From assembly GCF_900110685.1 (NCBI RefSeq), contig NZ_FOES01000001.1:62001-126000 (forward strand): 64,000 nucleotides of DNA, in the 5' to 3' direction. Within the stretch, counting starts at the first letter, position 1. Every line of letters starts with the position of its first letter. The notes beneath the pieces are model-generated. The model was not told the DNA's origin. It worked only from the letters and a program-made list of their open reading frames with translations, and ran no database searches. Both the position numbers and the translations under genes were made by a program. Shown here one piece after another: positions 1-64,000 of the stretch. The stretch comes from Piscibacillus halophilus. Lineage in GTDB: Bacteria; Bacillota; Bacilli; Bacillales; Alkalibacillaceae.

Positions 1-759
1 ATACACGGTAAAACATTAGATGATTTTAGCCATATAAAAGGTTTAAGTGAGTTTTACTATCAAAACTTTAAAGAAGAGTTAGAATGGTTAGATTCCCTTC
101 CAGTAGGATATGAAACAGATGAGTTCCTTATGATTCATGCTGGAATCAATCGAACCTTGGAACAAACAGACCAAACCACCGCACTGCAAATACCTTCTTT
201 TTATGAAAAAGGGCACTCTGAAGATAAGGTGATTATTGTAGGACATTGGCCGGTTGTAAATTATCGTTTTAACAACGTGTGCTCGAACAACCCAATGATC
301 GATTTTGATAAACGAATCATTGCGATTGATGGTGGAAATACAGTCAAAAGAGATGGTCAATTAAATGCTCTTATAGTAGAAAATAAAGATTATTCATATA
401 CTTACGTAGATTCCTTGACAGACAAATCGTACATAAAAACAGATTACACTCCACCTGAGGATGTCGTAGGAACCGTTAGTTATCCCTATTATGAGGTGAC
501 GATCCTTCAGGAAAATGAATATTTCACTTTATGCAAAAATGATCAACTTAATGTAGAGCAGTGGATCAAAAACGAATATCTAAGTAGCCGTAATGGGAAT
601 AAAGCCACTTCAAAATCAGTCAGTACGACTTTACTGTCTGTTAAGGCTAAAGAAGAAGTTTACTTATTAGACGATAAGTGTGAAGGATATTCTTTAGTCA
701 AAAAGCAAAGTGGAGAAATAGGTTGGGTACCGAAAGATTACTTAGAAATTAGATTATAA
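1..759 (+). CDS. PPP-type metallophosphatase with C-terminal SH3-like tail (5' end cut off)
   Basis: The reading frame is open from base 1 and 252 residues are visible. The N-terminal metal-binding motifs expected in a PPP/ApaH-type phosphatase lie left of the window. What remains shows the two later histidine motifs, HAG in 'MIHAGIN' (about residue 45) and GH in 'IIVGHWPV' (about residue 80), followed by 'AIDGGN', the usual order in bacterial Ser/Thr phosphatases of the PrpA/PrpE type. The last 45 or so residues ('VYLLDD...GEIGWVPKDYLEI') read like an SH3-type domain. Substrate unknown: phosphoprotein or diadenosine tetraphosphate are both possible. No terminator is visible before the next gene, so the two may be co-transcribed. 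The fold call is confident, the substrate is not. Confidence 0.8.
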   Translation: MHGKTLDDFSHIKGLSEFYYQNFKEELEWLDSLPVGYETDEFLMIHAGINRTLEQTDQTTALQIPSFYEKGHSEDKVIIVGHWPVVNYRFNNVCSNNPMIDFDKRIIAIDGGNTVKRDGQLNALIVENKDYSYTYVDSLTDKSYIKTDYTPPEDVVGTVSYPYYEVTILQENEYFTLCKNDQLNVEQWIKNEYLSSRNGNKATSKSVSTTLLSVKAKEEVYLLDDKCEGYSLVKKQSGEIGWVPKDYLEIRL

Positions 760-795
760 ATAATAATATTACCTTCATGGAGAGTGAATTTGTGA

Positions 796-1233
796 ATGGT
801 GTTTCGTTCAAAAAAAGATCGTTATGTTAATCGTCTCATAGTGCTGAGCATCATTCTTATAGGCGTCAGTACTTTATTTCCATTGTTTCTAGATGGTATT
901 AATTTAACTGGAACCGTCGTTTTAATGTCTATATTTTTGGTCACATCCGTATTTATACTATGGGTGTACTATGGAGTTAAATATGTTTTTTATGATGAAT
1001 ACCTTTACGTTAAAGGTGGACCTTTCAGAAGTAAAATTCATTATAAAGACATCACTCAAGTTGCACCTACGGATGACATATTAACAGGATATCGAATCTT
1101 ATCATCCCGTGATGCCATTGAAATTTTTTATAGAACTGCCATTCTAGGAAGTGTCAAAATTTCACCACAGAATAAAGATGAGTTCATAGACGAATTAATC
1201 AAACGATGTCCTAATATTAAAGTAAAAACATAG
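796..1233 (+). CDS. Small membrane protein with bacterial PH-like domain
   Basis: This 145-residue protein has two hydrophobic segments near the N-terminus (about residues 13-33 and 40-62). A soluble tail follows, 'FYDEYLYVKGGPFRSKIHYKDITQV...', which matches the beta-strand pattern of bacterial PH domains (bPH family), typically 'l.v..gp....I.y.dI..v'. The end 'NKDEFIDELIKRCPNI' is also typical of that family. The ATG start follows a GGAG about 13 bases upstream. Function is unknown; such proteins are membrane-anchored with the PH domain in the cytoplasm. It follows the phosphatase by 36 bases and may share its transcript. Confidence 0.65.
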   Translation: MVFRSKKDRYVNRLIVLSIILIGVSTLFPLFLDGINLTGTVVLMSIFLVTSVFILWVYYGVKYVFYDEYLYVKGGPFRSKIHYKDITQVAPTDDILTGYRILSSRDAIEIFYRTAILGSVKISPQNKDEFIDELIKRCPNIKVKT

Positions 1234-1297
1234 AAAATGTAGTACCTCAGCATTCTACAGGTTATAATAGGAATTGATTAGAAAGAGGTCAATTTAT

Positions 1298-1864
1298 ATG
1301 AACAATAATAAATTAGTTCTCATAGCTGATAAGTTAAATAAAACAAATGTAAAATGGGGGATAGGTGGTTCACGGCTTTTATACCAACATGGATTAATAG
1401 ACGTTGTGAATGATTTGGATATTATCGTTAGTAAGGCTGATGTAGAACCTGTTATTGGCGAACTTAGAAGCTTAGGAGACGATATAAACGCCAATCGGTT
1501 AGGCCCATATAAAACGACTTTTTATTATAAATTTAACATCATGGGTTTACCCGTGGATATCATGGGTGAATTTAAAATAGAATATGAGAATGGAATCTAC
1601 GTATTACCTTTTGAAAAGCATGAGGTTGAGTATTTTAATATTCATGGAATAGAAGTTCCTTTTTGTACATTAGAAGACTGGTTTATCCTTTATCAATTAA
1701 TACCTAATAGGGAAGAGAAAGTACAAATTATTGAAAATTACCTTATGGATGAAGGTATTCGCCATCCAGAGGTGTTACAACAATCTTTAGCAAATCCTCT
1801 TCCAGAAAAAATTCGCAATAGAATTTCACCTTTGATTAATGAAGCATATAACGGAGGAATGTAA
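1298..1864 (+). CDS. Nucleotidyltransferase-fold protein
   Basis: A 188-residue protein. The N-terminus 'WGIGGSRLLYQHGL...VNDLDIIV' (about residues 19-43) is the nucleotidyltransferase signature: a Gly-Gly/Ser loop followed by a DxD-type acidic pair (D-L-D). A second acidic position is plausible in 'LPVDIMGEF'. These features resemble the MNT/aminoglycoside-nucleotidyltransferase-like superfamily, but no specific resistance family is recognised. I chose ATG 1298, preceded by AAAGAGG at a 9-base spacing; an in-frame TTG at 1274 has no ribosome site. A hairpin lies just downstream. Substrate unknown; there is no partner HEPN gene, so a toxin-antitoxin role is not supported. Confidence 0.6.
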   Translation: MNNNKLVLIADKLNKTNVKWGIGGSRLLYQHGLIDVVNDLDIIVSKADVEPVIGELRSLGDDINANRLGPYKTTFYYKFNIMGLPVDIMGEFKIEYENGIYVLPFEKHEVEYFNIHGIEVPFCTLEDWFILYQLIPNREEKVQIIENYLMDEGIRHPEVLQQSLANPLPEKIRNRISPLINEAYNGGM

Positions 1865-1879
1865 TCAAATGAAACATAC

Positions 1880-1915
1880 CAAACCACCTTACATTTTAAA
1901 CATGAAGGTGGTTTG
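1880..1915. terminator. Convergent hairpin between the nucleotidyltransferase and antiporter genes
   Basis: An 11-bp perfect inverted repeat, CAAACCACCTT (1880-1890) and AAGGTGGTTTG (1905-1915), flanks a 14-base loop. No long T-run follows on either strand, so this is a weak intrinsic terminator shared by the converging genes. The position between two convergent stops supports the role. Confidence 0.55.
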
Positions 1916-1939
1916 TAAGTTCAGGCAACCGTTCAACTT

Positions 1940-3526
1940 TTACTTGTCTTGATCCATCTTCGTTTCGATTTCTTCGATTCGTTCAATGATTTCATCCATA
2001 TGCTTTGAACCTACGGTATCTGAAATCATTTCCCTTCTCGCTAGTTCTTTTACCGCTTGATATTCAACATATAAGGCATCGCGTTTAGCACTTCTTAAAT
2101 GCTTTTTCTTAATTTCAGGATATTGGTTATATAATGTTTCCAATTTCTCATAATACTGATCTAACTTTTCTTGATAATCTTCTTTTAATTCCTCTAGCTC
2201 AGCTTTTGTAATGAAAGAGTTTTGTCTCATTTCTTCCCAATCTTTAATAGCATTTTCACTTCGATAAATACTTGCGATCACTTCCTCATATTGTTCAATA
2301 CCTTCATCATTATCTAGAATTCCAACTTTTTTAATGAGAGGTTTGATTGTTAACCCCTGAACAATTAACGAAAATAAAACAAAACTTAAGGTCAAAACTA
2401 AAATTTCATCTCGCCCATCAAAGTCAGTAGGTAAGCTAAGGGCTAATGCAATAGATAAGCTTCCCTTTAATCCGCCCCAGTTAAGAGTATGTTTAAATTT
2501 CATGGGAAAACCTTTAATGAATGATAAGCCAGTATAAACAGCAATGGCTCTAGCCCCAACTACAATGAAAATCCCAAGTAAAATCATTCCCCACTTTCCT
2601 GACAGGTCAATGTTATTAATTTCAAGCCCAACCATTAAGAAAATGATTGAGTTCGCTATAAAGGCAATCACACTCCAGAAATTATTAATATTTAATTTGG
2701 TAACAGGACTCATACCTATTGAGCCGCCATAGTTTGAAAAAATAATCCCGGAAACGACGACGGCAATGACACCACTTACATGGATGACTTCAGCTGTAAA
2801 GAAACTTCCGAAGAACAATAACATTGAAATGGTAATCTCAAGAGGATAGTTATCAATGAGCTTAATTGAGCGCGAGGCTAAAACCCCAAAAATAGCGCCT
2901 ACTATTAAACCACCTATCACAAATTTTAAGAATAAAAGAACACCACTACCTAGTCCAGCCCATCCCATATCGATATAGTCAAGTAAATAGACTGATGCAA
3001 TTGTGAATAGAACAACAGCTATTCCATCGTTAAATAACGATTCCCCTTCAATAATAGTTGTCAGTTTTTTGGTAACGCCAAGTGATTTAAAAATTGACAA
3101 CACACTAATGGGATCCGTCGCACTAATTAAAGCTGCGAACGTAAAGGCAACTTCTATAGGAAGTCCTAGAAGAAAATAAGCAGAAAAACCAATGATTAAT
3201 GCCGTAATAAAAGTCCCCGCAAAGGCTAGCGTAAAGATTGGTTTCTTGTTCTCTTTTAAATCTGAAAAAGGAAGATTTAACGTGGCCTCACCTAGTAATG
3301 TCGGTAAAAATATTGAAAGAATGACAACCTGAAACACGGCCGATTGAGTAATAAAATCCTTCGACTCTTCAATAATGGGAAAATGAAGTAGTCCAATCAC
3401 TAAGCCAACAATAACTAATGCAATACTGTAAGGTTGTTTGAAATATTTTGCAATGATGGATACCCCAACACTTAATGCGAGTAATATTAATACTTGCATA
3501 AACACTTCATTAAATTCATGTACCAT
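1940..3526 (-). CDS. CPA1-family Na+/H+ antiporter
   Basis: A 528-residue membrane protein with about 12 hydrophobic segments in the first 400 residues. The CPA1/NhaP ion-binding region is clear: 'ATDPISVLSIFKSLG' (about residues 135-149) and 'GESLFNDGIAVVLF' (about 161-174). The remaining ~125 residues are a charged, coiled-coil-prone cytoplasmic tail ('ELKEDYQEKLDQYYEKLETLY...') typical of the family. It would exchange cytoplasmic Na+ (or K+) for external protons, useful in a salt- or alkali-exposed Bacillaceae. Start ATG at 3526 follows AAAAAGGTG. It is monocistronic, facing the gene cluster on its left. Exact cation cannot be read from sequence. Confidence 0.88.
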   Translation of the reverse strand: MVHEFNEVFMQVLILLALSVGVSIIAKYFKQPYSIALVIVGLVIGLLHFPIIEESKDFITQSAVFQVVILSIFLPTLLGEATLNLPFSDLKENKKPIFTLAFAGTFITALIIGFSAYFLLGLPIEVAFTFAALISATDPISVLSIFKSLGVTKKLTTIIEGESLFNDGIAVVLFTIASVYLLDYIDMGWAGLGSGVLLFLKFVIGGLIVGAIFGVLASRSIKLIDNYPLEITISMLLFFGSFFTAEVIHVSGVIAVVVSGIIFSNYGGSIGMSPVTKLNINNFWSVIAFIANSIIFLMVGLEINNIDLSGKWGMILLGIFIVVGARAIAVYTGLSFIKGFPMKFKHTLNWGGLKGSLSIALALSLPTDFDGRDEILVLTLSFVLFSLIVQGLTIKPLIKKVGILDNDEGIEQYEEVIASIYRSENAIKDWEEMRQNSFITKAELEELKEDYQEKLDQYYEKLETLYNQYPEIKKKHLRSAKRDALYVEYQAVKELARREMISDTVGSKHMDEIIERIEEIETKMDQDK

Positions 3527-3790
3527 TGGATCACCTTTTTATAAATTTTGTAACTTGAAAGTGGTGATTATAGTATGTCCTACATGCTTCCACCTTATAT
3601 AAAAAGAAAGGGTAAAAGATAATAGCCATTAGTTTTATTAACACAACTTAAATTATAAAAGTTTTCAAAAAAATGCACTGAAACGAATATCATGAAGTTT
3701 TTTTAATGATATACTTAGTTTGAATTGTGTAATCTGGAACAGGATTAGATCAGTTTAGTTTTATATTTTAAATTTCAGTGAGGGGATTAT
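3527..3790. other. Divergent intergenic region, antiporter / GNAT gene
   Basis: This 264-base spacer must hold promoters for both flanking genes. On the minus strand a TATAAT-like -10 is seen at 3567-3572 but without a convincing -35. A TATACT near 3712 could be the -10 for the plus-strand gene. I see no riboswitch, repeat or small open frame that I would defend. Confidence 0.4.
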
Positions 3791-4363
3791 TTGAGAGAGA
3801 TACAATATAAATTTTTTAATCATGATGACACGGACCTTGAAAATATCGGAAAGTTGTATTGTAAGACTTTCATTAGAACTCATTTTACAGGTGAAGACCT
3901 CAAATCTGTTATCCAAAATATATCTAAACACTCGACTTACAAAGGGTTTGTAGGGTTAAAAGCTAAAAGTAATCAGGGACACATCATTGGTTTTACTTAT
4001 GGTTACACGAGTTTACCAGATCAATTTTACCGACAAAAAATAGAAGCTCAATTAAGTGGTGTTGAATTAAAATATTGGTTAGAAGATTGTTTTGAGTTTG
4101 TAGAATTAGCTGTAGATATAAAGTATAGACGGAAAGGAATCGCTAAATTACTTCATGATCAATTGTTAAATTCAGTCGTACATACCACGTCATTATTAAC
4201 AACTTCCATTGATAATTACCCAGCTATTCAATTTTATAGAAGAAACAATTGGGAAGTTATTAAAAATAATGCAGCCGTCATAACAGATCAAAATTTACAA
4301 GTTATTATGGGTAAGAAACTAAAGTGGAATCCAGAGAATGGTGGTAAGAGTGATGGATATTAA
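3791..4363 (+). CDS. GNAT-family N-acetyltransferase
   Basis: A 190-residue protein with the GNAT acetyl-CoA-binding motif A 'ELAVDIKYRRKGIAKLLHDQ' (about residues 103-122; the R-R-K-G-I-A loop fits the Q/RxxGxG/A pattern). The later strand/helix 'TSIDNYPAIQFYRRNNWE' is the usual GNAT motif B ('N..A..FY...G/nW'). It transfers an acetyl group from acetyl-CoA to an unknown amine. The start is TTG 3791 with AGTGAGGGG just upstream. Its 3' end overlaps the start of a broken Nudix gene, implying that the two were once translationally coupled. Confidence 0.82.
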   Translation: MREIQYKFFNHDDTDLENIGKLYCKTFIRTHFTGEDLKSVIQNISKHSTYKGFVGLKAKSNQGHIIGFTYGYTSLPDQFYRQKIEAQLSGVELKYWLEDCFEFVELAVDIKYRRKGIAKLLHDQLLNSVVHTTSLLTTSIDNYPAIQFYRRNNWEVIKNNAAVITDQNLQVIMGKKLKWNPENGGKSDGY

Positions 4364-4859
4364 TAATGCTAGAACAGCAGGGGGTTATGTTTTATATCAT
4401 GGATTATTTGTATTTCAGGTTGGGCCAATAAAAGAGGGCGATAAGCTTGGGGTGGTAAGGTTAGGGGGGCATAGAGAAAGTGAGGAAGCAGCTTTGGAAG
4501 CTGCTCAACGAGAGGTGTATGAAGAAGCATCTATTAATATGATTCCAATCCATTCTCCAGAGACATTTCACTTAAACGTAATGGGAGCAAATGCAAACTA
4601 AAATACATGTTTCAAACCAGATAGCTCCTTTATTAATTAAGGGAAATCAAAAGGATACTTATAATGTCATGTATTTATCTTATACAACTACTAAATCAAA
4701 GCCTTCCTCAGAAACAAAAGGACTTTATTACTTTCTCATAATGATATTCAACTTATAAATAGAAATTTAATTTTAGAGCCTTTTCCACAATTATTATTTT
4801 TGTCTAAGTTAATAGAAGAAGGTAATTTCATGTGGGGTTGTTCAAATACATTGAAGTGA
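4338..4859 (+). pseudogene. Nudix hydrolase, broken by two compensating frameshifts
   Basis: The first 87 codons encode a good Nudix box, 'GGHRESEEAALEAAQREVYE' (G-x5-E-x7-REvxEE pattern), then hit a stop at 4599-4601. The expected continuation ('MQTKIHVSNQIAPLLIKGNQ...VMYLSYTTTKSKPSSETKG') appears in the +1 frame from about 4591 to 4720. The end ('TLLLSHNDIQLINRNLILEP' then 'FPQLLFLSKLIEEGNF') is back in the original frame to a stop at 4857-4859. So one indel lies near 4595-4602 and an opposite one near 4715-4722. Start could be ATG 4338 or 4353, both inside the GNAT gene. The product is likely inactive unless these are sequencing errors. Confidence 0.8.
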
Positions 4860-4923
4860 TATAAGTCAGCATATATGACCCTTCCAATTAACGACTTGTT
4901 TTAATCTAATATAAAGGAGAGTT

Positions 4924-5598
4924 ATGATGAATAATTCAAAAGTGTGGGAAGATGTAGATATTTATTTTAGCGATCACCTTAAAACCTCTGATATAGTTAT
5001 GGATTCGATCTTGAAAGAAAACTTAGAAGCGGGTTTACCAGCTATAGATGTTTCTCCCAACCAAGGTAAATTTCTTTATTTACTTACAAAGCTCAAAGGT
5101 GCTAAACACATTTTAGAGATTGGTACGCTTGGTGGGTATAGCACGGTTTGGTTTGGACGTGCGTTACCTAATGACGGGCATTTAATCTCCCTTGAATATA
5201 GTCAGAAGCACGCTAAAGTAGCTGAAGAAAATATAAGGAATGCTGGTTTGGAACACAAAATCGAAATTATGATTGGACCAGCACTGGACACATTACCTAC
5301 TCTTAAAGGTAAAGGGTTTTCGACATTTGATTTAATCTTCATTGATGCTGATAAACCTAACAACCCAAGCTATTTGAAATGGGCATTAGAATTGTCTAAA
5401 CCTGGAACAGTGATCATTGTCGATAATGTTGTACGTAATGGAAGAGTTGCTGATGACAATAGTGAAGAACCGAGTGTCGTGGGAACTCGTCAAATGGTAG
5501 AATTGTTATCTAAAGAGTCACGCATCGAAACAACTGCTATTCAAACTGTTGGAATAAAAGGATATGATGGCTTTGTCTTAGGGATTGTGAAAGAATAG
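4924..5598 (+). CDS. SAM-dependent O-methyltransferase (catechol/caffeoyl-CoA OMT type)
   Basis: A 224-residue class I methyltransferase. 'HILEIGTLGGYSTVWFGRAL' (about residues 61-80) is the SAM-binding motif I of the O-methyltransferase_3 family. 'FDLIFIDADKPNNPSYLKWA' carries the metal-binding aspartates, and 'GTVIIVDNVVRNG' is the usual next motif with D-N. It resembles B. subtilis YrrM-like enzymes that methylate small hydroxylated acceptors; the acceptor is unknown. ATG 4924 or 4927 follows AAAGGAGAG. The gene stands alone between the dead Nudix gene and a repeat region. Confidence 0.85.
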   Translation: MMNNSKVWEDVDIYFSDHLKTSDIVMDSILKENLEAGLPAIDVSPNQGKFLYLLTKLKGAKHILEIGTLGGYSTVWFGRALPNDGHLISLEYSQKHAKVAEENIRNAGLEHKIEIMIGPALDTLPTLKGKGFSTFDLIFIDADKPNNPSYLKWALELSKPGTVIIVDNVVRNGRVADDNSEEPSVVGTRQMVELLSKESRIETTAIQTVGIKGYDGFVLGIVKE

Positions 5599-5645
5599 AG
5601 TTTCTATTTAAAATGATAGACTATCAACATTCTATGAAAAGACAT

Positions 5646-5750
5646 ACACCTACAGAAATCAAAAAACCCCCATAGGTTCGGGAAATACCCTTATAGATTC
5701 AGAAAATATCCCTATAGAATTCAAACAAACACCTATAGAAGCCACGTTTG
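5646..5750. repeat. Five degenerate 21-bp tandem repeats
   Basis: Units begin at 5646, 5667, 5688, 5709 and 5730, each 21 bp. Each opens with a C-rich/T-A core (CCC-T-ATAG: CACCTACAG, CCCCATAGG, CCTTATAGA, CCCTATAGA, ACCTATAGA) and ends in an A-rich tract (about CAGAAAATA). The units have no unique spacers, so this is not a CRISPR array, and the frames carry stops, so it is not coding. Function unknown; it could be a protein-binding array or a decayed minisatellite. Confidence 0.7.
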
Positions 5751-5784
5751 CGGAAAGTAAATTTTTACGAAGCTACAAGAGAAA

Positions 5785-5825
5785 AAGGCGAACCTAAGGT
5801 GTTATATACACTTTAGGTTCGCCTT
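5785..5825 (-). terminator. Strong intrinsic terminator of the XRE/DUF2975 operon
   Basis: A 17-bp stem pairs AAGGCGAACCTAAGGTG (5785-5801) with CACTTTAGGTTCGCCTT (5809-5825), with one G-U pair and a 7-base loop. Read on the minus strand it is followed by TTTTTCTC, fitting the end of the leftward operon at 5856-6566. Confidence 0.85.
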
Positions 5826-5855
5826 CTATTATTTAAAAGTTTGTCTCGGTTTCTT

Positions 5856-6080
5856 TTATTTTTCTTCTTGATCATCATCAGGTTGATACTCTAAAAGATC
5901 CCCAGGTTGGCAATCTAGAGCTTCACAAATTCGTTCTAATGTTTGAATTCGAATCGCTTTTGCCTTTCCGTTTTTCAAAATAGACATATTCGCTTTGGTG
6001 ATTCCAACTCGTTCTGATAATTCGGTTACACTCATTTTTCTTTTGGCTAACATCACATCAATATTGATTATAATTCCCAT
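5856..6080 (-). CDS. Small XRE/Cro-family transcriptional regulator
   Basis: A 74-residue protein that is nearly all helix-turn-helix: 'MLAKRKMSVTELSERVGITK' then 'ANMSILKNGKAKAIRIQTLE' is the Cro/C1 domain, followed by 'ICEALDCQPGDLLEY' and an acidic tail. This small class resembles B. subtilis YozG, which is also paired with a DUF2975 membrane protein (YoaS). Start ATG 6080 follows GAGGTGAT. It is nine bases downstream of the membrane gene, so co-transcribed. It probably regulates its own operon; an operator-like repeat lies at the promoter (6600-6627). Confidence 0.85.
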   Translation of the reverse strand: MGIIINIDVMLAKRKMSVTELSERVGITKANMSILKNGKAKAIRIQTLERICEALDCQPGDLLEYQPDDDQEEK

Positions 6081-6089
6081 ATCATCACC

Positions 6090-6566
6090 TCAGATGGTCA
6101 GGTCATTCTCACTTTTAATGGTTAGAGCATTGTTTAATAAATTTTGTAAAACGGCCGCAAATGTAAAAATAATCACTGATGCAAATATGATCATCAACCC
6201 TATTAAGGCAATACCAGGGTGTAGAGCGCTTTGAATTAATAAAAAAATGATTCCTACTAGATAAATGATCATAATGACTAATGCACAGTATTTAATCATG
6301 TTTATGGCATTCACTGCAGCTTCTGAAAAAGCCTTCAACTTGTCAATTTGTTTTAGAAGGTTTAACCCTTGTTTTAAGGCTATCAAAAAAGGGATGACAG
6401 TTAAATATATACCAAAGAGTAAAGGGAATCTCAAATAAGCATATTCTGGGTTATTAACGGCTAAATCATTCGAAACATAAGGTAACCAAAAGATGGATAA
6501 GAGTAGTATGAATAACCCTATAACGTAAATAGTTAATCTGAGAAATCTTACGGAATTAATCCTCAT
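6090..6566 (-). CDS. DUF2975 membrane protein
   Basis: A 158-residue protein with four hydrophobic segments (about residues 7-27, 46-66, 88-112 and 118-142). It fits the DUF2975 family, which is regularly coupled to a small XRE regulator as here. Start choice: a run GTG-ATG-ATG-ATG follows AAGGAGT; the third ATG (6566) has the best 7-base spacing. Function unknown; family members are integral to the cytoplasmic membrane. The pair may sense a membrane or stress signal, but that is inference from the gene pairing only. Confidence 0.8.
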   Translation of the reverse strand: MRINSVRFLRLTIYVIGLFILLLSIFWLPYVSNDLAVNNPEYAYLRFPLLFGIYLTVIPFLIALKQGLNLLKQIDKLKAFSEAAVNAINMIKYCALVIMIIYLVGIIFLLIQSALHPGIALIGLMIIFASVIIFTFAAVLQNLLNNALTIKSENDLTI

Positions 6567-6586
6567 CATCATCACTCCTTAACTTT

Positions 6587-6627
6587 ATTATACAAGGTAT
6601 TTATTGTTTTGCAATAAATTTTTATTG
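6587..6627 (-). promoter_or_regulatory. Promoter with operator-like repeats for the DUF2975/XRE operon
   Basis: Reading leftward, -35 TTGCAA (6614-6609), a 16-base spacer and -10 TATAAT (6592-6587). Three copies of the heptamer CAATAAA (one inverted) cover and flank the -35 at 6600-6606, 6612-6618 and 6621-6627. Two of them form the palindrome CAATAAAAATTTATTG. This is a plausible autoregulatory site for the XRE protein. Confidence 0.65.
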
Positions 6628-6644
6628 TTTAGTATATTCTTATG

Positions 6645-6678
6645 AACAAAAAAGAACTTGAACATCACGTTCAAGTCC
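6645..6678 (-). terminator. Intrinsic terminator of rqcH
   Basis: On the minus strand GGACTTGAAC, loop GTGAT, GTTCAAGTTC is followed by TTTTTTGTT. It lies just past the rqcH stop codon at 6688. Confidence 0.88.
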
Positions 6679-6687
6679 TTACACAGG

Positions 6688-8388
6688 TTATTTCTTTAGT
6701 TGTTTCACCATGTTTTCATCAGGTGTCACATAAACCGTTTGTTGGTTGTCATAAATAACGTAACCTGGCTTTGCGCCATTTGGTTTTCTAACATGTTTGA
6801 TTAACGTGTAATCGACTGGGACTGATGAAGACATCTTAGCTTTACTATAAAAAGCTGCAATCGTTGCTGCTTCGATAATGGTTTCTTCACTCGGATCTTG
6901 AGAACGAATGATGACGTGTGACCCTGGAATATCTTTAGTATGAAGCCAAACATCTTCTTTGTTTGCGAGTCGATTTGTGACAAATTCGTTTTGCTTATTA
7001 TTTCGCCCGACGACGATTTCCGTCCCATCTGTTGCTTGATAATAGTCAGGTTGAATCGTCTTTTTCTTCTTCTTTTTATTAGACGCTTTTGCTTTAAAGT
7101 ATCCTTGATCTTGAAGCTCTTCTCGAATATCTTCGATGTCTTCTTCACGAGCTTGTTCTAGCTGTTGAATCAGCCTTTCAAAGTAATCTATCTCTTCATT
7201 AGCTTTATCTATCTCGACTAATACAACTTCTTTCGATTTTTTGAGTTTTTGATAGTTTTTAAAATAGTGTTGCGCATTTTGACTGGGCGTTTTGTTAGGA
7301 TCAAGCTCAATAGTCATTTCAGTTTGGTCTGGGTCATAGTAATCGACTACCGTCACACTTGAATCACCTTGTTTAACCAAGTGCATGTGAGCTGTTAATA
7401 ATTCACCTTTTTTCTGGTAGTCATCAGCTTTTTCAGCTTTCTTTAATGTTTTTTCATGTTTTTTAATTTTACGTTCGTTTTTGTCTCGCTCGTTTTTCAA
7501 AAAGCGCATGAGGTCATGAGTCATACCTTTTACGCGGTCACGCTCAGCTTTTCCTTTATAAAACTCGTTTAACATTTCGCTGATTTGATTAAAATAGGTT
7601 TTATGCTCATGTTCACCAATCAGGTCGAGTACATGAAAGTCATCTTTCTGACCAGATATGATAAACGGTTTGTATTCATGGTTAGTTAGTTTCTCTTTAA
7701 ACCCATTATATGTTTGCTCATAAGTATTTTGATTTCCTAAATAAGCTTGGTCAGCTAGGGCTTTCGTTACCGTTGGAGAAACTCCCATTAATAAGTTAAG
7801 CATTTGCCGATCCATTCGTCCCTGATTGAAATCTAATTTCCTAACAAATGAATCACCATCAAGGTTAAGCGGGTTTAACTTTCCTTGATCAGGTGGAGCG
7901 ATATAAGTCTGTCCTGGTAAAATCGAACGATGTCGGTTTTGTAAGGAGCTTATGTGTTTAAAACTATCTAATATCATATCTCGTTCAGGGTCCATGAGAA
8001 TAACGTTAGAATGCTTTCCCATAATCTCAATAATGAGTTTTTTGTTTTTTTCATCCCCAATTTCGTCTTTACTTCTTACCGAAAGATGAATAATACGCTC
8101 TAACTCAACTTGTTCTACGTATTCTACAAAGCCAGCATTTAGATGTTTTCTTAACACCATACAGAACATTGGGGGTTCTTTTGGATTGTTAAATTTCTCA
8201 TCTGTTAAATGGACCCTTGCGTAGTTGGGATGTATGGAAATTAAAAGTTGTTTATTTTGACCATTTTTTCGAATGGTAAAGATTAATTCAGTATCTGTTG
8301 GCTGGTATATTTTCGTTATACGGCCACTCGAAAGTTCTTCATGAAGTTCATGTGTAACGGCACGAGTGACGATTCCATCGAATGCCAT
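6688..8388 (-). CDS. rqcH: Rqc2/NEMF homologue RqcH (NFACT protein)
   Basis: A 566-residue protein with the full NFACT layout: an N-terminal NFACT-N domain ('MAFDGIVTRAVTHELHEELS', 'GRITKIYQP'), helix-hairpin-helix, a long central coiled coil (about residues 270-430) and a C-terminal NFACT-R domain ('DVWLHTKDIPGSHVIIRS'). RqcH binds obstructed 50S subunits carrying peptidyl-tRNA and recruits Ala-tRNA to add C-terminal alanine tails that mark stalled products for degradation. Older annotations call it fibronectin-binding protein. ATG 8388 follows GAGGTG; an in-frame GTG nine bases upstream is less well placed. It is divergent from yicC. Confidence 0.93.
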   Translation of the reverse strand: MAFDGIVTRAVTHELHEELSSGRITKIYQPTDTELIFTIRKNGQNKQLLISIHPNYARVHLTDEKFNNPKEPPMFCMVLRKHLNAGFVEYVEQVELERIIHLSVRSKDEIGDEKNKKLIIEIMGKHSNVILMDPERDMILDSFKHISSLQNRHRSILPGQTYIAPPDQGKLNPLNLDGDSFVRKLDFNQGRMDRQMLNLLMGVSPTVTKALADQAYLGNQNTYEQTYNGFKEKLTNHEYKPFIISGQKDDFHVLDLIGEHEHKTYFNQISEMLNEFYKGKAERDRVKGMTHDLMRFLKNERDKNERKIKKHEKTLKKAEKADDYQKKGELLTAHMHLVKQGDSSVTVVDYYDPDQTEMTIELDPNKTPSQNAQHYFKNYQKLKKSKEVVLVEIDKANEEIDYFERLIQQLEQAREEDIEDIREELQDQGYFKAKASNKKKKKKTIQPDYYQATDGTEIVVGRNNKQNEFVTNRLANKEDVWLHTKDIPGSHVIIRSQDPSEETIIEAATIAAFYSKAKMSSSVPVDYTLIKHVRKPNGAKPGYVIYDNQQTVYVTPDENMVKQLKK

Positions 8389-8412
8389 AAAAATCACCTC
8401 TATACGAAGAAT

Positions 8413-8418
8413 AGTATA
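8413..8418 (-). promoter_or_regulatory. Extended -10 of the rqcH promoter
   Basis: On the minus strand TGCTATACT forms an extended -10 (TGn plus TATACT) about 25 bases before the rqcH start codon. The -35 is poor, as is usual with extended -10 promoters. Confidence 0.45.
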
Positions 8419-8533
8419 GCATGAATTAGATTTAAATCGTTAGGCATTATGGAAAACTATTGAAAAATCATATAAAATAATGAAACAATAATGACGTAAT
8501 AATTTTGTTAAAATAGTGGAGTAGGTGAAAAAA

Positions 8534-9412
8534 ATGGTTAATAGTATGACTGGTTTCGGCCAAGCCCAAGAGAAATTTGATCACACAACCATCTCGATCG
8601 AAGTAAAAACCGTTAATCATCGATTTCTCGACTTTTCTTTTAAGATGCCTCGGGAATTTTCAGTCTTTGAAGATGCTATGAAACAGAAGGTACGTCAATA
8701 TTTTAATCGGGGACGCGTGGAAGTTTTTATCCATGTTTCAGGTGAAGGGGTTAAAACAAAGACGGTCCAAGTGAATTGGAATGTTTTAGATCAATATTTA
8801 AATGCTTTGGATGAAATTAAGTCGAAACGCTCTATTTCAGGAGATTTAGAGTTTGAAGATATTTTACAATTAGAAGGAATATTTCTAGAAGATGAAGAAG
8901 CTAACGTAGATGAATTCTTACAGGAGAAAGTTTTATCGATATTAGAAGAGGTATTGCAAAAAGCTCAAATGATGCGTCAAGAGGAAGGTAAGGTACTTAA
9001 AAAAGATGTATTAAATCATATACAAGAGATAAAACGATTGACGTATGAATTAAAAGAGCATATTGATTCGATCCAAGAAGAATACCGAATCAAAATTAAG
9101 GAAAGAATTGAAGAACATTTAACGACTGGGACTCATGATGAATCTAGAGTTGTTCAAGAGGTTGCTCTATTAGCGGATAAAGCAGACATATCCGAAGAAA
9201 TCATCCGGTTATTGTCTCATGTCGAACAAGTAGAAGAGACTATTGAACTTCAACAACCAATTGGTCGCAAACTAGATTTTATCACTCAAGAATTACTGAG
9301 AGAAACGAATACAATTGGATCAAAATCTAACAATGTTCACGTCAGTAAGATTGTTGTAGCTTTAAAAAGTGAAATAGAGAAAATTAAAGAACAAGTACAA
9401 AATATTGAATAA
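8534..9412 (+). CDS. YicC-family endoribonuclease (YloC)
   Basis: A 292-residue protein starting 'MVNSMTGFGQA', the hallmark of the YicC family, with the N-terminal domain 'IEVKTVNHRFLDFSFKMPRE' and the C-terminal DUF1732 domain ('RKLDFITQELLRETNTIGSK', 'VVALKSEIEKIKEQVQNIE'). YicC of E. coli is a conserved endoribonuclease involved in RNA turnover; the B. subtilis counterpart is YloC. ATG 8534 is chosen because the AGGTG upstream has a 6-base spacing and the family begins M-x-x-SMTG; a GTG at 8525 overlaps the ribosome site. It heads the cluster leading to remA. Confidence 0.92.
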   Translation: MVNSMTGFGQAQEKFDHTTISIEVKTVNHRFLDFSFKMPREFSVFEDAMKQKVRQYFNRGRVEVFIHVSGEGVKTKTVQVNWNVLDQYLNALDEIKSKRSISGDLEFEDILQLEGIFLEDEEANVDEFLQEKVLSILEEVLQKAQMMRQEEGKVLKKDVLNHIQEIKRLTYELKEHIDSIQEEYRIKIKERIEEHLTTGTHDESRVVQEVALLADKADISEEIIRLLSHVEQVEETIELQQPIGRKLDFITQELLRETNTIGSKSNNVHVSKIVVALKSEIEKIKEQVQNIE

Positions 9413-9415
9413 TAT

Positions 9416-9445
9416 TTGAGATTTTAATGAATTTTAGACTATAAT
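9416..9445 (+). promoter_or_regulatory. Sigma-A-type promoter for remA-gmk-rpoZ
   Basis: TTGAGA (9416-9421), an 18-base spacer and TATAAT (9440-9445) lie in the 97-base gap after yicC, 64 bases before the remA start. Confidence 0.6.
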
Positions 9446-9509
9446 AGTTATTAAAGAAAAACATATGTTAGAATATCACGATAATATTTTGTAGTTAGGG
9501 GAGTATGGA

Positions 9510-10605
<1,096 letters not shown>

Positions 10606-10620
10606 AATACTTACTAGGAT

Positions 10621-10652
10621 AACAACCTGAACATCAGGTTGTTTTTCTTTTT
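10621..10652 (+). terminator. Intrinsic terminator after rpoZ
   Basis: AACAACCTGA (10621-10630), a 3-base loop and TCAGGTTGTT (10634-10643) form a 10-bp stem followed by TTTCTTTTT. Confidence 0.9.
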
Positions 10653-10678
10653 GATATAGGTTCATGTTAAACTATAGA
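10651..10678 (+). promoter_or_regulatory. Candidate promoter for coaBC
   Basis: TTGATA (10651-10656), a 16-base spacer and TATAGA (10673-10678) overlap the end of the rpoZ terminator and lie 30 bases before the coaBC start codon. It would start the long coaBC-priA-fmt-rsmB-prpC-prkC-rsgA-rpe-thiN transcript. Confidence 0.5.
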
Positions 10679-10708
10679 TAAGAATGAGGTTCATTGGAGG
10701 ATGAGGAC

Positions 10709-11914
10709 ATGCTAAACGGAAAAAAAGTCTTACTTGGAGTTTCTGGAGGAATTGCGGCTTATAAAGCATGTGCTTTAACAAGCAAACTTGTACAAAGTGG
10801 CGCAGATGTCAGAGTCATTATGACTGAGGGGGCTACACAATTTGTACAACCTTTAACATTCCAAGCTTTATCTCGAAACCCTGTCTATACGGATGCGTTT
10901 GATGAAAAAAATCCTGAAAAAATTGCACATATAGATTTAGCTGATTGGGCGGATCTTGTGATCTTAGCGCCTGCCACTGCTCATTTACTTGGACGTATTG
11001 CTAATGGAATGGCAGATGATATGCTAACGACAACTTTATTGGCCACAACAGCACCTGTTTATATTGCACCCGCCATGAATGTACATATGTATGATCACCC
11101 AGCAGTTAAAGATAATTTATTAACTTTAGAAAAGTATGGTTACCATTTTATAGAACCGGGTGATGGTTATTTAGCATGTGGTTATGTAGGAAAAGGTCGT
11201 TTAGAAGAACCGGAAAATATTTTGAAGGTCATTGAGCAAAATGAAAATCAACCTCAACCACTAAAGGGCAAACGAATACTGATTACTGCTGGTCCGACGA
11301 AAGAATCAGTTGATGTCGTACGATATTTCACCAATCACTCATCAGGTAAAATGGGTTATGCTCTAGCTCAAGAAGCTAAAAAATTAGGTGCATCTGTGAC
11401 ATTAGTGTCTGGACCTGTTCAGTTAGATCCAGTACCAGGTGTTGAAGTTGTTCAGGTGACAACAGCCGATGAAATGTATGAGGCCGTCATAGATCGGTTT
11501 GAGGAACAAGATATGGTAATCAAAGCTGCAGCGGTTGCAGATTATCGACCTAAAGACGCAATCAATCAAAAGCTTAAGAAAAAAGATGGTCCATTAGTTC
11601 TTGAATTAGAAAGAACTAAAGATATTCTTAAAACACTTGGTGAAAAGAAAGACCATCAATATTTAGTCGGTTTTGCTGCTGAAACGAATGACTTAATCCA
11701 TTATGGTAGACAAAAATTAGAAAAGAAAAATTTAGATGCGATAGTCGTTAACGATATTGGAAATCAACATATTGGCTTTCAATCAGATGAAAACGAAGTG
11801 CATGTCCTAACTCGAAGTGGCCAAGAAAAGGCATTACCATTAGGATCCAAACAAGACATCGCAAACCAGCTCTTTGAAATATTTATTGAAGATATGATGG
11901 GGGAAACAAATTGA
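10709..11914 (+). CDS. coaBC: Bifunctional phosphopantothenoylcysteine decarboxylase / phosphopantothenate-cysteine ligase
   Basis: A 401-residue two-domain enzyme of coenzyme A synthesis. The N-terminal CoaC flavoprotein domain has 'LLGVSGGIAAYKACALTSKL' and 'APAMNVHMYDHPAVKDN' (the PxMNxxMW-type motif) and the 'GDGYLACGYVGKGRL' active-site cysteine region. The CoaB half begins 'RILITAGPTKESVDVVRYFT' with 'NHSSGKMGYAL', and has 'KAAAVADYRP' and 'KLKKKDG'. ATG 10709 follows GGAGGATG; an in-frame TTG at 10694 overlaps that site. It overlaps priA by four bases. Confidence 0.96.
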   Translation: MLNGKKVLLGVSGGIAAYKACALTSKLVQSGADVRVIMTEGATQFVQPLTFQALSRNPVYTDAFDEKNPEKIAHIDLADWADLVILAPATAHLLGRIANGMADDMLTTTLLATTAPVYIAPAMNVHMYDHPAVKDNLLTLEKYGYHFIEPGDGYLACGYVGKGRLEEPENILKVIEQNENQPQPLKGKRILITAGPTKESVDVVRYFTNHSSGKMGYALAQEAKKLGASVTLVSGPVQLDPVPGVEVVQVTTADEMYEAVIDRFEEQDMVIKAAAVADYRPKDAINQKLKKKDGPLVLELERTKDILKTLGEKKDHQYLVGFAAETNDLIHYGRQKLEKKNLDAIVVNDIGNQHIGFQSDENEVHVLTRSGQEKALPLGSKQDIANQLFEIFIEDMMGETN

Positions 11915-14322
11915 GAGTCGCAAAAGTCGTGGTTGATGTTGCAGCTTCACCAATCGATTCCGCATTAGATTATGAAATACCAGTTCATTTGATTGATATT
12001 ATTCAACCAGGTATACGAGTCATCGTTCCTTTAGGTCCAAGGAAAGTCATGGGTTTTGTTGTTGGATTAACGGATGACAGTGATTTTGATCGATTAAAAC
12101 CTATTCAAGAAGTTATGGATTATACACCTATTTTAACGAATGAGTTACTTGAATTATCAACATGGCTACAGAAAGAAACACTTTGCTTTAGAATCTCTGC
12201 ATTACAAGCCATGCTACCAGCTGTTTTTAAAGCATCTTACGATAAAGAGGTGTGGTTATTAGATGAATTCGATTCCCTCCCAGAATCACTAAGAGAGATC
12301 TCTCAAGGTCGAGAAGTATTTCCTTTTTCAGATATTGAAAGTAGTACGATTTCAGATCAGCAAGTGAAAAAATTTATAAAAGATCAGTTAATTGATATTA
12401 AATACGTCGTTAAAGGGAAAAATCGAGTTAAAACGTTTACTGCAGTAGAAAAAGCAGTTGATGAAGTCAAATTGATGGAAGAGCTTGAAACAATGAGTGC
12501 TCAAGCCAAAAAACAAAGAGAAGTACTTGCCTATATTCTTGATCGAAACGATCCGGTTTTTATAAAAGATTTAACAAAAGAGCTGAATACAACTAGAGGT
12601 CCAGTTGATGCTTTAGTGGATAAAGGGTTATTAAAATTAGTTAAAAAAGAAGTCTATCGTGATCCATTTGAAGAAAAATCCCACTCAACAACGAAACCGT
12701 TAGAACTGACAACATTTCAAAGAAAAGCCATAGAACCGATCTGGGAATCTATTAATGAATCTTTTTATCGAACATTCCTATTACACGGGGTTACGGGCAG
12801 TGGAAAAACGGAAATTTATTTACAATCCATCCAGCGAGTACTTGATCTTGGTAAAGAGGCCATTGTACTCGTACCTGAAATTGCTTTAACCCCTCAAATG
12901 GTCTCACGTTTTAAAGCACGCTTTGGTTCTGATGTGGCTGTTTTACATAGTGGTTTATCACAAGGTGAAAAATATGATGAATGGCGTAAAATTCATCGTA
13001 AAGAAGTTCGAGTCGTAGTAGGTGCTCGTTCTGCCATTTTTGCTCCATTTGAAAATATTGGAATTATCATCATTGATGAAGAGCATGAACAAACTTATAA
13101 ACAAGAAGATTACCCTAAATATCATGCGAGAGAAGTGGCTAAACAAAGAGCCCAATATCACAGTTGCCCAGTTGTGTTAGGAAGTGCAACTCCTACATTA
13201 GAATCTTACGCTCGAGCATTAAAAGGTGTTTATCAATTATTAGAATTGACTGAACGTGTGAATGAGCAGGCCATGCCAGAAGTTGAAATTGTGGACATGA
13301 GACAGGAGCTTATGCAAGGGAATCGAGCTATGTTTTCAAATACACTGACAGACAAAATTAACGAACGATTAGAGCGACAAGAACAGGTCGTTTTAATGCT
13401 CAATCGAAGAGGGTATTCAACTTTTGTAATGTGTCGTGAATGCGGTGAGACGGTTAAGTGTGATCATTGCGATATTTCAATGACTTATCACCGTCATCAA
13501 CATAAATTAAAATGTCACTATTGTAATGATGAACGGCCAATGCCAAATATTTGTCCTAACTGTGAAAGTGATGCGATTCGGTTCTTTGGGACTGGAACTC
13601 AGAAGGTTGAAGAGGCGCTCAACATTCATTTTCCAGAAGCAAGGGTCATTAGAATGGATGTAGATACGACGAGCCGTAAAGGAGCTCATGAGCGTTTACT
13701 TCAAAAATTCGGTAATCATGAAGCCGATATTTTACTTGGAACTCAAATGATTGCAAAAGGTTTAGACTTTAAAAATGTAACGTTAGTAGGAGTCATTGCT
13801 GCAGATTCCATGCTTCATTTACCAGACTTTAGAGCTTCAGAGAAGTCTTTTCAGTTATTAACTCAAGTAAGTGGCCGTGCGGGTCGTCACGAATTACCAG
13901 GAGAAGTAGTGATTCAAACGTATTCACCTGAGCATTACAGTGTGGAATATGCCAGTCAATATGATTACGAATCTTTTTTTAATAAAGAAATGCAAGTTCG
14001 TAAACAATTTCAGTATCCACCTTATTTTTATCTAGCACTTATAAATATTTCTCATGATAATCATGTAGAGGCAGTTCAAGTCGCTAATGAAGTAGCCAAT
14101 ATTATTTCTAAGAATACGACAGGAAACTGTCAGTTAATGGGTCCTAGCCCATCTCCAATGTTACGAATCAAAGATCGTTACCGTTATCAATGCATGTTAA
14201 AATATAAACGCAGAGAAAATGTCGAAGAAGCACTTCAAGAAGTATTAAAACATTTCCAAAAACAAATCAATCAACAACAATTACAACTAACGATTGACTT
14301 TGAACCATATCATTTTATGTAA
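11911..14322 (+). CDS. priA: Primosomal replication-restart helicase PriA
   Basis: An 803-residue DEAH-type helicase. After a DNA-binding domain (about residues 1-105) and winged helix come Walker A 'LLHGVTGSGKTEIYLQ' (about 290-305), DEEH box 'IIIIDEEHEQTYKQED', 'VLGSATPTLES', and the two zinc sites in 'CRECGETVKCDHCDISMTYH' and 'CHYCNDERPMPNICPNC' (eight cysteines all present). The helicase C-lobe has 'ILLGTQMIAKGLDFKNVTLV' and 'QVSGRAGR'. It reloads the replisome at collapsed forks. TTG 11911 start overlaps the coaBC stop and is preceded by GGGGGAA. In B. subtilis def follows; here fmt follows directly. Confidence 0.97.
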   Translation: MRVAKVVVDVAASPIDSALDYEIPVHLIDIIQPGIRVIVPLGPRKVMGFVVGLTDDSDFDRLKPIQEVMDYTPILTNELLELSTWLQKETLCFRISALQAMLPAVFKASYDKEVWLLDEFDSLPESLREISQGREVFPFSDIESSTISDQQVKKFIKDQLIDIKYVVKGKNRVKTFTAVEKAVDEVKLMEELETMSAQAKKQREVLAYILDRNDPVFIKDLTKELNTTRGPVDALVDKGLLKLVKKEVYRDPFEEKSHSTTKPLELTTFQRKAIEPIWESINESFYRTFLLHGVTGSGKTEIYLQSIQRVLDLGKEAIVLVPEIALTPQMVSRFKARFGSDVAVLHSGLSQGEKYDEWRKIHRKEVRVVVGARSAIFAPFENIGIIIIDEEHEQTYKQEDYPKYHAREVAKQRAQYHSCPVVLGSATPTLESYARALKGVYQLLELTERVNEQAMPEVEIVDMRQELMQGNRAMFSNTLTDKINERLERQEQVVLMLNRRGYSTFVMCRECGETVKCDHCDISMTYHRHQHKLKCHYCNDERPMPNICPNCESDAIRFFGTGTQKVEEALNIHFPEARVIRMDVDTTSRKGAHERLLQKFGNHEADILLGTQMIAKGLDFKNVTLVGVIAADSMLHLPDFRASEKSFQLLTQVSGRAGRHELPGEVVIQTYSPEHYSVEYASQYDYESFFNKEMQVRKQFQYPPYFYLALINISHDNHVEAVQVANEVANIISKNTTGNCQLMGPSPSPMLRIKDRYRYQCMLKYKRRENVEEALQEVLKHFQKQINQQQLQLTIDFEPYHFM

Positions 14323-14334
14323 GAAGGGATAAAC

Positions 14335-15273
14335 ATGACGAAGAAAATTATTTTTATGGGAACGCCGGATTTTAGTGTGCCGGTGTTAGAGGCATTAGTA
14401 AAATCTGAATATGAAGTAGTGGCTGTCGTCACTCAACCTGATCGCCCAAAAGGAAGAAAGCGGAAGTTAACTCCATCGCCAGTAAAAGAAAGAGCATTAG
14501 AATATCAACTTCCAGTTCTTCAACCAGAAAAAATTAGACATGATTATGAAGACATTTTAGCTTATGAACCTGATTTAATCGTGACCGCAGCTTATGGACA
14601 AATTTTACCTAAAGCTATATTAGATCGTCCGAAATTTGGCTGTGTTAATGTTCATGCTTCATTATTACCTGAACTAAGAGGTGGCGCTCCAATTCACTAC
14701 GCTATCATCCAAGGTAAAAAAGAGACCGGGATTACTATTATGTATATGGCAGAAGCGCTTGATGCAGGAGATATTATTTCACAACGATCAATTGATATTG
14801 ATGAGGAAGATCATGTCGGATCATTACACGATAAGCTATCAATACTAGGATCTGAATTGTTAATGGATACTCTTCCAGAATTGTTTGCTAGAACGATCAC
14901 ACCGATTACACAAAATGATGACGAGGCGACTTTTGCTTATAATATTAAACGTGAACAAGAAAAAATCGATTGGAATCAGTCACAATATGATATTTACAAT
15001 CATGTTAGAGGGTTACACCCGTGGCCAGTCGCTTATACTGTTTATGAAGGCAAAAATATTAAAATTTGGTGGGCGATTAAGGACCAACAATCGACGAATC
15101 AGAATCCAGGAACGATTATTGACCTTGAAACGGACGGTATTTTAGTAGCAACCGGAGATGGAAAAGCTATAAAAATTACTGAATTACAAGTTCCAGGTAA
15201 AAAACGGGTAAAAGCAGAAGATTTCTTAAGAGGTTCAAGTGATTACTTTCAACCTGGGAAACAGTTAGGATGA
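14335..15273 (+). CDS. fmt: Methionyl-tRNA formyltransferase
   Basis: A 312-residue enzyme that formylates initiator Met-tRNA using 10-formyl-THF. It shows 'KIIFMGTPDFSVPVLEALV', the loop 'TQPDRPKGRKRKLTPSPVK', the formyl-THF site 'NVHASLLPELRGGAPIHYAI' with catalytic Asn/His, and 'MYMAEALDAGDII' with the conserved Asp. The C-terminal OB-like domain ends 'VPGKKRVKAEDFLRG'. The start is ATG 14335, 12 bases after priA, with AAGAAGGG upstream. The usual partner def (deformylase), present between priA and fmt in B. subtilis, is absent here. Confidence 0.97.
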   Translation: MTKKIIFMGTPDFSVPVLEALVKSEYEVVAVVTQPDRPKGRKRKLTPSPVKERALEYQLPVLQPEKIRHDYEDILAYEPDLIVTAAYGQILPKAILDRPKFGCVNVHASLLPELRGGAPIHYAIIQGKKETGITIMYMAEALDAGDIISQRSIDIDEEDHVGSLHDKLSILGSELLMDTLPELFARTITPITQNDDEATFAYNIKREQEKIDWNQSQYDIYNHVRGLHPWPVAYTVYEGKNIKIWWAIKDQQSTNQNPGTIIDLETDGILVATGDGKAIKITELQVPGKKRVKAEDFLRGSSDYFQPGKQLG

Positions 15274-15277
15274 TCTC

Positions 15278-16615
15278 ATGTCGAAAAATAGCGTAAGAGA
15301 AATAGGCTTAAAGTTACTTAATCAAGTTGGTGAGAGTGGGGGATTTAGCCACATCCTAATTAACCAAGCGATATCAAACCATGATGTGTCTGAAAAAGAT
15401 AAAGGTTTGTTAACTGAATTAGTTTATGGCACATTACAACGGAAATTAACGTTAGAGTATTATTTAAAACCTTTTGTTAAAAAGAAAACAGACCCTTGGG
15501 TTAAGTGGCTGCTATACATGTCCATTTATCAAATGGTATATCTTGAAAGAGTCCCTGATCATGCTGTCATTAATGAAGCTGTTACAATCGCCAAAAAACG
15601 CGGCCATCGTGGTACAAGTGGTTTCGTCAATGGAGTATTAAGAAATGTTCAAAGACAAGGCTTACCTAATTTAGAATCTATAAAAGACCCTGTTGAAAAA
15701 ATTTCTATTCAAACTAGTCATCCTTATTGGTTAGTAAAACGATGGGTAGACATGTATGGGATTCAAACAACTAAAGACATGTGTGAATCAAATTTGGAAG
15801 CTAAAAAAATCTCCGTTAGAATTCAACCGTTGAAAAATACGTTGGCAGAAGTTGAAGAGATTTTGAAAGAAGAAGGAATTGAAACTGCACGTTCCGAATT
15901 AAGCAAACAAGGATTAAATATTAAATCTGGAAATCCTTTAACGAGTCAATTGTTTCCTGGCAATTTGACCATCCAAGATGAAACATCGATGCTTGTCGCG
16001 GAAATGTTGGATGCGAAACCAGGAATGACCGTTTTAGATGCGTGTAGTGCCCCAGGTGGTAAAACGACTCATATTGCAGAAAAAATGAATAATGAAGGCG
16101 TTATTTATGCATATGATTTACACCATAAAAAAGTAAAGCTGGTAAAAGAAAAAGCTGAAACATTAGGATTAACCAACATTCATACATCAGCACAGGATAG
16201 TCGCCATTTACAAGACATACACGCTACTGAGACGTTTGATCGAATATTATTGGATGCTCCTTGTTCAGGATTAGGTGTCTTGAGAAGTAAACCTGATATT
16301 AAATATCATAAAACAGAAAATGACATCTATGATTTAGCTGAAATTCAAGGACAATTGTTAGATTCTGTTCTTCCATTACTTAAGCCAAATGGAACATTAG
16401 TTTATAGTACTTGTACTGTGGATCGACATGAAAATGAGGAGCAGATTAAAAAACTACTAGATCATCATCCTGATTTCGAAATTGATCAGAACTTTTTTGA
16501 ACAATTACCACTAAGTTGTCGACAATTAGATGGGATATCCGATTACGGGATTCAAATTTTCCCACAAGATTTTAATGCAGACGGATTTTTTATAACGAGA
16601 ATTAAAAGAATTTAA
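15278..16615 (+). CDS. rsmB: 16S rRNA (cytosine-967-C5)-methyltransferase
   Basis: A 445-residue protein. The N-terminal NusB-like RNA-binding domain spans about residues 1-140 ('LLTELVYGTLQRKLTLEYYL', 'NEAVTIAKKRGHRGTSGFVN'). The methyltransferase domain has SAM motif I 'VLDACSAPGGKTTHIAEKM', then 'RILLDAPCSGLGVLRSKPD' (motif IV cysteine) and 'LVYSTCTVDRHENEEQ' (motif VI catalytic cysteine). It corresponds to B. subtilis YloM. It begins five bases after fmt. In B. subtilis rlmN follows it; here prpC follows after 26 bases. Confidence 0.96.
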   Translation: MSKNSVREIGLKLLNQVGESGGFSHILINQAISNHDVSEKDKGLLTELVYGTLQRKLTLEYYLKPFVKKKTDPWVKWLLYMSIYQMVYLERVPDHAVINEAVTIAKKRGHRGTSGFVNGVLRNVQRQGLPNLESIKDPVEKISIQTSHPYWLVKRWVDMYGIQTTKDMCESNLEAKKISVRIQPLKNTLAEVEEILKEEGIETARSELSKQGLNIKSGNPLTSQLFPGNLTIQDETSMLVAEMLDAKPGMTVLDACSAPGGKTTHIAEKMNNEGVIYAYDLHHKKVKLVKEKAETLGLTNIHTSAQDSRHLQDIHATETFDRILLDAPCSGLGVLRSKPDIKYHKTENDIYDLAEIQGQLLDSVLPLLKPNGTLVYSTCTVDRHENEEQIKKLLDHHPDFEIDQNFFEQLPLSCRQLDGISDYGIQIFPQDFNADGFFITRIKRI

Positions 16616-16641
16616 TTCGTCTGAAATGAGGTGACCTTTGA

Positions 16642-17388
16642 ATGAACGCTTGTTTTGTATCAGATGTAGGGAAAGTGAGAAAAGTAAATGAAGATTCTGG
16701 GGGTGTGTTTTATAATCAGTCGAATCAAATGCTAACCATCATTGCAGATGGCATGGGTGGACATAAGGCAGGAGATATTGCTAGTGATTTAACTTCTAAA
16801 TATATGAGTGAATTATGGGAACAAACAGATGCATTTGAACAATATGAAGAGGTAGAAGATTGGTTGCTAGAATCTATCCGAAAAACTAATTCACTTGTAT
16901 TTAGTCATGCGCAAGAAAATCAGGAATGTATTGGAATGGGGACGACCATCGTTGCAACCGTTTACTTCAATGATGTCGTTATTGTAGCGCATGTAGGAGA
17001 TAGTCGACTTTATCACATTACACATGAAGAGGTTGAACAAATAACGGAAGATCATTCTTTTGTACAGCAGTTAGTCAATAATGGAGAACTAACAGAAGAG
17101 GAAGCAGAAGCTCATCCTAAAAAGAATGTTTTACTACAAGCAATTGGAACAGAGCCTGATATAGAAATAGAAGTTAATCAATTTTCTTGGGCAGGTGAAG
17201 ATTTTGTATTGTCTTGCTCCGATGGATTATCTAATAAATTAACAGTTAATGAGATTCATGACATTCTAAATTTGGATTTAACATTAGAAGATAAAGTAAA
17301 TCGTTTAGTTTCACAAGCTAATGAAAATGGAGGAGAAGATAATATCTCAGTGGTTCTTGTTCAGCGTAAAGCAGGTGAATCACAATGA
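16642..17388 (+). CDS. prpC: PP2C-type Ser/Thr phosphatase PrpC (Stp)
   Basis: A 248-residue PPM phosphatase. Metal-binding motifs are all visible: 'SDVGKVRKVNEDSGGVF' (about residues 7-23), 'IIADGMGGHKAGDIAS' (D-G-M-G-G), 'AHVGDSRLYHI', 'EDHSFVQQLVNNGELTEEEA', 'VLSCSDGLSNKLT' and 'GGEDNISVVLV'. It dephosphorylates PrkC and its targets in the cytoplasm. ATG 16642 follows GAGGTGACC. It overlaps the kinase gene by four bases (ATGA), the conserved phosphatase-kinase coupling of Firmicutes. Confidence 0.97.
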   Translation: MNACFVSDVGKVRKVNEDSGGVFYNQSNQMLTIIADGMGGHKAGDIASDLTSKYMSELWEQTDAFEQYEEVEDWLLESIRKTNSLVFSHAQENQECIGMGTTIVATVYFNDVVIVAHVGDSRLYHITHEEVEQITEDHSFVQQLVNNGELTEEEAEAHPKKNVLLQAIGTEPDIEIEVNQFSWAGEDFVLSCSDGLSNKLTVNEIHDILNLDLTLEDKVNRLVSQANENGGEDNISVVLVQRKAGESQ

Positions 17389-19397
17389 TGGTAGGACGTA
17401 TTATAAACGAACGTTATAAACTCATTCGTCCAATAGGCGGCGGAGGAATGGCCCAAGTTTATTTGGCCCGTGACATCATTCTTCACCGTAACGTTGCGAT
17501 GAAAATCTTACGTATGGAATACTCCAATGACCGAGAGTTTATTGAGAGGTTTAGACGTGAAGCTGAATCGACGATTAGTTTATCTCATAATCATATTGTT
17601 AATTTATTCGATGTAGGGCAAGAAGAAGATATTTATTATATTGTAATGGAATATGTAGAAGGCATGACTTTAAAGGAACATATTCAACAGTATGGCCCAG
17701 TATCCGTAGATGAAGCTGTACATATTATGAATCAATTAGCTTCAGCTATTTCTCATGCCCATGAAAATGGAATTATTCATAGAGATATTAAACCTCAAAA
17801 CATTTTAGTGGACCAGGATGGTCAGGTGAAAATTACGGACTTTGGAATTGCTATGGCGTTAAGTTCAACGTCATTAACAAAGACTAATAATGTGCTAGGT
17901 TCGGTTCATTATTTATCTCCTGAGCAAGCCAGAGGCGGTACAGCCACTAAAAAATCTGACATTTATTCTTTAGGTATTGTTTTGTATGAGTTATTAACAG
18001 GGGAGCTACCGTTTTCAGGTGAATCTGCTGTGTCGATCGCCTTGAAACATATGCAAGAGAACACGCCATCTATTAAGGACTTTAATCCACTCGTACCACA
18101 AAGTGTAGAGAACGTTGTATTAAAAGCAACTGCTAAAGATCCATTACAACGTTATCAATCTATTGAAGAAATGCAGCAAGATTTAGACACGGTTTTAGAC
18201 CCAGAAAGAGTAGATGAAGAACCTTTTGTTGTCCCTGATGAGGAGGGAGAACAGACCAAAGCCATCCCCATCATTTCAGATGAAAAATCAGTTTCAGATC
18301 AGACTGATGAAGAGGAAACGAAAGAATTGAGCGCACAACAAACAAACAAAGAACCTAAGAAAAAGAAGCGTAAAAAGTGGTTAATTATCACTGTATCAAT
18401 TTTAGCATTATTGATAACAGCTGCGGTTATTGCCTTATTTTTATTACCAAAGTGGCTAGCACCGAATGAAGTTGTATTACCTGATGTTTCTGAAGAAAGG
18501 TATGAGGATGCCCTAAGGGAGTTAACTGAATTAGGGTTAGATGTAGAACGTGAATCGGTTTATTCCGAAGAGGTTGAAGAAGATTATGTCGTTCGCTCTT
18601 CACCAGACGGAGGTTCCACTGTAAAAGAGGGTTCTAATGTCACCTTATATACAAGTATGGGTCGTGAGAAAATTGAATTTGATGATTATGTGGGACGGCA
18701 GTATGAACAAACCAAACGATTTTTAGAGTCCAGAGGATATCAAGAAATTATTTCTTATCCAAAAGAGTCTGAGCAGCCTGAGGGTGAGATTATCCGGCAG
18801 ATTCAACCAGATCCTGGTGATCAAATCATACCAGAAGAGACAAAAGTCATTTTTGACGTCAGTTCCGGTCCACCAAAAATTACATTACAATCTTTGAGAG
18901 GTTGGACCTTAGATGAAGTAGAGAATTATATTAATGATGAAAATTTATCGTTAATACATGAAGAAGAGTTCTCTGATACTGTGCCTGAAGGTGAAGTCAT
19001 AAGGCAAGAACCCGGAGCTAATACAGAGCTTGGACAAGGTGACGATGTTAAGGTCTTTATTTCAAAAGGACCAGAACCTAAACCTGTTACGACTGAGATT
19101 GAAGTCGACGTTGAATATGAACCACCGAATGAGGATGGTAATGGAAATGGCAACGGAAATGGCAATGGGAACGGTAACGGAAATAAAAAACCTGAACAAT
19201 TAATTGAAATTTATGTAGATGATGCAAATCGTAGTATAGATGACGTAGCGTTTGAAGATCAGATTAACGGTGATGTGACTTATACGATTAGATTAACGAT
19301 TAACCCTAATGAAAGTGCTCGTTATAAAGTACATCGAGATGGTGAATTATATAAGGAAGAAGTGATTTCTTATGAAGAAGCAGGAGAGGGTTCGTAA
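17385..19397 (+). CDS. prkC: PASTA-domain Ser/Thr protein kinase PrkC
   Basis: A 670-residue membrane kinase. The cytoplasmic kinase domain (about residues 10-270) has the Gly loop 'IGGGGMAQVYLARD', catalytic 'IIHRDIKPQN' (D134) and 'DFGIAMALSST', with threonines in the activation loop. A basic stop 'KKKKRKK' precedes one transmembrane segment (about 332-355). Three PASTA repeats follow (about 361-427, 428-497 and 498-565), then a Gly-Asn repeat linker (about 585-600) and a C-terminal Ig-like domain. PASTA domains bind muropeptides; in B. subtilis PrkC triggers germination. The Gly-Asn linker is unusual. Confidence 0.97.
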   Translation: MMVGRIINERYKLIRPIGGGGMAQVYLARDIILHRNVAMKILRMEYSNDREFIERFRREAESTISLSHNHIVNLFDVGQEEDIYYIVMEYVEGMTLKEHIQQYGPVSVDEAVHIMNQLASAISHAHENGIIHRDIKPQNILVDQDGQVKITDFGIAMALSSTSLTKTNNVLGSVHYLSPEQARGGTATKKSDIYSLGIVLYELLTGELPFSGESAVSIALKHMQENTPSIKDFNPLVPQSVENVVLKATAKDPLQRYQSIEEMQQDLDTVLDPERVDEEPFVVPDEEGEQTKAIPIISDEKSVSDQTDEEETKELSAQQTNKEPKKKKRKKWLIITVSILALLITAAVIALFLLPKWLAPNEVVLPDVSEERYEDALRELTELGLDVERESVYSEEVEEDYVVRSSPDGGSTVKEGSNVTLYTSMGREKIEFDDYVGRQYEQTKRFLESRGYQEIISYPKESEQPEGEIIRQIQPDPGDQIIPEETKVIFDVSSGPPKITLQSLRGWTLDEVENYINDENLSLIHEEEFSDTVPEGEVIRQEPGANTELGQGDDVKVFISKGPEPKPVTTEIEVDVEYEPPNEDGNGNGNGNGNGNGNGNKKPEQLIEIYVDDANRSIDDVAFEDQINGDVTYTIRLTINPNESARYKVHRDGELYKEEVISYEEAGEGS

Positions 19398-20279
19398 ATG
19401 ATCCAAGGTATTATAATAAAAGCTTTAAGTGGGTTCTACGATGTTTTAGCTGATGATCACCTATATACATGTAAAGGTCGAGGTGTCTTTCGAAAAAAGA
19501 AGATTACGCCTTTAGTGGGTGACTATGTTGAAGTTGATGCTCAATCAGACTCAACGGGTACGATTGTATCGATCCAAGATCGCCGAAATGAGCTTATTCG
19601 ACCACCAATCGCAAATGTAGATCAAGCGATCATTGTCAGTTCAGTTGTAGAACCAGAGTTTAACCCTCTTTTGCTGGATCGTTTTTTGGTCTTAATAGAA
19701 TATAAAGATATAAAGCCATTAATTGTATTTACCAAAGAAGACTTAACGACCGATGAGCAGTTAGATGAGTTAAATGCCTATGCTAACATCTATCGGGATA
19801 TCGGTTTTAAAGTATTAATTGTTTCTAAAGTCATGGAAGATTTAAATGATAAGATTTACCCGCATCTTGCTAATAAACTATCAGTGATCGCAGGCCAGTC
19901 TGGTGTGGGAAAATCTACTTTATTAAATAAATTAGATGACGAATTAGAAATTGAGACGGGAACCATCTCAAAGAGCTTAGGACGGGGTAAACATACCACG
20001 CGTCATGTAGAGTTATATCATGTTGGTGGTGGATATGTAGCAGATACGCCGGGTTTTAGCTCGTTAGATTTTGATGAAATTGAATTAGAAGATTTACGTT
20101 TTTGTTTTAGAGAGTTTTTAGATTATCAAGATGATTGTAAGTTTAGAGGTTGTTTGCATATGAATGAACCCAAGTGTGCAGTTAAATCAGCAGTTGAACA
20201 AGGTGAAATTGCTAATTTTAGATATGAACATTACCAAAACTTTTACGAAGAAATAAAACAGAGAAAGCCGAGGTATTAA
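19398..20279 (+). CDS. rsgA: Circularly permuted ribosome-assembly GTPase RsgA (CpgA)
   Basis: A 293-residue GTPase that acts late in 30S assembly. The N-terminal OB fold (about 1-65) is followed by the permuted GTPase: G4 'FTKEDL', then G1 'VIAGQSGVGKSTLLNKL' (about 161-177), 'GRGKHTTRHVEL' (switch I/G2) and G3 'DTPGFSSL'. The C-terminal zinc site is 'CKFRGCLHMNEPKCAVK' (Cys-x4-Cys-x-His-x5-Cys). ATG 19398 begins immediately after the prkC stop codon. This linkage is conserved, and B. subtilis CpgA is a known PrkC phosphorylation target. Confidence 0.97.
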   Translation: MIQGIIIKALSGFYDVLADDHLYTCKGRGVFRKKKITPLVGDYVEVDAQSDSTGTIVSIQDRRNELIRPPIANVDQAIIVSSVVEPEFNPLLLDRFLVLIEYKDIKPLIVFTKEDLTTDEQLDELNAYANIYRDIGFKVLIVSKVMEDLNDKIYPHLANKLSVIAGQSGVGKSTLLNKLDDELEIETGTISKSLGRGKHTTRHVELYHVGGGYVADTPGFSSLDFDEIELEDLRFCFREFLDYQDDCKFRGCLHMNEPKCAVKSAVEQGEIANFRYEHYQNFYEEIKQRKPRY

Positions 20280-20282
20280 TTG

Positions 20283-20933
20283 ATGTTAAAAATTGCTCCA
20301 TCTATATTATCCGCTGATTTTTCTAAATTAGGCGACGAAATTAAAGATGTTGAAAAAGATGTAGATTATATTCATGTTGATGTCATGGACGGACATTTTG
20401 TACCGAATATTACGATTGGTCCATTAATTGTCGAGTCTATTCGACCGATCACTCAATTACCATTGGATGTTCATTTAATGATAGAGAATCCTGAACAATA
20501 TGTGCCTGCATTTGCTAAAGCAGGTGCAGATATTATTTCCGTTCATCAAGAAGCAACTCCTCATTTACACCGTGTCATCCAACAGATTAAAAACGAGGGA
20601 GTAAAGCCGGGCGTCGTTATTAATCCAGCGACCCCAGTAGAATCAATTATGCCAATCTTAGGGGATGTTGATTTAGTACTAGTGATGACTGTTAACCCAG
20701 GATTTGGTGGTCAATCGTTCATAGAGTCTACGCTTTCTAAAATTAAACAATTAAAAGAACTTAAACAACAATATAACTATCACTATGAAATTGAGGTTGA
20801 TGGCGGGGTAAAACCAGAAACGGCAAAAGCATGTGTGGATGCAGGGGCAGAAGTACTAGTGGCAGGAAGTGCGATTTTTAATCACTCTAACCGTCAAGAA
20901 GCTATTAACGCTATCAAAGATTCAATTGATTAG
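20283..20933 (+). CDS. rpe: Ribulose-phosphate 3-epimerase
   Basis: A 216-residue TIM-barrel enzyme interconverting ribulose-5-P and xylulose-5-P in the pentose phosphate pathway. It has '[17 protein letters not shown]', '[19 protein letters not shown]' (metal ligands H, D), '[12 protein letters not shown]', '[16 protein letters not shown]' and '[12 protein letters not shown]'. ATG 20283 is chosen with GAGGT at a 9-base spacing over a TTG immediately before it. It sits four bases after rsgA and 8 before thiN, all in one operon. Confidence 0.97.
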
Positions 20934-20941
20934 GTGATCAT

Positions 20942-21586
20942 ATGAGTTTACATGTCGGAATCGTTGCTGCTGGTCCAATAGATGAGATACCAGATTTATC
21001 AAATTATCCTAAAGTAAATTATTGGATTGGTGTAGACGAAGGTGCAAAAGTTTTATATGAAGCTGGAATTCAAACAGATTTGGTCATGGGAGATTTTGAT
21101 TCTATTGATCCAAGTTTAATTGAAACCCTTCAACAATCAGCACAATCTGTTAAAGTCTTTCCTACCGTAAAAGATGAAACAGATTTAGAATTAGCTTTTC
21201 TTGAGGCTATTCACTTAAAACCAGATCAGGTTTTAATATTTGGGGCAACAGGTGGAAGATTAGATCATGCATGGATGAACGTGCAATTACTAAACATGTT
21301 TGCTGATCAAAACATTAATGCATGGCTAGTGAATGGACAAAATGAAATAACACTTAAAAAGCCAGGGAAATATGAATTAGAAAAGGATTTATCTTTCCCA
21401 TATATTTCATTTCTTCCTTTTTCGGAGAAAGTTGAAAATCTAACGCTGCAAGGATTTAGATATCCACTTGACCAACATACAATTGTTCAAGGATCGTCAC
21501 TAACGATTTCTAACGAATGGTCTGAAAAAAAAGGTACTTATTTTTTTACCTCAGGCATAATATTAGTTATAAAGAGTCGTGATTAA
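20942..21586 (+). CDS. thiN: Thiamine pyrophosphokinase
   Basis: A 214-residue enzyme (B. subtilis YloS/ThiN) that converts thiamine plus ATP to thiamine diphosphate. The catalytic region has 'GVDEGAKVLYEAGIQTDLVM', 'GDFDSIDPSL' and 'VKDETDLELAF', followed by 'LIFGATGGRLDHAWMNVQLL' and the C-terminal beta-sandwich that binds thiamine. ATG 20942 has AGGTGAT upstream. It is the last long gene of the coaBC-thiN run; the short sporulation gene spoVM follows 38 bases later. Confidence 0.95.
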   Translation: MSLHVGIVAAGPIDEIPDLSNYPKVNYWIGVDEGAKVLYEAGIQTDLVMGDFDSIDPSLIETLQQSAQSVKVFPTVKDETDLELAFLEAIHLKPDQVLIFGATGGRLDHAWMNVQLLNMFADQNINAWLVNGQNEITLKKPGKYELEKDLSFPYISFLPFSEKVENLTLQGFRYPLDQHTIVQGSSLTISNEWSEKKGTYFFTSGIILVIKSRD

Positions 21587-21624
21587 TCTTTGACCATCGT
21601 CAGCGTTAGTATAGGAGGGGGAAG

Positions 21625-21702
21625 ATGAGATTTTATACAGTGAAGCTTCCTAGGTTTTTAGGTGGGCTAGTCCGCGGTATTATGAATCTTTTTAAAAAAT
21701 AA
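21625..21702 (+). CDS. spoVM: Stage V sporulation protein SpoVM, 25 residues
   Basis: A 26-codon frame with an excellent ribosome site (GGAGGGGG, 5-base spacing) encodes 'MRFYTVKLPRFLGGLVRGIM' then 'NLFKK'. It matches B. subtilis SpoVM (MKFYTIKLPKFLGG...) along the amphipathic helix, including the Pro that kinks the peptide. SpoVM binds convex membrane on the forespore and anchors the SpoIVA coat ATPase. It is in its canonical place between thiN and rpmB, and a terminator begins two bases after its stop. The C-terminus is one residue shorter than in B. subtilis and basic. It is strong evidence that the organism sporulates. Confidence 0.93.
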   Translation: MRFYTVKLPRFLGGLVRGIMNLFKK

Positions 21703-21703
21703 T

Positions 21704-21744
21704 ACAAAAAAGCTACCTGACGTGTCATCAGGTAGCTTTTTTGT
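21704..21744. terminator. Bidirectional terminator between spoVM and rpmB
   Basis: ACAAAAAAGCTACCTGA (21704-21720) pairs perfectly with TCAGGTAGCTTTTTTGT (21728-21744) around a 7-base loop. The A/T-rich stem ends give a T-run on both strands, serving the two convergent transcripts. Confidence 0.93.
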
Positions 21745-21768
21745 ATATCATCATTTAAGTGAACGGAT

Positions 21769-21957
21769 TTAAACGCGTTCTACTTTACCAGATTTAAGTG
21801 CGCGTGCTGATACGTAAACTTTTTTAGGTTTACCGTCTACCATAACACGTACCTTTTGTACGTTTGATTTCCATTTACGTTTCGTAGCGTTCATAGCGTG
21901 TGAACGGTGGTTACCAGTTTTAGTTTTACGTCCAGTTACTTGACATTTACGTGCCAC
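21769..21957 (-). CDS. rpmB: 50S ribosomal protein L28
   Basis: A 62-residue basic protein starting '[20 protein letters not shown]', followed by '[20 protein letters not shown]' and ending '[13 protein letters not shown]'. This is a complete L28 of the usual Bacillus length. It contains only one N-terminal cysteine (C5), so it is the zinc-free form. ATG 21957 follows GGAGGGAAT. It is transcribed against its neighbours, as in B. subtilis. Confidence 0.97.
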
Positions 21958-22008
21958 TATAATTCCCTCCTAGCTTTCAAACAAATATCTCTAAATCGTT
22001 ACTTAACT

Positions 22009-22037
22009 AATTTACCATATGGATTGCATGTTTTCAA
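22009..22037 (-). promoter_or_regulatory. rpmB promoter
   Basis: On the minus strand TTGAAA (22037-22032), a 17-base spacer and TAAATT (22014-22009), about 50 bases before the L28 start. Confidence 0.6.
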
Positions 22038-22147
22038 TATTTCTGGTTAATCTTATCAAGTTTTTTAACTTGACAGTGTTGTATACCTTTTCATTTTATT
22101 TACCTTATAGTAAAATAACCGTAGTCATGAACCCGAGGAGGATGGAT

Positions 22148-22507
22148 ATGTCGATTGAAGTACGTAATGAATATGGAACCGTTTCGATCTCGAAAGAAGT
22201 CATTACGACAATTGCTGGTGGTGCCGCTGTTGAATGTTATGGTATTGTAGGTATGGCATCACGCAAACAATTAAAAGATGGTTTATCTGAAATACTAGGT
22301 AAAGAAAACTTTTCTAAAGGTGTTGTCGTAAGAAATGAAGAAGACAACATTGATATTGATATGTACATTATCGTCGGCTATGGAACAAAAGTGTCGGAAG
22401 TCGCACACAATGTTCAAAATCAAGTGAAATATTCATTAAAGAAAATGATTGGTTTAGATGTCAATACAGTGAATATTTATATTCACGGAGTTCGTGTAAC
22501 ATCCTAG
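22148..22507 (+). CDS. yloU: Asp23/Gls24-family protein YloU
   Basis: A 119-residue Asp23/Gls24 protein very close to B. subtilis YloU: 'MSIEVRNEYGTVSISKEVIT', 'GGAAVECYGIVGMASRKQLK', 'DIDMYIIVGYGTKVSEVAHN' and 'DVNTVNIYIHGVRVTS'. Asp23 proteins are small envelope-associated, alkaline-stress-linked proteins; the exact role of YloU is not settled. The frame is open upstream to 22019, but ATG 22148 is chosen: GAGGAGG lies 6 bases before it and the family starts MSIE. It is co-directional with fakA, 32 bases downstream. Confidence 0.93.
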   Translation: MSIEVRNEYGTVSISKEVITTIAGGAAVECYGIVGMASRKQLKDGLSEILGKENFSKGVVVRNEEDNIDIDMYIIVGYGTKVSEVAHNVQNQVKYSLKKMIGLDVNTVNIYIHGVRVTS

Positions 22508-22539
22508 GTTGACATCGGTTTTGAAGGAGGAAAAAGAGA

Positions 22540-24219
22540 GTGTCTAATCGAACACTAAATGGCGAACAGTTTGCGCAGATGATTTTATTAGGTGCGCATC
22601 ATTTGTCTAATCAGGCAAATATGATTGATTCATTGAACGTATTCCCTGTACCAGATGGTGATACAGGAACAAATATGAACTTAACGATGACTTCAGGTGC
22701 AAAAGAAGTTGAAAATGTTGGTTCAAATCATGTAGGAGAAGTGGCAAATGCTTTTGCTAAAGGCCTTTTAATGGGAGCTCGAGGGAACTCGGGTGTTATT
22801 TTGTCGCAATTATTTAGAGGTTTTTCAAAAAGTGTACAAGATAAAGAAACGTTAGAACTCCAGGATTTAGCTGATGCTTTACAATCAGGTGTAGATACTG
22901 CTTATAAAGCAGTTATGAAGCCTGTTGAAGGAACTGTTCTAACCGTTGCAAAAGATGCTGCAAAAGCGGGAGAAAAAGCTGTTCAATCAGTTAATAATAT
23001 TACTGATTGGTTTGAAGTTGTTTTAGAAGAAGCAAAGCAGTCTCTAGAACGTACACCAGATCTTTTACCTGTACTAAAAGAAGTAGGGGTTGTTGATAGT
23101 GGTGGACAAGGGTTAGTGACGGTTTATGAAGGGTTCATTGCATCATTGAAAGGTGAAGAATTACCTACAAACGCTTCACAACCATCCTTAGATGAGTTAG
23201 TTAATGCTGAACACCATAAAATGCACCAAGACTTTATGGAAACTGAAGATATTGAATTTGGTTACTGTACTGAATTTATGGTTAAATTCGAAGAAGATAA
23301 GCTTGCTCAAAATCCGTTTGATGAACAACAATACCGTGAAGAACTTAGTGAGCACGGTGATTCATTGCTTGTAGTATCTGATGATGAAGTGGTAAAAGTT
23401 CATATTCATGCTGAATATCCTGGTGAAGTTATGACAATCGGTCAACGATATGGAAGCTTAATTAATATTAAAATTGAAAACATGCGTGAACAACATTCTG
23501 CCATAATAGATGAGAATAAACCGAACACAGTAAAAGCTCCTACACAAGAACAAGTGCGTTCTAAAATGGCAGTCGTTACGGTTGCTATGGGTGAAGGTAT
23601 TAAAACAATGTTTGAAAGCCTGAATGCTAACGTCGTTATAGAGGGTGGACAGACGATGAACCCTAGTACGCAAGATATCGTAGAAGCCATTAATGAGGCA
23701 AATGCAGATCATGTGTTAGTTTTACCTAACAATAAAAATATCATAATGGCAGCAGAACAAGCACACGATCTAGTAGACTGTGATGTAAAAGTCGTTCCAA
23801 CTAAGACTGTACCTCAAGGTATGACAGCTATGTTATCTTACAATCCAGAGGCTAGCTTAGAGGAAAATCATGAGGCGATGACTGAGTCATTACAATTTGT
23901 AAAGACTGGTCAAATTACTTATGCCGTTAGAGATACTCAAATCAATGGAAAGACTATTGAAGAAGGTAACTTTATGGGAATTCTGGACGGAGCTATTGAA
24001 GCCGTCGATACAGATAAAATGAAAACCATATTTGATTTATTACACCAAATGATTGATCCAGATGAAAATGAAATTGTAACAATCCTTCAAGGTGAAGAAG
24101 GAACTAATGACGAAGTACAACAAATCGAACAATTTATCGAAGACCATTTTGAAGACGTGGAAGTAGAAGTCGTTGATGGAAAACAACCTATTTACTCATT
24201 TATCTTTTCCGTGGAATAA
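22540..24219 (+). CDS. fakA: Fatty acid kinase catalytic subunit FakA (YloV)
   Basis: A 559-residue DhaL-fold kinase. The N-terminal ATP-binding domain has 'NVFPVPDGDTGTNMNLTMTS' (metal-binding aspartates) and 'GLLMGARGNSGVILSQLFRG'. A middle domain ('EFGYCTEFMVKFEE...') and a DegV-like C-terminal domain follow. FakA phosphorylates fatty acids carried by FakB (DegV proteins) so they can enter phospholipid synthesis through PlsX/PlsY. The start is GTG 22540 after AAGGAGGAAAAAGA. In B. subtilis sdaAB follows; here two unrelated genes intervene. Confidence 0.95.
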   Translation: MSNRTLNGEQFAQMILLGAHHLSNQANMIDSLNVFPVPDGDTGTNMNLTMTSGAKEVENVGSNHVGEVANAFAKGLLMGARGNSGVILSQLFRGFSKSVQDKETLELQDLADALQSGVDTAYKAVMKPVEGTVLTVAKDAAKAGEKAVQSVNNITDWFEVVLEEAKQSLERTPDLLPVLKEVGVVDSGGQGLVTVYEGFIASLKGEELPTNASQPSLDELVNAEHHKMHQDFMETEDIEFGYCTEFMVKFEEDKLAQNPFDEQQYREELSEHGDSLLVVSDDEVVKVHIHAEYPGEVMTIGQRYGSLINIKIENMREQHSAIIDENKPNTVKAPTQEQVRSKMAVVTVAMGEGIKTMFESLNANVVIEGGQTMNPSTQDIVEAINEANADHVLVLPNNKNIIMAAEQAHDLVDCDVKVVPTKTVPQGMTAMLSYNPEASLEENHEAMTESLQFVKTGQITYAVRDTQINGKTIEEGNFMGILDGAIEAVDTDKMKTIFDLLHQMIDPDENEIVTILQGEEGTNDEVQQIEQFIEDHFEDVEVEVVDGKQPIYSFIFSVE

Positions 24220-24248
24220 TACTATATATGCTAATACAAATTAAGTCC

Positions 24249-24289
24249 GTTCAGTTTAAGTGGTGATATACTTAAACTGAACTTTTTAT
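24249..24289 (+). terminator. Intrinsic terminator after fakA
   Basis: GTTCAGTTTAAG (24249-24260) pairs perfectly with CTTAAACTGAAC (24271-24282) around a 10-base loop, followed by TTTTTA. Confidence 0.92.
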
Positions 24290-24309
24290 TTTTCACTCTA
24301 AAATACGGT

Positions 24310-24336
24310 TTGATCACTTAAGGTTAAAGGTATAAT
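24310..24336 (+). promoter_or_regulatory. Candidate promoter for the methyltransferase gene
   Basis: TTGATC (24310-24315), a 15-base spacer and a consensus TATAAT (24331-24336). The leader of about 90 bases carries no recognised riboswitch. Confidence 0.5.
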
Positions 24337-24428
24337 GGCATCATTAAAATTAAAATTTTTATGTTCGATTCGGTTAAATAAGGTGTGACTGGTTCAATCA
24401 CCCCAACTATTTAGGAGATGGATTAATC

Positions 24429-25160
24429 ATGAAACAAAACAAGTATGATGATGAAAAATTTTTCTCTATGTATGAAAAAATGCCACGTTCAATCAAAGGA
24501 CTTGAAGCTGCTGGAGAATGGCATGAGTTTAAAAAGCTAATTCCTGAATTACGTAATAAAAGTGTACTTGATCTAGGGTGTGGTTTTGGTTGGCATTGTC
24601 GTTATGCTAGTGAACAGCAAGCAAGTTCTATTCTTGGGGTTGATATTTCAGAAAAGATGCTTGCAAAAGCTCGTGAGTTGACTGATGATCCCGCGATTTC
24701 ATACATGAATATGCCAATTGAAGGCATTAATTTTTCAGAATCACAATTTGATGTTGTGTTGAGTTCATTGGCTTTACACTATATTAAATCATTTGAAGAT
24801 ATTTGCAATAAAGTTTATAAATGCTTAAAGCCAGGTGGAGCTTTTGTATTTTCAGTTGAACATCCAATTTTCACTACTCGAAATGAGCAAGATTGGTATT
24901 ATGATGAACAAGGTAATCGTCTGCATTGGGCAGTTGACCATTATCAATCAGAAGGTTTACGAGAAACATCTTTTCTTACTGGAAACGTTATAAAATATCA
25001 TCGGACATTTGCAACCTATGTGAATGATTTAATTGATGCTGGTTTTACAATAAAGAATGTTAAAGAACCTGTACCTTCAGAAGAAATGTTAAAGAGTGTC
25101 CCAGAAATGAAAGATGAACTTAGAAGACCCATGTTCTTAATGATCTATGCAGAGAAGTAA
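24429..25160 (+). CDS. Class I SAM-dependent methyltransferase
   Basis: A 243-residue Methyltransf_11-type enzyme. Motif I 'SVLDLGCGFGWHCRYASEQ' is at about residues 51-69, then 'ILGVDISEKMLAKAREL' (acidic residue for the ribose), 'FDVVLSSLALHYIKSFEDIC' and 'CLKPGGAFVFSVEHPIFT'. The C-terminal 'TFATYVNDLIDAGFTIKNVK' is the usual ending of this family. Substrate unknown. ATG 24429 follows TAGGAGATGG. It has its own promoter and is an insertion relative to the usual fakA-sdaAB order, so possibly gained. Confidence 0.85.
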   Translation: MKQNKYDDEKFFSMYEKMPRSIKGLEAAGEWHEFKKLIPELRNKSVLDLGCGFGWHCRYASEQQASSILGVDISEKMLAKARELTDDPAISYMNMPIEGINFSESQFDVVLSSLALHYIKSFEDICNKVYKCLKPGGAFVFSVEHPIFTTRNEQDWYYDEQGNRLHWAVDHYQSEGLRETSFLTGNVIKYHRTFATYVNDLIDAGFTIKNVKEPVPSEEMLKSVPEMKDELRRPMFLMIYAEK

Positions 25161-25240
25161 AAGGGGTGTATAAATTAATTACACTTATATAAAAAAATGG
25201 GTGTTTTTTATTACAAAAGCTCTTTAAAAATAAAGTTATA

Positions 25241-25267
25241 AAAACAAAAAGCACCGCTATGGGTGCT
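25241..25267 (-). terminator. Intrinsic terminator of the NCS2 permease gene
   Basis: On the minus strand AGCACC, loop CATAGC, GGTGCT is followed by TTTTTGTTTT. It could equally be inherited from an insertion-sequence end (see the next feature). Confidence 0.75.
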
Positions 25268-25310
25268 GCCCCAAAAAATTTAGAGTAAAAAATCTAACTT
25301 CTGGGGTCAC
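25268..25310. mobile_element. Possible solo end of an IS3-like insertion sequence
   Basis: The segment holds an imperfect palindrome: CCCCAAAAAATTTAGA (25269-25284) against TCTAACTTCTGGGG (25293-25306). Paired GACCCCAAAAAGTTAGA-like sequences around a stop codon and terminator are familiar at IS3-family ends in Firmicutes. No transposase frame, partner end or target duplication is visible, so this is at most a remnant. The alternative is a simple double hairpin terminator. Confidence 0.35.
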
Positions 25311-25349
25311 TACCTATTGCGATGCTTAGTCATATATTAATCTTTTCTT

Positions 25350-26615
25350 TTATATTAGTGCTTTTATAAAAAATTCGATTAAGAATAAAGTTGATATAAT
25401 GATTAGAATTGGTGACAGTTGCTCCTTTTGTCGCGTAACAAGCTTTATAATTGGGTAAGCGATAAAACCAAATGCCATACCGTCCGCAATACTGTACGTA
25501 AATGGAATCATAAACATAATTAAAAAGGTTGGGAATGCTTCTGTTAAATCATCAATTTTGATATATTTTATATTCTGCATCATTAGGACCCCAACAATAA
25601 TTAAGATCGGACTTATAGCATTAGCTGGAATCATGGATATATAAGGGATAAAGAAAAATGTTAATAAGAATAGAGCCCCTGCAACCATGCTTGCTAATCC
25701 AGTTCTAGCTTTGGAAGCTATGACGGCAGCGCTCTCAGCAGCTGGAACGGTAGGAGAAGTTCCGAAAAAACCACTCATTAAGGCAGAGACAGCACTACTT
25801 CGATTTGTTGCTTTAAAAGAATTAGTTCGATCTAGCATGTTAAGTTGGCCATGTATTAAACCCATGCTTTCAAAGATCAATACGATGGATAATGGTAAGA
25901 CAGCAATCCAGAAAGTAAGTTGGCCGATATGACCGAATTCTGGCATCACAAATAAATCTGTAACCCCTTCAACGCTTAAGCTTGTACCTTTTTCGGTATC
26001 TAAAATCCCAAACATAGAAGCGAACCATGTACCAATGATCATCGTAATTAAGAAGTTAGCTGGTACATTTTTAACAAATAACAGAATTCCTATAGCTAAT
26101 GACAGTAAACTGACAATAACCGTCGGTGATGAAAAGTCACCAAGGGTAACAATCGAATAGTCACCATTAACAATTAGACCACCATTCTCTAATCCAATTA
26201 GTACTAAAAACAAACCTAACCCAATCGTAATCCCGTGTTTTAATGAATCAGGTACAGCTTGTTTAAAGCTTTCACCTAGTGGTGTGATAGCTGTGATTAA
26301 AAAGATCGCGCTTGAAACCACTACAACTCCTAAACCCTCAGCATAGGAAAAGTCGTATTGTTGAACGATTGAAAACGCGAATAACACGTTAACCCCCATA
26401 CCTGGAATGACAATAATGGGTACCTTCGCCCAAACTCCAATTAACATACTTCCGAATAAACTGGCTAATATAGTAGCAATCATGGCTTGCTCCCGTCCAA
26501 TACCAGCTTCAGATAATATTGAGCTGTTCACAGCTACGATATAAACCGTGGTAAGGTAACCAATGATCCCTGCAATTACTTCCGTTGGCCACTGTTGATT
26601 ATTCAGTTGTTTCAT
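25350..26615 (-). CDS. NCS2-family (AzgA-like) nucleobase permease
   Basis: A 421-residue protein with about 12-13 hydrophobic segments. 'TEVIAGIIGYLTTVYIVAVN' near the start and 'VIPGMGVNVLFAF' mirror the AzgA/PbuG purine permeases. 'FGTSPTVPAAESAAVIASKA' is the NCS2 half-helix motif and 'SIVLIFESMG' is the conserved acidic substrate-binding helix. Likely substrates are hypoxanthine/guanine or a related base, with proton symport; the motif differs enough from PbuG (GTSTTTS) that specificity is open. The start follows AAGGAGTTTAC. No purine riboswitch is seen in its short leader. Confidence 0.85.
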   Translation of the reverse strand: MKQLNNQQWPTEVIAGIIGYLTTVYIVAVNSSILSEAGIGREQAMIATILASLFGSMLIGVWAKVPIIVIPGMGVNVLFAFSIVQQYDFSYAEGLGVVVVSSAIFLITAITPLGESFKQAVPDSLKHGITIGLGLFLVLIGLENGGLIVNGDYSIVTLGDFSSPTVIVSLLSLAIGILLFVKNVPANFLITMIIGTWFASMFGILDTEKGTSLSVEGVTDLFVMPEFGHIGQLTFWIAVLPLSIVLIFESMGLIHGQLNMLDRTNSFKATNRSSAVSALMSGFFGTSPTVPAAESAAVIASKARTGLASMVAGALFLLTFFFIPYISMIPANAISPILIIVGVLMMQNIKYIKIDDLTEAFPTFLIMFMIPFTYSIADGMAFGFIAYPIIKLVTRQKEQLSPILIIISTLFLIEFFIKALI

Positions 26616-26672
26616 GTAAACTCCTTCTTTTGTAGTTAGCCCTCGCCCACCCAGGTATTATACCCAAAAAGT

Positions 26673-26702
26673 ATTATAACGATAAAACTGTGTTACTTTC
26701 AA
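26673..26702 (-). promoter_or_regulatory. Promoter of the NCS2 permease gene
   Basis: On the minus strand TTGAAA (26702-26697), an 18-base spacer and TATAAT (26678-26673). A second TATAAT sits 16 bases further on (26662-26657) and could pair with TTATCG at a 17-base spacing, suggesting tandem start sites. Confidence 0.65.
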
Positions 26703-26710
26703 ATAACAGG

Positions 26711-26739
26711 TTGGCTTTTACTCTATTTCCCTTTAAAAT
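26711..26739 (+). promoter_or_regulatory. Promoter of sdaAB-sdaAA
   Basis: TTGGCT (26711-26716), a 17-base spacer and TAAAAT (26734-26739), 33 bases before the sdaAB ATG. It lies back-to-back with the divergent permease promoter. Confidence 0.6.
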
Positions 26740-26771
26740 AGAAGTAGAAAGATATTAAGGTGGTGTATTCT

Positions 26772-27434
26772 ATGAAATACAGATCGGTATTTGATATCAT
26801 AGGTCCAGTGATGATTGGACCATCTAGTTCTCATACAGCAGGAGCTGCAAGAATTGGTAAAATGGCAAGACAATTATTTGGTCGACAACCCGAGTGGGCT
26901 AAAATATATCTATATGGATCGTTTGCAAAGACGTACAAAGGCCATGGGACTGATGTGGCGATTATTGGTGGTTTATTAAATTATGATACGTTTGATGAAA
27001 GAATAAAAGATGCTTTTCGCCAAGCTGAAGAAGCTGGGATGAAGGTAGAATTTATTGAAGAGGAAGGTTCATCCGACCATCCAAACACAGCACGAATTAA
27101 AATTGGGGACAAAGATGGTGATTTCGAGCTGGTGGGTATCTCTATTGGTGGCGGAAAGGCAGAGATTACAGAATTAAATGGATTTGAACTAAGACTTTCA
27201 GGTGGATCACCAGCCATATTAGTCATGCATAATGACCGTTATGGTGCTATTGCTTCCGTTACAAAAGTATTAGCTGAACACGAAATCAATATTGGTCATA
27301 TGGAAGTCGTTCGTAAAGAACAGGGGAAAGACGCTATGATGGTCATTGAAACCGATCAGGTTATACCTGATGATGTTATGAATCAACTTGGAACATGTGA
27401 TCATATTTTACAGGTGGTAACGATTGCTGACTAA
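26772..27434 (+). CDS. sdaAB: L-serine ammonia-lyase beta subunit
   Basis: A 220-residue subunit of the two-chain iron-sulphur serine dehydratase, which converts L-serine to pyruvate and ammonia. 'SVFDIIGPVMIGPSSSHTAG' (residues 5-24) is the signature of the beta domain, followed by 'GHGTDVAIIGGLLNYDTFDE' and a C-terminal ACT domain ('ILVMHNDRYGAIASVTKVLA'). ATG 26772 is chosen, with AAGGTGG upstream; a GTG at 26760 overlaps the ribosome site. It forms a two-gene unit with sdaAA, 17 bases downstream. Confidence 0.96.
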   Translation: MKYRSVFDIIGPVMIGPSSSHTAGAARIGKMARQLFGRQPEWAKIYLYGSFAKTYKGHGTDVAIIGGLLNYDTFDERIKDAFRQAEEAGMKVEFIEEEGSSDHPNTARIKIGDKDGDFELVGISIGGGKAEITELNGFELRLSGGSPAILVMHNDRYGAIASVTKVLAEHEINIGHMEVVRKEQGKDAMMVIETDQVIPDDVMNQLGTCDHILQVVTIAD

Positions 27435-27451
27435 GAAGGGACGTGAGAAAC

Positions 27452-28330
27452 ATGTTTAGAAGTGTAAGTGAATTAATTCAAATAACAGAAGATCAAAATA
27501 TACCCATTTCTGAAGTGATGATTCAGCAAGAAATCGAAGAATCTAGTAAAACTAGAGAAGAGATCTTTACAGAAATGGAACGTAATTTAGATATCATGGA
27601 AAAAGCAGTTGAAGACGGCCTCAAGGGCGTTAAGTCGCGGTCTGGCTTAACTGGGGGCGACGCTGTCCTTATTAATAAATATCGTGAAGAAAAGCAACCG
27701 CTTTCAGGCGATCTATTATTAGATGTTGTGAGTAAAGCTGTTTCAACGAACGAAGTTAATGCGGCAATGGGAACCATTTGTGCAACTCCAACAGCGGGAA
27801 GTGCAGGCTGTGTTCCCGGAGTCTTATTTGGACTAAAAGATCGCTTAAATCCAACACGTGAAGAAATGGTTAGATTTCTATTTACAGCTGGAGCGTTTGG
27901 TCAAGTGATTGCTAATAATGCTTCTATTTCTGGGGCAGCGGGTGGTTGTCAAGCAGAAGTAGGATCAGCAGCGGGAATGGCTAGTGCCGCCGCAGTAGAA
28001 ATGGCTGGTGGAACACCTGAGCAATCAGCACAAGCTATGGCCATCACGCTTAAAAACATGTTGGGATTAGTATGTGATCCAGTAGCTGGTTTAGTGGAAG
28101 TACCATGTGTTAAACGTAACGCTATGGGATCTTCACAGGCTATCGTATCAGCTGATTTAGCATTAGCTGGTGTTACGAGTCGTATTCCATGTGATGAGGT
28201 TATTGGAGCGATGTATCAAATTGGACAAAAAATGTCCTCTACGTTAAAAGAAACCGCTGAGGGTGGCCTAGCTGCTACACCTACAGGAAAGGCATTAGCA
28301 GCTAAAATCTTTGGATCAGCTGCAGAGTAG
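27452..28330 (+). CDS. sdaAA: L-serine ammonia-lyase alpha subunit
   Basis: A 292-residue catalytic subunit. The cysteines expected to hold the 4Fe-4S cluster are present: 'ICATPTAGSAGCVPGVLF' (two), 'GLVCDPVAGLVEVPCVKRN' (two), plus 'GGCQAEVGSAAGMASAAAVE'. The N-terminus 'MFRSVSELIQITEDQNIPIS' matches B. subtilis SdaAA. ATG 27452 is preferred over GTG 27443 because GAAGGG sits at a suitable distance. It acts with SdaAB in serine catabolism in the cytoplasm. Confidence 0.96.
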   Translation: MFRSVSELIQITEDQNIPISEVMIQQEIEESSKTREEIFTEMERNLDIMEKAVEDGLKGVKSRSGLTGGDAVLINKYREEKQPLSGDLLLDVVSKAVSTNEVNAAMGTICATPTAGSAGCVPGVLFGLKDRLNPTREEMVRFLFTAGAFGQVIANNASISGAAGGCQAEVGSAAGMASAAAVEMAGGTPEQSAQAMAITLKNMLGLVCDPVAGLVEVPCVKRNAMGSSQAIVSADLALAGVTSRIPCDEVIGAMYQIGQKMSSTLKETAEGGLAATPTGKALAAKIFGSAAE

Positions 28331-28350
28331 ATTAAGAGAGAGTGATAATT

Positions 28351-30387
28351 TTGTTTAATGATCCAGTCGATGTGATTCCAAGTGTCGGGGAGAAAACAAA
28401 AGAACAACTAGAACTATTAGACATTACGAAAGTGGGAGATCTACTCTTCCACTTTCCTTTTCGTTATGACCATTTTGAATTAAAACCGATAAATGAAATT
28501 AAACATGAGGAAGTTGCAACCATACAGGGACAAGTAGCTTCGGTTCCTACTGTTAGTTATTTTGGACGTAAAAAGTCTAGATTAACTTGTACATTGCAAG
28601 TAGGTGTGGTGGCGATTAAGGCTGTATTTTTTAATCAAGCATTTTTAAAAGATAAACTCCAAAAAGGTGAAACGGTAACAGTCACAGGTAAATGGGATAT
28701 GCACCGTTTACAAATAACCGTTCAACAACTTCACACTAAATCTTTTGATGATGAACAAACCATTCAACCTGTTTACCACACAAAGGGTAATATTTCTACT
28801 AAACAAATTAAAAACTTGGTTTCGTATGCACTGAAATCTTCACTAGATGAAGTCGAAGAGATGTTACCTAAAAAATATCTTGCGGAATATAAACTTCCGA
28901 GTCGAAGACAAGCTATTAAAGAGCTGCATCAACCATCTTCTAAGACGGCGCTCAAACATGCGAAAAGACGTTTCATATTTGAAGAATTATTTATTTTTCA
29001 GTTAAAAATGCAGTGGATTAAAGAACACAATCGTAAAGAGTCTTATGGATTACCTAAAATGTTTGAGGAAGAAAAAATTAAAGAGTTTATAGACGGATTA
29101 GGCTTTACATTAACCAATAGTCAAAATCGTGTATTAGAAGAAATAATATTTGATCTAAGAAGTCCATACCGAATGAATCGATTATTGCAAGGAGATGTTG
29201 GGTCAGGTAAAACGGTGGTGGCAGCTATTGCTTTATATGCTACATATTTGTCTGGTCAACAAGGTGCTTTAATGGTACCGACCGAAATTCTCGCTGAACA
29301 GCATGAAGCATCGTTAAAAGACTTATTTGGAGATTTATTAACCGTTGAACTCTTAACAGGTTCTATAAAAGGGAAAAAGCGACAAGAACGACTAGAACGC
29401 ATTAGACAAGGAGAAGTGGATTTAGTTGTTGGAACGCATGCATTAATCCAAGAGGACACTATTTTCCAAAACCTAGGCTTAGTCATTGTAGACGAGCAGC
29501 ATCGATTTGGTGTGGCACAGCGAAAATCATTAAGAGACAAAGGGTTAAATCCTGATGTACTGTTTATGACCGCAACACCAATTCCAAGAACATTATCAAT
29601 CACGACATTCGGCGATATGGATGTATCCATCATTGATGAATTACCTAAAGGTCGTCAGCCTATTGAAACTTACTGGGTCAAAGAGAATATGATTGAAAGA
29701 GTGCATCAGTTTATGGTTAGTGAAATCCGAAATGGCCATCAAGTATATGTGATTTGTCCTCTTATTGAAGAGTCGGATCAATTGGATATTCAAAATGCTG
29801 TTGACGTGTATGAGGAGTTACAAGATACGCTGCCCAATGATATAAAAGTAGGGCTTATGCATGGTCGATTAAACCCTCAAGAGAAGGATGAAGTGATGCG
29901 AGATTTTGCTTCTAATGATATACAAGTCCTTGTTTCTACAACCGTAGTTGAAGTTGGAGTCAATGTACCAAATGCAACGTTAATGGTTATTTATGATGCA
30001 GAGCGATTTGGACTAGCTCAATTGCACCAGCTGCGTGGGCGTGTTGGCAGGGGATCCCATCAAAGCTACTGTATCTTATTAGCAGATCCAAAAGGGGATA
30101 CTGGAAAAGAACGCATGAGAGTGATGACTGAAACCAATGATGGGTTTACTCTTTCAGAACACGATTTACAAATAAGAGGGCCAGGTGACTTTTTTGGTAA
30201 AAAACAAAGTGGTCTGCCAGAATTTAAAGTGGCTAATATTGTGGATGATTACAGAGCATTAGAAGTAGCAAGAAGAGATGCTAATGAAGTAGTTCAACAT
30301 AATTTGTTAATGAATGACCCAGAATATAAACTATTGAGACATATGATTGAGTCCGACCCAAAAATTCAAGAACGAATTTTTGATTAA
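28351..30387 (+). CDS. recG: ATP-dependent DNA helicase RecG
   Basis: A 678-residue branch-migration helicase that rescues stalled forks. The N-terminal wedge/OB domain ('GDLLFHFPFRYDHFEL', 'ATIQGQVASVPTVSYFGRKK') precedes Walker A 'LLQGDVGSGKTVVAAIALYA', 'LMVPTEILAEQH', 'VIVDEQHRFGVAQR' (DEQH), 'FMTATPIPRTLSI', 'VSTTVVEVGVNVPNA', 'QLHQLRGRVGRG' and 'LRIRGPGDFFG-like' C-terminal TRG region. Start is TTG 28351 with AGAGAGAG upstream, or GTG 28342; neither is certain. It begins about 20 bases after sdaAA, as in B. subtilis. Confidence 0.96.
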   Translation: MFNDPVDVIPSVGEKTKEQLELLDITKVGDLLFHFPFRYDHFELKPINEIKHEEVATIQGQVASVPTVSYFGRKKSRLTCTLQVGVVAIKAVFFNQAFLKDKLQKGETVTVTGKWDMHRLQITVQQLHTKSFDDEQTIQPVYHTKGNISTKQIKNLVSYALKSSLDEVEEMLPKKYLAEYKLPSRRQAIKELHQPSSKTALKHAKRRFIFEELFIFQLKMQWIKEHNRKESYGLPKMFEEEKIKEFIDGLGFTLTNSQNRVLEEIIFDLRSPYRMNRLLQGDVGSGKTVVAAIALYATYLSGQQGALMVPTEILAEQHEASLKDLFGDLLTVELLTGSIKGKKRQERLERIRQGEVDLVVGTHALIQEDTIFQNLGLVIVDEQHRFGVAQRKSLRDKGLNPDVLFMTATPIPRTLSITTFGDMDVSIIDELPKGRQPIETYWVKENMIERVHQFMVSEIRNGHQVYVICPLIEESDQLDIQNAVDVYEELQDTLPNDIKVGLMHGRLNPQEKDEVMRDFASNDIQVLVSTTVVEVGVNVPNATLMVIYDAERFGLAQLHQLRGRVGRGSHQSYCILLADPKGDTGKERMRVMTETNDGFTLSEHDLQIRGPGDFFGKKQSGLPEFKVANIVDDYRALEVARRDANEVVQHNLLMNDPEYKLLRHMIESDPKIQERIFD

Positions 30388-30391
30388 AGGA

Positions 30392-30420
30392 TTGCAAGAA
30401 ACGTGAAGGTATTATATATT
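30392..30420 (+). promoter_or_regulatory. Promoter of fapR-plsX-fabD-fabG-acpP
   Basis: TTGCAA (30392-30397), a 17-base spacer and TATATT (30415-30420), directly followed by the FapR operator. Confidence 0.7.
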
Positions 30421-30423
30421 ACT

Positions 30424-30442
30424 ATTAGGACCTAGTCATAAT
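30424..30442 (+). promoter_or_regulatory. FapR operator
   Basis: ATTAGGACCTAGTCATAAT closely matches the known FapR-box (ATTAGTACCTAGTCTTAAT), differing at two positions. It lies just after the -10 and 18 bases before the fapR ATG, the expected place for autoregulation lifted by malonyl-CoA. Confidence 0.9.
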
Positions 30443-30459
30443 AGTGGACGGTGTAAATC

Positions 30460-31020
30460 ATGAAATATAAGAAAAAAGATCGACAAAATAAATTAGTAGA
30501 AATGATTGAAGAAACCCCATTTATTACAGATGAAGAGTTAGCTAAAAAGTTTGGAGTTAGTATTCAAACGATTCGTTTAGACAGATTAGAGCTTTCTATT
30601 CCAGAATTAAGAGAGCGCATAAAGAATGTAGCTAATAAAAACTGGAATGAAGAATTAAGAGCGTTACCAGTGGAAGAAGTCATTGGTGAAGTGGTTAATT
30701 TAGAGCTTGATAATCTAGCCATCTCTATATTAGATATTAAAGAAGAACATGTTTTTTCCCGTAATAAAATAGCAAGAGGACATCATTTGTTTGCCCAAGC
30801 TAATTCATTAGCAGTAGCTGTCATCAATGATGAGCTAGCTTTAACAGCCAATGCAGAAATTAATTTCACACGACCTGTAAAAGTTGGAGAACGTGTCGTG
30901 GCAAAAGCTTCTGTCATTGATCAAGATAAGAATCGTACTATCATTGAAGTAAAAAGCTATGTACAAGATGAATTAGTGTTTGAAGGTAAATTCTATATGT
31001 TTAGAAGCGCGGAAAAATAA
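30460..31020 (+). CDS. fapR: Fatty acid/phospholipid biosynthesis repressor FapR
   Basis: A 186-residue repressor. The DeoR-like helix-turn-helix '[20 protein letters not shown]' (about 24-43) leads into the linker '[18 protein letters not shown]', which is nearly identical to B. subtilis. The hot-dog effector domain has '[20 protein letters not shown]', the malonyl-CoA-binding loop. It represses its own operon and other fab genes until malonyl-CoA rises. It is the first gene of the lipid operon and has a clear operator upstream; plsX follows 15 bases later. Confidence 0.97.
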
Positions 31021-31035
31021 AAGGAGATCGGTATA

Positions 31036-32037
31036 ATGAAGATTGCAATTGATGCTATGGGTGGAGATCACGCACCTGAAGCGCCAGTAAAAGGTGCTTT
31101 AATGGCAGTTGATTATTATGAGGATTTAGAAATAACACTTTATGGTGATGAAGAAAAAATTAAAACATATCTAGATTCAAAACACCCGAGAATTCATATT
31201 CACCATACAAATGAAAAAGTAGAAAATACTGATGAACCAGCAAGGGTTGTCAGAAAAAAGAAAAAAGCTTCTATGGTGTTAATGGCTGAAGCTGTTAAAA
31301 ATAAAGAGGCTGATGCCTGTATCTCGGCGGGGAACACTGGAGCTTTAATGAGTACAGGTCTCTTTAAAGTTGGACGTATTAAAGGAATTGACCGTCCTGC
31401 TTTAAGTCCAACCTTACCAACTGTAGATGGCAAAGGTTTTCTTTTATTAGATGTTGGGGCTAATGTTGAAACCAAGCCTAACCATCTATTACAATATGCT
31501 ATCATGGGATCGATTTATGTTGAAAATGTACGAAACATAGATCAACCAAGAGTTGGCTTATTAAACGTAGGAACAGAGGAACAGAAAGGTTCTGAGCTAG
31601 TTAAAGAAGCTTATCAATTATTACAGCATGCCCCAATTAATTTTGTTGGGAATGTAGAAGCCCGTGATTTACTAGAAGGCGTTGCCGATGTTGTCGTAAC
31701 AGACGGATTCTCAGGCAATATTGCCTTGAAATCAATTGAAGGTACTGCATTAACAATGTTTTCTATGATTAAGGATACTTACATGAAGAGTACCAAAACC
31801 AAGTTAGCAGCAGCCTTAGTTAAATCAGATTTAAAGGGTTTGAAAGATCAACTGGATTATTCAGAGTATGGTGGTGCAGGATTATTCGGTTTAAGTGCAC
31901 CTGTGATTAAAGCACACGGTTCGTCAAATGAACGGGCAATATTGAATGCCATCAAGCAAACATATCATTTAGTAGAAGCAAATGTCGTAGATTTAATAGA
32001 AAAGGAAGTTAAAGCTTTACAAGAACGGGAGGGGTAA
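31036..32037 (+). CDS. plsX: Phosphate acyltransferase PlsX
   Basis: A 333-residue enzyme that converts acyl-ACP to acyl-phosphate at the membrane surface, feeding PlsY. It has the signature start '[20 protein letters not shown]', then '[19 protein letters not shown]', '[19 protein letters not shown]' and '[19 protein letters not shown]', and a C-terminal '[20 protein letters not shown]'. The start follows AAGGAGATCGG. It is the second gene in the FapR regulon operon; fabD follows after 3 bases. Confidence 0.97.
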
Positions 32038-32040
32038 TTC

Positions 32041-32982
32041 ATGAAGAAATTAGCGTTTTTATTCCCTGGACAAGGCTCACAAAGTGTTGGAATGGGACAA
32101 GATTTTTATGAATCCTATGAATCAGTAAAAAATTTATATCACCAAGCAGATGAAATTCTAGGCTATTCTTTAAGCGATTTAATGTTAAATGGGCCGAGTG
32201 ATGAATTAACGAAGACTGAAAATGCACAACCAGCATTATTATTAAACAGTGCTGCCATTTTTAATTTGTTAAAAGAGGATGGAACCCAACCTTCTATGGT
32301 TGCAGGACATAGCCTAGGTGAATACAGTGCCCTTTATGCAGCTGGATCATTATCTTTCGAAGACGCCATCCAACTTGTACATAAACGTGGAAAATACATG
32401 GAAAAAGCAGTTCCGACAGGTCAAGGTACGATGGCAGCTGTTTTAGGAGTTGATGCTGATGTCATCAATGAAGTGACAAAAGAAATAACTGAGCAAGGAG
32501 ATACCGTTAATGTGGCCAATTACAATTGTACTGGACAAATTGTAATTTCGGGTACTGTAGCTGGGGTAGAGAAAGCTTCAGAGCAATTAAAAGAACGTGG
32601 AGCTAAGAGAGTGCTTCCTTTAAACGTGAGTGGTCCATTCCATTCAGATTTAATGAAACCTGCAAGTGAAGATTTTAAAAAAGAATTAGCACAAGTGAAC
32701 GTTAATCGTGCAGAAGTTCCAGTATACGCAAATGTAACAGCAAATGCTGAACAAGAAGCAGATCAAATTGAGAAATTACTCGTCGAACAGTTATATTCAC
32801 CTGTACAATTTACTCAGACGATTGAAAATATGCTAAATGCAGATGTTGATGCGTTTGTTGAAATAGGTAATGGTAAGGTATTGTCAGGATTAGTTAAAAA
32901 AGTTCATAGAAGAGCAAAAGTTTTTACAATCAATGAAGTTGAAGCTCTCGAAGGTTTTAAAAGTTGGTTAAAGGAGGAATAA
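32041..32982 (+). CDS. fabD: Malonyl-CoA:ACP transacylase
   Basis: A 313-residue enzyme loading malonyl groups onto ACP. The nucleophile motif 'VAGHSLGEYSALYAAGSL' (Ser about residue 89), 'FLFPGQGSQSVGMGQDFY' at the start, the conserved His in 'NVSGPFHSDLM' (about residue 201) and 'FVEIGNGKVLSGLVKK' are all present. It lies three bases after plsX with GGGAGGGG upstream, and three bases before fabG, indicating translational coupling. Confidence 0.97.
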   Translation: MKKLAFLFPGQGSQSVGMGQDFYESYESVKNLYHQADEILGYSLSDLMLNGPSDELTKTENAQPALLLNSAAIFNLLKEDGTQPSMVAGHSLGEYSALYAAGSLSFEDAIQLVHKRGKYMEKAVPTGQGTMAAVLGVDADVINEVTKEITEQGDTVNVANYNCTGQIVISGTVAGVEKASEQLKERGAKRVLPLNVSGPFHSDLMKPASEDFKKELAQVNVNRAEVPVYANVTANAEQEADQIEKLLVEQLYSPVQFTQTIENMLNADVDAFVEIGNGKVLSGLVKKVHRRAKVFTINEVEALEGFKSWLKEE

Positions 32983-32985
32983 TGC

Positions 32986-33726
32986 ATGTTAGATGGTAAA
33001 GTTGCCTTAGTAACTGGTGCTTCTCGTGGCATTGGACGTGCGATTGCACTTGAACTAGCTCAAAAAGGGGCTAATGTTGTCGTGAACTATGCAGGGAGTC
33101 AAGAACGAGCAGAATCAGTTGTGCAAGAAATTCAGGATTTAGGTCAAGAGGCTATTGCAGTTAAAGCTAATGTTGCGAATGCAGACGAAGTAAAACAATT
33201 GGTAAAATCAACGACAGATCAATTTGGTTCCATTGATATTTTAGTTAATAACGCAGGGATTACACGCGATAATTTATTAATGCGAATGAAAGAAGATGAA
33301 TTTGATGATGTCATTGAAACAAACCTAAAAGGTGTGTTTAATTGCATTAAAACTGTTACGCGACCAATGATGAAACAACGTGGCGGTAAAATTGTTAATG
33401 TAGCATCAGTTGTCGGTGTATCAGGAAATCCAGGACAGACAAATTATGTTGCGGCCAAAGCGGGTGTAATTGGAATGACAAAATCGGTAGCAAAAGAATT
33501 AGCTGCTCGTCACATTAACGTTAACGCAGTGGCCCCTGGATTTATTACGACAGATATGACCGATGCGTTATCGGAAGAAGCTAAACAAGGAATGCATGAT
33601 ATGATTCCTTTAAATCGTTTAGGAGAGCCGGAAGATGTTGCAAAAGTGGTGCGTTTCTTAGCATCTAGTGACTCTGATTATATTACTGGACAAACGATTC
33701 ATGTTGATGGCGGAATGGTCATGTAA
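32986..33726 (+). CDS. fabG: 3-oxoacyl-ACP reductase FabG
   Basis: A 246-residue short-chain dehydrogenase that reduces 3-oxoacyl-ACP with NADPH. The cofactor loop '[18 protein letters not shown]' is at the start, then '[15 protein letters not shown]' and the catalytic Ser/Tyr/Lys in '[20 protein letters not shown]' followed by K. '[16 protein letters not shown]' and '[12 protein letters not shown]' complete the FabG signature. ATG 32986 follows AAAGGAGGAATA. It is part of the fapR operon. Confidence 0.97.
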
Positions 33727-33777
33727 GTTTCGTCTGTCTTGACAGACATATGATCCTTTTGAAGGGAGGTGAAACAT

Positions 33778-34011
33778 ATGGCAGATGTGTTTGATCGTGT
33801 AAAACAAATTATTGTTGAACGTTTAGATGTTGATGAAGCTAAAGTTACTAAAGAGGCTTCATTTAAAGATGATTTAGAAGCGGACTCATTAGACGTTGTT
33901 GAATTAGTAATGGAATTAGAAGATGAATTCGACATGGAAATTTCTGATGAGGACGCAGAAAAAATTCAAACAGTTGGTGATGCTGTTGATTACATAGACA
34001 GCAACCAATAA
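33778..34011 (+). CDS. acpP: Acyl carrier protein
   Basis: A 77-residue acidic protein. The phosphopantetheine site is the serine of '[20 protein letters not shown]' (about residue 37). The four-helix pattern, from '[20 protein letters not shown]' to '[15 protein letters not shown]', is standard. ATG 33778 follows GGGAGGTG; an in-frame GTG at 33769 is inside that site. It carries growing acyl chains for FabD/FabG and for PlsX. A hairpin follows before rnc. Confidence 0.97.
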
Positions 34012-34024
34012 TAAAATTAATAGG

Positions 34025-34050
34025 GGATGGCTCCGTTGTAACAGCCATCC
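34025..34050 (+). terminator. Hairpin between acpP and rnc
   Basis: GGATGGCT (34025-34032) pairs with AGCCATCC (34043-34050) around a 10-base loop, followed by TCATCTTCTTT. The T-run is broken, so partial termination or mRNA 3'-end stabilisation is likely, letting some transcription reach rnc. Confidence 0.6.
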
Positions 34051-34076
34051 TCATCTTCTTTAAACGGGTGAAAAAA

Positions 34077-34751
34077 ATGGACTTTAAACAATTACAAGAA
34101 TATATCTATACAGATTTTAATAATGAGCATTTATTAAAGCAGGCTTTTATGCATACATCGTATGTGAATGAGCACCGCGATGAACAATTAGAAGATAATG
34201 AACGTCTAGAATTTTTAGGCGATGCAGTGTTAGAATTAGCGGTATCTCAATACTTATACCGAGAGTATAAGGATATGAGTGAAGGAGAATTAACGAAGTT
34301 TAGGGCAAACATTGTATGTGAACCTTCGCTTGAACAATTTGCTAAAGATATTCAATTAAATGAATACCTTTTATTAGGTAAAGGTGAAGAAAAATCAGGT
34401 GGACGCGAGCGCCCTTCCTTATTAGCTGATGCTTATGAAGCATTGATTGGTGCTATTTATTTAGACCAAGGATTTGATTCTGTATTATCCTTTCTATCGC
34501 GTTTTATGTTTCCAAAAATTGAACCTGGTGCTTTTTCACATGCGATGGATTACAAGACTCAATTGCAAGAGATTGTACAGCAGGATGGGCAACAAGTTCA
34601 TTATCGAATCGTAGATGAGGTTGGTCCAGCTCATAATCGGCACTTTGTTGCGAAAGTATATGTTGGAGATGTTGAGAAGGGTGAAGGTACTGGACGCACG
34701 AAGAAAGAAGCAGAACAACAGGCTGCTGAAAAGGCATTGAATGATATGTAA
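34077..34751 (+). CDS. rnc: Ribonuclease III
   Basis: A 224-residue double-strand-specific endoribonuclease. The catalytic signature '[20 protein letters not shown]' (about 41-60) and the second acidic cluster '[18 protein letters not shown]' are intact, with a C-terminal dsRNA-binding domain ('[19 protein letters not shown]' to '[18 protein letters not shown]'). It lacks the ~20-residue N-terminal extension of B. subtilis Rnc. ATG 34077 is preferred over GTG 34068. It matures rRNA and scRNA (SRP RNA), whose partners ffh and ftsY lie downstream. Confidence 0.95.
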
Positions 34752-34757
34752 TAAATA

Positions 34758-34785
34758 GGGCTGTCCTATCTATATGGGACAGCCC
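34758..34785. terminator. Terminator between rnc and the DUF1128 gene
   Basis: GGGCTGTCCT (34758-34767) pairs with GGGACAGCCC (34776-34785), one G-U pair, with TGGTTTATTATTT after it on the plus strand. It serves the converging rnc and DUF1128 transcripts. Confidence 0.78.
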
Positions 34786-34792
34786 TGGTTTA

Positions 34793-35014
34793 TTATTTAC
34801 GTAATTTCTTTAATTCATCAATAATGGCGTGTATTTCAGGTACACTGATCTGATCTTTACTCTTAACCATATCATATAACTGTTTAATCTCGTGATAATC
34901 TTTTAGGGAAAAGTTATCAGGATCCATAATGGTAGGGTTAAGCACTTGAAGTTTTTTGGACAAATCATCAATGATATATTTCAAATTGTCTTCATTTGCT
35001 TCATTTAAATTCAT
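34793..35014 (-). CDS. DUF1128 family protein (YfkK-like)
   Basis: A 73-residue, mostly helical acidic protein: 'MNLNEANEDNLKYIIDDLSK', 'KLQVLNPTIMDPDNFSLKDY', 'HEIKQLYDMVKSKDQISVPE' and 'IHAIIDELKKLRK'. The pattern matches DUF1128, typified by B. subtilis YfkK, whose function is unknown. ATG 35014 has GGAG eight bases upstream. In B. subtilis yfkK is elsewhere in the genome; here it lies antisense between rnc and smc, interrupting the usual rnc-smc operon. Confidence 0.8.
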   Translation of the reverse strand: MNLNEANEDNLKYIIDDLSKKLQVLNPTIMDPDNFSLKDYHEIKQLYDMVKSKDQISVPEIHAIIDELKKLRK

Positions 35015-35134
35015 TTCATTCACTCCATTCACTTTTATGATTGTTCGTAACCTTCTTCAGCCACTGATTTTATGATAAAATAAAAAAGTTCAGATGTTAA
35101 GCTTAGAACGGAAAAATTGAGTAGGTGTTTACAT

Positions 35135-38100
35135 ATGTTTTTAAAGAAATTAGAGTCTGTTGGGTTTAAATCATTTGCTGAACGGATCACAGTTGATTTT
35201 GTTCCGGGTGTGACAGCAGTGGTTGGACCAAACGGAAGTGGAAAGTCAAACATCACAGACGCGATTCGTTGGGTGCTAGGTGAGCAATCAGCTAAATCAC
35301 TTCGTGGAGCCAAGATGGAAGATATTATTTTTGCAGGAAGTGATTCTAGAAGAGCGCTTAATGTTGCAGAAGTAACACTAACGTTAGATAACAAAGACCA
35401 AAGACTCCCAATCGATTATGAAGAAGTAGCAGTGACAAGACGAGTATATCGATCTGGTGAGAGTGAATATTTAATTAATAAACAGTCATGCCGTTTAAAA
35501 GATATCGTTGATCTGTTTATGGATTCTGGTTTAGGTAAGGAAGCTTTTTCGATTATTAGCCAAGGTAAAGTCGAAGAAATCCTGAGTTCTAAATCCGAAG
35601 AAAGACGCTCTATTTTTGAAGAAGCTGCTGGTGTTTTAAAATATAAACAGCGTAAAAATAAAGCAGTTAAAAAATTGAGTGAGACAGATGATAACTTAAA
35701 TCGTGTAGAAGACATTATCCATGAAATTGAAGGGCAGTTAGAACCTTTAAAAGAACAAGCTGCCGTTGCTAAAGAATATTTAGAGAAAAAAGAAGAATTA
35801 GAACAACATGAAGTATCACTTATAGTAACAGAGATTGAACAAATTCATACGCAATGGGGCGAGTTACTCCAAGAAATTGACACGATCAAAGAACAGTTAG
35901 TTGAAGAGAAAACGTCAATACAAGCTGATGAATCCAAAGTAGAAGAAATTGGACAGCATATTCAGTCGCTAGATGAAAAGATTGAAGACCTTCAAGATAA
36001 AAAACTTAAGTTTACACAACAGATTGAGCAATTAGATGGTCAAAAGAATTTATTAGTCGAGCGGTTAAAACATTACGATGAGAGCAAGGAGAAGCTCGTT
36101 CATGATATAAAAGAAACTCAAGATCAAATTGATCAATATGAGCTAGATTACGAAGATCATGAGATGAAGCTTAACGTATTACGAGCTCAACGTGATGAAA
36201 CAAAACAAACGATTAAAGATATCAAGGAAGATATAGATAATTCAGGTGTTGATATCGAAGATCAAATTGAATCAATGAAAGCAGAGTATATCGAGGTATT
36301 AAATGAACAAGCTGCAAACAGAAATGAGAAAGCCTCGATTGAGAAACAAATAGAACAAACCAAAGCCCGTAAGCAACGTTTGGATGAACGTTTTGAAAAA
36401 TTAATTGAAGAGCGAGAATCGTTAGAAGAAGATCAATCCGCTCAAGCCCAAGAAAAAGTCTCTTTAGATGACCAACTTCAAAAAATTAACCAAGAGTTAA
36501 AGGAATTACAAGACCTTCATCAGCAATTAACTGATGAAATCCGTCAAGATGAAGAAAAACTTTATAAAGGCTACCGAATCATTGAACAGTTACGTTCAAA
36601 AAAGGACATGCTAGAAGATATGAAAGAATCATATAGCGGTTTCTTTCACGGGGTTAAGTCAATTTTACAGGCAAAAGAAAAAGGAAGTCTTGAAGGAATC
36701 CACGGTGCTGTTGCACAAATAATCGATATTCCGAATGATTATGTGACAGCGATGGAGACCGCATTAGGAGGACAAGCTCAAAATATCGTCGTAGGGAATG
36801 ATCAAGAAGCAAGAAAAGCGATTCAATGGTTAAAGAAAACGAACAGTGGACGTGCAACATTTTTACCTATGTCAACGATTAAACCACGTCACATTGATTC
36901 AAGAGTGATCGATCAAATTCATCACCACGATGGGTTTGTAGGTATAGGTTCAGACTTAGTTAAATATAACTCTACTTACGACGCAATCGTAAAAAGCCTG
37001 CTTGGAAATGTTTTAATTGCTAAAACACTAAAAGATGCAAATGATTTAGCAAGAAAGAGCAACCACCGCTTTCGTATTGTGACTTTAGAGGGTGACGTTG
37101 TGAACCCAGGTGGTTCAATGAGCGGTGGTGCAAAAAAACAATCCAATCAAACATCGTTATTTACTCGGGATCGTGAATTAGAAGAAGTACAATCAAAATT
37201 AAAAGATTTTGAAACCAAAAGCTTAGATTTTGAAAGAAAGCTTAGTGAAAAGAAAAAACGTCATAAACAAATACAACAAGATTTACAAGAAAAGCAAACT
37301 GCTAAAGATGAATTATATGACAAATATCAAATGGTAAAAGAAAGTTATCAATCATTACAAGCTCGTTTATCAAATATTAACGACCAACTATCGGTTTATG
37401 ATCAAGAAAATAATCAGCACGAAGAAGAAATTGGACAACTGTCAGCAGAATTAGAGTCCATAACAGAGAAATTATCGACTCAAGATGAACAATCTGAAAA
37501 ACTTCGTCAAGAAATAGATAATTTATCATCCAATCAATCTGACTTTAAAGCTAATGTTGAAAAACATAAAGAGAAGTTAAACCATATGCAAATCAGATTG
37601 GCTGAACAAGAAAGTGAAGTTCGAAACCAAAACGAGCGATTAAATCAAATACAAGAGAATTTAAACGAAGCAAGGGTTGAAAAACAACAATATGAAGAAG
37701 AATTAGAGCGTCTTGAGGAGTCACATCAAAACTCACAAACAATTGATGAACTATCCAACACGATTACAGAGGCGCGTACACAACTAGTTAACATTAATGA
37801 TCAGCTTGATCAATCTCGTGAAGAACGTCAAAAACACATTCAATCTCGTGATGATTTAGAACGAGAGTTAAAAGAACGAAATCGACAATATCAACAAAAG
37901 AATAGTCATATGCAGCAACTTGAAGTTAAAGCGAATCGTTTAGATGTCGACTTAGAAAATCGATTGAATCATTTAAGAGAAGAGTATATGCTTACATTTG
38001 AGAAAGCTAAACGTGACTATGGAATAACTGAAGAAATTGAAGAAACACGTGAAAAAGTAAAATTGATTAAACGTGCGATTGATGAATTAGGTACGGTTAA

Positions 38101-38704
38101 CCTTGGATCAATTGAAGAATATGAACGAATCCAAGAAAGGTATGAATTTTTAACTGAACAACAACAAGATTTATTAGAAGCAAAAGAAACATTACATTCT
38201 ATTATTCAAGAAATGGATGAAGAAATGATTCGCCGATTTAGCGAAACATTCGAACAAATTCAAGAGCAATTTACGACTGTGTTCAAAGAATTATTTGGTG
38301 GTGGACGAGCAGAACTTAAGTTAACGAATCCGGATGATCTATTAGAGACAGGTGTAGATATTATCGCACAGCCACCAGGTAAAAAACTCCAAAATTTAAG
38401 TCTGTTATCAGGTGGAGAAAGAGCTCTTACGGCAATTGCATTACTATTTGCTATTTTAAGGGTTAGACCAGTGCCATTTTGTGTTTTAGATGAGGTTGAA
38501 GCAGCACTTGATGAAGCAAATGTTATGCGTTTTGGAAAATATTTAAATGAGTTTTCAAAACAAACCCAGTTTATCGTGATTACTCATCGTAAAGGAACAA
38601 TGGAAAATGCAGACGTTTTATATGGAATTACCATGCAAGAATCAGGTGTATCGAAGCTTGTATCTGTTAAATTAGAAGAAACAGAAGAAATGGTATTAAA
38701 TTGA
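35135..38704 (+). CDS. smc: Chromosome condensation ATPase SMC
   Basis: A 1189-residue SMC protein. The N-terminal Walker A is 'VVGPNGSGKSNITDAIRWVL' (about residues 27-46), a first coiled coil runs to about 500, the hinge (about 500-670) contains 'GAVAQIIDIPNDYVTAMETA' and 'PGGSMSGGAKKQ', then the return coil. The head closes with the ABC signature 'LSLLSGGERALTAIALLFAI' and Walker B 'PFCVLDEVEAALDEANVMRF'. With ScpA/ScpB it extrudes DNA loops and segregates origins. ATG 35135 follows GTAGGTG; a TTG at 35117 is less likely. Confidence 0.97.
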   Translation: MFLKKLESVGFKSFAERITVDFVPGVTAVVGPNGSGKSNITDAIRWVLGEQSAKSLRGAKMEDIIFAGSDSRRALNVAEVTLTLDNKDQRLPIDYEEVAVTRRVYRSGESEYLINKQSCRLKDIVDLFMDSGLGKEAFSIISQGKVEEILSSKSEERRSIFEEAAGVLKYKQRKNKAVKKLSETDDNLNRVEDIIHEIEGQLEPLKEQAAVAKEYLEKKEELEQHEVSLIVTEIEQIHTQWGELLQEIDTIKEQLVEEKTSIQADESKVEEIGQHIQSLDEKIEDLQDKKLKFTQQIEQLDGQKNLLVERLKHYDESKEKLVHDIKETQDQIDQYELDYEDHEMKLNVLRAQRDETKQTIKDIKEDIDNSGVDIEDQIESMKAEYIEVLNEQAANRNEKASIEKQIEQTKARKQRLDERFEKLIEERESLEEDQSAQAQEKVSLDDQLQKINQELKELQDLHQQLTDEIRQDEEKLYKGYRIIEQLRSKKDMLEDMKESYSGFFHGVKSILQAKEKGSLEGIHGAVAQIIDIPNDYVTAMETALGGQAQNIVVGNDQEARKAIQWLKKTNSGRATFLPMSTIKPRHIDSRVIDQIHHHDGFVGIGSDLVKYNSTYDAIVKSLLGNVLIAKTLKDANDLARKSNHRFRIVTLEGDVVNPGGSMSGGAKKQSNQTSLFTRDRELEEVQSKLKDFETKSLDFERKLSEKKKRHKQIQQDLQEKQTAKDELYDKYQMVKESYQSLQARLSNINDQLSVYDQENNQHEEEIGQLSAELESITEKLSTQDEQSEKLRQEIDNLSSNQSDFKANVEKHKEKLNHMQIRLAEQESEVRNQNERLNQIQENLNEARVEKQQYEEELERLEESHQNSQTIDELSNTITEARTQLVNINDQLDQSREERQKHIQSRDDLERELKERNRQYQQKNSHMQQLEVKANRLDVDLENRLNHLREEYMLTFEKAKRDYGITEEIEETREKVKLIKRAIDELGTVNLGSIEEYERIQERYEFLTEQQQDLLEAKETLHSIIQEMDEEMIRRFSETFEQIQEQFTTVFKELFGGGRAELKLTNPDDLLETGVDIIAQPPGKKLQNLSLLSGGERALTAIALLFAILRVRPVPFCVLDEVEAALDEANVMRFGKYLNEFSKQTQFIVITHRKGTMENADVLYGITMQESGVSKLVSVKLEETEEMVLN

Positions 38705-38722
38705 TAGGAAGGGAAGACAGAT

Positions 38723-39718
38723 ATGGGATTTTTTAAAAAATTAAAAGATAAAATTAGTTCTCAAACCGATCAAGTGACCGATAAATTTAAAGATGGAATG
38801 GCAAAGACAAGGGATTCATTTACAACTAAAGTAAATGATTTAGTTGCACGTTATCGTAAAGTTGATGAAGAATTCTTTGAAGAGCTTGAAGAAATATTAA
38901 TTTCTGCTGATGTTGGTGTTGAAACAGTCATGACACTAATTGAAGAGCTAGAAATGGAAGTCAAAAGACGCAATATCCAAGAAACAGAAGAAGTTAAAGA
39001 GGTTATTTCAGAAAAATTGGTTGAAATCTATTATGATGGTGATGATGAATCGATTGAAAAGCTAAATCTTAACGAAGATGGGTTATCGGTCATCTTAACA
39101 GTAGGAGTAAACGGTGTGGGTAAGACAACGACCATTGGTAAATTAGCTCATCGTTTAAAAGAAGAAGGTAAAACAGTACTCTTAGCAGCAGGTGATACGT
39201 TTAGAGCAGGTGCCATCGACCAATTAGAAGTATGGGGTGAACGCGCAGGTATCGATGTGATTAAACATAGTGAAGGAAGTGATCCAGCAGCTGTTATTTA
39301 TGATGGAATTCAAGCTGCTAAGTCACGCGGTGCTGATGTATTAATTTGCGACACAGCAGGACGATTACAAAATAAAGTCAATCTAATGAATGAATTAGCT
39401 AAGGTTAAAAAAGTGATTTCAAGAGAAATCGATGGGGCACCTCATGAGACATTATTAGTTTTAGATGCAACCACTGGACAAAATGCTTTAAGTCAGGCGA
39501 AAACGTTCAAAGAAGCAACGGATGTTTCAGGAATCGTTCTTACAAAACTAGACGGTACAGCTCGTGGTGGGATTGTCCTTGCAATCCGAAATGAGTTAGA
39601 TATTCCAGTTAAATTTGTTGGATTAGGTGAAAAAATGGAAGACTTACAACCATTTGATGCCCACCAATTCGTTTATGGATTATTTGGAGATTTAATGGTT
39701 GAACCATCCGATGAATAG
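38723..39718 (+). CDS. ftsY: SRP receptor FtsY
   Basis: A 331-residue SRP GTPase. A short N-terminal amphipathic/helical part ('[20 protein letters not shown]') likely contacts the membrane, as in Bacillus FtsY, which lacks the long acidic A domain of E. coli. NG domain motifs are '[18 protein letters not shown]' (G1), '[17 protein letters not shown]', '[19 protein letters not shown]' (G3), '[10 protein letters not shown]' (G4) and '[18 protein letters not shown]'. It docks SRP-ribosome complexes at SecYEG. It is 18 bases after smc and 17 before ylxM. Confidence 0.97.
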
Positions 39719-39735
39719 ATAAGGAGGCTGCTTGT

Positions 39736-40062
39736 GTGTTAGAAAAAACGACACGGATTAATTATTTATTTGACTTCTATCAAGAATTACTAACACCAAA
39801 ACAGAAAAATTATATGGAATTATACTATTTGGAAGATTATTCCCTTGGGGAAATTTCTGAGACTTATGATGTTAGTAGGCAAGCAGTTTATGATAATATT
39901 AGACGTACAGAAGCTATGCTAGAAGAATATGAAGAAAAGCTAGGCTTATATAGACGGTTTGAGGAGCAAAGTCGTATTTTAGAAGAGATGAGAGACTCTC
40001 TTTCTAAAAAAGACCTCAAGCGTGTTAGTTCTTTAATTGAAGAGCTGGAAAACCTAGATTAG
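39736..40062 (+). CDS. ylxM: UPF0122 / YlxM-family SRP-associated DNA-binding-like protein
   Basis: A 108-residue protein with a sigma-70 region-4-like helix-turn-helix: '[20 protein letters not shown]' then '[20 protein letters not shown]', followed by a helical tail. It matches YlxM (UPF0122), always found beside ffh in Firmicutes; in streptococci it modulates SRP activity. Start GTG 39736 with AAGGAGGCTG. It ends 12 bases before ffh, so it is co-expressed. Confidence 0.93.
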
Positions 40063-40074
40063 GAGGACGGTCAA

Positions 40075-41418
40075 ATGGCATTTGAAGGATTAGCCGACCG
40101 ATTACAAGGCACGATTAAGAAAATTACCGGTAAAGGTAAAGTATCTGAACAAGACGTAAAAGAAATGACACGTGAAGTTCGATTAGCTTTACTTGAGGCC
40201 GATGTTAACTTTAAAGTCGTTAAAGATTTAATTAAACGTATAAAAGAGCGTGCAATCGGACAGGAAGTATTACAAGGTTTAAACCCTGGACAACAAGTCA
40301 TTAAAGTGGTTAAAGAAGAATTAACCGATTTAATGGGTGGCGAACAAAGCAAGATTGCCGTAGCCAGCAAACCGCCAACTGTTATTATGATGGTTGGTTT
40401 ACAAGGTGCAGGTAAAACAACAACAACTGGTAAGTTGGCCAATCATTTAAGAAAAAAATTCAATCGTAATCCAATGTTAGTGGCTGCTGACGTTTATCGT
40501 CCGGCTGCTATTAATCAATTAGAAACGTTAGGTAAGCAGTTAGACATGCCAGTCTTTTCTAAAGGAACAGAGGCAAATCCTGTTGATATCGCAAAGGAAG
40601 CGATTGAGCAAGCAAAGGAAGAACACAAAGATTATGTGATCATCGATACAGCTGGTCGCCTTCATATTGATGAAGGGTTAATGGATGAGTTGCACAACAT
40701 TAAAGAAGCGGTCAATCCTGATGAAATATTCCTCGTTGTAGATTCAATGACTGGTCAGGATGCCGTTAATGTTGCACAAAGCTTCGATGAACAACTTGAT
40801 ATTTCGGGTGTTGTTTTAACGAAGTTAGACGGTGATACACGTGGTGGTGCTGCATTATCTATTAGAGCTGTTACTGGTAAACCGATTAAGTTCGCTGGTA
40901 TGGGTGAAAAATTAGATCAGCTTGAAGCGTTCCACCCAGACCGTATGGCTTCAAGAATTTTAGGAATGGGCGATGTTTTAAGCCTGATTGAAAAGGCTGA
41001 GACAGAAGTCGATGAGAAGAAAGCTAAGGAAATGGAACAGAAAATGCGCGATATGTCCTTTACGTTTGAGGATTTCCTAGAGCAAATGGAACAAGTGCGC
41101 AATATGGGACCTTTAGATGATTTAATGAGCATGATGCCTGGAGCTAACAAAATGAAAGGCATGAAAAATATGCAATTAGATGAGAAGCAAATTGATCATG
41201 TTGAAGCCATTATTCAATCTATGACCAAACAAGAGCGTGTCGATCCAAGCGTTATTAACGCAAGTCGTAAAAAACGTATTGCTAAGGGTTCTGGAACATC
41301 GGTTTCACAAGTCAACCGTCTACTAAAACAATTCAATGAAATGAAGAAAATGATGAAGCAAATGATGGGTGGCAAAAAAGGAAAGAAAAAAGGTGGATTA
41401 AATTTTCCGTTCATGTAA
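40075..41418 (+). CDS. ffh: Signal recognition particle protein Ffh (SRP54)
   Basis: A 447-residue SRP54. The N domain (about 1-90) precedes G1 'MMVGLQGAGKTTTTGKLANH', 'AADVYRPAAINQLETLG', 'IIDTAGRLHIDEGLMDEL' (G3), 'TKLDGDTRGGAALSIRA' (G4) and 'GMGEKLDQLEAFHPDRMASR'. The methionine-rich M domain (about 300-447) contains 'NMGPLDDLMSMMPG', the RNA-binding 'RKKRIAKGSGTSVSQVNRLL' and a basic tail 'MMGGKKGKKKGG'. It binds signal peptides and SRP RNA. ATG 40075 follows AGGAGGACGG. Confidence 0.98.
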   Translation: MAFEGLADRLQGTIKKITGKGKVSEQDVKEMTREVRLALLEADVNFKVVKDLIKRIKERAIGQEVLQGLNPGQQVIKVVKEELTDLMGGEQSKIAVASKPPTVIMMVGLQGAGKTTTTGKLANHLRKKFNRNPMLVAADVYRPAAINQLETLGKQLDMPVFSKGTEANPVDIAKEAIEQAKEEHKDYVIIDTAGRLHIDEGLMDELHNIKEAVNPDEIFLVVDSMTGQDAVNVAQSFDEQLDISGVVLTKLDGDTRGGAALSIRAVTGKPIKFAGMGEKLDQLEAFHPDRMASRILGMGDVLSLIEKAETEVDEKKAKEMEQKMRDMSFTFEDFLEQMEQVRNMGPLDDLMSMMPGANKMKGMKNMQLDEKQIDHVEAIIQSMTKQERVDPSVINASRKKRIAKGSGTSVSQVNRLLKQFNEMKKMMKQMMGGKKGKKKGGLNFPFM

Positions 41419-41429
41419 TGGAAAAATAC

Positions 41430-41458
41430 TTTACACACTTTTGGACATCTGATACAAT
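41430..41458 (+). promoter_or_regulatory. Promoter of rpsP
   Basis: TTTACA (41430-41435), a 17-base spacer and TACAAT (41453-41458) lie in the ffh-rpsP gap, 39 bases before the S16 start codon. Confidence 0.75.
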
Positions 41459-41496
41459 TTATTCTTGTGAGAAGGAAATTTGATGGAGGTGTAATG

Positions 41497-41766
41497 ATGG
41501 CAGTAAAAATTCGTATGAAAAGAATGGGTTCTAAAAGAAAACCTTACTATCGTGTAGTAGTTGCAGACTCACGTTCTCCACGTGATGGTCGCATTATTGA
41601 ACAGATTGGCACATATAATCCTTTAAGCGAAACTCCAGAAGTTTCAATTGATGAAGATAAAGCTTTAGATTGGTTATCTAAAGGCGCTAAGCCAAGCGAT
41701 ACGGTTCGTAACCTATTCTCAAAAGAAGGCATCATGACGAAATTTCACGAGTCAAAAGCTAAATAG
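41497..41766 (+). CDS. rpsP: 30S ribosomal protein S16
   Basis: An 89-residue S16: '[20 protein letters not shown]' and '[20 protein letters not shown]', ending '[20 protein letters not shown]'. The second of two adjacent ATGs (41497) is chosen because GGAGGTG lies 6 bases before it and the family begins MAVKIR. It has its own promoter and is followed 17 bases later by khpA, the conserved rpsP-khpA-ylqD-rimM-trmD-rplS order. Confidence 0.97.
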
Positions 41767-41783
41767 TAAAGGTTAGTGATATC

Positions 41784-42011
41784 ATGAAAGCCTTAATTGA
41801 AACGATTGTACAACCACTCGTTGATCATCCTGAAGAAGTTCAGGTAACCGTTGAAGAGACGGATGAAAAAATTCGATATCATTTAACGGTTAACGAGAAC
41901 GATGTTGGTAAAGTCATTGGTAAGAATGGCCGAATTGCTAAAGCGATTCGAACGGTCGTTCATGCCGCTGGATCAGATATTGATAAAAAAATATTCGTGG
42001 ATATTATGTAA
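41784..42011 (+). CDS. khpA: KH-domain RNA-binding protein KhpA (YlqC)
   Basis: A 75-residue protein that is one KH domain, with the GXXG loop in 'NDVGKVIGKNGRIAKAIRTV' (G-K-N-G). It matches YlqC/KhpA, which pairs with KhpB (Jag) and binds many transcripts in Gram-positive bacteria, affecting cell division and elongation. ATG 41784 has AAAGGTTAGTG upstream, a modest site. After it the operon pauses for a 275-base gap that holds a long inverted repeat. Confidence 0.95.
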   Translation: MKALIETIVQPLVDHPEEVQVTVEETDEKIRYHLTVNENDVGKVIGKNGRIAKAIRTVVHAAGSDIDKKIFVDIM

Positions 42012-42091
42012 ATGGGAGAGGTCTAACCTTTCCCATTTTTAACAAGTAAAAGATAAGATTATTATTTTATTTAAAATATTAAGTGTTATTT

Positions 42092-42157
42092 TGCAGTTGA
42101 AATACATGTTGACTCCTGCGATTCGTATGTTGGAAGGCGAAGTGTATTTCAACTGCA
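42092..42157. repeat. 15-bp perfect inverted repeat between khpA and ylqD
   Basis: TGCAGTTGAAATACA (42092-42106) is the exact reverse complement of TGTATTTCAACTGCA (42143-42157), separated by 36 bases that include GACTCCTGCG. No T-run follows, so it is not a standard terminator. It could be a mobile palindromic element (MITE/REP-like), a structured RNA or an mRNA processing site in this 275-base gap. Confidence 0.8.
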
Positions 42158-42286
42158 TAATCATGTGAAATAGTTCATCGGTCAAAGACGATTTTTCTTT
42201 TGAAACAGCTCGGTTAACCTTCACGTTTAAACTGGCTCTGTTAAAATATAGACAGAGAGATTAAAATAAATCAGTAGGTGGATTCA

Positions 42287-42673
42287 ATGAAAATATTTAG
42301 AAAAACCACGGTTAAACAAATTGTAACTGAGCAAAGCCGAGAAAAATTGAAAGAGAAATTTAATCACAAAATAGGACAAGCTAAAAAAGAGATTGAACAG
42401 TTGCAATTTGAGAAAAAAAAGTTACTTTATCAAAAGCGATATAATCCACCAAAAGTTGAAGAACGGTTTGCTGTTGAAGAAAAAAAGCGTAAACAAAAGA
42501 TTGAGTGGTTAGAACAACAAGTCAAACAGCTCGACCATATACCTGAGGGTAGTGAGTTAATTGAGGGTGAAGTCGATGAGCTAGTTGAAGTTAACATTGG
42601 AGATGAGTGGGATTTAGTCTCAGGAAATCGAACCGTGACCATTAAAGATGGCCAAATTATTGAAATAAATTAG
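42287..42673 (+). CDS. ylqD: YlqD family protein
   Basis: A 128-residue protein: 'MKIFRKTTVKQIVTEQSREK', a coiled-coil middle (about 20-85) and a C-terminal beta-rich part, 'EVNIGDEWDLVSGNRTVTIK', ending 'DGQIIEIN'. This matches YlqD, a Bacillales protein of unknown function always located between khpA and rimM. ATG 42287 follows GTAGGTGG; an in-frame GTG at 42278 is part of that site. It begins a new stretch after the inverted repeat and is followed by rimM after 11 bases. Confidence 0.88.
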   Translation: MKIFRKTTVKQIVTEQSREKLKEKFNHKIGQAKKEIEQLQFEKKKLLYQKRYNPPKVEERFAVEEKKRKQKIEWLEQQVKQLDHIPEGSELIEGEVDELVEVNIGDEWDLVSGNRTVTIKDGQIIEIN

Positions 42674-42684
42674 GGTGAAGTTGA

Positions 42685-43203
42685 ATGGAACGTTATTATA
42701 ATGTAGGTAAAATTGTAAACACACATGGAGTCAAGGGTGAAGTAAGAGTTATACCAATTACTGATTTTGAAGAACGCTTTACACCTGGAAATCAACTATT
42801 ATTTTTTAAAGATGATCATGATGAAAATCCAGAAACTTTAACGGTAAAGTCACACAGAAAGCACAAACAATTTGAGTTGTTAACTTTTGAGTCTATGGAT
42901 AATATTAATGATGTTGAAAGGTTTAAAGGTGGAATTTTAAAAATATCGGAGTCAGATCTTCATGACCTAGATGAAGATGAATTTTATTATCATGAAATTA
43001 TCGGTTGTGATGTTTATAACACGGAAGGCGAACTAGTTGGAAAAGTTAAGGAAATTCTTCAGCCTGGTGCGAATGATGTTTGGGTCGTACAAAGAAAGGG
43101 GAAAAAAGATGCTCTAATTCCTTATATTGAACCAGTTGTAAAAAGTGTAGATGTTCAAAATAAAAGGATTACAATTGAAGAGATGGAAGGATTGTTAGAT
43201 TAA
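42685..43203 (+). CDS. rimM: 16S rRNA processing protein RimM
   Basis: A 172-residue 30S maturation factor that binds S19. The N-terminal barrel has '[20 protein letters not shown]' (residues 3-22), and the PRC-barrel half starts about residue 95 with '[20 protein letters not shown]' followed by '[18 protein letters not shown]' and '[15 protein letters not shown]'. ATG 42685 follows AGGGTGAAG. Its stop overlaps the trmD start (TAATG), coupling the two. Confidence 0.96.
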
Positions 43204-43952
43204 TGAAAGTTGATATTCTAACCCTTTTCCCTGAAATGTTTAAAGGTGTGTTTGAATCATCGATTTTAAAAAGAGCCCAAGAAGTAGGGGCTTTTCAATA
43301 TCGTTTAATTGATTTCCGTGATTATACAACAGATAAACATAATAAAGTCGATGATTACCCTTATGGTGGAGGCGCTGGAATGGTATTAAAGCCTCAACCT
43401 ATATTTGATGCAGTGGAAGAGGTTGTTAGTAAAGAAGAACATAAACCTCGTGTGATTCTCCTATGTCCTCAAGGTGAACCTTTTACTCAACAAAAGGCTG
43501 AGGAGTTGGCTAAAGAGGAACACCTAATAATGATTTGTGGGCATTATGAGGGATATGACGAACGTATTCGAGAACATTTAGTAACAGACGAGGTCTCTAT
43601 TGGTGATTATGTGTTAACGGGTGGTGAGTTAGGTGCAATGGTTATAACCGATAGCGTTATACGTTTGCAGCCAGAAGTCTTAGGTAACGATCAATCAGCC
43701 ACACATGATTCATTTTCAACGCGTTTGTTAGAGCACCCTCATTACACGAGACCAAATGATTTTAGAGGAATGAAAGTACCTGATATTCTCACATCTGGTC
43801 ATCATCAAAAAATAGAAGAATGGCGTACTTATCAATCATTAAAACGAACTTATCAACGAAGACCGGATTTAATTAAAGTGGATCATTTAAGTGAAAAAGA
43901 ACTAAAAATGTTAGAAGAAATCAAGGCGGAAGATGTTGCAACAGATAAGTGA
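43203..43952 (+). CDS. trmD: tRNA (guanine-37-N1)-methyltransferase
   Basis: A 249-residue SPOUT methyltransferase that makes m1G37 and prevents +1 frameshifting. It shows '[20 protein letters not shown]', '[20 protein letters not shown]', the knot '[20 protein letters not shown]' with the catalytic Asp, and '[20 protein letters not shown]'. The C-terminal domain contains '[20 protein letters not shown]'. Its end overlaps the promoter for rplS. Confidence 0.97.
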
Positions 43953-43964
43953 TTATGGTATATT
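43936..43964 (+). promoter_or_regulatory. Promoter of rplS
   Basis: TTGCAA (43936-43941), a 17-base spacer and TATATT (43959-43964) straddle the trmD stop codon, giving rplS its own transcript with a leader of about 80 bases. Confidence 0.65.
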
Positions 43965-43971
43965 AATCTAG

Positions 43972-44046
43972 TGCTTAAGTGTAGTTTAAGCTTAAAACGA
44001 TGTTCCGCTGCGAATAAAGCAAGAGCATTAGTGAGAAGGAGTGAAA
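43972..44046 (+). ncRNA. Probable L19 ribosomal-protein leader
   Basis: The rplS leader contains a hairpin GCTTAA/TTAAGC (43973-43978, 43986-43991). A second structured element follows, around GATGTTCCGCTGCG with AAGCAAGAGCATT able to close on it (ATG/CAT and GCT/AGC pairs). The TGTTCCGCTG box and position fit the Firmicute L19_leader, an autoregulatory site for L19. I recall the family from memory and could not run a covariance search. Confidence 0.55.
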
Positions 44047-44050
44047 GAGA

Positions 44051-44395
44051 ATGCAAGAACTTCTAAACAAAGTAGCTCAAGATCAATTACGTACAGATCT
44101 TCCTGAATTCCGTGCTGGTGATACAGTAAAAGTTCACGTTAAAGTTGTTGAGGGTAACCGTGAGCGTATTCAGGTATTCCAAGGTGTTGTCATCAAGCGT
44201 CGTGGTGGCGGCATTAGTGAAACATTCACTGTACGTAAGGTATCATACGGTGTAGGTGTTGAGCGTACGTTCCCAGTACATTCTCCACGTGTAGACAAGA
44301 TTGAAGTTACTCGTCGCGGTAAAGTACGTCGTGCGAAACTTTACTATCTACGTAACCTACGTGGTAAAGCTGCAAGAATTAAAGAAATTCGTTAA
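44051..44395 (+). CDS. rplS: 50S ribosomal protein L19
   Basis: A 114-residue L19: '[20 protein letters not shown]', '[20 protein letters not shown]', '[20 protein letters not shown]' and '[20 protein letters not shown]', ending '[16 protein letters not shown]'-like in '[14 protein letters not shown]'. It sits at the 30S-50S interface. GGAGTG lies nine bases before ATG 44051. A separate promoter and leader precede it and a strong terminator follows, making it a discrete unit. Confidence 0.98.
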
Positions 44396-44409
44396 TGAAA
44401 ATCATAAGG

Positions 44410-44439
44410 GGAGCTTGGCCATTGGTCAGGCTCCTTTTT
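44410..44439 (+). terminator. Intrinsic terminator after rplS
   Basis: GGAGCTTGGCC (44410-44420) and GGTCAGGCTCC (44424-44434) form an 11-bp stem with one G-U pair and a 3-base loop, then TTTTTCTTT. Confidence 0.93.
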
Positions 44440-44493
44440 CTTTCTTACATAAATTTTGTACAATAAGACTAAATGATAAAGTAGGTGATATGG

Positions 44494-45345
44494 ATGACGA
44501 TACAATGGTTTCCAGGCCATATGGCGAAAGCCAAAAGAGAAGTACAAGAAAAATTAAAATTAGTCGATTATGTGATAGAGTTGGTTGATGCGAGAGCTCC
44601 ACATTCATCCCAAAACCCAATGCTTCATGAAGTGTTAGGCAATAAACAAAAACTCATGGTGTTAATGAAAAAAGACTTAGCAGATCCACAACGCACATCG
44701 GAGTGGATTGAACACTTTAAAACTCAAGGTCATGAAGCTTTGGCAATCGATGTCAGTCAGAAGAGTGATATTCAAGCACTTATAAAAACTTCCAAACAAA
44801 TGGGACATTCCATTAATGAAAAACGAAAAGAAAAAGGAATTAAACCTCGTTCCTTAAGAGCTATGATTTTAGGTATCCCAAATGTCGGTAAATCAACATT
44901 AATTAATCGTCTCGCTAATAAGAAACGTGCACAAACAGGGGATAAGCCAGGTGTTACTAAACAACAACAGTGGATTAAAATTCAAGGAGAATTTGAATTA
45001 TTAGATACACCAGGGATTCTATGGCCTAAATTTGAAGATCAAGAAATAGGCTATAAATTAGCTGCTATAGGCTCAATTAAAGACCAAATCTTACATTTGG
45101 ATGATGTAGCTGTTTATGTTCTTAAATATATGAAAGACCATTATCCTGAAGTGTTAGAAGACCGTTATCAACTCGACTTAGATGAAGATGATATCATTGT
45201 CTGGTTTGACACCATTGGTAAGAAGAGGGGTTGTCTTGCACCTGGTGGTGTCATTGATTATGAAAAAACATCTGATGTGATCATTCAAGATTTAAGAAAT
45301 GGAAAACTCGGTGGTGTCACGTTCGATGATGTTGAAGACCTATAA
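44494..45345 (+). CDS. rbgA: 50S assembly GTPase RbgA (YlqF)
   Basis: A 283-residue circularly permuted GTPase needed late in 50S assembly. Order of motifs is G4 'LMKKDLADP' (about 60), then G1 'ILGIPNVGKSTLINRLANKK' (about 127-146), G2 'GVTKQQQWIK' and G3 'LLDTPGILWP'. The N-terminus 'MTIQWFPGHMAKAKREVQEK' is a family hallmark. ATG 44494 follows GTAGGTGAT; a GTG at 44485 is part of that site. It is followed by rnhB, as in B. subtilis. Confidence 0.96.
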   Translation: MTIQWFPGHMAKAKREVQEKLKLVDYVIELVDARAPHSSQNPMLHEVLGNKQKLMVLMKKDLADPQRTSEWIEHFKTQGHEALAIDVSQKSDIQALIKTSKQMGHSINEKRKEKGIKPRSLRAMILGIPNVGKSTLINRLANKKRAQTGDKPGVTKQQQWIKIQGEFELLDTPGILWPKFEDQEIGYKLAAIGSIKDQILHLDDVAVYVLKYMKDHYPEVLEDRYQLDLDEDDIIVWFDTIGKKRGCLAPGGVIDYEKTSDVIIQDLRNGKLGGVTFDDVEDL

Positions 45346-45387
45346 AAATATAAAAACGATCCGATAAAATGAATAGTGGGGGATATT

Positions 45388-46158
45388 GTGAAAGATAGAG
45401 AGACTATTTCAGTTATAAAGGAAAAACTAAGTAACGAGGAATTTTCACACGAATGGCTAGAATCTATAAAACAAGATGAACGTAAAGGCGTTCAACAGTT
45501 ACTCAACCGATTTTTAAAACAAAAAGAAAAGCAGTCTAAATTACATGAACAGTTTTTAAAAATGTCGGAGTTTGAAACAGAGTTGTATCAACAAGGTTTT
45601 TGTTATATCGCAGGTGTGGATGAAGTCGGGAGAGGACCTTTAGCGGGGCCAGTTGTGACCGCAGCTGTTGTGTTACCTCAAGACTTTTATCTTCCTGGTA
45701 TTAATGATTCTAAGTCACTATCAGAACAACAAAGAAATGAGTACTATCACGTGATCCAAGAACATGCTACTTCAATTGGTATTGGACTAGCGGATGCTAA
45801 AGAGATTGATTATTTTAATATTTATCAAGCTACTAAAATAGCTATGCAGCGTTCTATAGAAGCCTTAACGACACAGCCTGATTATTTACTATTGGATGCG
45901 ATGCGACTTGAACAAGTTAACATTGAACAACAATCTATAGTCAAAGGAGATGCGAAAAGCATTTCAATTGCAGCAGCTAGTATTATAGCAAAAGTTGAGC
46001 GTGATCGAATGATGAAAGAAATAGGAGAAGAGTACCCGATGTATCAGTTTGAACGTAATGTAGGCTATGGTACTAAAGCACATTTAGAAGCTTTAAGGGA
46101 ATATGGACCAACTCCTTATCATCGGCGTTCATTCCAACCTGTTCGTCAATATACATAA
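45388..46158 (+). CDS. rnhB: Ribonuclease HII
   Basis: A 256-residue RNase HII, removing ribonucleotides and RNA primers from DNA. After an N-terminal helical region of about 70 residues comes '[20 protein letters not shown]' with the catalytic Asp-Glu pair, '[15 protein letters not shown]', '[11 protein letters not shown]' (third Asp), '[20 protein letters not shown]' and 'ERDRMM' (fourth Asp). GTG 45388 follows GGGGGATA; an upstream GTG at 45376 overlaps that site. It lies 15 bases before the ylqG-like gene. Confidence 0.95.
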
Positions 46159-46173
46159 GTAGGTGAATGTGGG

Positions 46174-47727
46174 ATGAAATCAATTGAAAGAATGGTTTCT
46201 TCAGTTCAACAAAATCAACGTCTATCAAACGTTCTAACATTAAGAGAAGGGCAGCTCATTACCGGAAAAATCACAAAATTTTATCCCGGGAATAAAGCTG
46301 CTGTTTCATTATTGGGGCATCAATTAATTGCGCAATTAGATACCTCATTGCAAGTCAATAAGCACTACCTCATGCAAGTTAAAGGGACCCAACCATCCGT
46401 TCAATTGAAAGTCGTTCATCCATCGGAAGTCACATCTTACAGAGATGCTGCCCAGAGATTAATTTATTCTGCTAATGAAAAAGCAAACAAAAACGAACAG
46501 ATGCAATTGGCTAATTTACTTAAACAGCAACTCCCAATCAAGCCGAATCAAATATCTTCAATTATTCAATTGATGAGACAACATCAGGTGCCTAATCAAA
46601 ATGAAATTTTTTCTGAAATGATTAAGCAAAGTCTACCGTTAAATCGAGAGACATTTCAGGCTGTTCATCAACGAATTAATCAGCCTGTTTCTTTCTCTCA
46701 GTCTATTCAAGTGTTACAAAATCAATTATCTCAGTTGAATGTAACAGAAGAGCTCTATCAATTAAACCAAAGATTATCTATACTCAGATCACAACCTATA
46801 AGTGTCCAACAATTTCAAGAATCTGTGGCGTTTCAAACACTAAAAGAAATTGGTCAAGGTTCTACTACTACTTTTTCATTATTTCAAAAAGCGGGGCTCA
46901 TCTCTAATCAACTGAGTTTTGAAGACTGGGCAATTCAGTGGAAAAGTTGGGCATCACAAAACCGAGTAACGTTTTCTTTTTCTAATCCAACTTTAAACGC
47001 CGCACTACCATTTAATCTTCCAGCAGAAAACGTAGTAGCAGCAATGAGACAATATGCTAACGTTCATTTACCTAATGAAAATAGAGCAGTTTCTTTTTGG
47101 CTTGCGATGTCTTCGTTAATAGGTGCAGAAGGTAACAACCCATTGAATACTCAATCGTTAAAGAATTTCTTTCAATTAACACAGGTTGAGCGTTCCATAC
47201 ATCAAGATTATCCATCTATCCAATCTTTGTTAAAGGTGGTTAACAATCAGCTTGGGCATACATCTGTAACTGAGCCTATACAACAACTAAACCAAGTGTT
47301 AAATGCTATGCATCTATCTAATCATGAATTAACTAGGGACTTAATGACATTTACTGCACAATTACCAAAAGAAGCTTTAGGGTTAAACCAAGACTTGTTT
47401 ATGGAATTTGAAGGTAAGAAGCAAAACGATGGCAAACTTGCCTCAAATCAGTGTCGGGTGATTTTTTATCTTGATATGCCAAATTTAAATCAAACCATTA
47501 TCGATATGCATGTGCAAAATAAACATGTCGAGCTCTCGGTTTACCACGATCAACCAGATGTACTTAAAACGATTACAAAACCGTTGATTCCACTGTTATC
47601 TGAGCGTTTAGAAGGACAGGGGTATCATTCTATTCATGTTAATTTTAAGCCGATATTTGAAAAAGAAGTTCTGTCTAATAAATCATTAGATTTACCGATT
47701 GAATCAGGAGTTGATTATCGCGTATGA
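46174..47727 (+). CDS. YlqG-like protein with FliK-like C-terminal domain
   Basis: A 517-residue protein in the position of B. subtilis ylqG. The N-terminal part ('LREGQLITGKITKFYPGNKA', about 23-42) looks like a beta-barrel of the kind seen at the start of FliK-type proteins. The middle (about 90-420) is Gln-rich and helical. The last 90 residues ('IDMHVQNKHVELSVYHDQPD' then 'VLKTITKPLIPLLSERLEGQ') follow the pattern of the FliK C-terminal domain. It overlaps the FlhB-like ylqH by four bases. By analogy it may work with it in substrate switching of a flagellar-type export gate; this is inference, and the real role is unknown. Confidence 0.6.
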   Translation: MKSIERMVSSVQQNQRLSNVLTLREGQLITGKITKFYPGNKAAVSLLGHQLIAQLDTSLQVNKHYLMQVKGTQPSVQLKVVHPSEVTSYRDAAQRLIYSANEKANKNEQMQLANLLKQQLPIKPNQISSIIQLMRQHQVPNQNEIFSEMIKQSLPLNRETFQAVHQRINQPVSFSQSIQVLQNQLSQLNVTEELYQLNQRLSILRSQPISVQQFQESVAFQTLKEIGQGSTTTFSLFQKAGLISNQLSFEDWAIQWKSWASQNRVTFSFSNPTLNAALPFNLPAENVVAAMRQYANVHLPNENRAVSFWLAMSSLIGAEGNNPLNTQSLKNFFQLTQVERSIHQDYPSIQSLLKVVNNQLGHTSVTEPIQQLNQVLNAMHLSNHELTRDLMTFTAQLPKEALGLNQDLFMEFEGKKQNDGKLASNQCRVIFYLDMPNLNQTIIDMHVQNKHVELSVYHDQPDVLKTITKPLIPLLSERLEGQGYHSIHVNFKPIFEKEVLSNKSLDLPIESGVDYRV

Positions 47728-47987
47728 ATAAGAGGCACAAAGCGTTTGCATTAAAATACGATGAACAAGAAGATTCAGCTCCAAAAGTCGTAGCAAAGGG
47801 AAAAGGGTTAGTGGCTGATGAAATCATGGAAAGAGCGAAAAATGCTGATGTTCCTGTGTATGAAGATGAATCCCTAGTTAACCTTTTAGAAGAAATTAAT
47901 ATAAATGAATCAATCCCAGAAGAATTGTATGAGATAGTGGCTGAAGTGTTTGCTTTTATCTATCAAACTGATAAAAAATATGATTAA
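47724..47987 (+). CDS. YlqH-like protein: free-standing FlhB C-terminal (export-switch) domain
   Basis: An 87-residue protein homologous to the cytoplasmic C-terminal domain of FlhB: 'RHKAFALKYDEQEDSAPKVV' and 'AKGKGLVADEIMERAKNADV', then 'IPEELYEIVAEVFAFIYQ'. In FlhB this region follows the autocleaved NPTH site; here the protein starts almost exactly where the cleaved fragment would and has no NPTH and no membrane part. It is therefore like a pre-cleaved FlhB-CC fragment. The start ATG 47724 overlaps the YlqG stop. The flagellar flhB itself is not in the window. Confidence 0.82.
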   Translation: MNKRHKAFALKYDEQEDSAPKVVAKGKGLVADEIMERAKNADVPVYEDESLVNLLEEININESIPEELYEIVAEVFAFIYQTDKKYD

Positions 47988-48034
47988 TTTCGACTTAATG
48001 CATCTAGTTTCTTTTGTATATGACGAATTTTATG

Positions 48035-48040
48035 TATAAT
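48035..48040 (+). promoter_or_regulatory. -10 element of the sucCD promoter
   Basis: A consensus TATAAT lies 75 bases before the sucC start. The -35 region (TTTTGT, 48012-48017) is poor, which suggests an activator or weak basal activity. Confidence 0.5.
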
Positions 48041-48114
48041 AAAAACGGTGTGGTTTTAATTATAACCAAATTATATTATTTTTTTGTAGTTACAGATTGA
48101 TGGGAGGATGTAAC

Positions 48115-49275
48115 ATGAACATTCATGAGTACCAAGCGAAAGAAATTTTCCGCAAGTACAACGTAGCTGTTCCTAACAGTAAAGTGGCTTTTTCTGTTGA
48201 TGAAGCTGTACAAGCAGCAGAAGAGTTAGGCTCAGATGTATCAGTTGTTAAAGCGCAAATCCACGCAGGTGGCCGTGGTAAAGCTGGCGGTGTAAAAATC
48301 GCTAAAAGTTTAGATGAAGTTCGCCAACATGCGGATGACATTTTAGGTAAAACATTAGTGACACACCAAACAGGTCCTGAAGGTAAAGAGGTTAAACGTC
48401 TACTTATTGAAGAAGGATGCGACATTCAAAAAGAATACTACATCGGTGTTGTTTTAGACCGTGCAACTTCTCGTGTTGTCATGATGGGTTCTGAAGAAGG
48501 TGGAACTGAAATCGAAGAAGTAGCAGCAGAAACACCAGAAAAAATCTTTAAAGAGGTCATCGATCCGGTTACTGGTTTAACTCCATTCCAGGCTAGAAGA
48601 TTAGCTTTCAACATTAACATTCCTGATGAATTATTAGGTAAAGCGGTTAAGTTCATGTTAAGCCTTTACCAAGTGTTCGTTGAAAAAGATTGCTCAATTG
48701 CAGAAATTAACCCACTAGTAACAACAGGTGATGGTGAAGTACTTGCACTTGATGCGAAATTAAACTTCGACGATAACGCTTTATTCCGTCAAAAAGATGT
48801 ATTAGAATATCGCGACTTAGATGAAGAAGATGAAAAAGAAATTGAAGCATCTAAGTATGATCTAAGCTATGTAGCATTAGATGGTAACATCGGTTGTATG
48901 GTTAATGGTGCAGGTCTTGCAATGGCTACTATGGACATCATTAAGCACTCTGGCGGTGAACCAGCAAACTTCTTAGACGTTGGTGGCGGTGCTACAGCTG
49001 AAAAAGTTACAGAAGCATTTAAAATCATCTTATCTGATGATAACGTTGAAGGAATTTTAGTTAATATCTTCGGTGGAATCATGAAATGTGATGTCATCGC
49101 AGAAGGTGTAGTAGAAGCAACTAAACAAATTGGTTTAGAAATACCATTAGTTGTTCGTTTAGAAGGTACAAACGTTGAATTAGGTAAGAAAATTCTAGAT
49201 GAATCTGGACTTAACATTACATCTGCAGAATCAATGCAAGATGCAGCTGAAAAGATTGTATCATTAGTAAAATAA
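48115..49275 (+). CDS. sucC: Succinate-CoA ligase (ADP-forming) beta subunit
   Basis: A 386-residue ATP-grasp subunit of the TCA-cycle enzyme joining succinyl-CoA breakdown to nucleotide phosphorylation. '[20 protein letters not shown]' opens it, '[19 protein letters not shown]' is the nucleotide loop, '[10 protein letters not shown]' and '[15 protein letters not shown]' hold metal ligands, and '[20 protein letters not shown]' and '[20 protein letters not shown]' make the C-terminal domain. ATG 48115 follows GGGAGGATG; an upstream TTG at 48097 overlaps that site. Confidence 0.98.
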
Positions 49276-49291
49276 GAAAGGACGGGCGAAA

Positions 49292-50194
49292 ATGAGCGTT
49301 TTTATTAATAAAGATACTAAAGTATTAGTTCAAGGTATCACTGGCGGAACAGCTAAATTCCATACAAAGCAAATGCTTGAATATGGAACAAACATCGTTG
49401 CTGGTGTGACTCCTAAAAAAGGCGGGACAGAAGTTGAAGGTGTACCCGTTTATAACACAGTACAAGATGCAGTAGATGCAACAGGTGCTAATGCATCCGT
49501 TATTTATGTACCAGCTCCATTTGCAGCAGATGCTATTATGGAAGCGGTAGATGCAGAGATGGATCTTGTGATCTGTATTACTGAACATATTCCAGTTTTA
49601 GATATGGTTAAAGTTAAGCGTTATATGGAAGGTAAGAAAACACGCTTAGTAGGACCTAACTGCCCAGGTGTTATCACTCCAGATGAATGTAAGATTGGTA
49701 TTATGCCTGGCTACATCCATAAGAAAGGCCACATCGGTGTTGTATCGCGTTCTGGTACTTTAACTTATGAAGCAGTACATCAGCTTTCAGAAGAAGGTTT
49801 CGGTCAATCAACAGCTGTTGGTATTGGTGGGGACCCTGTAAACGGTACAAACTTCATTGATGTGCTAAAAGCATTTAACGAAGATCCAGAAACTCACGCT
49901 GTTATGATGATTGGTGAAATCGGCGGTACTGCTGAAGAAGAAGCAGCAGAATGGATCAAAGAAAATATGACTAAACCAGTTGTCGGCTTCATTGGTGGTG
50001 CAACAGCTCCTCCAGGGAAACGTATGGGTCACGCTGGTGCGATTATCTCAGGTGGTAAAGGTACTGCAGAAGAAAAACAACGCATTATGAGAGAGTGCGG
50101 TATTAAAGTTGCAGAGACACCTGCAGTTATGGGTGAAACCATGATTGAAGTATTAAAAGAACATGACCTTGTAGAAAAAACAAAAACTCATTAA
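49292..50194 (+). CDS. sucD: Succinate-CoA ligase alpha subunit
   Basis: A 300-residue CoA-binding subunit. '[20 protein letters not shown]' is the CoA-binding Rossmann start, '[20 protein letters not shown]' and '[14 protein letters not shown]' follow, and the active-site histidine lies in '[20 protein letters not shown]' (about residue 248). It follows sucC by 16 bases with AAGGACGGG upstream, and a terminator ends the pair. Confidence 0.98.
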
Positions 50195-50204
50195 TATATA
50201 AATT

Positions 50205-50238
50205 TCCCCGGATTTTTAACAAAATTCGGGGGATTTTT
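50205..50238 (+). terminator. Intrinsic terminator after sucCD
   Basis: TCCCCGGA (50205-50212) pairs with TTCGGGGGA (50225-50233), with one bulged G, followed by TTTTT. It begins about 10 bases after the sucD stop. Confidence 0.85.
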
Positions 50239-50265
50239 GAATCAAGAAAAAGAGGTGAGACATGG

Positions 50266-51156
50266 TTGAACGATTATCCATCCTTTAAGCTCTATTACTT
50301 AGCTCAGTTTCAAGGTATAACAAGACGAAAGTTGCAACATTATCTCAATCAAGATTATTTTCTTGAACGGTTACTTTATTACTCATCGAACGACCTTCAA
50401 CGAATTTTTCAACTTCCCCACTCACCACCCGAGCATTTTTATCAATATTTAAGAGACTCTACACGAATTAAGCAATCCTATGAAGAATTTAAAAGGTTAA
50501 ACCCTCTTACCATTTATCATCAAGACTACCCCGATTCTTTAAAAACAATCCCTGACCCACCATTAATTTTATATTGGAAAGGAAATATAGATATAATAAA
50601 ATCTAAAAAAATCTCAGTAATAGGCAGCAGAGATCCTTCTTCTTTTGCTCAAAAAAAAGTTAATCTGTTCGTCAATTCATTATTAAAAAACCGTGTAACG
50701 GTAGTAAGTGGTTTGGCATATGGAATAGATAGTATGGCACATAGCTATACTTTAAGTAATGGTGGTTTTACTATTGCTGTGATAGGGTTTGGTTTTAATC
50801 ATATATATCCAAAAGAACATATGAATTTATTTCAACAAATTTCAAATCATGGCTTGGTTCTTTCTGAATATCATCCTAATACGAAAGCAAAGAAATGGCA
50901 CTTTCCAGAAAGAAATAGGATTATAAGTGGGCTCTCTGCGGCAACATTAATTATTGAAGCTGCGGAAAGAAGTGGTACAATGATTACGGCTGACCAAGCT
51001 TTAGAACAAGGGAAAGAGGTTTTTGTCGTTCCTGATTCCATCTTTCTTAATCAGGCTCAAGGTTGTTTGAAATTAATACAAGAAGGTGCCACACCATTGA
51101 TTCATCCTAATGAATTAGACCAGTGGATCGATGAAAACGCTTCGATATTTTCTTGA
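50266..51156 (+). CDS. dprA: DNA-processing protein DprA (Smf)
   Basis: A 296-residue protein that loads RecA on incoming single-stranded DNA during transformation. The Rossmann-like domain has 'ISVIGSRDPSSFAQKKVNLF', 'VSGLAYGIDSMAHSYTLSNG', 'VIGFGFNHIYPKEHMNL', 'SEYHPNTKAKKWHFPERNRI' and 'ISGLSAATLIIEAAERSGTM'. It lacks an obvious C-terminal winged helix, as in Bacillus. The start is TTG 50266, with AGAGGTGAG 8 bases upstream. Curiously an ATG four bases earlier, out of frame and better placed, opens an 8-codon ORF (see findings). Confidence 0.93.
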   Translation: MNDYPSFKLYYLAQFQGITRRKLQHYLNQDYFLERLLYYSSNDLQRIFQLPHSPPEHFYQYLRDSTRIKQSYEEFKRLNPLTIYHQDYPDSLKTIPDPPLILYWKGNIDIIKSKKISVIGSRDPSSFAQKKVNLFVNSLLKNRVTVVSGLAYGIDSMAHSYTLSNGGFTIAVIGFGFNHIYPKEHMNLFQQISNHGLVLSEYHPNTKAKKWHFPERNRIISGLSAATLIIEAAERSGTMITADQALEQGKEVFVVPDSIFLNQAQGCLKLIQEGATPLIHPNELDQWIDENASIFS

Positions 51157-51196
51157 TGAAATTTCATCAAAACTTTACATTGTCGAAAATTGATGT

Positions 51197-51225
51197 TTGA
51201 CAAATCATATCGATTTATTTAATAA
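51197..51225 (+). promoter_or_regulatory. Promoter of topA
   Basis: Consensus TTGACA (51197-51202), a 17-base spacer and TAATAA (51220-51225), 49 bases before the topA ATG. Confidence 0.65.
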
Positions 51226-51273
51226 TGAAACAGATTTAATTAATGTAAAATACCTCGTAGGAGGATTCGGTAC

Positions 51274-53349
51274 ATGTCAGATTATTTAGTAATTGTAGAA
51301 TCTCCAGCAAAAGCCAAAACAATAGAAAGATATCTTGGAAAAAAATATAGTGTAAAAGCTTCAATGGGACATGTGATAGATTTACCTAAAAGTCAAACCG
51401 GCATCGATGTTGAAAACAATTTCGAACCGCGGTACATCACAGTTCGTGGTAAAGGACCTATATTAAACGAATTAAAGAAGGCAGCAAAGAAAGCTAAAAA
51501 AGTATATCTTGCAGCTGACCCCGACCGAGAAGGGGAAGCTATCGCATGGCATTTGGCTCACACATTAAATATCGAAGAAGATGAGTCATGTCGTGTAGTA
51601 TTTAATGAAATTACTAAAGATGCGGTCAAATCATCTTTTAAAAACCCAAGAAGTATAAACATGAATTTAGTGAATGCTCAGCAGGCACGTCGTGTGTTAG
51701 ACCGTTTAGTTGGTTATAACATCAGTCCATTATTATGGAAGAAAGTAAAAAAAGGACTAAGCGCGGGGCGTGTACAATCGGTTGCAGTCAAAATGATTAT
51801 CGACCGAGAAAACGAAATTAAAAACTTTGTTCCTGAAGAATATTGGTCTATTACAGGCCAATTCCAAAAAGGAAAGAAAGATTTTGAAGCTAAATTTTAT
51901 GGTACTAATGGAGAGAAGCAAGAATTAAAATCAAAAGATGATGTAGATGCCATATTAAACCGTATGAACGGACAAAAGTTTGAAGTGAAAAAAGTAAACA
52001 AACGTGAACGTAAACGTAATCCTTCACTTCCTTTTACAACGTCATCGTTACAGCAAGAAGCCTTTAGAAAATTAAACTTCCGAGCCAAGAAAACGATGAT
52101 GATCGCTCAACAACTATATGAAGGGATCAACCTCGGTGGACGTGAAGGTACTACGGGTTTAATTACCTATATGAGAACAGATTCGACTCGAATATCTGAA
52201 ACTGCCAAAAGTGAAGCGAGAGATTGGATTAATGAACAATACGGTAAAGACTTTTTAGGTCCAAATCGTAAAGCTAAAAACTCTGAAGGTGCACAGGATG
52301 CTCACGAAGCTATCCGACCAACTTCACCTAAACGAGCACCTTCCAACATTAAAGACAAGTTATCGAGAGATCAATACAGATTGTACAAATTGATTTGGGA
52401 ACGTTTTATGGCAAGTCAAATGGCGCCGGCTGTATTAGACACTGTAACGGCTCATTTATGGAATAATGATGTAGAATTTCGCGCATCAGGTTCTCAGATT
52501 AAATTTAAAGGGTTTATGAAATTGTATGTTGAGGGAACAGATGATCAAAAGAAAGAGGAAAACAAGATTCTTCCTCCATTAAAAGAAGGCGATGTAGTAG
52601 AAGCGGATGAAATTAACCCTGATCAACACTTCACTCAGCCGCCACCACGTTATACAGAAGCGAGGTTAGTTAAGACGTTAGAGGAAAAAGGAATCGGACG
52701 TCCATCAACATACGCTCCGACTTTAGATACGATTCAGCGTAGAGGTTATGTTGCTCTTGACAACCGTCGATTTGTTCCAACTGAATTAGGTGAAATCGTT
52801 AATGATTTATTAAAGGAATACTTCCCAGAAATCATTAATGTAGAATTCACCGTTAAAATGGAACAAGACTTAGACAATATTGAAGAAGGCTCTAAAGAGT
52901 GGCGAGAAATTATAGGCATATTCTACGAAGACTTTGAAAAAAGGCTAGAAAAAGCAGAAGAAGAAATTGAAAAAGTCGAAGTTCGAGATGAGCCTGCTGG
53001 TGTAACATGTGAGAATTGTGGTCATGAAATGGTTTATAAAATGGGAAGGTATGGTAAGTTTTTAGCTTGTTCAAACTTCCCGGATTGTCGGAACACGAAA
53101 CCAATTTTAAAAGAAATCGGTGTGAAATGTCCTAAATGTAAAGAAGGTAATGTCGTTGAACGTAAGAGTAAAAAACGACGTACCTTTTACGGATGTGATC
53201 GTTTTCCAGATTGTGATTTTGTATCCTGGGATAAGCCAATTGAGCGTCCATGTCCAAAATGTAGTTCATTATTGGTTGAGAAGAAGAAGAAAAAAGGGAC
53301 ACAAATTACTTGTACAGAATGTGATTACGAAGAAAGCGTTCAACAATAA
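51274..53349 (+). CDS. topA: DNA topoisomerase I
   Basis: A 691-residue type IA topoisomerase that relaxes negative supercoils. The Toprim domain has '[20 protein letters not shown]' and '[16 protein letters not shown]' (acidic triad). The catalytic tyrosine is Y299 in '[15 protein letters not shown]'. '[15 protein letters not shown]' and '[20 protein letters not shown]' are typical. The C-terminus carries three zinc ribbons (about 575-691), each with four cysteines: '[20 protein letters not shown]', '[20 protein letters not shown]' and '[20 protein letters not shown]' begin them. It has its own promoter and terminator. trmFO, which usually follows, is absent. Confidence 0.98.
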
Positions 53350-53360
53350 CTCTGCTTTAA

Positions 53361-53390
53361 GGATAGCGATTTAATTCGCTATCCTTTTAA
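53361..53390 (+). terminator. Intrinsic terminator after topA
   Basis: GGATAGCGA (53361-53369) pairs with TCGCTATCC (53376-53384) around a 6-base loop, followed by TTTTAATTTTTT. Confidence 0.92.
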
Positions 53391-53550
53391 TTTTTTACGG
53401 TAAAATTGCAATAAATTGAATATTTTGTATCCGAATTGTGAAAGATGTATGTAGTCAAGAGGTTTACGTTGACTCTCTACTCCCCTTCATATAAAATATG
53501 CGATTGGTTAGGTTTTAAATTAATTTATTTTGACAAACGCGAAAAAATTG

Positions 53551-53579
53551 TTGAAATACTTTGAAAAGTTTGATAAGAT
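53551..53579 (+). promoter_or_regulatory. Promoter of xerC-hslV-hslU-codY
   Basis: TTGAAA (53551-53556), a 17-base spacer and TAAGAT (53574-53579). It places the transcript start near 53586, which rules out xerC starts upstream of about 53590. The remaining 160 bases between the topA terminator and this promoter hold nothing I recognise. Confidence 0.65.
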
Positions 53580-53608
53580 TTAATCGTTTTGGAAAGGGGA
53601 GCTATTTG

Positions 53609-54508
53609 GTGGCGAACTCAAGTAATGTTGAAGCGTTTCAAGACTTTCTAAAAATTGAGAAAAACGCCTCTCCTTTAACGGTTAAACATTATATCGATGA
53701 TGTTAATCAATTTTTGGTCTTTTTAGATCATGAGGTTATTCATGAATTTGAACAGGTTACTCATACAACAATCAGAGTGTTTTTAACTGAATTATATAAA
53801 CAAAATCTTTCAAGGCGTTCAGTATCTCGTAAATTATCAAGTTTAAGAACTTTTTATAATTTTTTAGAGCATGAAGGAATTGTGACACATAACCCTTTTC
53901 AACAGGTGACGATGCCTAAATCACAAAAGAAGTTACCTGAGTTTTTCTACGAAGAAGAACTCGTTAAACTTTTTGAAGTTGAAGATTTAAGGACACCAAT
54001 TGGTCAAAGAAACCAGGCAATTTTAGAAGTGTTCTACGCAACAGGCATTCGTGTGAGTGAATTAGTTAAAATTCAAAAAAATGACATAGATTTTTCGATT
54101 AATACGATATTAATTCATGGAAAAGGGAATAAAGAACGGTATGTACCTTTTGGATCATTCGCTCAACACGCTCTTGAAACTTTTTTAAACGAAGGACGTC
54201 AAGAGTTATTGAAGAAAAGTAATGATGCTACAGACAAAGTATTCTTAAACAATAGAGGTAAACCGATTACTGAAAGAGGCGTTCGATATGTTTTAAATGA
54301 GATGATCAAACGTGCGTCGTTAACATCAACGATTCATCCACATAAATTACGACATACATTTGCGACCCATTTATTAAACGAAGGGGCCGACTTAAGAACC
54401 GTTCAAGAAATGCTTGGACATGAAAGCCTATCTTCTACACAAGTATACACGCACGTGACAAAAGATTATTTACAGAAAGTTTATAAGAACGCACATCCAA
54501 GATCTTAA
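53609..54508 (+). CDS. xerC: Tyrosine recombinase XerC (CodV)
   Basis: A 299-residue recombinase resolving chromosome dimers at dif. The N-terminal SAM-like core-binding domain includes 'FLKIEKNASPLTVKHYIDDV'. The catalytic residues are present in order: Arg in 'ATGIRVSELV', Lys in 'GKGNKERYVP', His/Arg in 'HPHKLRHTFATHLLNEGADL', His in 'MLGHESLSSTQVYTHV' and the final Tyr in the same segment. GTG 53609 (or TTG 53606) follows AAAGGGGAG. It heads the conserved xerC-hslV-hslU-codY operon. Confidence 0.95.
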   Translation: MANSSNVEAFQDFLKIEKNASPLTVKHYIDDVNQFLVFLDHEVIHEFEQVTHTTIRVFLTELYKQNLSRRSVSRKLSSLRTFYNFLEHEGIVTHNPFQQVTMPKSQKKLPEFFYEEELVKLFEVEDLRTPIGQRNQAILEVFYATGIRVSELVKIQKNDIDFSINTILIHGKGNKERYVPFGSFAQHALETFLNEGRQELLKKSNDATDKVFLNNRGKPITERGVRYVLNEMIKRASLTSTIHPHKLRHTFATHLLNEGADLRTVQEMLGHESLSSTQVYTHVTKDYLQKVYKNAHPRS

Positions 54509-54525
54509 TATAGGAGAGGGATACA

Positions 54526-55083
54526 TTGGAACAACAATTTCATGCTACAACGATATTTGCTTGTTTACATAATGGTAAAGCTGCCATGAGCGGTGATGGC
54601 CAAGTGACATTTGGTAATCAGGTCGTCATGAAGCATAAAGCTCGTAAAGTTAGAAAGTTATTTAACGGTAAAGTTTTAGCAGGATTTGCAGGTTCAGTTG
54701 CAGATGCTTTTACATTATTTGAAAAGTTTGAATCTTATTTAGAGAAATACAATGGCAATTTAACTCGTGCAGCCGTTGAATTGGCAAAAGAATGGCGTAG
54801 TGACAAAGTGTTACGAAAGCTCGAAGCCATGTTAATTGTTATGAGTGAAGATACGATGTTATTAGTCTCTGGTACAGGCGAAGTGATTGAACCGGATGAT
54901 CAAATCTTAGCAATCGGCTCAGGAGGACATTACGCATTAAGCGCTGGAAGAGCACTTAAGCGTTATAGTCAAGAGCAAACAGCTGAGGGAATAGCTAGAG
55001 CAGCCTTAGAAATTGCAAGTGAAATTTGTGTTTTTACTAATGATCAAATCATAGTTGAAACTCTAGATGAAAAAGGAGAATAA
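54526..55083 (+). CDS. hslV: ATP-dependent protease peptidase subunit HslV (ClpQ)
   Basis: A 185-residue proteasome-like peptidase. After '[20 protein letters not shown]' the sequence '[20 protein letters not shown]' and '[20 protein letters not shown]' is diagnostic, with '[20 protein letters not shown]' near the end. The threonine pair at residues 8-9 aligns with the catalytic T of E. coli HslV, but, as in Bacillus ClpQ, extra N-terminal residues precede it and the processed nucleophile is not certain. It starts at TTG 54526 after AGGAGAGGG. It forms a complex with HslU, encoded three bases downstream. Confidence 0.95.
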
Positions 55084-55086
55084 AGC

Positions 55087-56478
55087 ATGAGCACAAAAGC
55101 AACACCACGGCAATTAGTGGAAAAGCTTGATCAATACATTATTGGTCAGCAAGATGCAAAGAAAGCTTTAGCTGTAGCGTTAAGAAATAGATACCGCAGA
55201 ATGCAAATGGAACCGGATATTCGAGAGGAAATAGTTCCAAAAAATATTTTGATGATTGGTCCTACAGGAGTGGGAAAAACAGAACTTGCTCGACGGTTGG
55301 CTAAACTAGTAGGCGCCCCTTTTGTAAAAGTTGAAGCAACGAAGTTTACAGAAGTCGGTTATGTCGGCCGCGATGTTGAATCAATGGTTCGTGATCTCGT
55401 GGATACTAGTGTACGAATGGTTAAAGAAGAAAAAATGTTAGAAATCCAAGATGAAGCAAGACAAATGGCGAATAAACGAATTGTAGAATTACTAGTGCCA
55501 TCTAAAAAGAAAAATCATCAAATGAAAAACCCATTTGAAATGCTGTTTAATAACTCGTCCCAAGAACAGACACAACAACCTGAGAATGAGGAAACAGATA
55601 TTAAACAAGAGCGACAACGCATTCAGCATCAACTCGAATTGGGAGAATTAGAAGACCGAATGGTGACCATTGAGGTAGAAGAGCAACAAGCGTCGATGTT
55701 TGACATGCTTCAAGGTTCGGGTATTGAGCAAATGGGAATGAATATGCAAGATGCTTTTAGTCAATTTATGCCTAAAAAGAAGAAGAAACGTCGTCTTCCA
55801 GTATCAGAAGCAAGAGAAGTCTTAACACAAGTGGAAGCTGAAAAAATGATTGACATGGATGATATTCATCAGGTTGCCATAGATCAGGCGGAACAGTCTG
55901 GTATCATTTTCATTGATGAAATTGATAAAGTGTGTGGCAAAGATGAAGGACATGCCAATGTATCTCGTGAAGGTGTCCAGCGTGACATATTACCGATTGT
56001 AGAAGGGTCAACGGTCATGACCAAATATGGTGCCGTTAAAACTGACCATATGCTATTTATTTCCGCGGGAGCATTTCATATGGCTAAGCCTTCTGATTTA
56101 ATTCCAGAACTTCAAGGGCGATTTCCTATTAGAGTGGAATTAAACAAATTAATCATTGAAGACTTCATCAATATATTGACGGAACCTTCTAACGCGATTA
56201 TTAAACAGTATACAGCTCTTTTAGAAACAGAAGGGATCCAGTTAGAGTTTAAGGAAGATGCGATTAAGAGAATTGCAGAGATTGCATTCGAGGTCAATCA
56301 AGAAACAGATAATATTGGTGCTAGAAGACTGCATACGATTATGGAAAAACTTTTAGAAGATTTATCGTTTGAAGCACCTGATATTAATCTAGAAACTGTA
56401 GAAATCACCGAACAGTATGTTGATGATAAGCTATCAAATATTGTTAAAAATAGAGACTTGTCTCAGTTTATATTATAA
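55087..56478 (+). CDS. hslU: HslU (ClpY) AAA+ unfoldase
   Basis: A 463-residue ATPase that unfolds substrates into HslV. Walker A '[20 protein letters not shown]' (about 54-73), the pore loop '[15 protein letters not shown]', a charged inserted I domain (about 115-250), Walker B '[20 protein letters not shown]', and the C-terminal '[20 protein letters not shown]' with the last residues 'DLSQFIL' that dock on HslV. ATG 55087 follows AAGGAGAATAA. It is operonic with hslV and codY. Confidence 0.97.
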
Positions 56479-56504
56479 AAAACATAATTTAGGAGGAAAT
56501 AAAA

Positions 56505-57284
56505 ATGAATTTATTAGAAAAAACAAGAGTCATTAATGCAATGTTACAAAAAACTAAAGGAAATGCTGTTAACTTTAACGACATGTCAGCTACTATGCGT
56601 GACGTGATCTCTGCTAACGTATTCGTCCTTAGTCGTAAAGGGAAGTTATTAGGTTTTGCAATTAATCAAGAGATTGAGAATGAGCGTATGAAACAAATGC
56701 TAGAAGATCGTCGCTTCCCTGACGAGTATACTCAACAGTTATTTAATATCAATGAAACAACAGCTAATATTGATATTGATAGTAGTTATACAGCTTTCCC
56801 GGTTGAAAACAAAGAGTTGTTTGCTAGTGGTTTAACAACACTTGTTCCAATCATTGGTGGTGGTGAACGATTAGGTACTCTAATCCTTAGTCGTTTAGAA
56901 GATTCATTCGAAGAAGATGACCTACTACTTGCAGAATATGCAGCAACTGTTGTAGGTATGGAAATTCTTCACCAGAAATCTGAAGAAATCGAAGAAGAAG
57001 CGAGAAGTAAAGCAGTTGTTCAAATGGCTATAAACTCACTTTCATATAGTGAGTTAGAAGCGATTGAACATATTTTTGAAGAATTAGATGGACAAGAAGG
57101 GTTACTTGTCGCAAGTAAAATCGCTGATCGTGTAGGTATTACGCGTTCTGTTATTGTTAACGCTCTTCGTAAACTAGAAAGTGCAGGCGTTATAGAATCA
57201 CGCTCACTAGGTATGAAGGGTACTTATATTAAAGTCTTAAATGACAAGTTTTTATTAGAATTAGAAAAGCACACCATTAGGTAA
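56505..57284 (+). CDS. codY: Global nutritional repressor CodY
   Basis: A 259-residue regulator responding to branched-chain amino acids and GTP. The N-terminal GAF domain includes '[20 protein letters not shown]' and the ligand loop near '[20 protein letters not shown]'. The C-terminal winged helix-turn-helix is '[20 protein letters not shown]' then '[20 protein letters not shown]'. The protein is full length. ATG 56505 follows TAGGAGGAAAT. A terminator follows, and a candidate CodY box lies upstream of flgB (57368-57382), consistent with known CodY control of motility. Confidence 0.98.
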
Positions 57285-57305
57285 TTTAGTAGTTGTATAA
57301 GTATA

Positions 57306-57336
57306 AGACTAGGTCATCTGACCTGGTCTTTTTTTG
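57306..57336 (+). terminator. Intrinsic terminator after codY
   Basis: AGACTAGGTC (57306-57315) pairs with GACCTGGTCT (57320-57329), with one mismatch or wobble, then TTTTTTT. Confidence 0.9.
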
Positions 57337-57367
57337 TGTCTTTTTAGTCAGTAGAGGGATTTCGACA

Positions 57368-57382
57368 AATTTCATAAAAATT
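57368..57382. promoter_or_regulatory. Candidate CodY-binding box upstream of flgB
   Basis: AATTTCATAAAAATT matches the CodY consensus AATTTTCWGAAAATT with three differences, a level often seen in functional sites. It lies 53 bases upstream of the flgB -35. CodY represses the fla/che operon in B. subtilis. Confidence 0.4.
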
Positions 57383-57434
57383 CCTCCAAACTGTATCATT
57401 AACTCTCGATTTATGTAATAATGTAATCATAAAA

Positions 57435-57463
57435 TTGTAATATGGACGTAAAAACTGTAGAAT
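57435..57463 (+). promoter_or_regulatory. Sigma-A-type promoter of the flgB operon
   Basis: TTGTAA (57435-57440), a 17-base spacer and TAGAAT (57458-57463), about 53 bases before the flgB ATG. I see no sigma-D consensus in the same gap. Confidence 0.55.
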
Positions 57464-57515
57464 AATATGGAATTTTTATTTATTTTTGTATTACCAAAAA
57501 TGTCGAGGTGTTTTG

Positions 57516-57905
57516 ATGAAATTATTTAGTGATACGATTACTAATTTAGAAAATGGTTTAAAGTATTCTTCTGTAAAAAACAGAGCGATTGCTCAAAATA
57601 TTGCTAATGTAGATACACCGAATTATAAAGCAAAGGATGTTTCGTTTAAGGAACATTTAAGCCAAGCCCAAGGCCATCTACAAGCTAATAAAACACATGA
57701 GAAGCATTTACCATTTCATCAAACTTCTAATGAGATTAAAACTTCGACGAGGACTGGGGTTACATACAATCATAATGGTAATAGTGTGGATTTGGACAAG
57801 GAAATGTCAGAGCTAGCTGAGAATCAAATTTATTACCAGGCCTTAGTGGAACGTATCAATGGTAAGTTTAATTCGATTAAAAGCGTGTTAAATGGAGGGA
57901 ATTAG
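57516..57905 (+). CDS. flgB: Flagellar basal-body rod protein FlgB
   Basis: A 129-residue proximal-rod protein. 'LENGLKYSSVKNRAIAQNIA' then 'NVDTPNYKAKDVSFKEHL' is the rod-protein N-terminal motif, and the C-terminus 'VDLDKEMSELAENQIYYQAL' is the usual coiled end. ATG 57516 follows CGAGGTG. It is the first gene of the fla/che-type operon, directly downstream of codY, as in B. subtilis. It polymerises with FlgC on the MS ring. Confidence 0.96.
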   Translation: MKLFSDTITNLENGLKYSSVKNRAIAQNIANVDTPNYKAKDVSFKEHLSQAQGHLQANKTHEKHLPFHQTSNEIKTSTRTGVTYNHNGNSVDLDKEMSELAENQIYYQALVERINGKFNSIKSVLNGGN

Positions 57906-57907
57906 TC

Positions 57908-58363
57908 ATGAGCATATTTGATGGTATGAACATAAACAGTAGTGCTCTTACTGCAAATCGATTTAAAATGGATGTTATTTCATCTAATTTAGCTAATGCA
58001 GATACGACTCGAGCACGTGTAAACGACAATGGGGAATGGGAGCCTTATCGTAAGAAAACAGTCGTGCAAGAGCCGCGTGGGCAACAGTTTAATAATTTTT
58101 TAAACAAAGCTATGAATAAAGCTAATTCTCAAGGCGAAGGTGTTCGGGTTAGTTGGGTTGTTGAAGATCCGTCTCCTTTTAAAGAAGTTTATAATCCCGA
58201 ACATCCAGATGCAAATGAAGATGGGTATGTTTCAATGCCAAATGTCGACCCATTAAAAGAAATGATAGATTTAATGAGTACAACTAGGACTTACGAAGCA
58301 AATGTGACAGCCTTGAATGCTTCAAAAGGCATGTTAATGAAAGCCTTAGAAATCGGTAGATAA
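57908..58363 (+). CDS. flgC: Flagellar basal-body rod protein FlgC
   Basis: A 151-residue rod protein: 'MNINSSALTANRFKMDVISS' followed by 'NLANADTTR', 'YVSMPNVDPLKEMIDLMSTT' and 'RTYEANVTALNASKGMLMKA'. The rod/hook N- and C-terminal helices are both present. It begins two bases after flgB ends with GGAGGG upstream. Confidence 0.97.
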   Translation: MSIFDGMNINSSALTANRFKMDVISSNLANADTTRARVNDNGEWEPYRKKTVVQEPRGQQFNNFLNKAMNKANSQGEGVRVSWVVEDPSPFKEVYNPEHPDANEDGYVSMPNVDPLKEMIDLMSTTRTYEANVTALNASKGMLMKALEIGR

Positions 58364-58377
58364 GGAGTTGAGTCTAT

Positions 58378-58686
58378 TTGAAACCAATTAACGCTAGTTT
58401 TTTAAATTCTGATATAAAGTCTGTTCAAAATACAGTTAATCAACAAACGACACCTAGTGATACACATGCAAAATTTGCCCAGGCATTAAAAGATGCTGTA
58501 AATAATGTAAATGAAATGCAACAAGTATCAGATCAAAAGACAAACGCTCTTGTTTCAGGTGAAATTGATGATTTACATGAAGTCATGATTGCATCTCAAA
58601 AAGCGAGTGTTTCATTACAAACTGCTACTCAAATGCAAAGTAAAGCAATTGATGCTTATAAAGAAATTATGCGTATGCAAATTTAA
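58378..58686 (+). CDS. fliE: Flagellar hook-basal body protein FliE
   Basis: A 102-residue adaptor between the MS ring and the rod. The typical C-terminal half is 'FAQALKDAVNNVNEMQQVSD' to 'HEVMIASQKASVSLQTATQM', with the last residues 'AIDAYKEIMRMQI'. Start TTG 58378 follows AAGGAGTTGAG. It is 14 bases after flgC; fliF follows 36 bases later. Confidence 0.96.
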   Translation: MKPINASFLNSDIKSVQNTVNQQTTPSDTHAKFAQALKDAVNNVNEMQQVSDQKTNALVSGEIDDLHEVMIASQKASVSLQTATQMQSKAIDAYKEIMRMQI

Positions 58687-58722
58687 ATATAGAAGTAAGG
58701 TTTAAAGAATCGGAGGACTACG

Positions 58723-60324
58723 ATGAACGGAACAATACAACAATATAAGAACAAAGTCGTAGAATTTTGGAGTGGTCGCACCAAATCACAAAAAATTGGA
58801 ATCACTTCTGGAGTTGTTGGGCTGATCTTAATACTAATCATCGCGACGACTCTTCTTACTTCAAGTAATATGGTGCCATTATATAACAATCTATCTTTGG
58901 AAGAATCCGGCCAGTTAACAGAGGAACTTGATAGTCGAGGAGTCAAATATGAATTAGCAGACGGTGGAACAACCATATTAGTACCTGAAGGTCAAGCAGA
59001 TGGATTATTAGTAGATTTTGCTGCTCAAGGAATTCCTAATAGTGGGAACATTGATTATTCATTTTTTAGTGAAAATGTATCTTGGGGAATGACGAGTGAG
59101 GAGCGTCAAATTATAGAACTTGACGCTTTACAAACAGAGTTAGCTGAACTAATAACTACAATAGATGGTGTAGATGATGCAAAAGTATTAATCAACCGGC
59201 CCAAAGAATCAGTTTTTGTAGGTGAACAACCAGAAGAGTCATCTGCATCTATAGTTTTAAATACTAGTTACAATCATCAATTTGAACAATCTGAGATTCA
59301 AAGTTTATACCATCTAGTATCTAAAGCAGTCGAAAATTTGCCGGCAGAAAACATTGTGATTATGAACCAATACTCGGAATATTACGATTTAAATCAGTCC
59401 AATTCAATCGGCGGTGGCAATACATATACAGAACAACAAAACATAAAGAAAGACATCGAGCGGGATTTACAGCGTCGAGTGCAAAGGCTACTCGGCACGA
59501 TGATTGGACAAAACAAAGTCGTTGTATCAGTTACAACTGATATTGATTTTACCGTTGAGAATCGAGTTGAAGAACTAGTAGAACCAGTTGATGTAGAAGC
59601 GATGGAAGGCTTACCTGTTAGTGTTGAACGTGTAACAGAAACCTATGCAGGTTTGGATGGTGGTCAATTACCAGAAGGTGAAACGGATATACCAGAGTAC
59701 TTAGGTGAAGAAGACCCAGATCGATTATCTGATTATGAAATGGTACGTGAAACGATTAATCACGAATTTAATCGTGTTCGTCGTGAGATTGTTGAAAGCC
59801 CATATGAGGTAAGAGATATTGGGGTTCAAGTAGCCGTAGATAACACGGTTGAAGAAAACGGAGAGACTGTAACGTTATCAGAAGCTGAGATGATGAATGT
59901 TGAAGAAGATATTCAAGCTATACTTTCTTCCATGATAGAAACATCTATTTCTTCAGAAGTCATTAACAATAACGATACGTTTAATCCGGCTGATAAAGTG
60001 CACATTGCCTTTCAACCTTTCTCAAATGAACCTAATACTCCTAATGAACCTTCATCAATCCCAACGTGGGTTTATATTGTTGGTGTAGCCTTGATTTTAG
60101 TTATTATTCTATTAATCTTTTTAATGGCTAGAAAAAATAAGTCAAGTGAAGAATGGGTTCAGTCTGAAGAAGTAGTTGGTCCACAAGTAGAAGAGGAAGA
60201 ATTACCATCGATTCCTGATATGGAATCTGAATCGGATATGCGTCGAAAACAACTAGAAAAACTTGCCCAAGAAAAGCCTGATGAATTCGCTAAATTAATT
60301 CGAACTTGGATTACTGAGGATTAG
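58723..60324 (+). CDS. fliF: Flagellar MS-ring protein FliF
   Basis: A 533-residue membrane ring protein. Two transmembrane segments lie at about residues 28-48 ('IGITSGVVGLILILIIATTL') and 447-468 ('VYIVGVALILVIILLIFLMA'), enclosing the periplasmic-side ring-building domains ('GVKYELADGGTTILVPEGQA', 'TSEERQIIELDALQTELAEL'). The cytoplasmic C-terminus ends 'EKPDEFAKLIRTWITED', the FliG-binding tail. ATG 58723 follows GGAGGACTACG. It nucleates flagellar assembly. Confidence 0.97.
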   Translation: MNGTIQQYKNKVVEFWSGRTKSQKIGITSGVVGLILILIIATTLLTSSNMVPLYNNLSLEESGQLTEELDSRGVKYELADGGTTILVPEGQADGLLVDFAAQGIPNSGNIDYSFFSENVSWGMTSEERQIIELDALQTELAELITTIDGVDDAKVLINRPKESVFVGEQPEESSASIVLNTSYNHQFEQSEIQSLYHLVSKAVENLPAENIVIMNQYSEYYDLNQSNSIGGGNTYTEQQNIKKDIERDLQRRVQRLLGTMIGQNKVVVSVTTDIDFTVENRVEELVEPVDVEAMEGLPVSVERVTETYAGLDGGQLPEGETDIPEYLGEEDPDRLSDYEMVRETINHEFNRVRREIVESPYEVRDIGVQVAVDNTVEENGETVTLSEAEMMNVEEDIQAILSSMIETSISSEVINNNDTFNPADKVHIAFQPFSNEPNTPNEPSSIPTWVYIVGVALILVIILLIFLMARKNKSSEEWVQSEEVVGPQVEEEELPSIPDMESESDMRRKQLEKLAQEKPDEFAKLIRTWITED

Positions 60325-60335
60325 GAGGCAATAGA

Positions 60336-61349
60336 ATGGCAACAAAAAAAGGGAAACTTACAGGTAAACAGAAAGCAGCAGTCCTTTTAATCTCACTAGG
60401 CCCTGACGTGTCAGCTCAAGTGTATAAACATTTATCTGAGGAAGAAATAGAACGATTAACTTTAGAAATATCCTCAGTTAAAAAAGTAGATGGCACTCAA
60501 AAAGAAGAAGTTTTAGAGCAGTTTCATCAGATGGCCTTAGCTCAAGACTACATTTCTCAAGGTGGCATTAACTATGCTAAAACCGTATTAGAAAAAGCGT
60601 TAGGAGAAAACCAGGCCAATCAGATTATTGGTAGGTTAACATCGTCTTTACAAGTTAGACCATTTGATTTTGCGAGACAATCAGATCCAAGTCAAATCTA
60701 TAATTTTATTCAGAATGAGCACCCTCAGACGATTGCTTTGATTCTATCATATCTTGATTCAGAGCAAGCATCACAAATATTATCTGAATTACCTGAAGAG
60801 CAACAATCTGATATAGCCAGACGGATCGCCGTAATGGACTCGGCCCCTCCTGAAGTAATTAGTGATGTTGAAAAATTACTAGAAAGAAAGTTATCAACGA
60901 CCGTCACGCAAGATTTCACCGAAACAGGTGGAGTAGAGTCTATTGTTCAAATCTTAAATGGTGTTGATCGCTCAACTGAACGTACAATATTAGACGATCT
61001 TGAGATGAAGGATCCAGAGCTTGCTGATGAAATTAAAAAGAGAATGTTTGTATTTGAAGATATTGTTACTCTTGATAATCGAGCCATTCAACGCGTTATT
61101 CGTGATGTTGAGAACGAAGACCTCACTTTAGCACTGAAAGTGGCTAGTGAAGAGGTACAGGAAGTACTTTATCAAAATATGTCCAGTCGAATGGCAGAAA
61201 CCATTAAAGATGAAATTGAATATATGGGTCCTGTTAGGTTGAAAGATGTTGAAGAATCTCAAACAAGAATCGTCGCAACCATTAGAAAATTAGAAGAAAT
61301 GGGTGAAATAGTAATCGCTCGTGGTGGAGGTGACGATATCATTGTCTAA
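60336..61349 (+). CDS. fliG: Flagellar motor switch protein FliG
   Basis: A 337-residue rotor protein. The N-terminal domain 'TGKQKAAVLLISLGPDVSAQ' binds FliF, the middle has 'NEHPQTIALILSYLDSEQAS' (EHPQR-like motif, here EHPQT), and the C-terminal torque helix includes 'IQRVIRDVENEDLTLALKVA' and 'MSSRMAETIKDEIEYMGPVR'. ATG 60336 follows AGGAGGCAATAG. It precedes fliH with an 8-base overlap. Confidence 0.97.
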   Translation: MATKKGKLTGKQKAAVLLISLGPDVSAQVYKHLSEEEIERLTLEISSVKKVDGTQKEEVLEQFHQMALAQDYISQGGINYAKTVLEKALGENQANQIIGRLTSSLQVRPFDFARQSDPSQIYNFIQNEHPQTIALILSYLDSEQASQILSELPEEQQSDIARRIAVMDSAPPEVISDVEKLLERKLSTTVTQDFTETGGVESIVQILNGVDRSTERTILDDLEMKDPELADEIKKRMFVFEDIVTLDNRAIQRVIRDVENEDLTLALKVASEEVQEVLYQNMSSRMAETIKDEIEYMGPVRLKDVEESQTRIVATIRKLEEMGEIVIARGGGDDIIV

Positions 61350-62091
61350 TATTCATAAATGGAATGAGCAAAGTCATCCTAAGAAATTAATTCAATTAAA
61401 ATCGGTTCATGCTTATAAAGAAAAAACAAAAGATCAACAAAGTACTGACCAAGACCCTCAACTAGTGTTAAAACTAGCTCAACAAGAAGTTGAACAATCT
61501 AAAGCTGAAGCGCAACGAATTTTAGAAGAAGCAAGACAACAAGCTGAAACTATTAAAAATGAGACGATAATTCAAAAAGAAAAAGCGATTAAAGAAGCTA
61601 AAGATTCTGGATACGATGCGGGTTATCAAGAAGGGCTGTTAAAAGCCGAACAAGAACATGAAGCGTTAATTAAAACAGCCCAACAAATCGTTAGTCAAAC
61701 CGAAAAAGAATATCGGTCAGTCTTAATAAATTCTGAGCAGGATATTGTTCAAATCGCAATCAAATCTGCTGAGAAAATTTTACATCAAAAGTTAATTGAT
61801 GAACCAGAGAACTTCATAAAAATTGTTAAAGCTACGATTAAAGAAGTCATAGAACAATCAGACATAATGATTAAGGTTCATCCAAATGAATATGGACTAA
61901 TAACTGAATATCGAGAAGAAATTGAACAATTATTTCCTAATAAAGCAAAGATCACGTTATATCCAGACGAAACTTTATCTCATAAATCATGTATAGTCGA
62001 GTCACCTTATGGGATTATTGACTCTAGTATTGATACACAATTAGAGCAGTTAAAACAACACCTTTTAGGTCTTACTAAAGGGGTTGAATAA
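61342..62091 (+). CDS. fliH: Flagellar export regulator FliH
   Basis: A 249-residue protein that binds the FliI ATPase. A long charged helix (about 45-120, 'LEEARQQAETIKNETIIQKE') contains the glycine-repeat 'SGYDAGYQEG', followed by the V-ATPase-E-like C-terminal domain ('ILHQKLIDEPENFIKIVKAT' to 'IDTQLEQLKQHLL'). The start is uncertain: TTG 61342 (overlapping fliG by eight bases) has GGAGGTG ten bases upstream. The frame is open back to GTG 61321. It is co-translated with fliI. Confidence 0.88.
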   Translation: MSNIHKWNEQSHPKKLIQLKSVHAYKEKTKDQQSTDQDPQLVLKLAQQEVEQSKAEAQRILEEARQQAETIKNETIIQKEKAIKEAKDSGYDAGYQEGLLKAEQEHEALIKTAQQIVSQTEKEYRSVLINSEQDIVQIAIKSAEKILHQKLIDEPENFIKIVKATIKEVIEQSDIMIKVHPNEYGLITEYREEIEQLFPNKAKITLYPDETLSHKSCIVESPYGIIDSSIDTQLEQLKQHLLGLTKGVE

Positions 62092-62092
62092 A

Positions 62093-63415
62093 TTGAATAC
62101 AGAAAGTGTTCTAGATTCTATTGAAAAATGTGATCTAATAAAAAGATTCGGTAAGGTTTATCGAAATGTGGGGGTCTTATTAAAATCTAAAGGTCCAGAA
62201 GTGAATTTAGGAGATGTCTGCTTGATTCATAACAAAAAGACTGCCAAAAAGTTGAAAGCAGAAGTAGTGGGTTTTCAAAACGAGCACGTATTATTAATGC
62301 CATATGAAAGAACTAATCAAATTGGACCAGGAAGTTTAGTTGAGACGACTCATGAGCCGTTAACGGTAAAAGTTGGAGAAGACTTAATTGGTCAAGTACT
62401 AAATGGACTTGGAGAGCCTTTAAACCAAATATACAACTCGAATCCAAGTAGATTGATACATTATTCTACTGATCAAGAGCCTCCGAACCCATTAAGTCGA
62501 CCACCGATCAGAGAACCTTTATCAACTGGAATAAAAGCCATTGACAGTTGTTTAACAGTCGGAAGGGGTCAACGTGTTGGGATTTTCGCTGGTAGTGGTG
62601 TAGGTAAAAGTACTTTATTAGGAATGTTAGCTCGAAACAGCGATGCCGATATTAATGTGTTCGCATTACTTGGGGAACGTGGTAGAGAAGTTAGAGAGTT
62701 TATTGAACACGAATTAGGCGAAGAAGGATTAAAAAAATCAATTGTCGTAGTAGCTACTTCTGATCAGCCAGCGTTGCAAAGAATTAAAGGTGCTTTTACT
62801 GCAACGGCCATTAGCGAATATTTTAGAGAAAAAGGTTTTCATGTGAACTTGATGATGGATTCATTAACAAGAATTGCGATGGCCCAGCGCGAAGTCGGCT
62901 TAGCAAGTGGTGAACCTCCGACAACTAAAGGGTACACTCCGAGTGTTTTTGCTATGTTACCACAGTTGTTAGAACGAACTGGAACAGACAAGAATGGAAG
63001 TATTACTGCATTTTACACAGTTTTAGTTGATGGTGATGATATGGATGAACCGATTGCTGACGCTGTTCGTGGTTTATTAGATGGGCATTTTGTTTTAGAT
63101 CGAAGCTTAGCTGAGAGAGGACAGTTTCCAGCTATTAATATACTCAAATCTGTTAGCCGATTAATGCAGAAAATCACTACTCCTGAACATATGAGTGCTA
63201 GTCAACGTTTAAGAAATTTATTAGCTATATATGAAGAAAACAAAGAATTAATCCAAATTGGAGCGTATAAAAAGGGATCTTCGAGTCATGTAGATGAAGC
63301 TATTTATTATCAGCCGAAGATTTTGAAGTATTTATACCAATCTATGGACCAGGGAGTATCATTTGATGATGCAATCACAAATTTAATAGATTTAGTAGGT
63401 GTAGCTAATGAATAA
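62093..63415 (+). CDS. fliI: Flagellum-specific export ATPase FliI
   Basis: A 440-residue ATPase of the type III export apparatus. Walker A 'VGIFAGSGVGKSTLLGMLAR' is at about residues 160-179, 'ALLGERGREVREFIEHELG' is the acidic catalytic loop, Walker B is 'VNLMMDSLTRIAMAQREVGL', and 'ASGEPPTTKGYTPSVFAMLP' is the family signature. TTG 62093 is chosen: AAAGGGG lies nine bases upstream and the family starts about there; a TTG at 62084 is too close to that site. Its end overlaps fliJ by eight bases. Confidence 0.97.
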   Translation: MNTESVLDSIEKCDLIKRFGKVYRNVGVLLKSKGPEVNLGDVCLIHNKKTAKKLKAEVVGFQNEHVLLMPYERTNQIGPGSLVETTHEPLTVKVGEDLIGQVLNGLGEPLNQIYNSNPSRLIHYSTDQEPPNPLSRPPIREPLSTGIKAIDSCLTVGRGQRVGIFAGSGVGKSTLLGMLARNSDADINVFALLGERGREVREFIEHELGEEGLKKSIVVVATSDQPALQRIKGAFTATAISEYFREKGFHVNLMMDSLTRIAMAQREVGLASGEPPTTKGYTPSVFAMLPQLLERTGTDKNGSITAFYTVLVDGDDMDEPIADAVRGLLDGHFVLDRSLAERGQFPAINILKSVSRLMQKITTPEHMSASQRLRNLLAIYEENKELIQIGAYKKGSSSHVDEAIYYQPKILKYLYQSMDQGVSFDDAITNLIDLVGVANE

Positions 63416-63854
63416 TGAATTACGTTCGATTGATAAATTATTAGAATTTAAAGAAGAACAATTTAATCAATCCCAGGCACAGTTCAAACGAGCAATGGAA
63501 TACTTCGAAACAGTAGGGAATCAATTATACGATTTATTAAAAACGAAAGAAAAAATAGAAAAAGCTTTAAATGACCATTTAAAATCCCGCATAAAAGCTT
63601 ATGAATTATTAAATTATCAGCAACAACTAGATCAATTAAAGAAAAAAGAGAACGAATTACAAATGAAAGTTCATCAAGCACGAATGAATATGCAAGATAA
63701 AGAACAAAAACGAACTGAAGCACACTTTGAATATAAGAAGTTAGAAAAAGTTAAAGAAAATCGACTCATCGCTTTAAAGAAAAGAATGAAAAACTTAGAA
63801 AATCAACAGCTTGATGAGGTGTCTGTACAGCAATACGTTAGAGTAAATGGGTGA
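63408..63854 (+). CDS. fliJ: Flagellar export chaperone FliJ
   Basis: A 148-residue, almost entirely coiled-coil protein ('SIDKLLEFKEEQFNQSQAQF', 'QQLDQLKKKENELQMKVHQA'), the size and shape of FliJ. It contacts FliI and FlhA to couple ATP hydrolysis to export. ATG 63408 overlaps the fliI stop and has GTAGGTG upstream. The assignment rests mainly on the position right after fliI together with the coil pattern. Confidence 0.92.
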   Translation: MNNELRSIDKLLEFKEEQFNQSQAQFKRAMEYFETVGNQLYDLLKTKEKIEKALNDHLKSRIKAYELLNYQQQLDQLKKKENELQMKVHQARMNMQDKEQKRTEAHFEYKKLEKVKENRLIALKKRMKNLENQQLDEVSVQQYVRVNG

Positions 63855-63858
63855 TTAC

Positions 63859-64000
63859 ATGTCGGTTGAACATGAAGTTAAGCAAGCAAAAAAATTCCAA
63901 TGGTTTTTATTTGCGATTATTGTTCTTTTAATTTTCGCGATTATATTAACGTTTATTATTTCGTCTGTCGCAGGTGTAGATGTATGGCAAAAAGTCCAAG
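63859..64000 (+). CDS. MotE/YlxF-like membrane protein (3' end cut off)
   Basis: Only 47 residues are visible before the right edge. A charged N-terminus 'MSVEHEVKQAKKFQW' precedes one strongly hydrophobic segment (about residues 15-39, 'FLFAIIVLLIFAIILTFIIS'). In B. subtilis the gene after fliJ is ylxF, a membrane protein with a coiled coil and MgtE-N-like domain (MotE-type). Start ATG 63859 follows GGGTGATT. Family assignment rests on position and topology, since the diagnostic domain is outside the window. Confidence 0.7.
   Translation, partial: MSVEHEVKQAKKFQWFLFAIIVLLIFAIILTFIISSVAGVDVWQKVQ

Follow-up and report, generated by a model that had tools for sequence, protein, structure and literature searches.

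A FliK-like and FlhB-C-like gene pair of flagellate Bacilli, with a sister pair encoded beside its own flagellin: a candidate accessory specificity module for flagellar export

How flagellar export switches from one class of substrates to another has long been debated. Two adjoining genes of Piscibacillus halophilus raise a related question, namely what a FliK-like protein and a stand-alone relative of the FlhB C-terminal domain are doing in a genome that also encodes a canonical FliK and a full FlhB. The genes lie in a stretch of 64,000 nucleotides (the window; contig NZ_FOES01000001.1, positions 62,001 to 126,000), within a genome of 2,992,995 bases in 83 contigs. A first-pass annotation of the window, made from the sequence alone, had described them as a FliK-like/FlhB-C-like pair, and that description is borne out here by the domain match of YlqH and by a profile comparison of YlqG. 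The B. subtilis gene names (ylqG, ylqH, etc.) are carried over from that annotation. The features discussed below, all on the plus strand, are as follows.

46174..47727, plus strand: ylqG, an open reading frame for a FliK-like protein of 517 aa, matched at 7e-125 by profile A3, which includes the window YlqG
46231..46410, plus strand: predicted beta-rich N-terminal segment of YlqG, aa 20-79, conserved among YlqG proteins
47380..47655, plus strand: predicted switch domain of YlqG, of the FliK-C/PscP (T3S4) kind, aa 403-494, from Flg_hook, hhalign and fold comparison
47707..47724, plus strand: C-terminal tip of YlqG, GVDYRV, following a tail predicted to be disordered, from end-pattern counts and tail pLDDT
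47724..47727, plus strand: ATGA overlap, in which the ylqG stop and the ylqH start share four bases
47724..47987, plus strand: ylqH, a stand-alone FlhB C-terminal (CC) domain of 87 aa with no NPTH
47778..47783, plus strand: YlqH A19-P20, equivalent to A286-P287 of the early-substrate pocket of Salmonella FlhB, from the 3b0z alignment and conservation
47940..47951, plus strand: YlqH A73 and F76, which correspond to A341 and L344 of FlhB, from the 3b0z alignment and conservation

The coordinates first given for both genes are exact, as is the placement of the overlapping pair between rnhB (45376-46158) and sucC. Other neighbours are named from their sequence patterns, and we take them to be YlqF, YvyF, YviE, FlgN, FlgL, FliW and CsrA as well as ComFA, ComFC, DegS, DegU and DegV. 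The full FlhB of the same genome, with NPTH at residue 275, is encoded 9.2 kb past the end of the window, and the canonical FliK 1.3 kb past it, i.e. 17.6 kb downstream of the pair. The initial statement that the pair stands outside the flagellar operon is true, yet in 46 of the 61 genomes of the class fliK is no more than 45 kb away.

Concerning YlqH, the match to Bac_export_2 (PF01312; E 3.3e-21) covers only positions 257-335 of the 335 in the profile, i.e. the last 79, and the N-terminal membrane part of FlhB (positions before ~257) is absent. YlqH is therefore a short FlhB-C homologue that lacks the membrane part and exists alongside a full FlhB in its own genome. The protein also matches TIGR00789 (flhB_rel) with an E-value of 1.4e-32 and 111.7 bits, just below the curated NCBIfam cut-off of 117.35; that cut-off is strict for this class, since only 6 of 398 Bacilli genomes have any match above it. 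Its best relative among solved structures is chain B of 3b1s, in which the C-terminal part of FlhB is a chain of its own; residues 3-84 of that chain pair with residues 5-85 of YlqH, and YlqH therefore begins where cleaved FlhB begins. The NPTH motif is found in none of 129 YlqH-type rows (two genes fetched twice included) vs 31 of 31 FlhB proteins of the class, and at the site of the FlhB NPTH histidine 52 of 61 YlqH proteins have a lysine or an arginine. The earlier portrayal of YlqH as a stand-alone, 'pre-cleaved' protein without NPTH thus stands. In the available text of one study, A286, P287, A341 and L344 of FlhB form a pocket for the docking of early substrates (PMC9307174). When mapped through the 3b0z alignment, the equivalents in the window YlqH are A19, P20, A73 and F76, and, across 61 YlqH proteins of the class, the A286 position is A in 56, the P287 position P in all 61 and the A341 position A in all 61, with the L344 position being F in 32, L in 27 and M in 2. 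Judged by alignment and conservation, the autocleavage site is gone from YlqH and the substrate-docking pocket is retained.

The kinship of YlqG is harder to see from a single protein. The window YlqG scores 17.7 bits (E 0.0068) against Flg_hook (PF02120), under the cut-off of 29.8, with the match spanning 47446-47646; it is nonetheless the second-best Flg_hook place in the genome, behind the true FliK. Its only matches in Pfam at large (E 0.1) and in NCBIfam (E 0.015) are below cut-off and at chance level, there is no match to the sequences of solved structures at E<=1, and a search of a viral structure library returned nothing relevant. Among YlqG orthologues from 61 genomes (own included), 27 match Flg_hook at E<=1e-3 and eight exceed the cut-off. 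All Flg_hook matches at E<=1e-3 in these genomes are accounted for by 61 FliK proteins (defined as the stronger Flg_hook protein, one in each genome), the 27 YlqG proteins beside YlqH and seven second YlqG-type proteins, and no others were found. The candidacy of YlqG as the only FliK of its genome, or as the hook-length FliK, was ruled out on the same count, given the stronger Flg_hook protein in 61 of 61 genomes. Additionally, a YlqG-C profile (60 sequences) aligned by hhalign to a FliK-C profile (31 sequences) gave P 5.3e-8 and a probability score of 94.8 over 55 columns, vs P values of 0.077 to 0.41 for three other YlqG segments and a reversed domain; the disrupted YlqG of locus L128 was left out of this comparison and of the YlqG HMMs. 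Together, the Flg_hook matches of the orthologues and the profile-profile P value settle the kinship of YlqG to FliK-C. The HMMs are asymmetric, as the YlqG-C HMM matches 27 of 31 FliK proteins and the FliK-C HMM matches one of 61 YlqG proteins (E<=1e-3, with E-values computed, as for the cassette-locus assignments below, on small sequence sets).

The resemblance of the YlqG C-terminus to FliK, which the first-pass annotation had proposed to look for, may also extend to the predicted fold. An AlphaFold model of residues 382-517, built with three sequences, has a pLDDT of 71.5, and its top Foldseek match is 5cuk, the switch domain of PscP from the Pseudomonas injectisome (probability 1.00, with an E-value of only 0.013). 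On re-alignment to 997 chains, 5cuk is best (Z 6.8, rmsd 3.5, 78 residues), followed by the C-terminal domain of FliK in 2rrl (Z 5.6, rmsd 3.4, 75 residues), tied with the unrelated 2kf2 (5.2), and then by chains with Z of 4.4 or less. These model-based matches support membership of the YlqG C-terminus in the FliK/PscP switch-domain family, although they are not decisive. The tail beyond is predicted to be disordered (pLDDT under 50), and has a conserved end; the pattern [VILF][DN]x[RK]x terminates 49 of 61 YlqG proteins, 23 of 39 open reading frames (ORFs) upstream of ylqH phylum-wide and 11 of 27 YlqG proteins of the second type described below (YlqG2), vs none of 31 FliK proteins and 29 of 456 neighbouring ORFs. 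A looser end lacking the R/K occurs in 54 of 61, 36 of 39 and 18 of 27 of the former, and in 17 of 31 FliK proteins and 65 of 456 neighbours. For Salmonella FliK, the last five residues are proposed, in the accessible text, to act on the FlhB C-terminal domain (FlhB-CCD; PMC13344023).

Further evidence for the arena in which the pair acts comes from a second subfamily. The first-pass annotation does not contain this subfamily. Twenty-eight loci with an additional copy were collected, eight from Flg_hook matches and 20 from a directed search; as the additional copy was itself the ground for selection, the set is not random. The order ylqG2-ylqH2-fliS2-flagellin2, defined by a FliS start within 450 bases and a flagellin within ~1 kb, occurs in 18 of the 28 selected loci, both within and outside the class. 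In 12 of the 18 cassette loci, a DUF327 gene is found in the 3 kb downstream, and in L223 it sits between the pair and FliS. In L212 and L214, the pair is followed by DUF327 and then by genes that we read, from sequence pattern, as yvyF-flgM-flgN-flgK-flgL. Partial deviation from the cassette order is seen in L216, L219, L222 and L229-L233, for two of which (L229 and L233) the ORF filter dropped ylqH2 from the locus readings, and L232 has no late-flagellar neighbour. In two loci, Pfam confirmed FliD, FliS (two), FliT, flagellin, DUF327, FlgK, FlgM and FlaG. By comparison, 99 of 100 first-type loci have no late-flagellar gene in their 2-3 kb flanks, and the one exception, L197, is itself a second-type pair. 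The suggestion that the pair might serve another complex is unsupported, because the paralogous pairs lie among late-flagellar genes, namely those for FliS, flagellin, FliD, FlgM and FlgK.

A tree built from 80 of the 160 sequences over 101 columns, of which only the starred branches are used since it was built by a quick method, separates all FlhB from all YlqH with a support of 100*, and places 27 of the 28 YlqH2 proteins, from within and outside the class, in one branch (99*), with that of L232 outside it; L196, also in the branch, is one of the 28 fetched twice. In YlqH2, the A286 position of the pocket is relaxed (A in 15 of 28), and the P287, A341 and L344 positions are kept in 27, 26 and 26 of 28. 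Gene order suggests a likely cargo for the second subfamily, namely the flagellin encoded beside it together with the neighbouring FliS. The company that the sister pair keeps, a flagellin and a flagellin chaperone of its own, points to an exchangeable cartridge for setting the specificity of flagellar export.

These data bear on an alternative in which YlqH is a decoy or buffer that stays in the cytoplasm and competes with FlhB-CC over FliK or early substrates, while YlqG relieves the competition, the whole being a delay timer rather than part of the gate. Such a role would fit a YlqH that has the early-substrate pocket and no membrane part, as well as a partner with kinship to FliK, itself a protein that acts on FlhB-C. 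However, the YlqH2 cassettes carry late genes (FliS and flagellin), beside which the sequestering of early substrates makes little sense, and we hold this alternative to be unlikely. The alternatives considered here and below overlap, and their odds need not sum to one.

The two genes are, moreover, kept or missing together. All 60 class loci have a long ORF immediately 5' of ylqH, and a 4-nt overlap is possible in 51 of the 60, when the ylqG start nearest to the overlap position is picked. Phylum-wide, the upstream ORF is present in 39 of 40 loci, and, at E<=1e-3, 25 of the 39 are matched by the YlqG-C HMM, 21 by the N-terminal HMM and 31 by either, with each HMM also matching two of 228 other ORFs. 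A YlqG profile matches 17 of 20 YlqH-bearing genomes (13 of 16 among those not in the profile), the three missed (G200, G158 and G396) being all of one family, and it matches none of 29 flagellate genomes without YlqH and none of 21 genomes without FlhB. Hence, ylqG and ylqH are linked as a gene pair and are absent together.

The distribution of the pair follows that of flagella. In a sample of 398 Bacilli genomes, YlqH is present in 249 of the 278 with FlhB or FlhA, and in none of the remaining 120, which lack FlhB; retention of ylqGH in flagella-less lineages, which the first-pass annotation had named as evidence against a flagellar role, is thus not seen in this sample. Broken down by TIGR00789, 248 genomes have two or more matches, 29 have FlhB only, a single one (G396) has only YlqH, and the other 120 lack any match. 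In the 248, each matching place was inspected for a short open frame separate from FlhB, and the sole less certain case is G262, where the YlqH-type match is inside a 357-aa open frame. FlhA is present in all 29 FlhB-only genomes and in G396, and, among 20 of the 120 genomes without a match, was found once, as a fragment (G038). G396 at first looked like an exception, having YlqH and no FlhB, but it has FlhA on the same contig as YlqH, and its missing FlhB is therefore probably a gap. There are also weak Bac_export_2 matches in six genomes without FlhA. In the phylum sample, 327 of 398 genomes have a TIGR00789 match, FlhB included in the count, and, among the phylum-wide matches listed, the strongest are short YlqH-type open frames; the searches covered the phylum of the window and 14 control genomes. 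The YlqG-YlqH pair accordingly belongs to flagella, as it occurs only where flagellar export genes are present. Flagella can do without it, since 29 of the 278 flagellate genomes lack YlqH.

That last count would suit a back-up role, in which YlqH is a spare CCD brought into use on loss of, or damage to, FlhB-CC, and YlqG a copy of FliK retained beside it. Going by the title of a report by Wand et al. in 2006, H. pylori HP1575 is said to be a 'spare part' when the CC domain of FlhB is deleted. However, redundancy alone leaves unexplained the retention of the pair across the phylum, the joint absence of its members and a cassette with its own flagellin, and a purely back-up function seems to us improbable, more so than a decoy.

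Upstream of its switch domain, YlqG resembles FliK less. The YlqG N-terminal HMM matched none of 31 FliK proteins of the class, and the segment itself (aa 20-79) shows low-confidence strands in the model and near-invariant G26, G31, A42, A53 and V69 in profile A3. The full-length model is poor (pLDDT 46), and in it the middle of the protein is, with low confidence, helical. In length, YlqG has a median of 577 aa (n=61) and YlqG2 of 784 aa (n=27, range 571-2316), vs 463 aa for FliK (n=31). Size and the possibly helical middle would be compatible with a second hook- or filament-length ruler, in which a secreted YlqG measures a structure and YlqH is its private receiver. On the other hand, a stronger Flg_hook protein is also present in all 61 genomes, and no N-terminal similarity to FliK was found; a ruler is, in our estimation, about as improbable as a mere back-up.

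As for the neighbourhood, 58 of the 60 class loci have rnhB upstream and 27 of the 60 have sucC downstream, and rnhB was detected upstream in just 12 of the 40 phylum-wide loci, in a search of the pair's strand within ~3 kb. The pair is thus kept where the neighbourhood is not, since rnhB is beside 12 of 40 and the upstream ORF beside 39 of 40. A non-flagellar role tied to rnhB, ylqF, rplS or sucCD, to which the class-level neighbourhood might point, is rejected on distribution and is very improbable, given the absence of YlqH from all 120 genomes without FlhB, the intact pair in the 28 of 40 phylum-wide loci where rnhB was not found beside it and the paralogous pairs in flagellar loci.

We think it somewhat likelier true than false that YlqG-YlqH acts at the flagellar export gate as an accessory specificity module, i.e. 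as a replaceable FlhB-CCD with its own ejector. For Salmonella, the accessible text of a 2026 study describes FlhB-CCD as keeping the gate in early mode and FlhB without CCD as failing to secrete the hook-protein fusion FlgE-Bla, and puts forward an irreversible ejection of this cleaved domain by FliK at hook completion (PMC13344023). With a docking pocket and no autocleavage site, YlqH could be supplied separately and could therefore occupy the CCD position; as a soluble version of the cleaved CCD, it would occupy or re-occupy that position at the gate. YlqG, probably co-translated with it, would be its partner, engaging YlqH through the T3S4-type domain and a flexible tail with its -G-V-D-x-R/K-I/V tip. 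By analogy with what is proposed for FliK and FlhB-CCD in Salmonella, YlqG would govern the length of the stay of YlqH at the gate. We infer docking at the gate, binding between the two proteins, ejection and an effect on substrates; by tuning the passage of substrates, the pair would provide a second, perhaps reloadable, specificity setting, and YlqG2-YlqH2 would do likewise for the one filament protein encoded in its cassette. A bolder form of this reading, which we regard as doubtful though likelier than a decoy, is that the domains are interchangeable cartridges, such that FliK ejects FlhB-CCD, YlqH loads in its place and is removed by its own YlqG, and export is governed by more than a one-time switch; the second subfamily, often with DUF327 and with a relaxed A286 position, would then load the gate for one flagellin.

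Were the accessory-module reading true, many Gram-positive flagella would have a second, possibly reloadable, export switch, which would help to explain the retention of ylqGH in 249 of the 278 flagellate genomes of the class sample. For the sister pair, the flagellin and chaperone genes alongside point to the likely cargo, and the idea is therefore directly testable by gene deletions. A literature search, with few subscription papers within reach, found neither work on the function of ylqG or ylqH nor any account of the cassette. The accessible text of two papers mentions the genes, with ylqH of Aliarcobacter annotated as a secretion gene, an annotation that does not show function (PMC9235176), and a ylqG P457Q change listed among several mutations of evolved swarming clones, where function is likewise not shown (PMC11523185).

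Compared with known systems, YlqH is like FlhB-CC/CCD in being the same domain from the cleavage point on, with the pocket kept, and unlike it in having a separate gene, no membrane part and no NPTH. YlqG is like FliK-C and PscP in its profile similarity to FliK-C, probably in its predicted fold, for which PscP is the best match, and in a putatively disordered tail with a conserved end. It is unlike FliK in that its N-terminal region differs, its gene is outside the flagellar operon and a stronger Flg_hook protein coexists with it in 61 of 61 genomes. YlqH is also like FlhX/TIGR00789, including H. pylori HP1575, a stand-alone FlhB-C-like protein of ~90 aa. According to the available text of the respective papers, Nitratiruptor has an flhX-fliK gene pair apart from the main cluster (PMC9321776), and FlhX is counted among the flagellar export proteins in Actinobacteria (PMC10746217) and in Leptospira (PMC4758666). 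However, these descriptions of FlhX, in their accessible portions, mention neither a dedicated partner of the FliK type that has an N-terminal domain of its own nor a FliS-flagellin cassette. Stand-alone FlhB-C proteins (FlhX, flhB_rel, TIGR00789) are thus already known, and what is new is the ylqG2-ylqH2-fliS2-flagellin2 cassette and the second subfamily to which it belongs.

The second subfamily of the pair, ylqG2-ylqH2, whose loci are among 28 chosen for carrying extra copies, forms a ylqG2-ylqH2-fliS2-flagellin2 cassette at 18 loci (L208-L211, L213, L215, L217, L218, L220, L221, L223-L228, L234 and L235), drawn from genomes both inside and outside the sampled class. Near the cassette in L220, L227, L228 and L234, no fliD, flaG or flgK is labelled. 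A DUF327 gene lies within 3 kb in 12 of the 18, and proteins of this family, listed in Pfam as of unknown function, recur downstream of the second pair or its flagellin (L214:10535-10978, L212, L215, L223, L231 and others), suggesting that the family has a flagellar role.

Genome G038 has a single FlhA fragment (C2:122190-122747; 287-aa frame; E 1.5e-23), possibly a flagellar remnant, and lacks FlhB. In six genomes (G033, G299, G326, G343, G397 and G167) that have neither FlhA nor a TIGR00789 match, Bac_export_2 is matched weakly, at E 2e-6 to 6e-4.

In L128 (genome G311), the YlqG reading frame upstream of ylqH appears to be broken in two, one part of 446 aa and the other of 326 aa. Elsewhere were found:

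L226:7847-8161, additional ylqH-type gene
L219:10275-10565, additional ylqH-type gene
L219:604-7554, giant FliK-type protein (YlqG2), 2316 aa
L215:4045-9702, giant FliK-type protein (YlqG2), 1885 aa

Both additional genes lie about 2 kb from another pair, which suggests tandem duplication. The two giant YlqG2 proteins far exceed in length the canonical FliK proteins measured here (395-544 aa).
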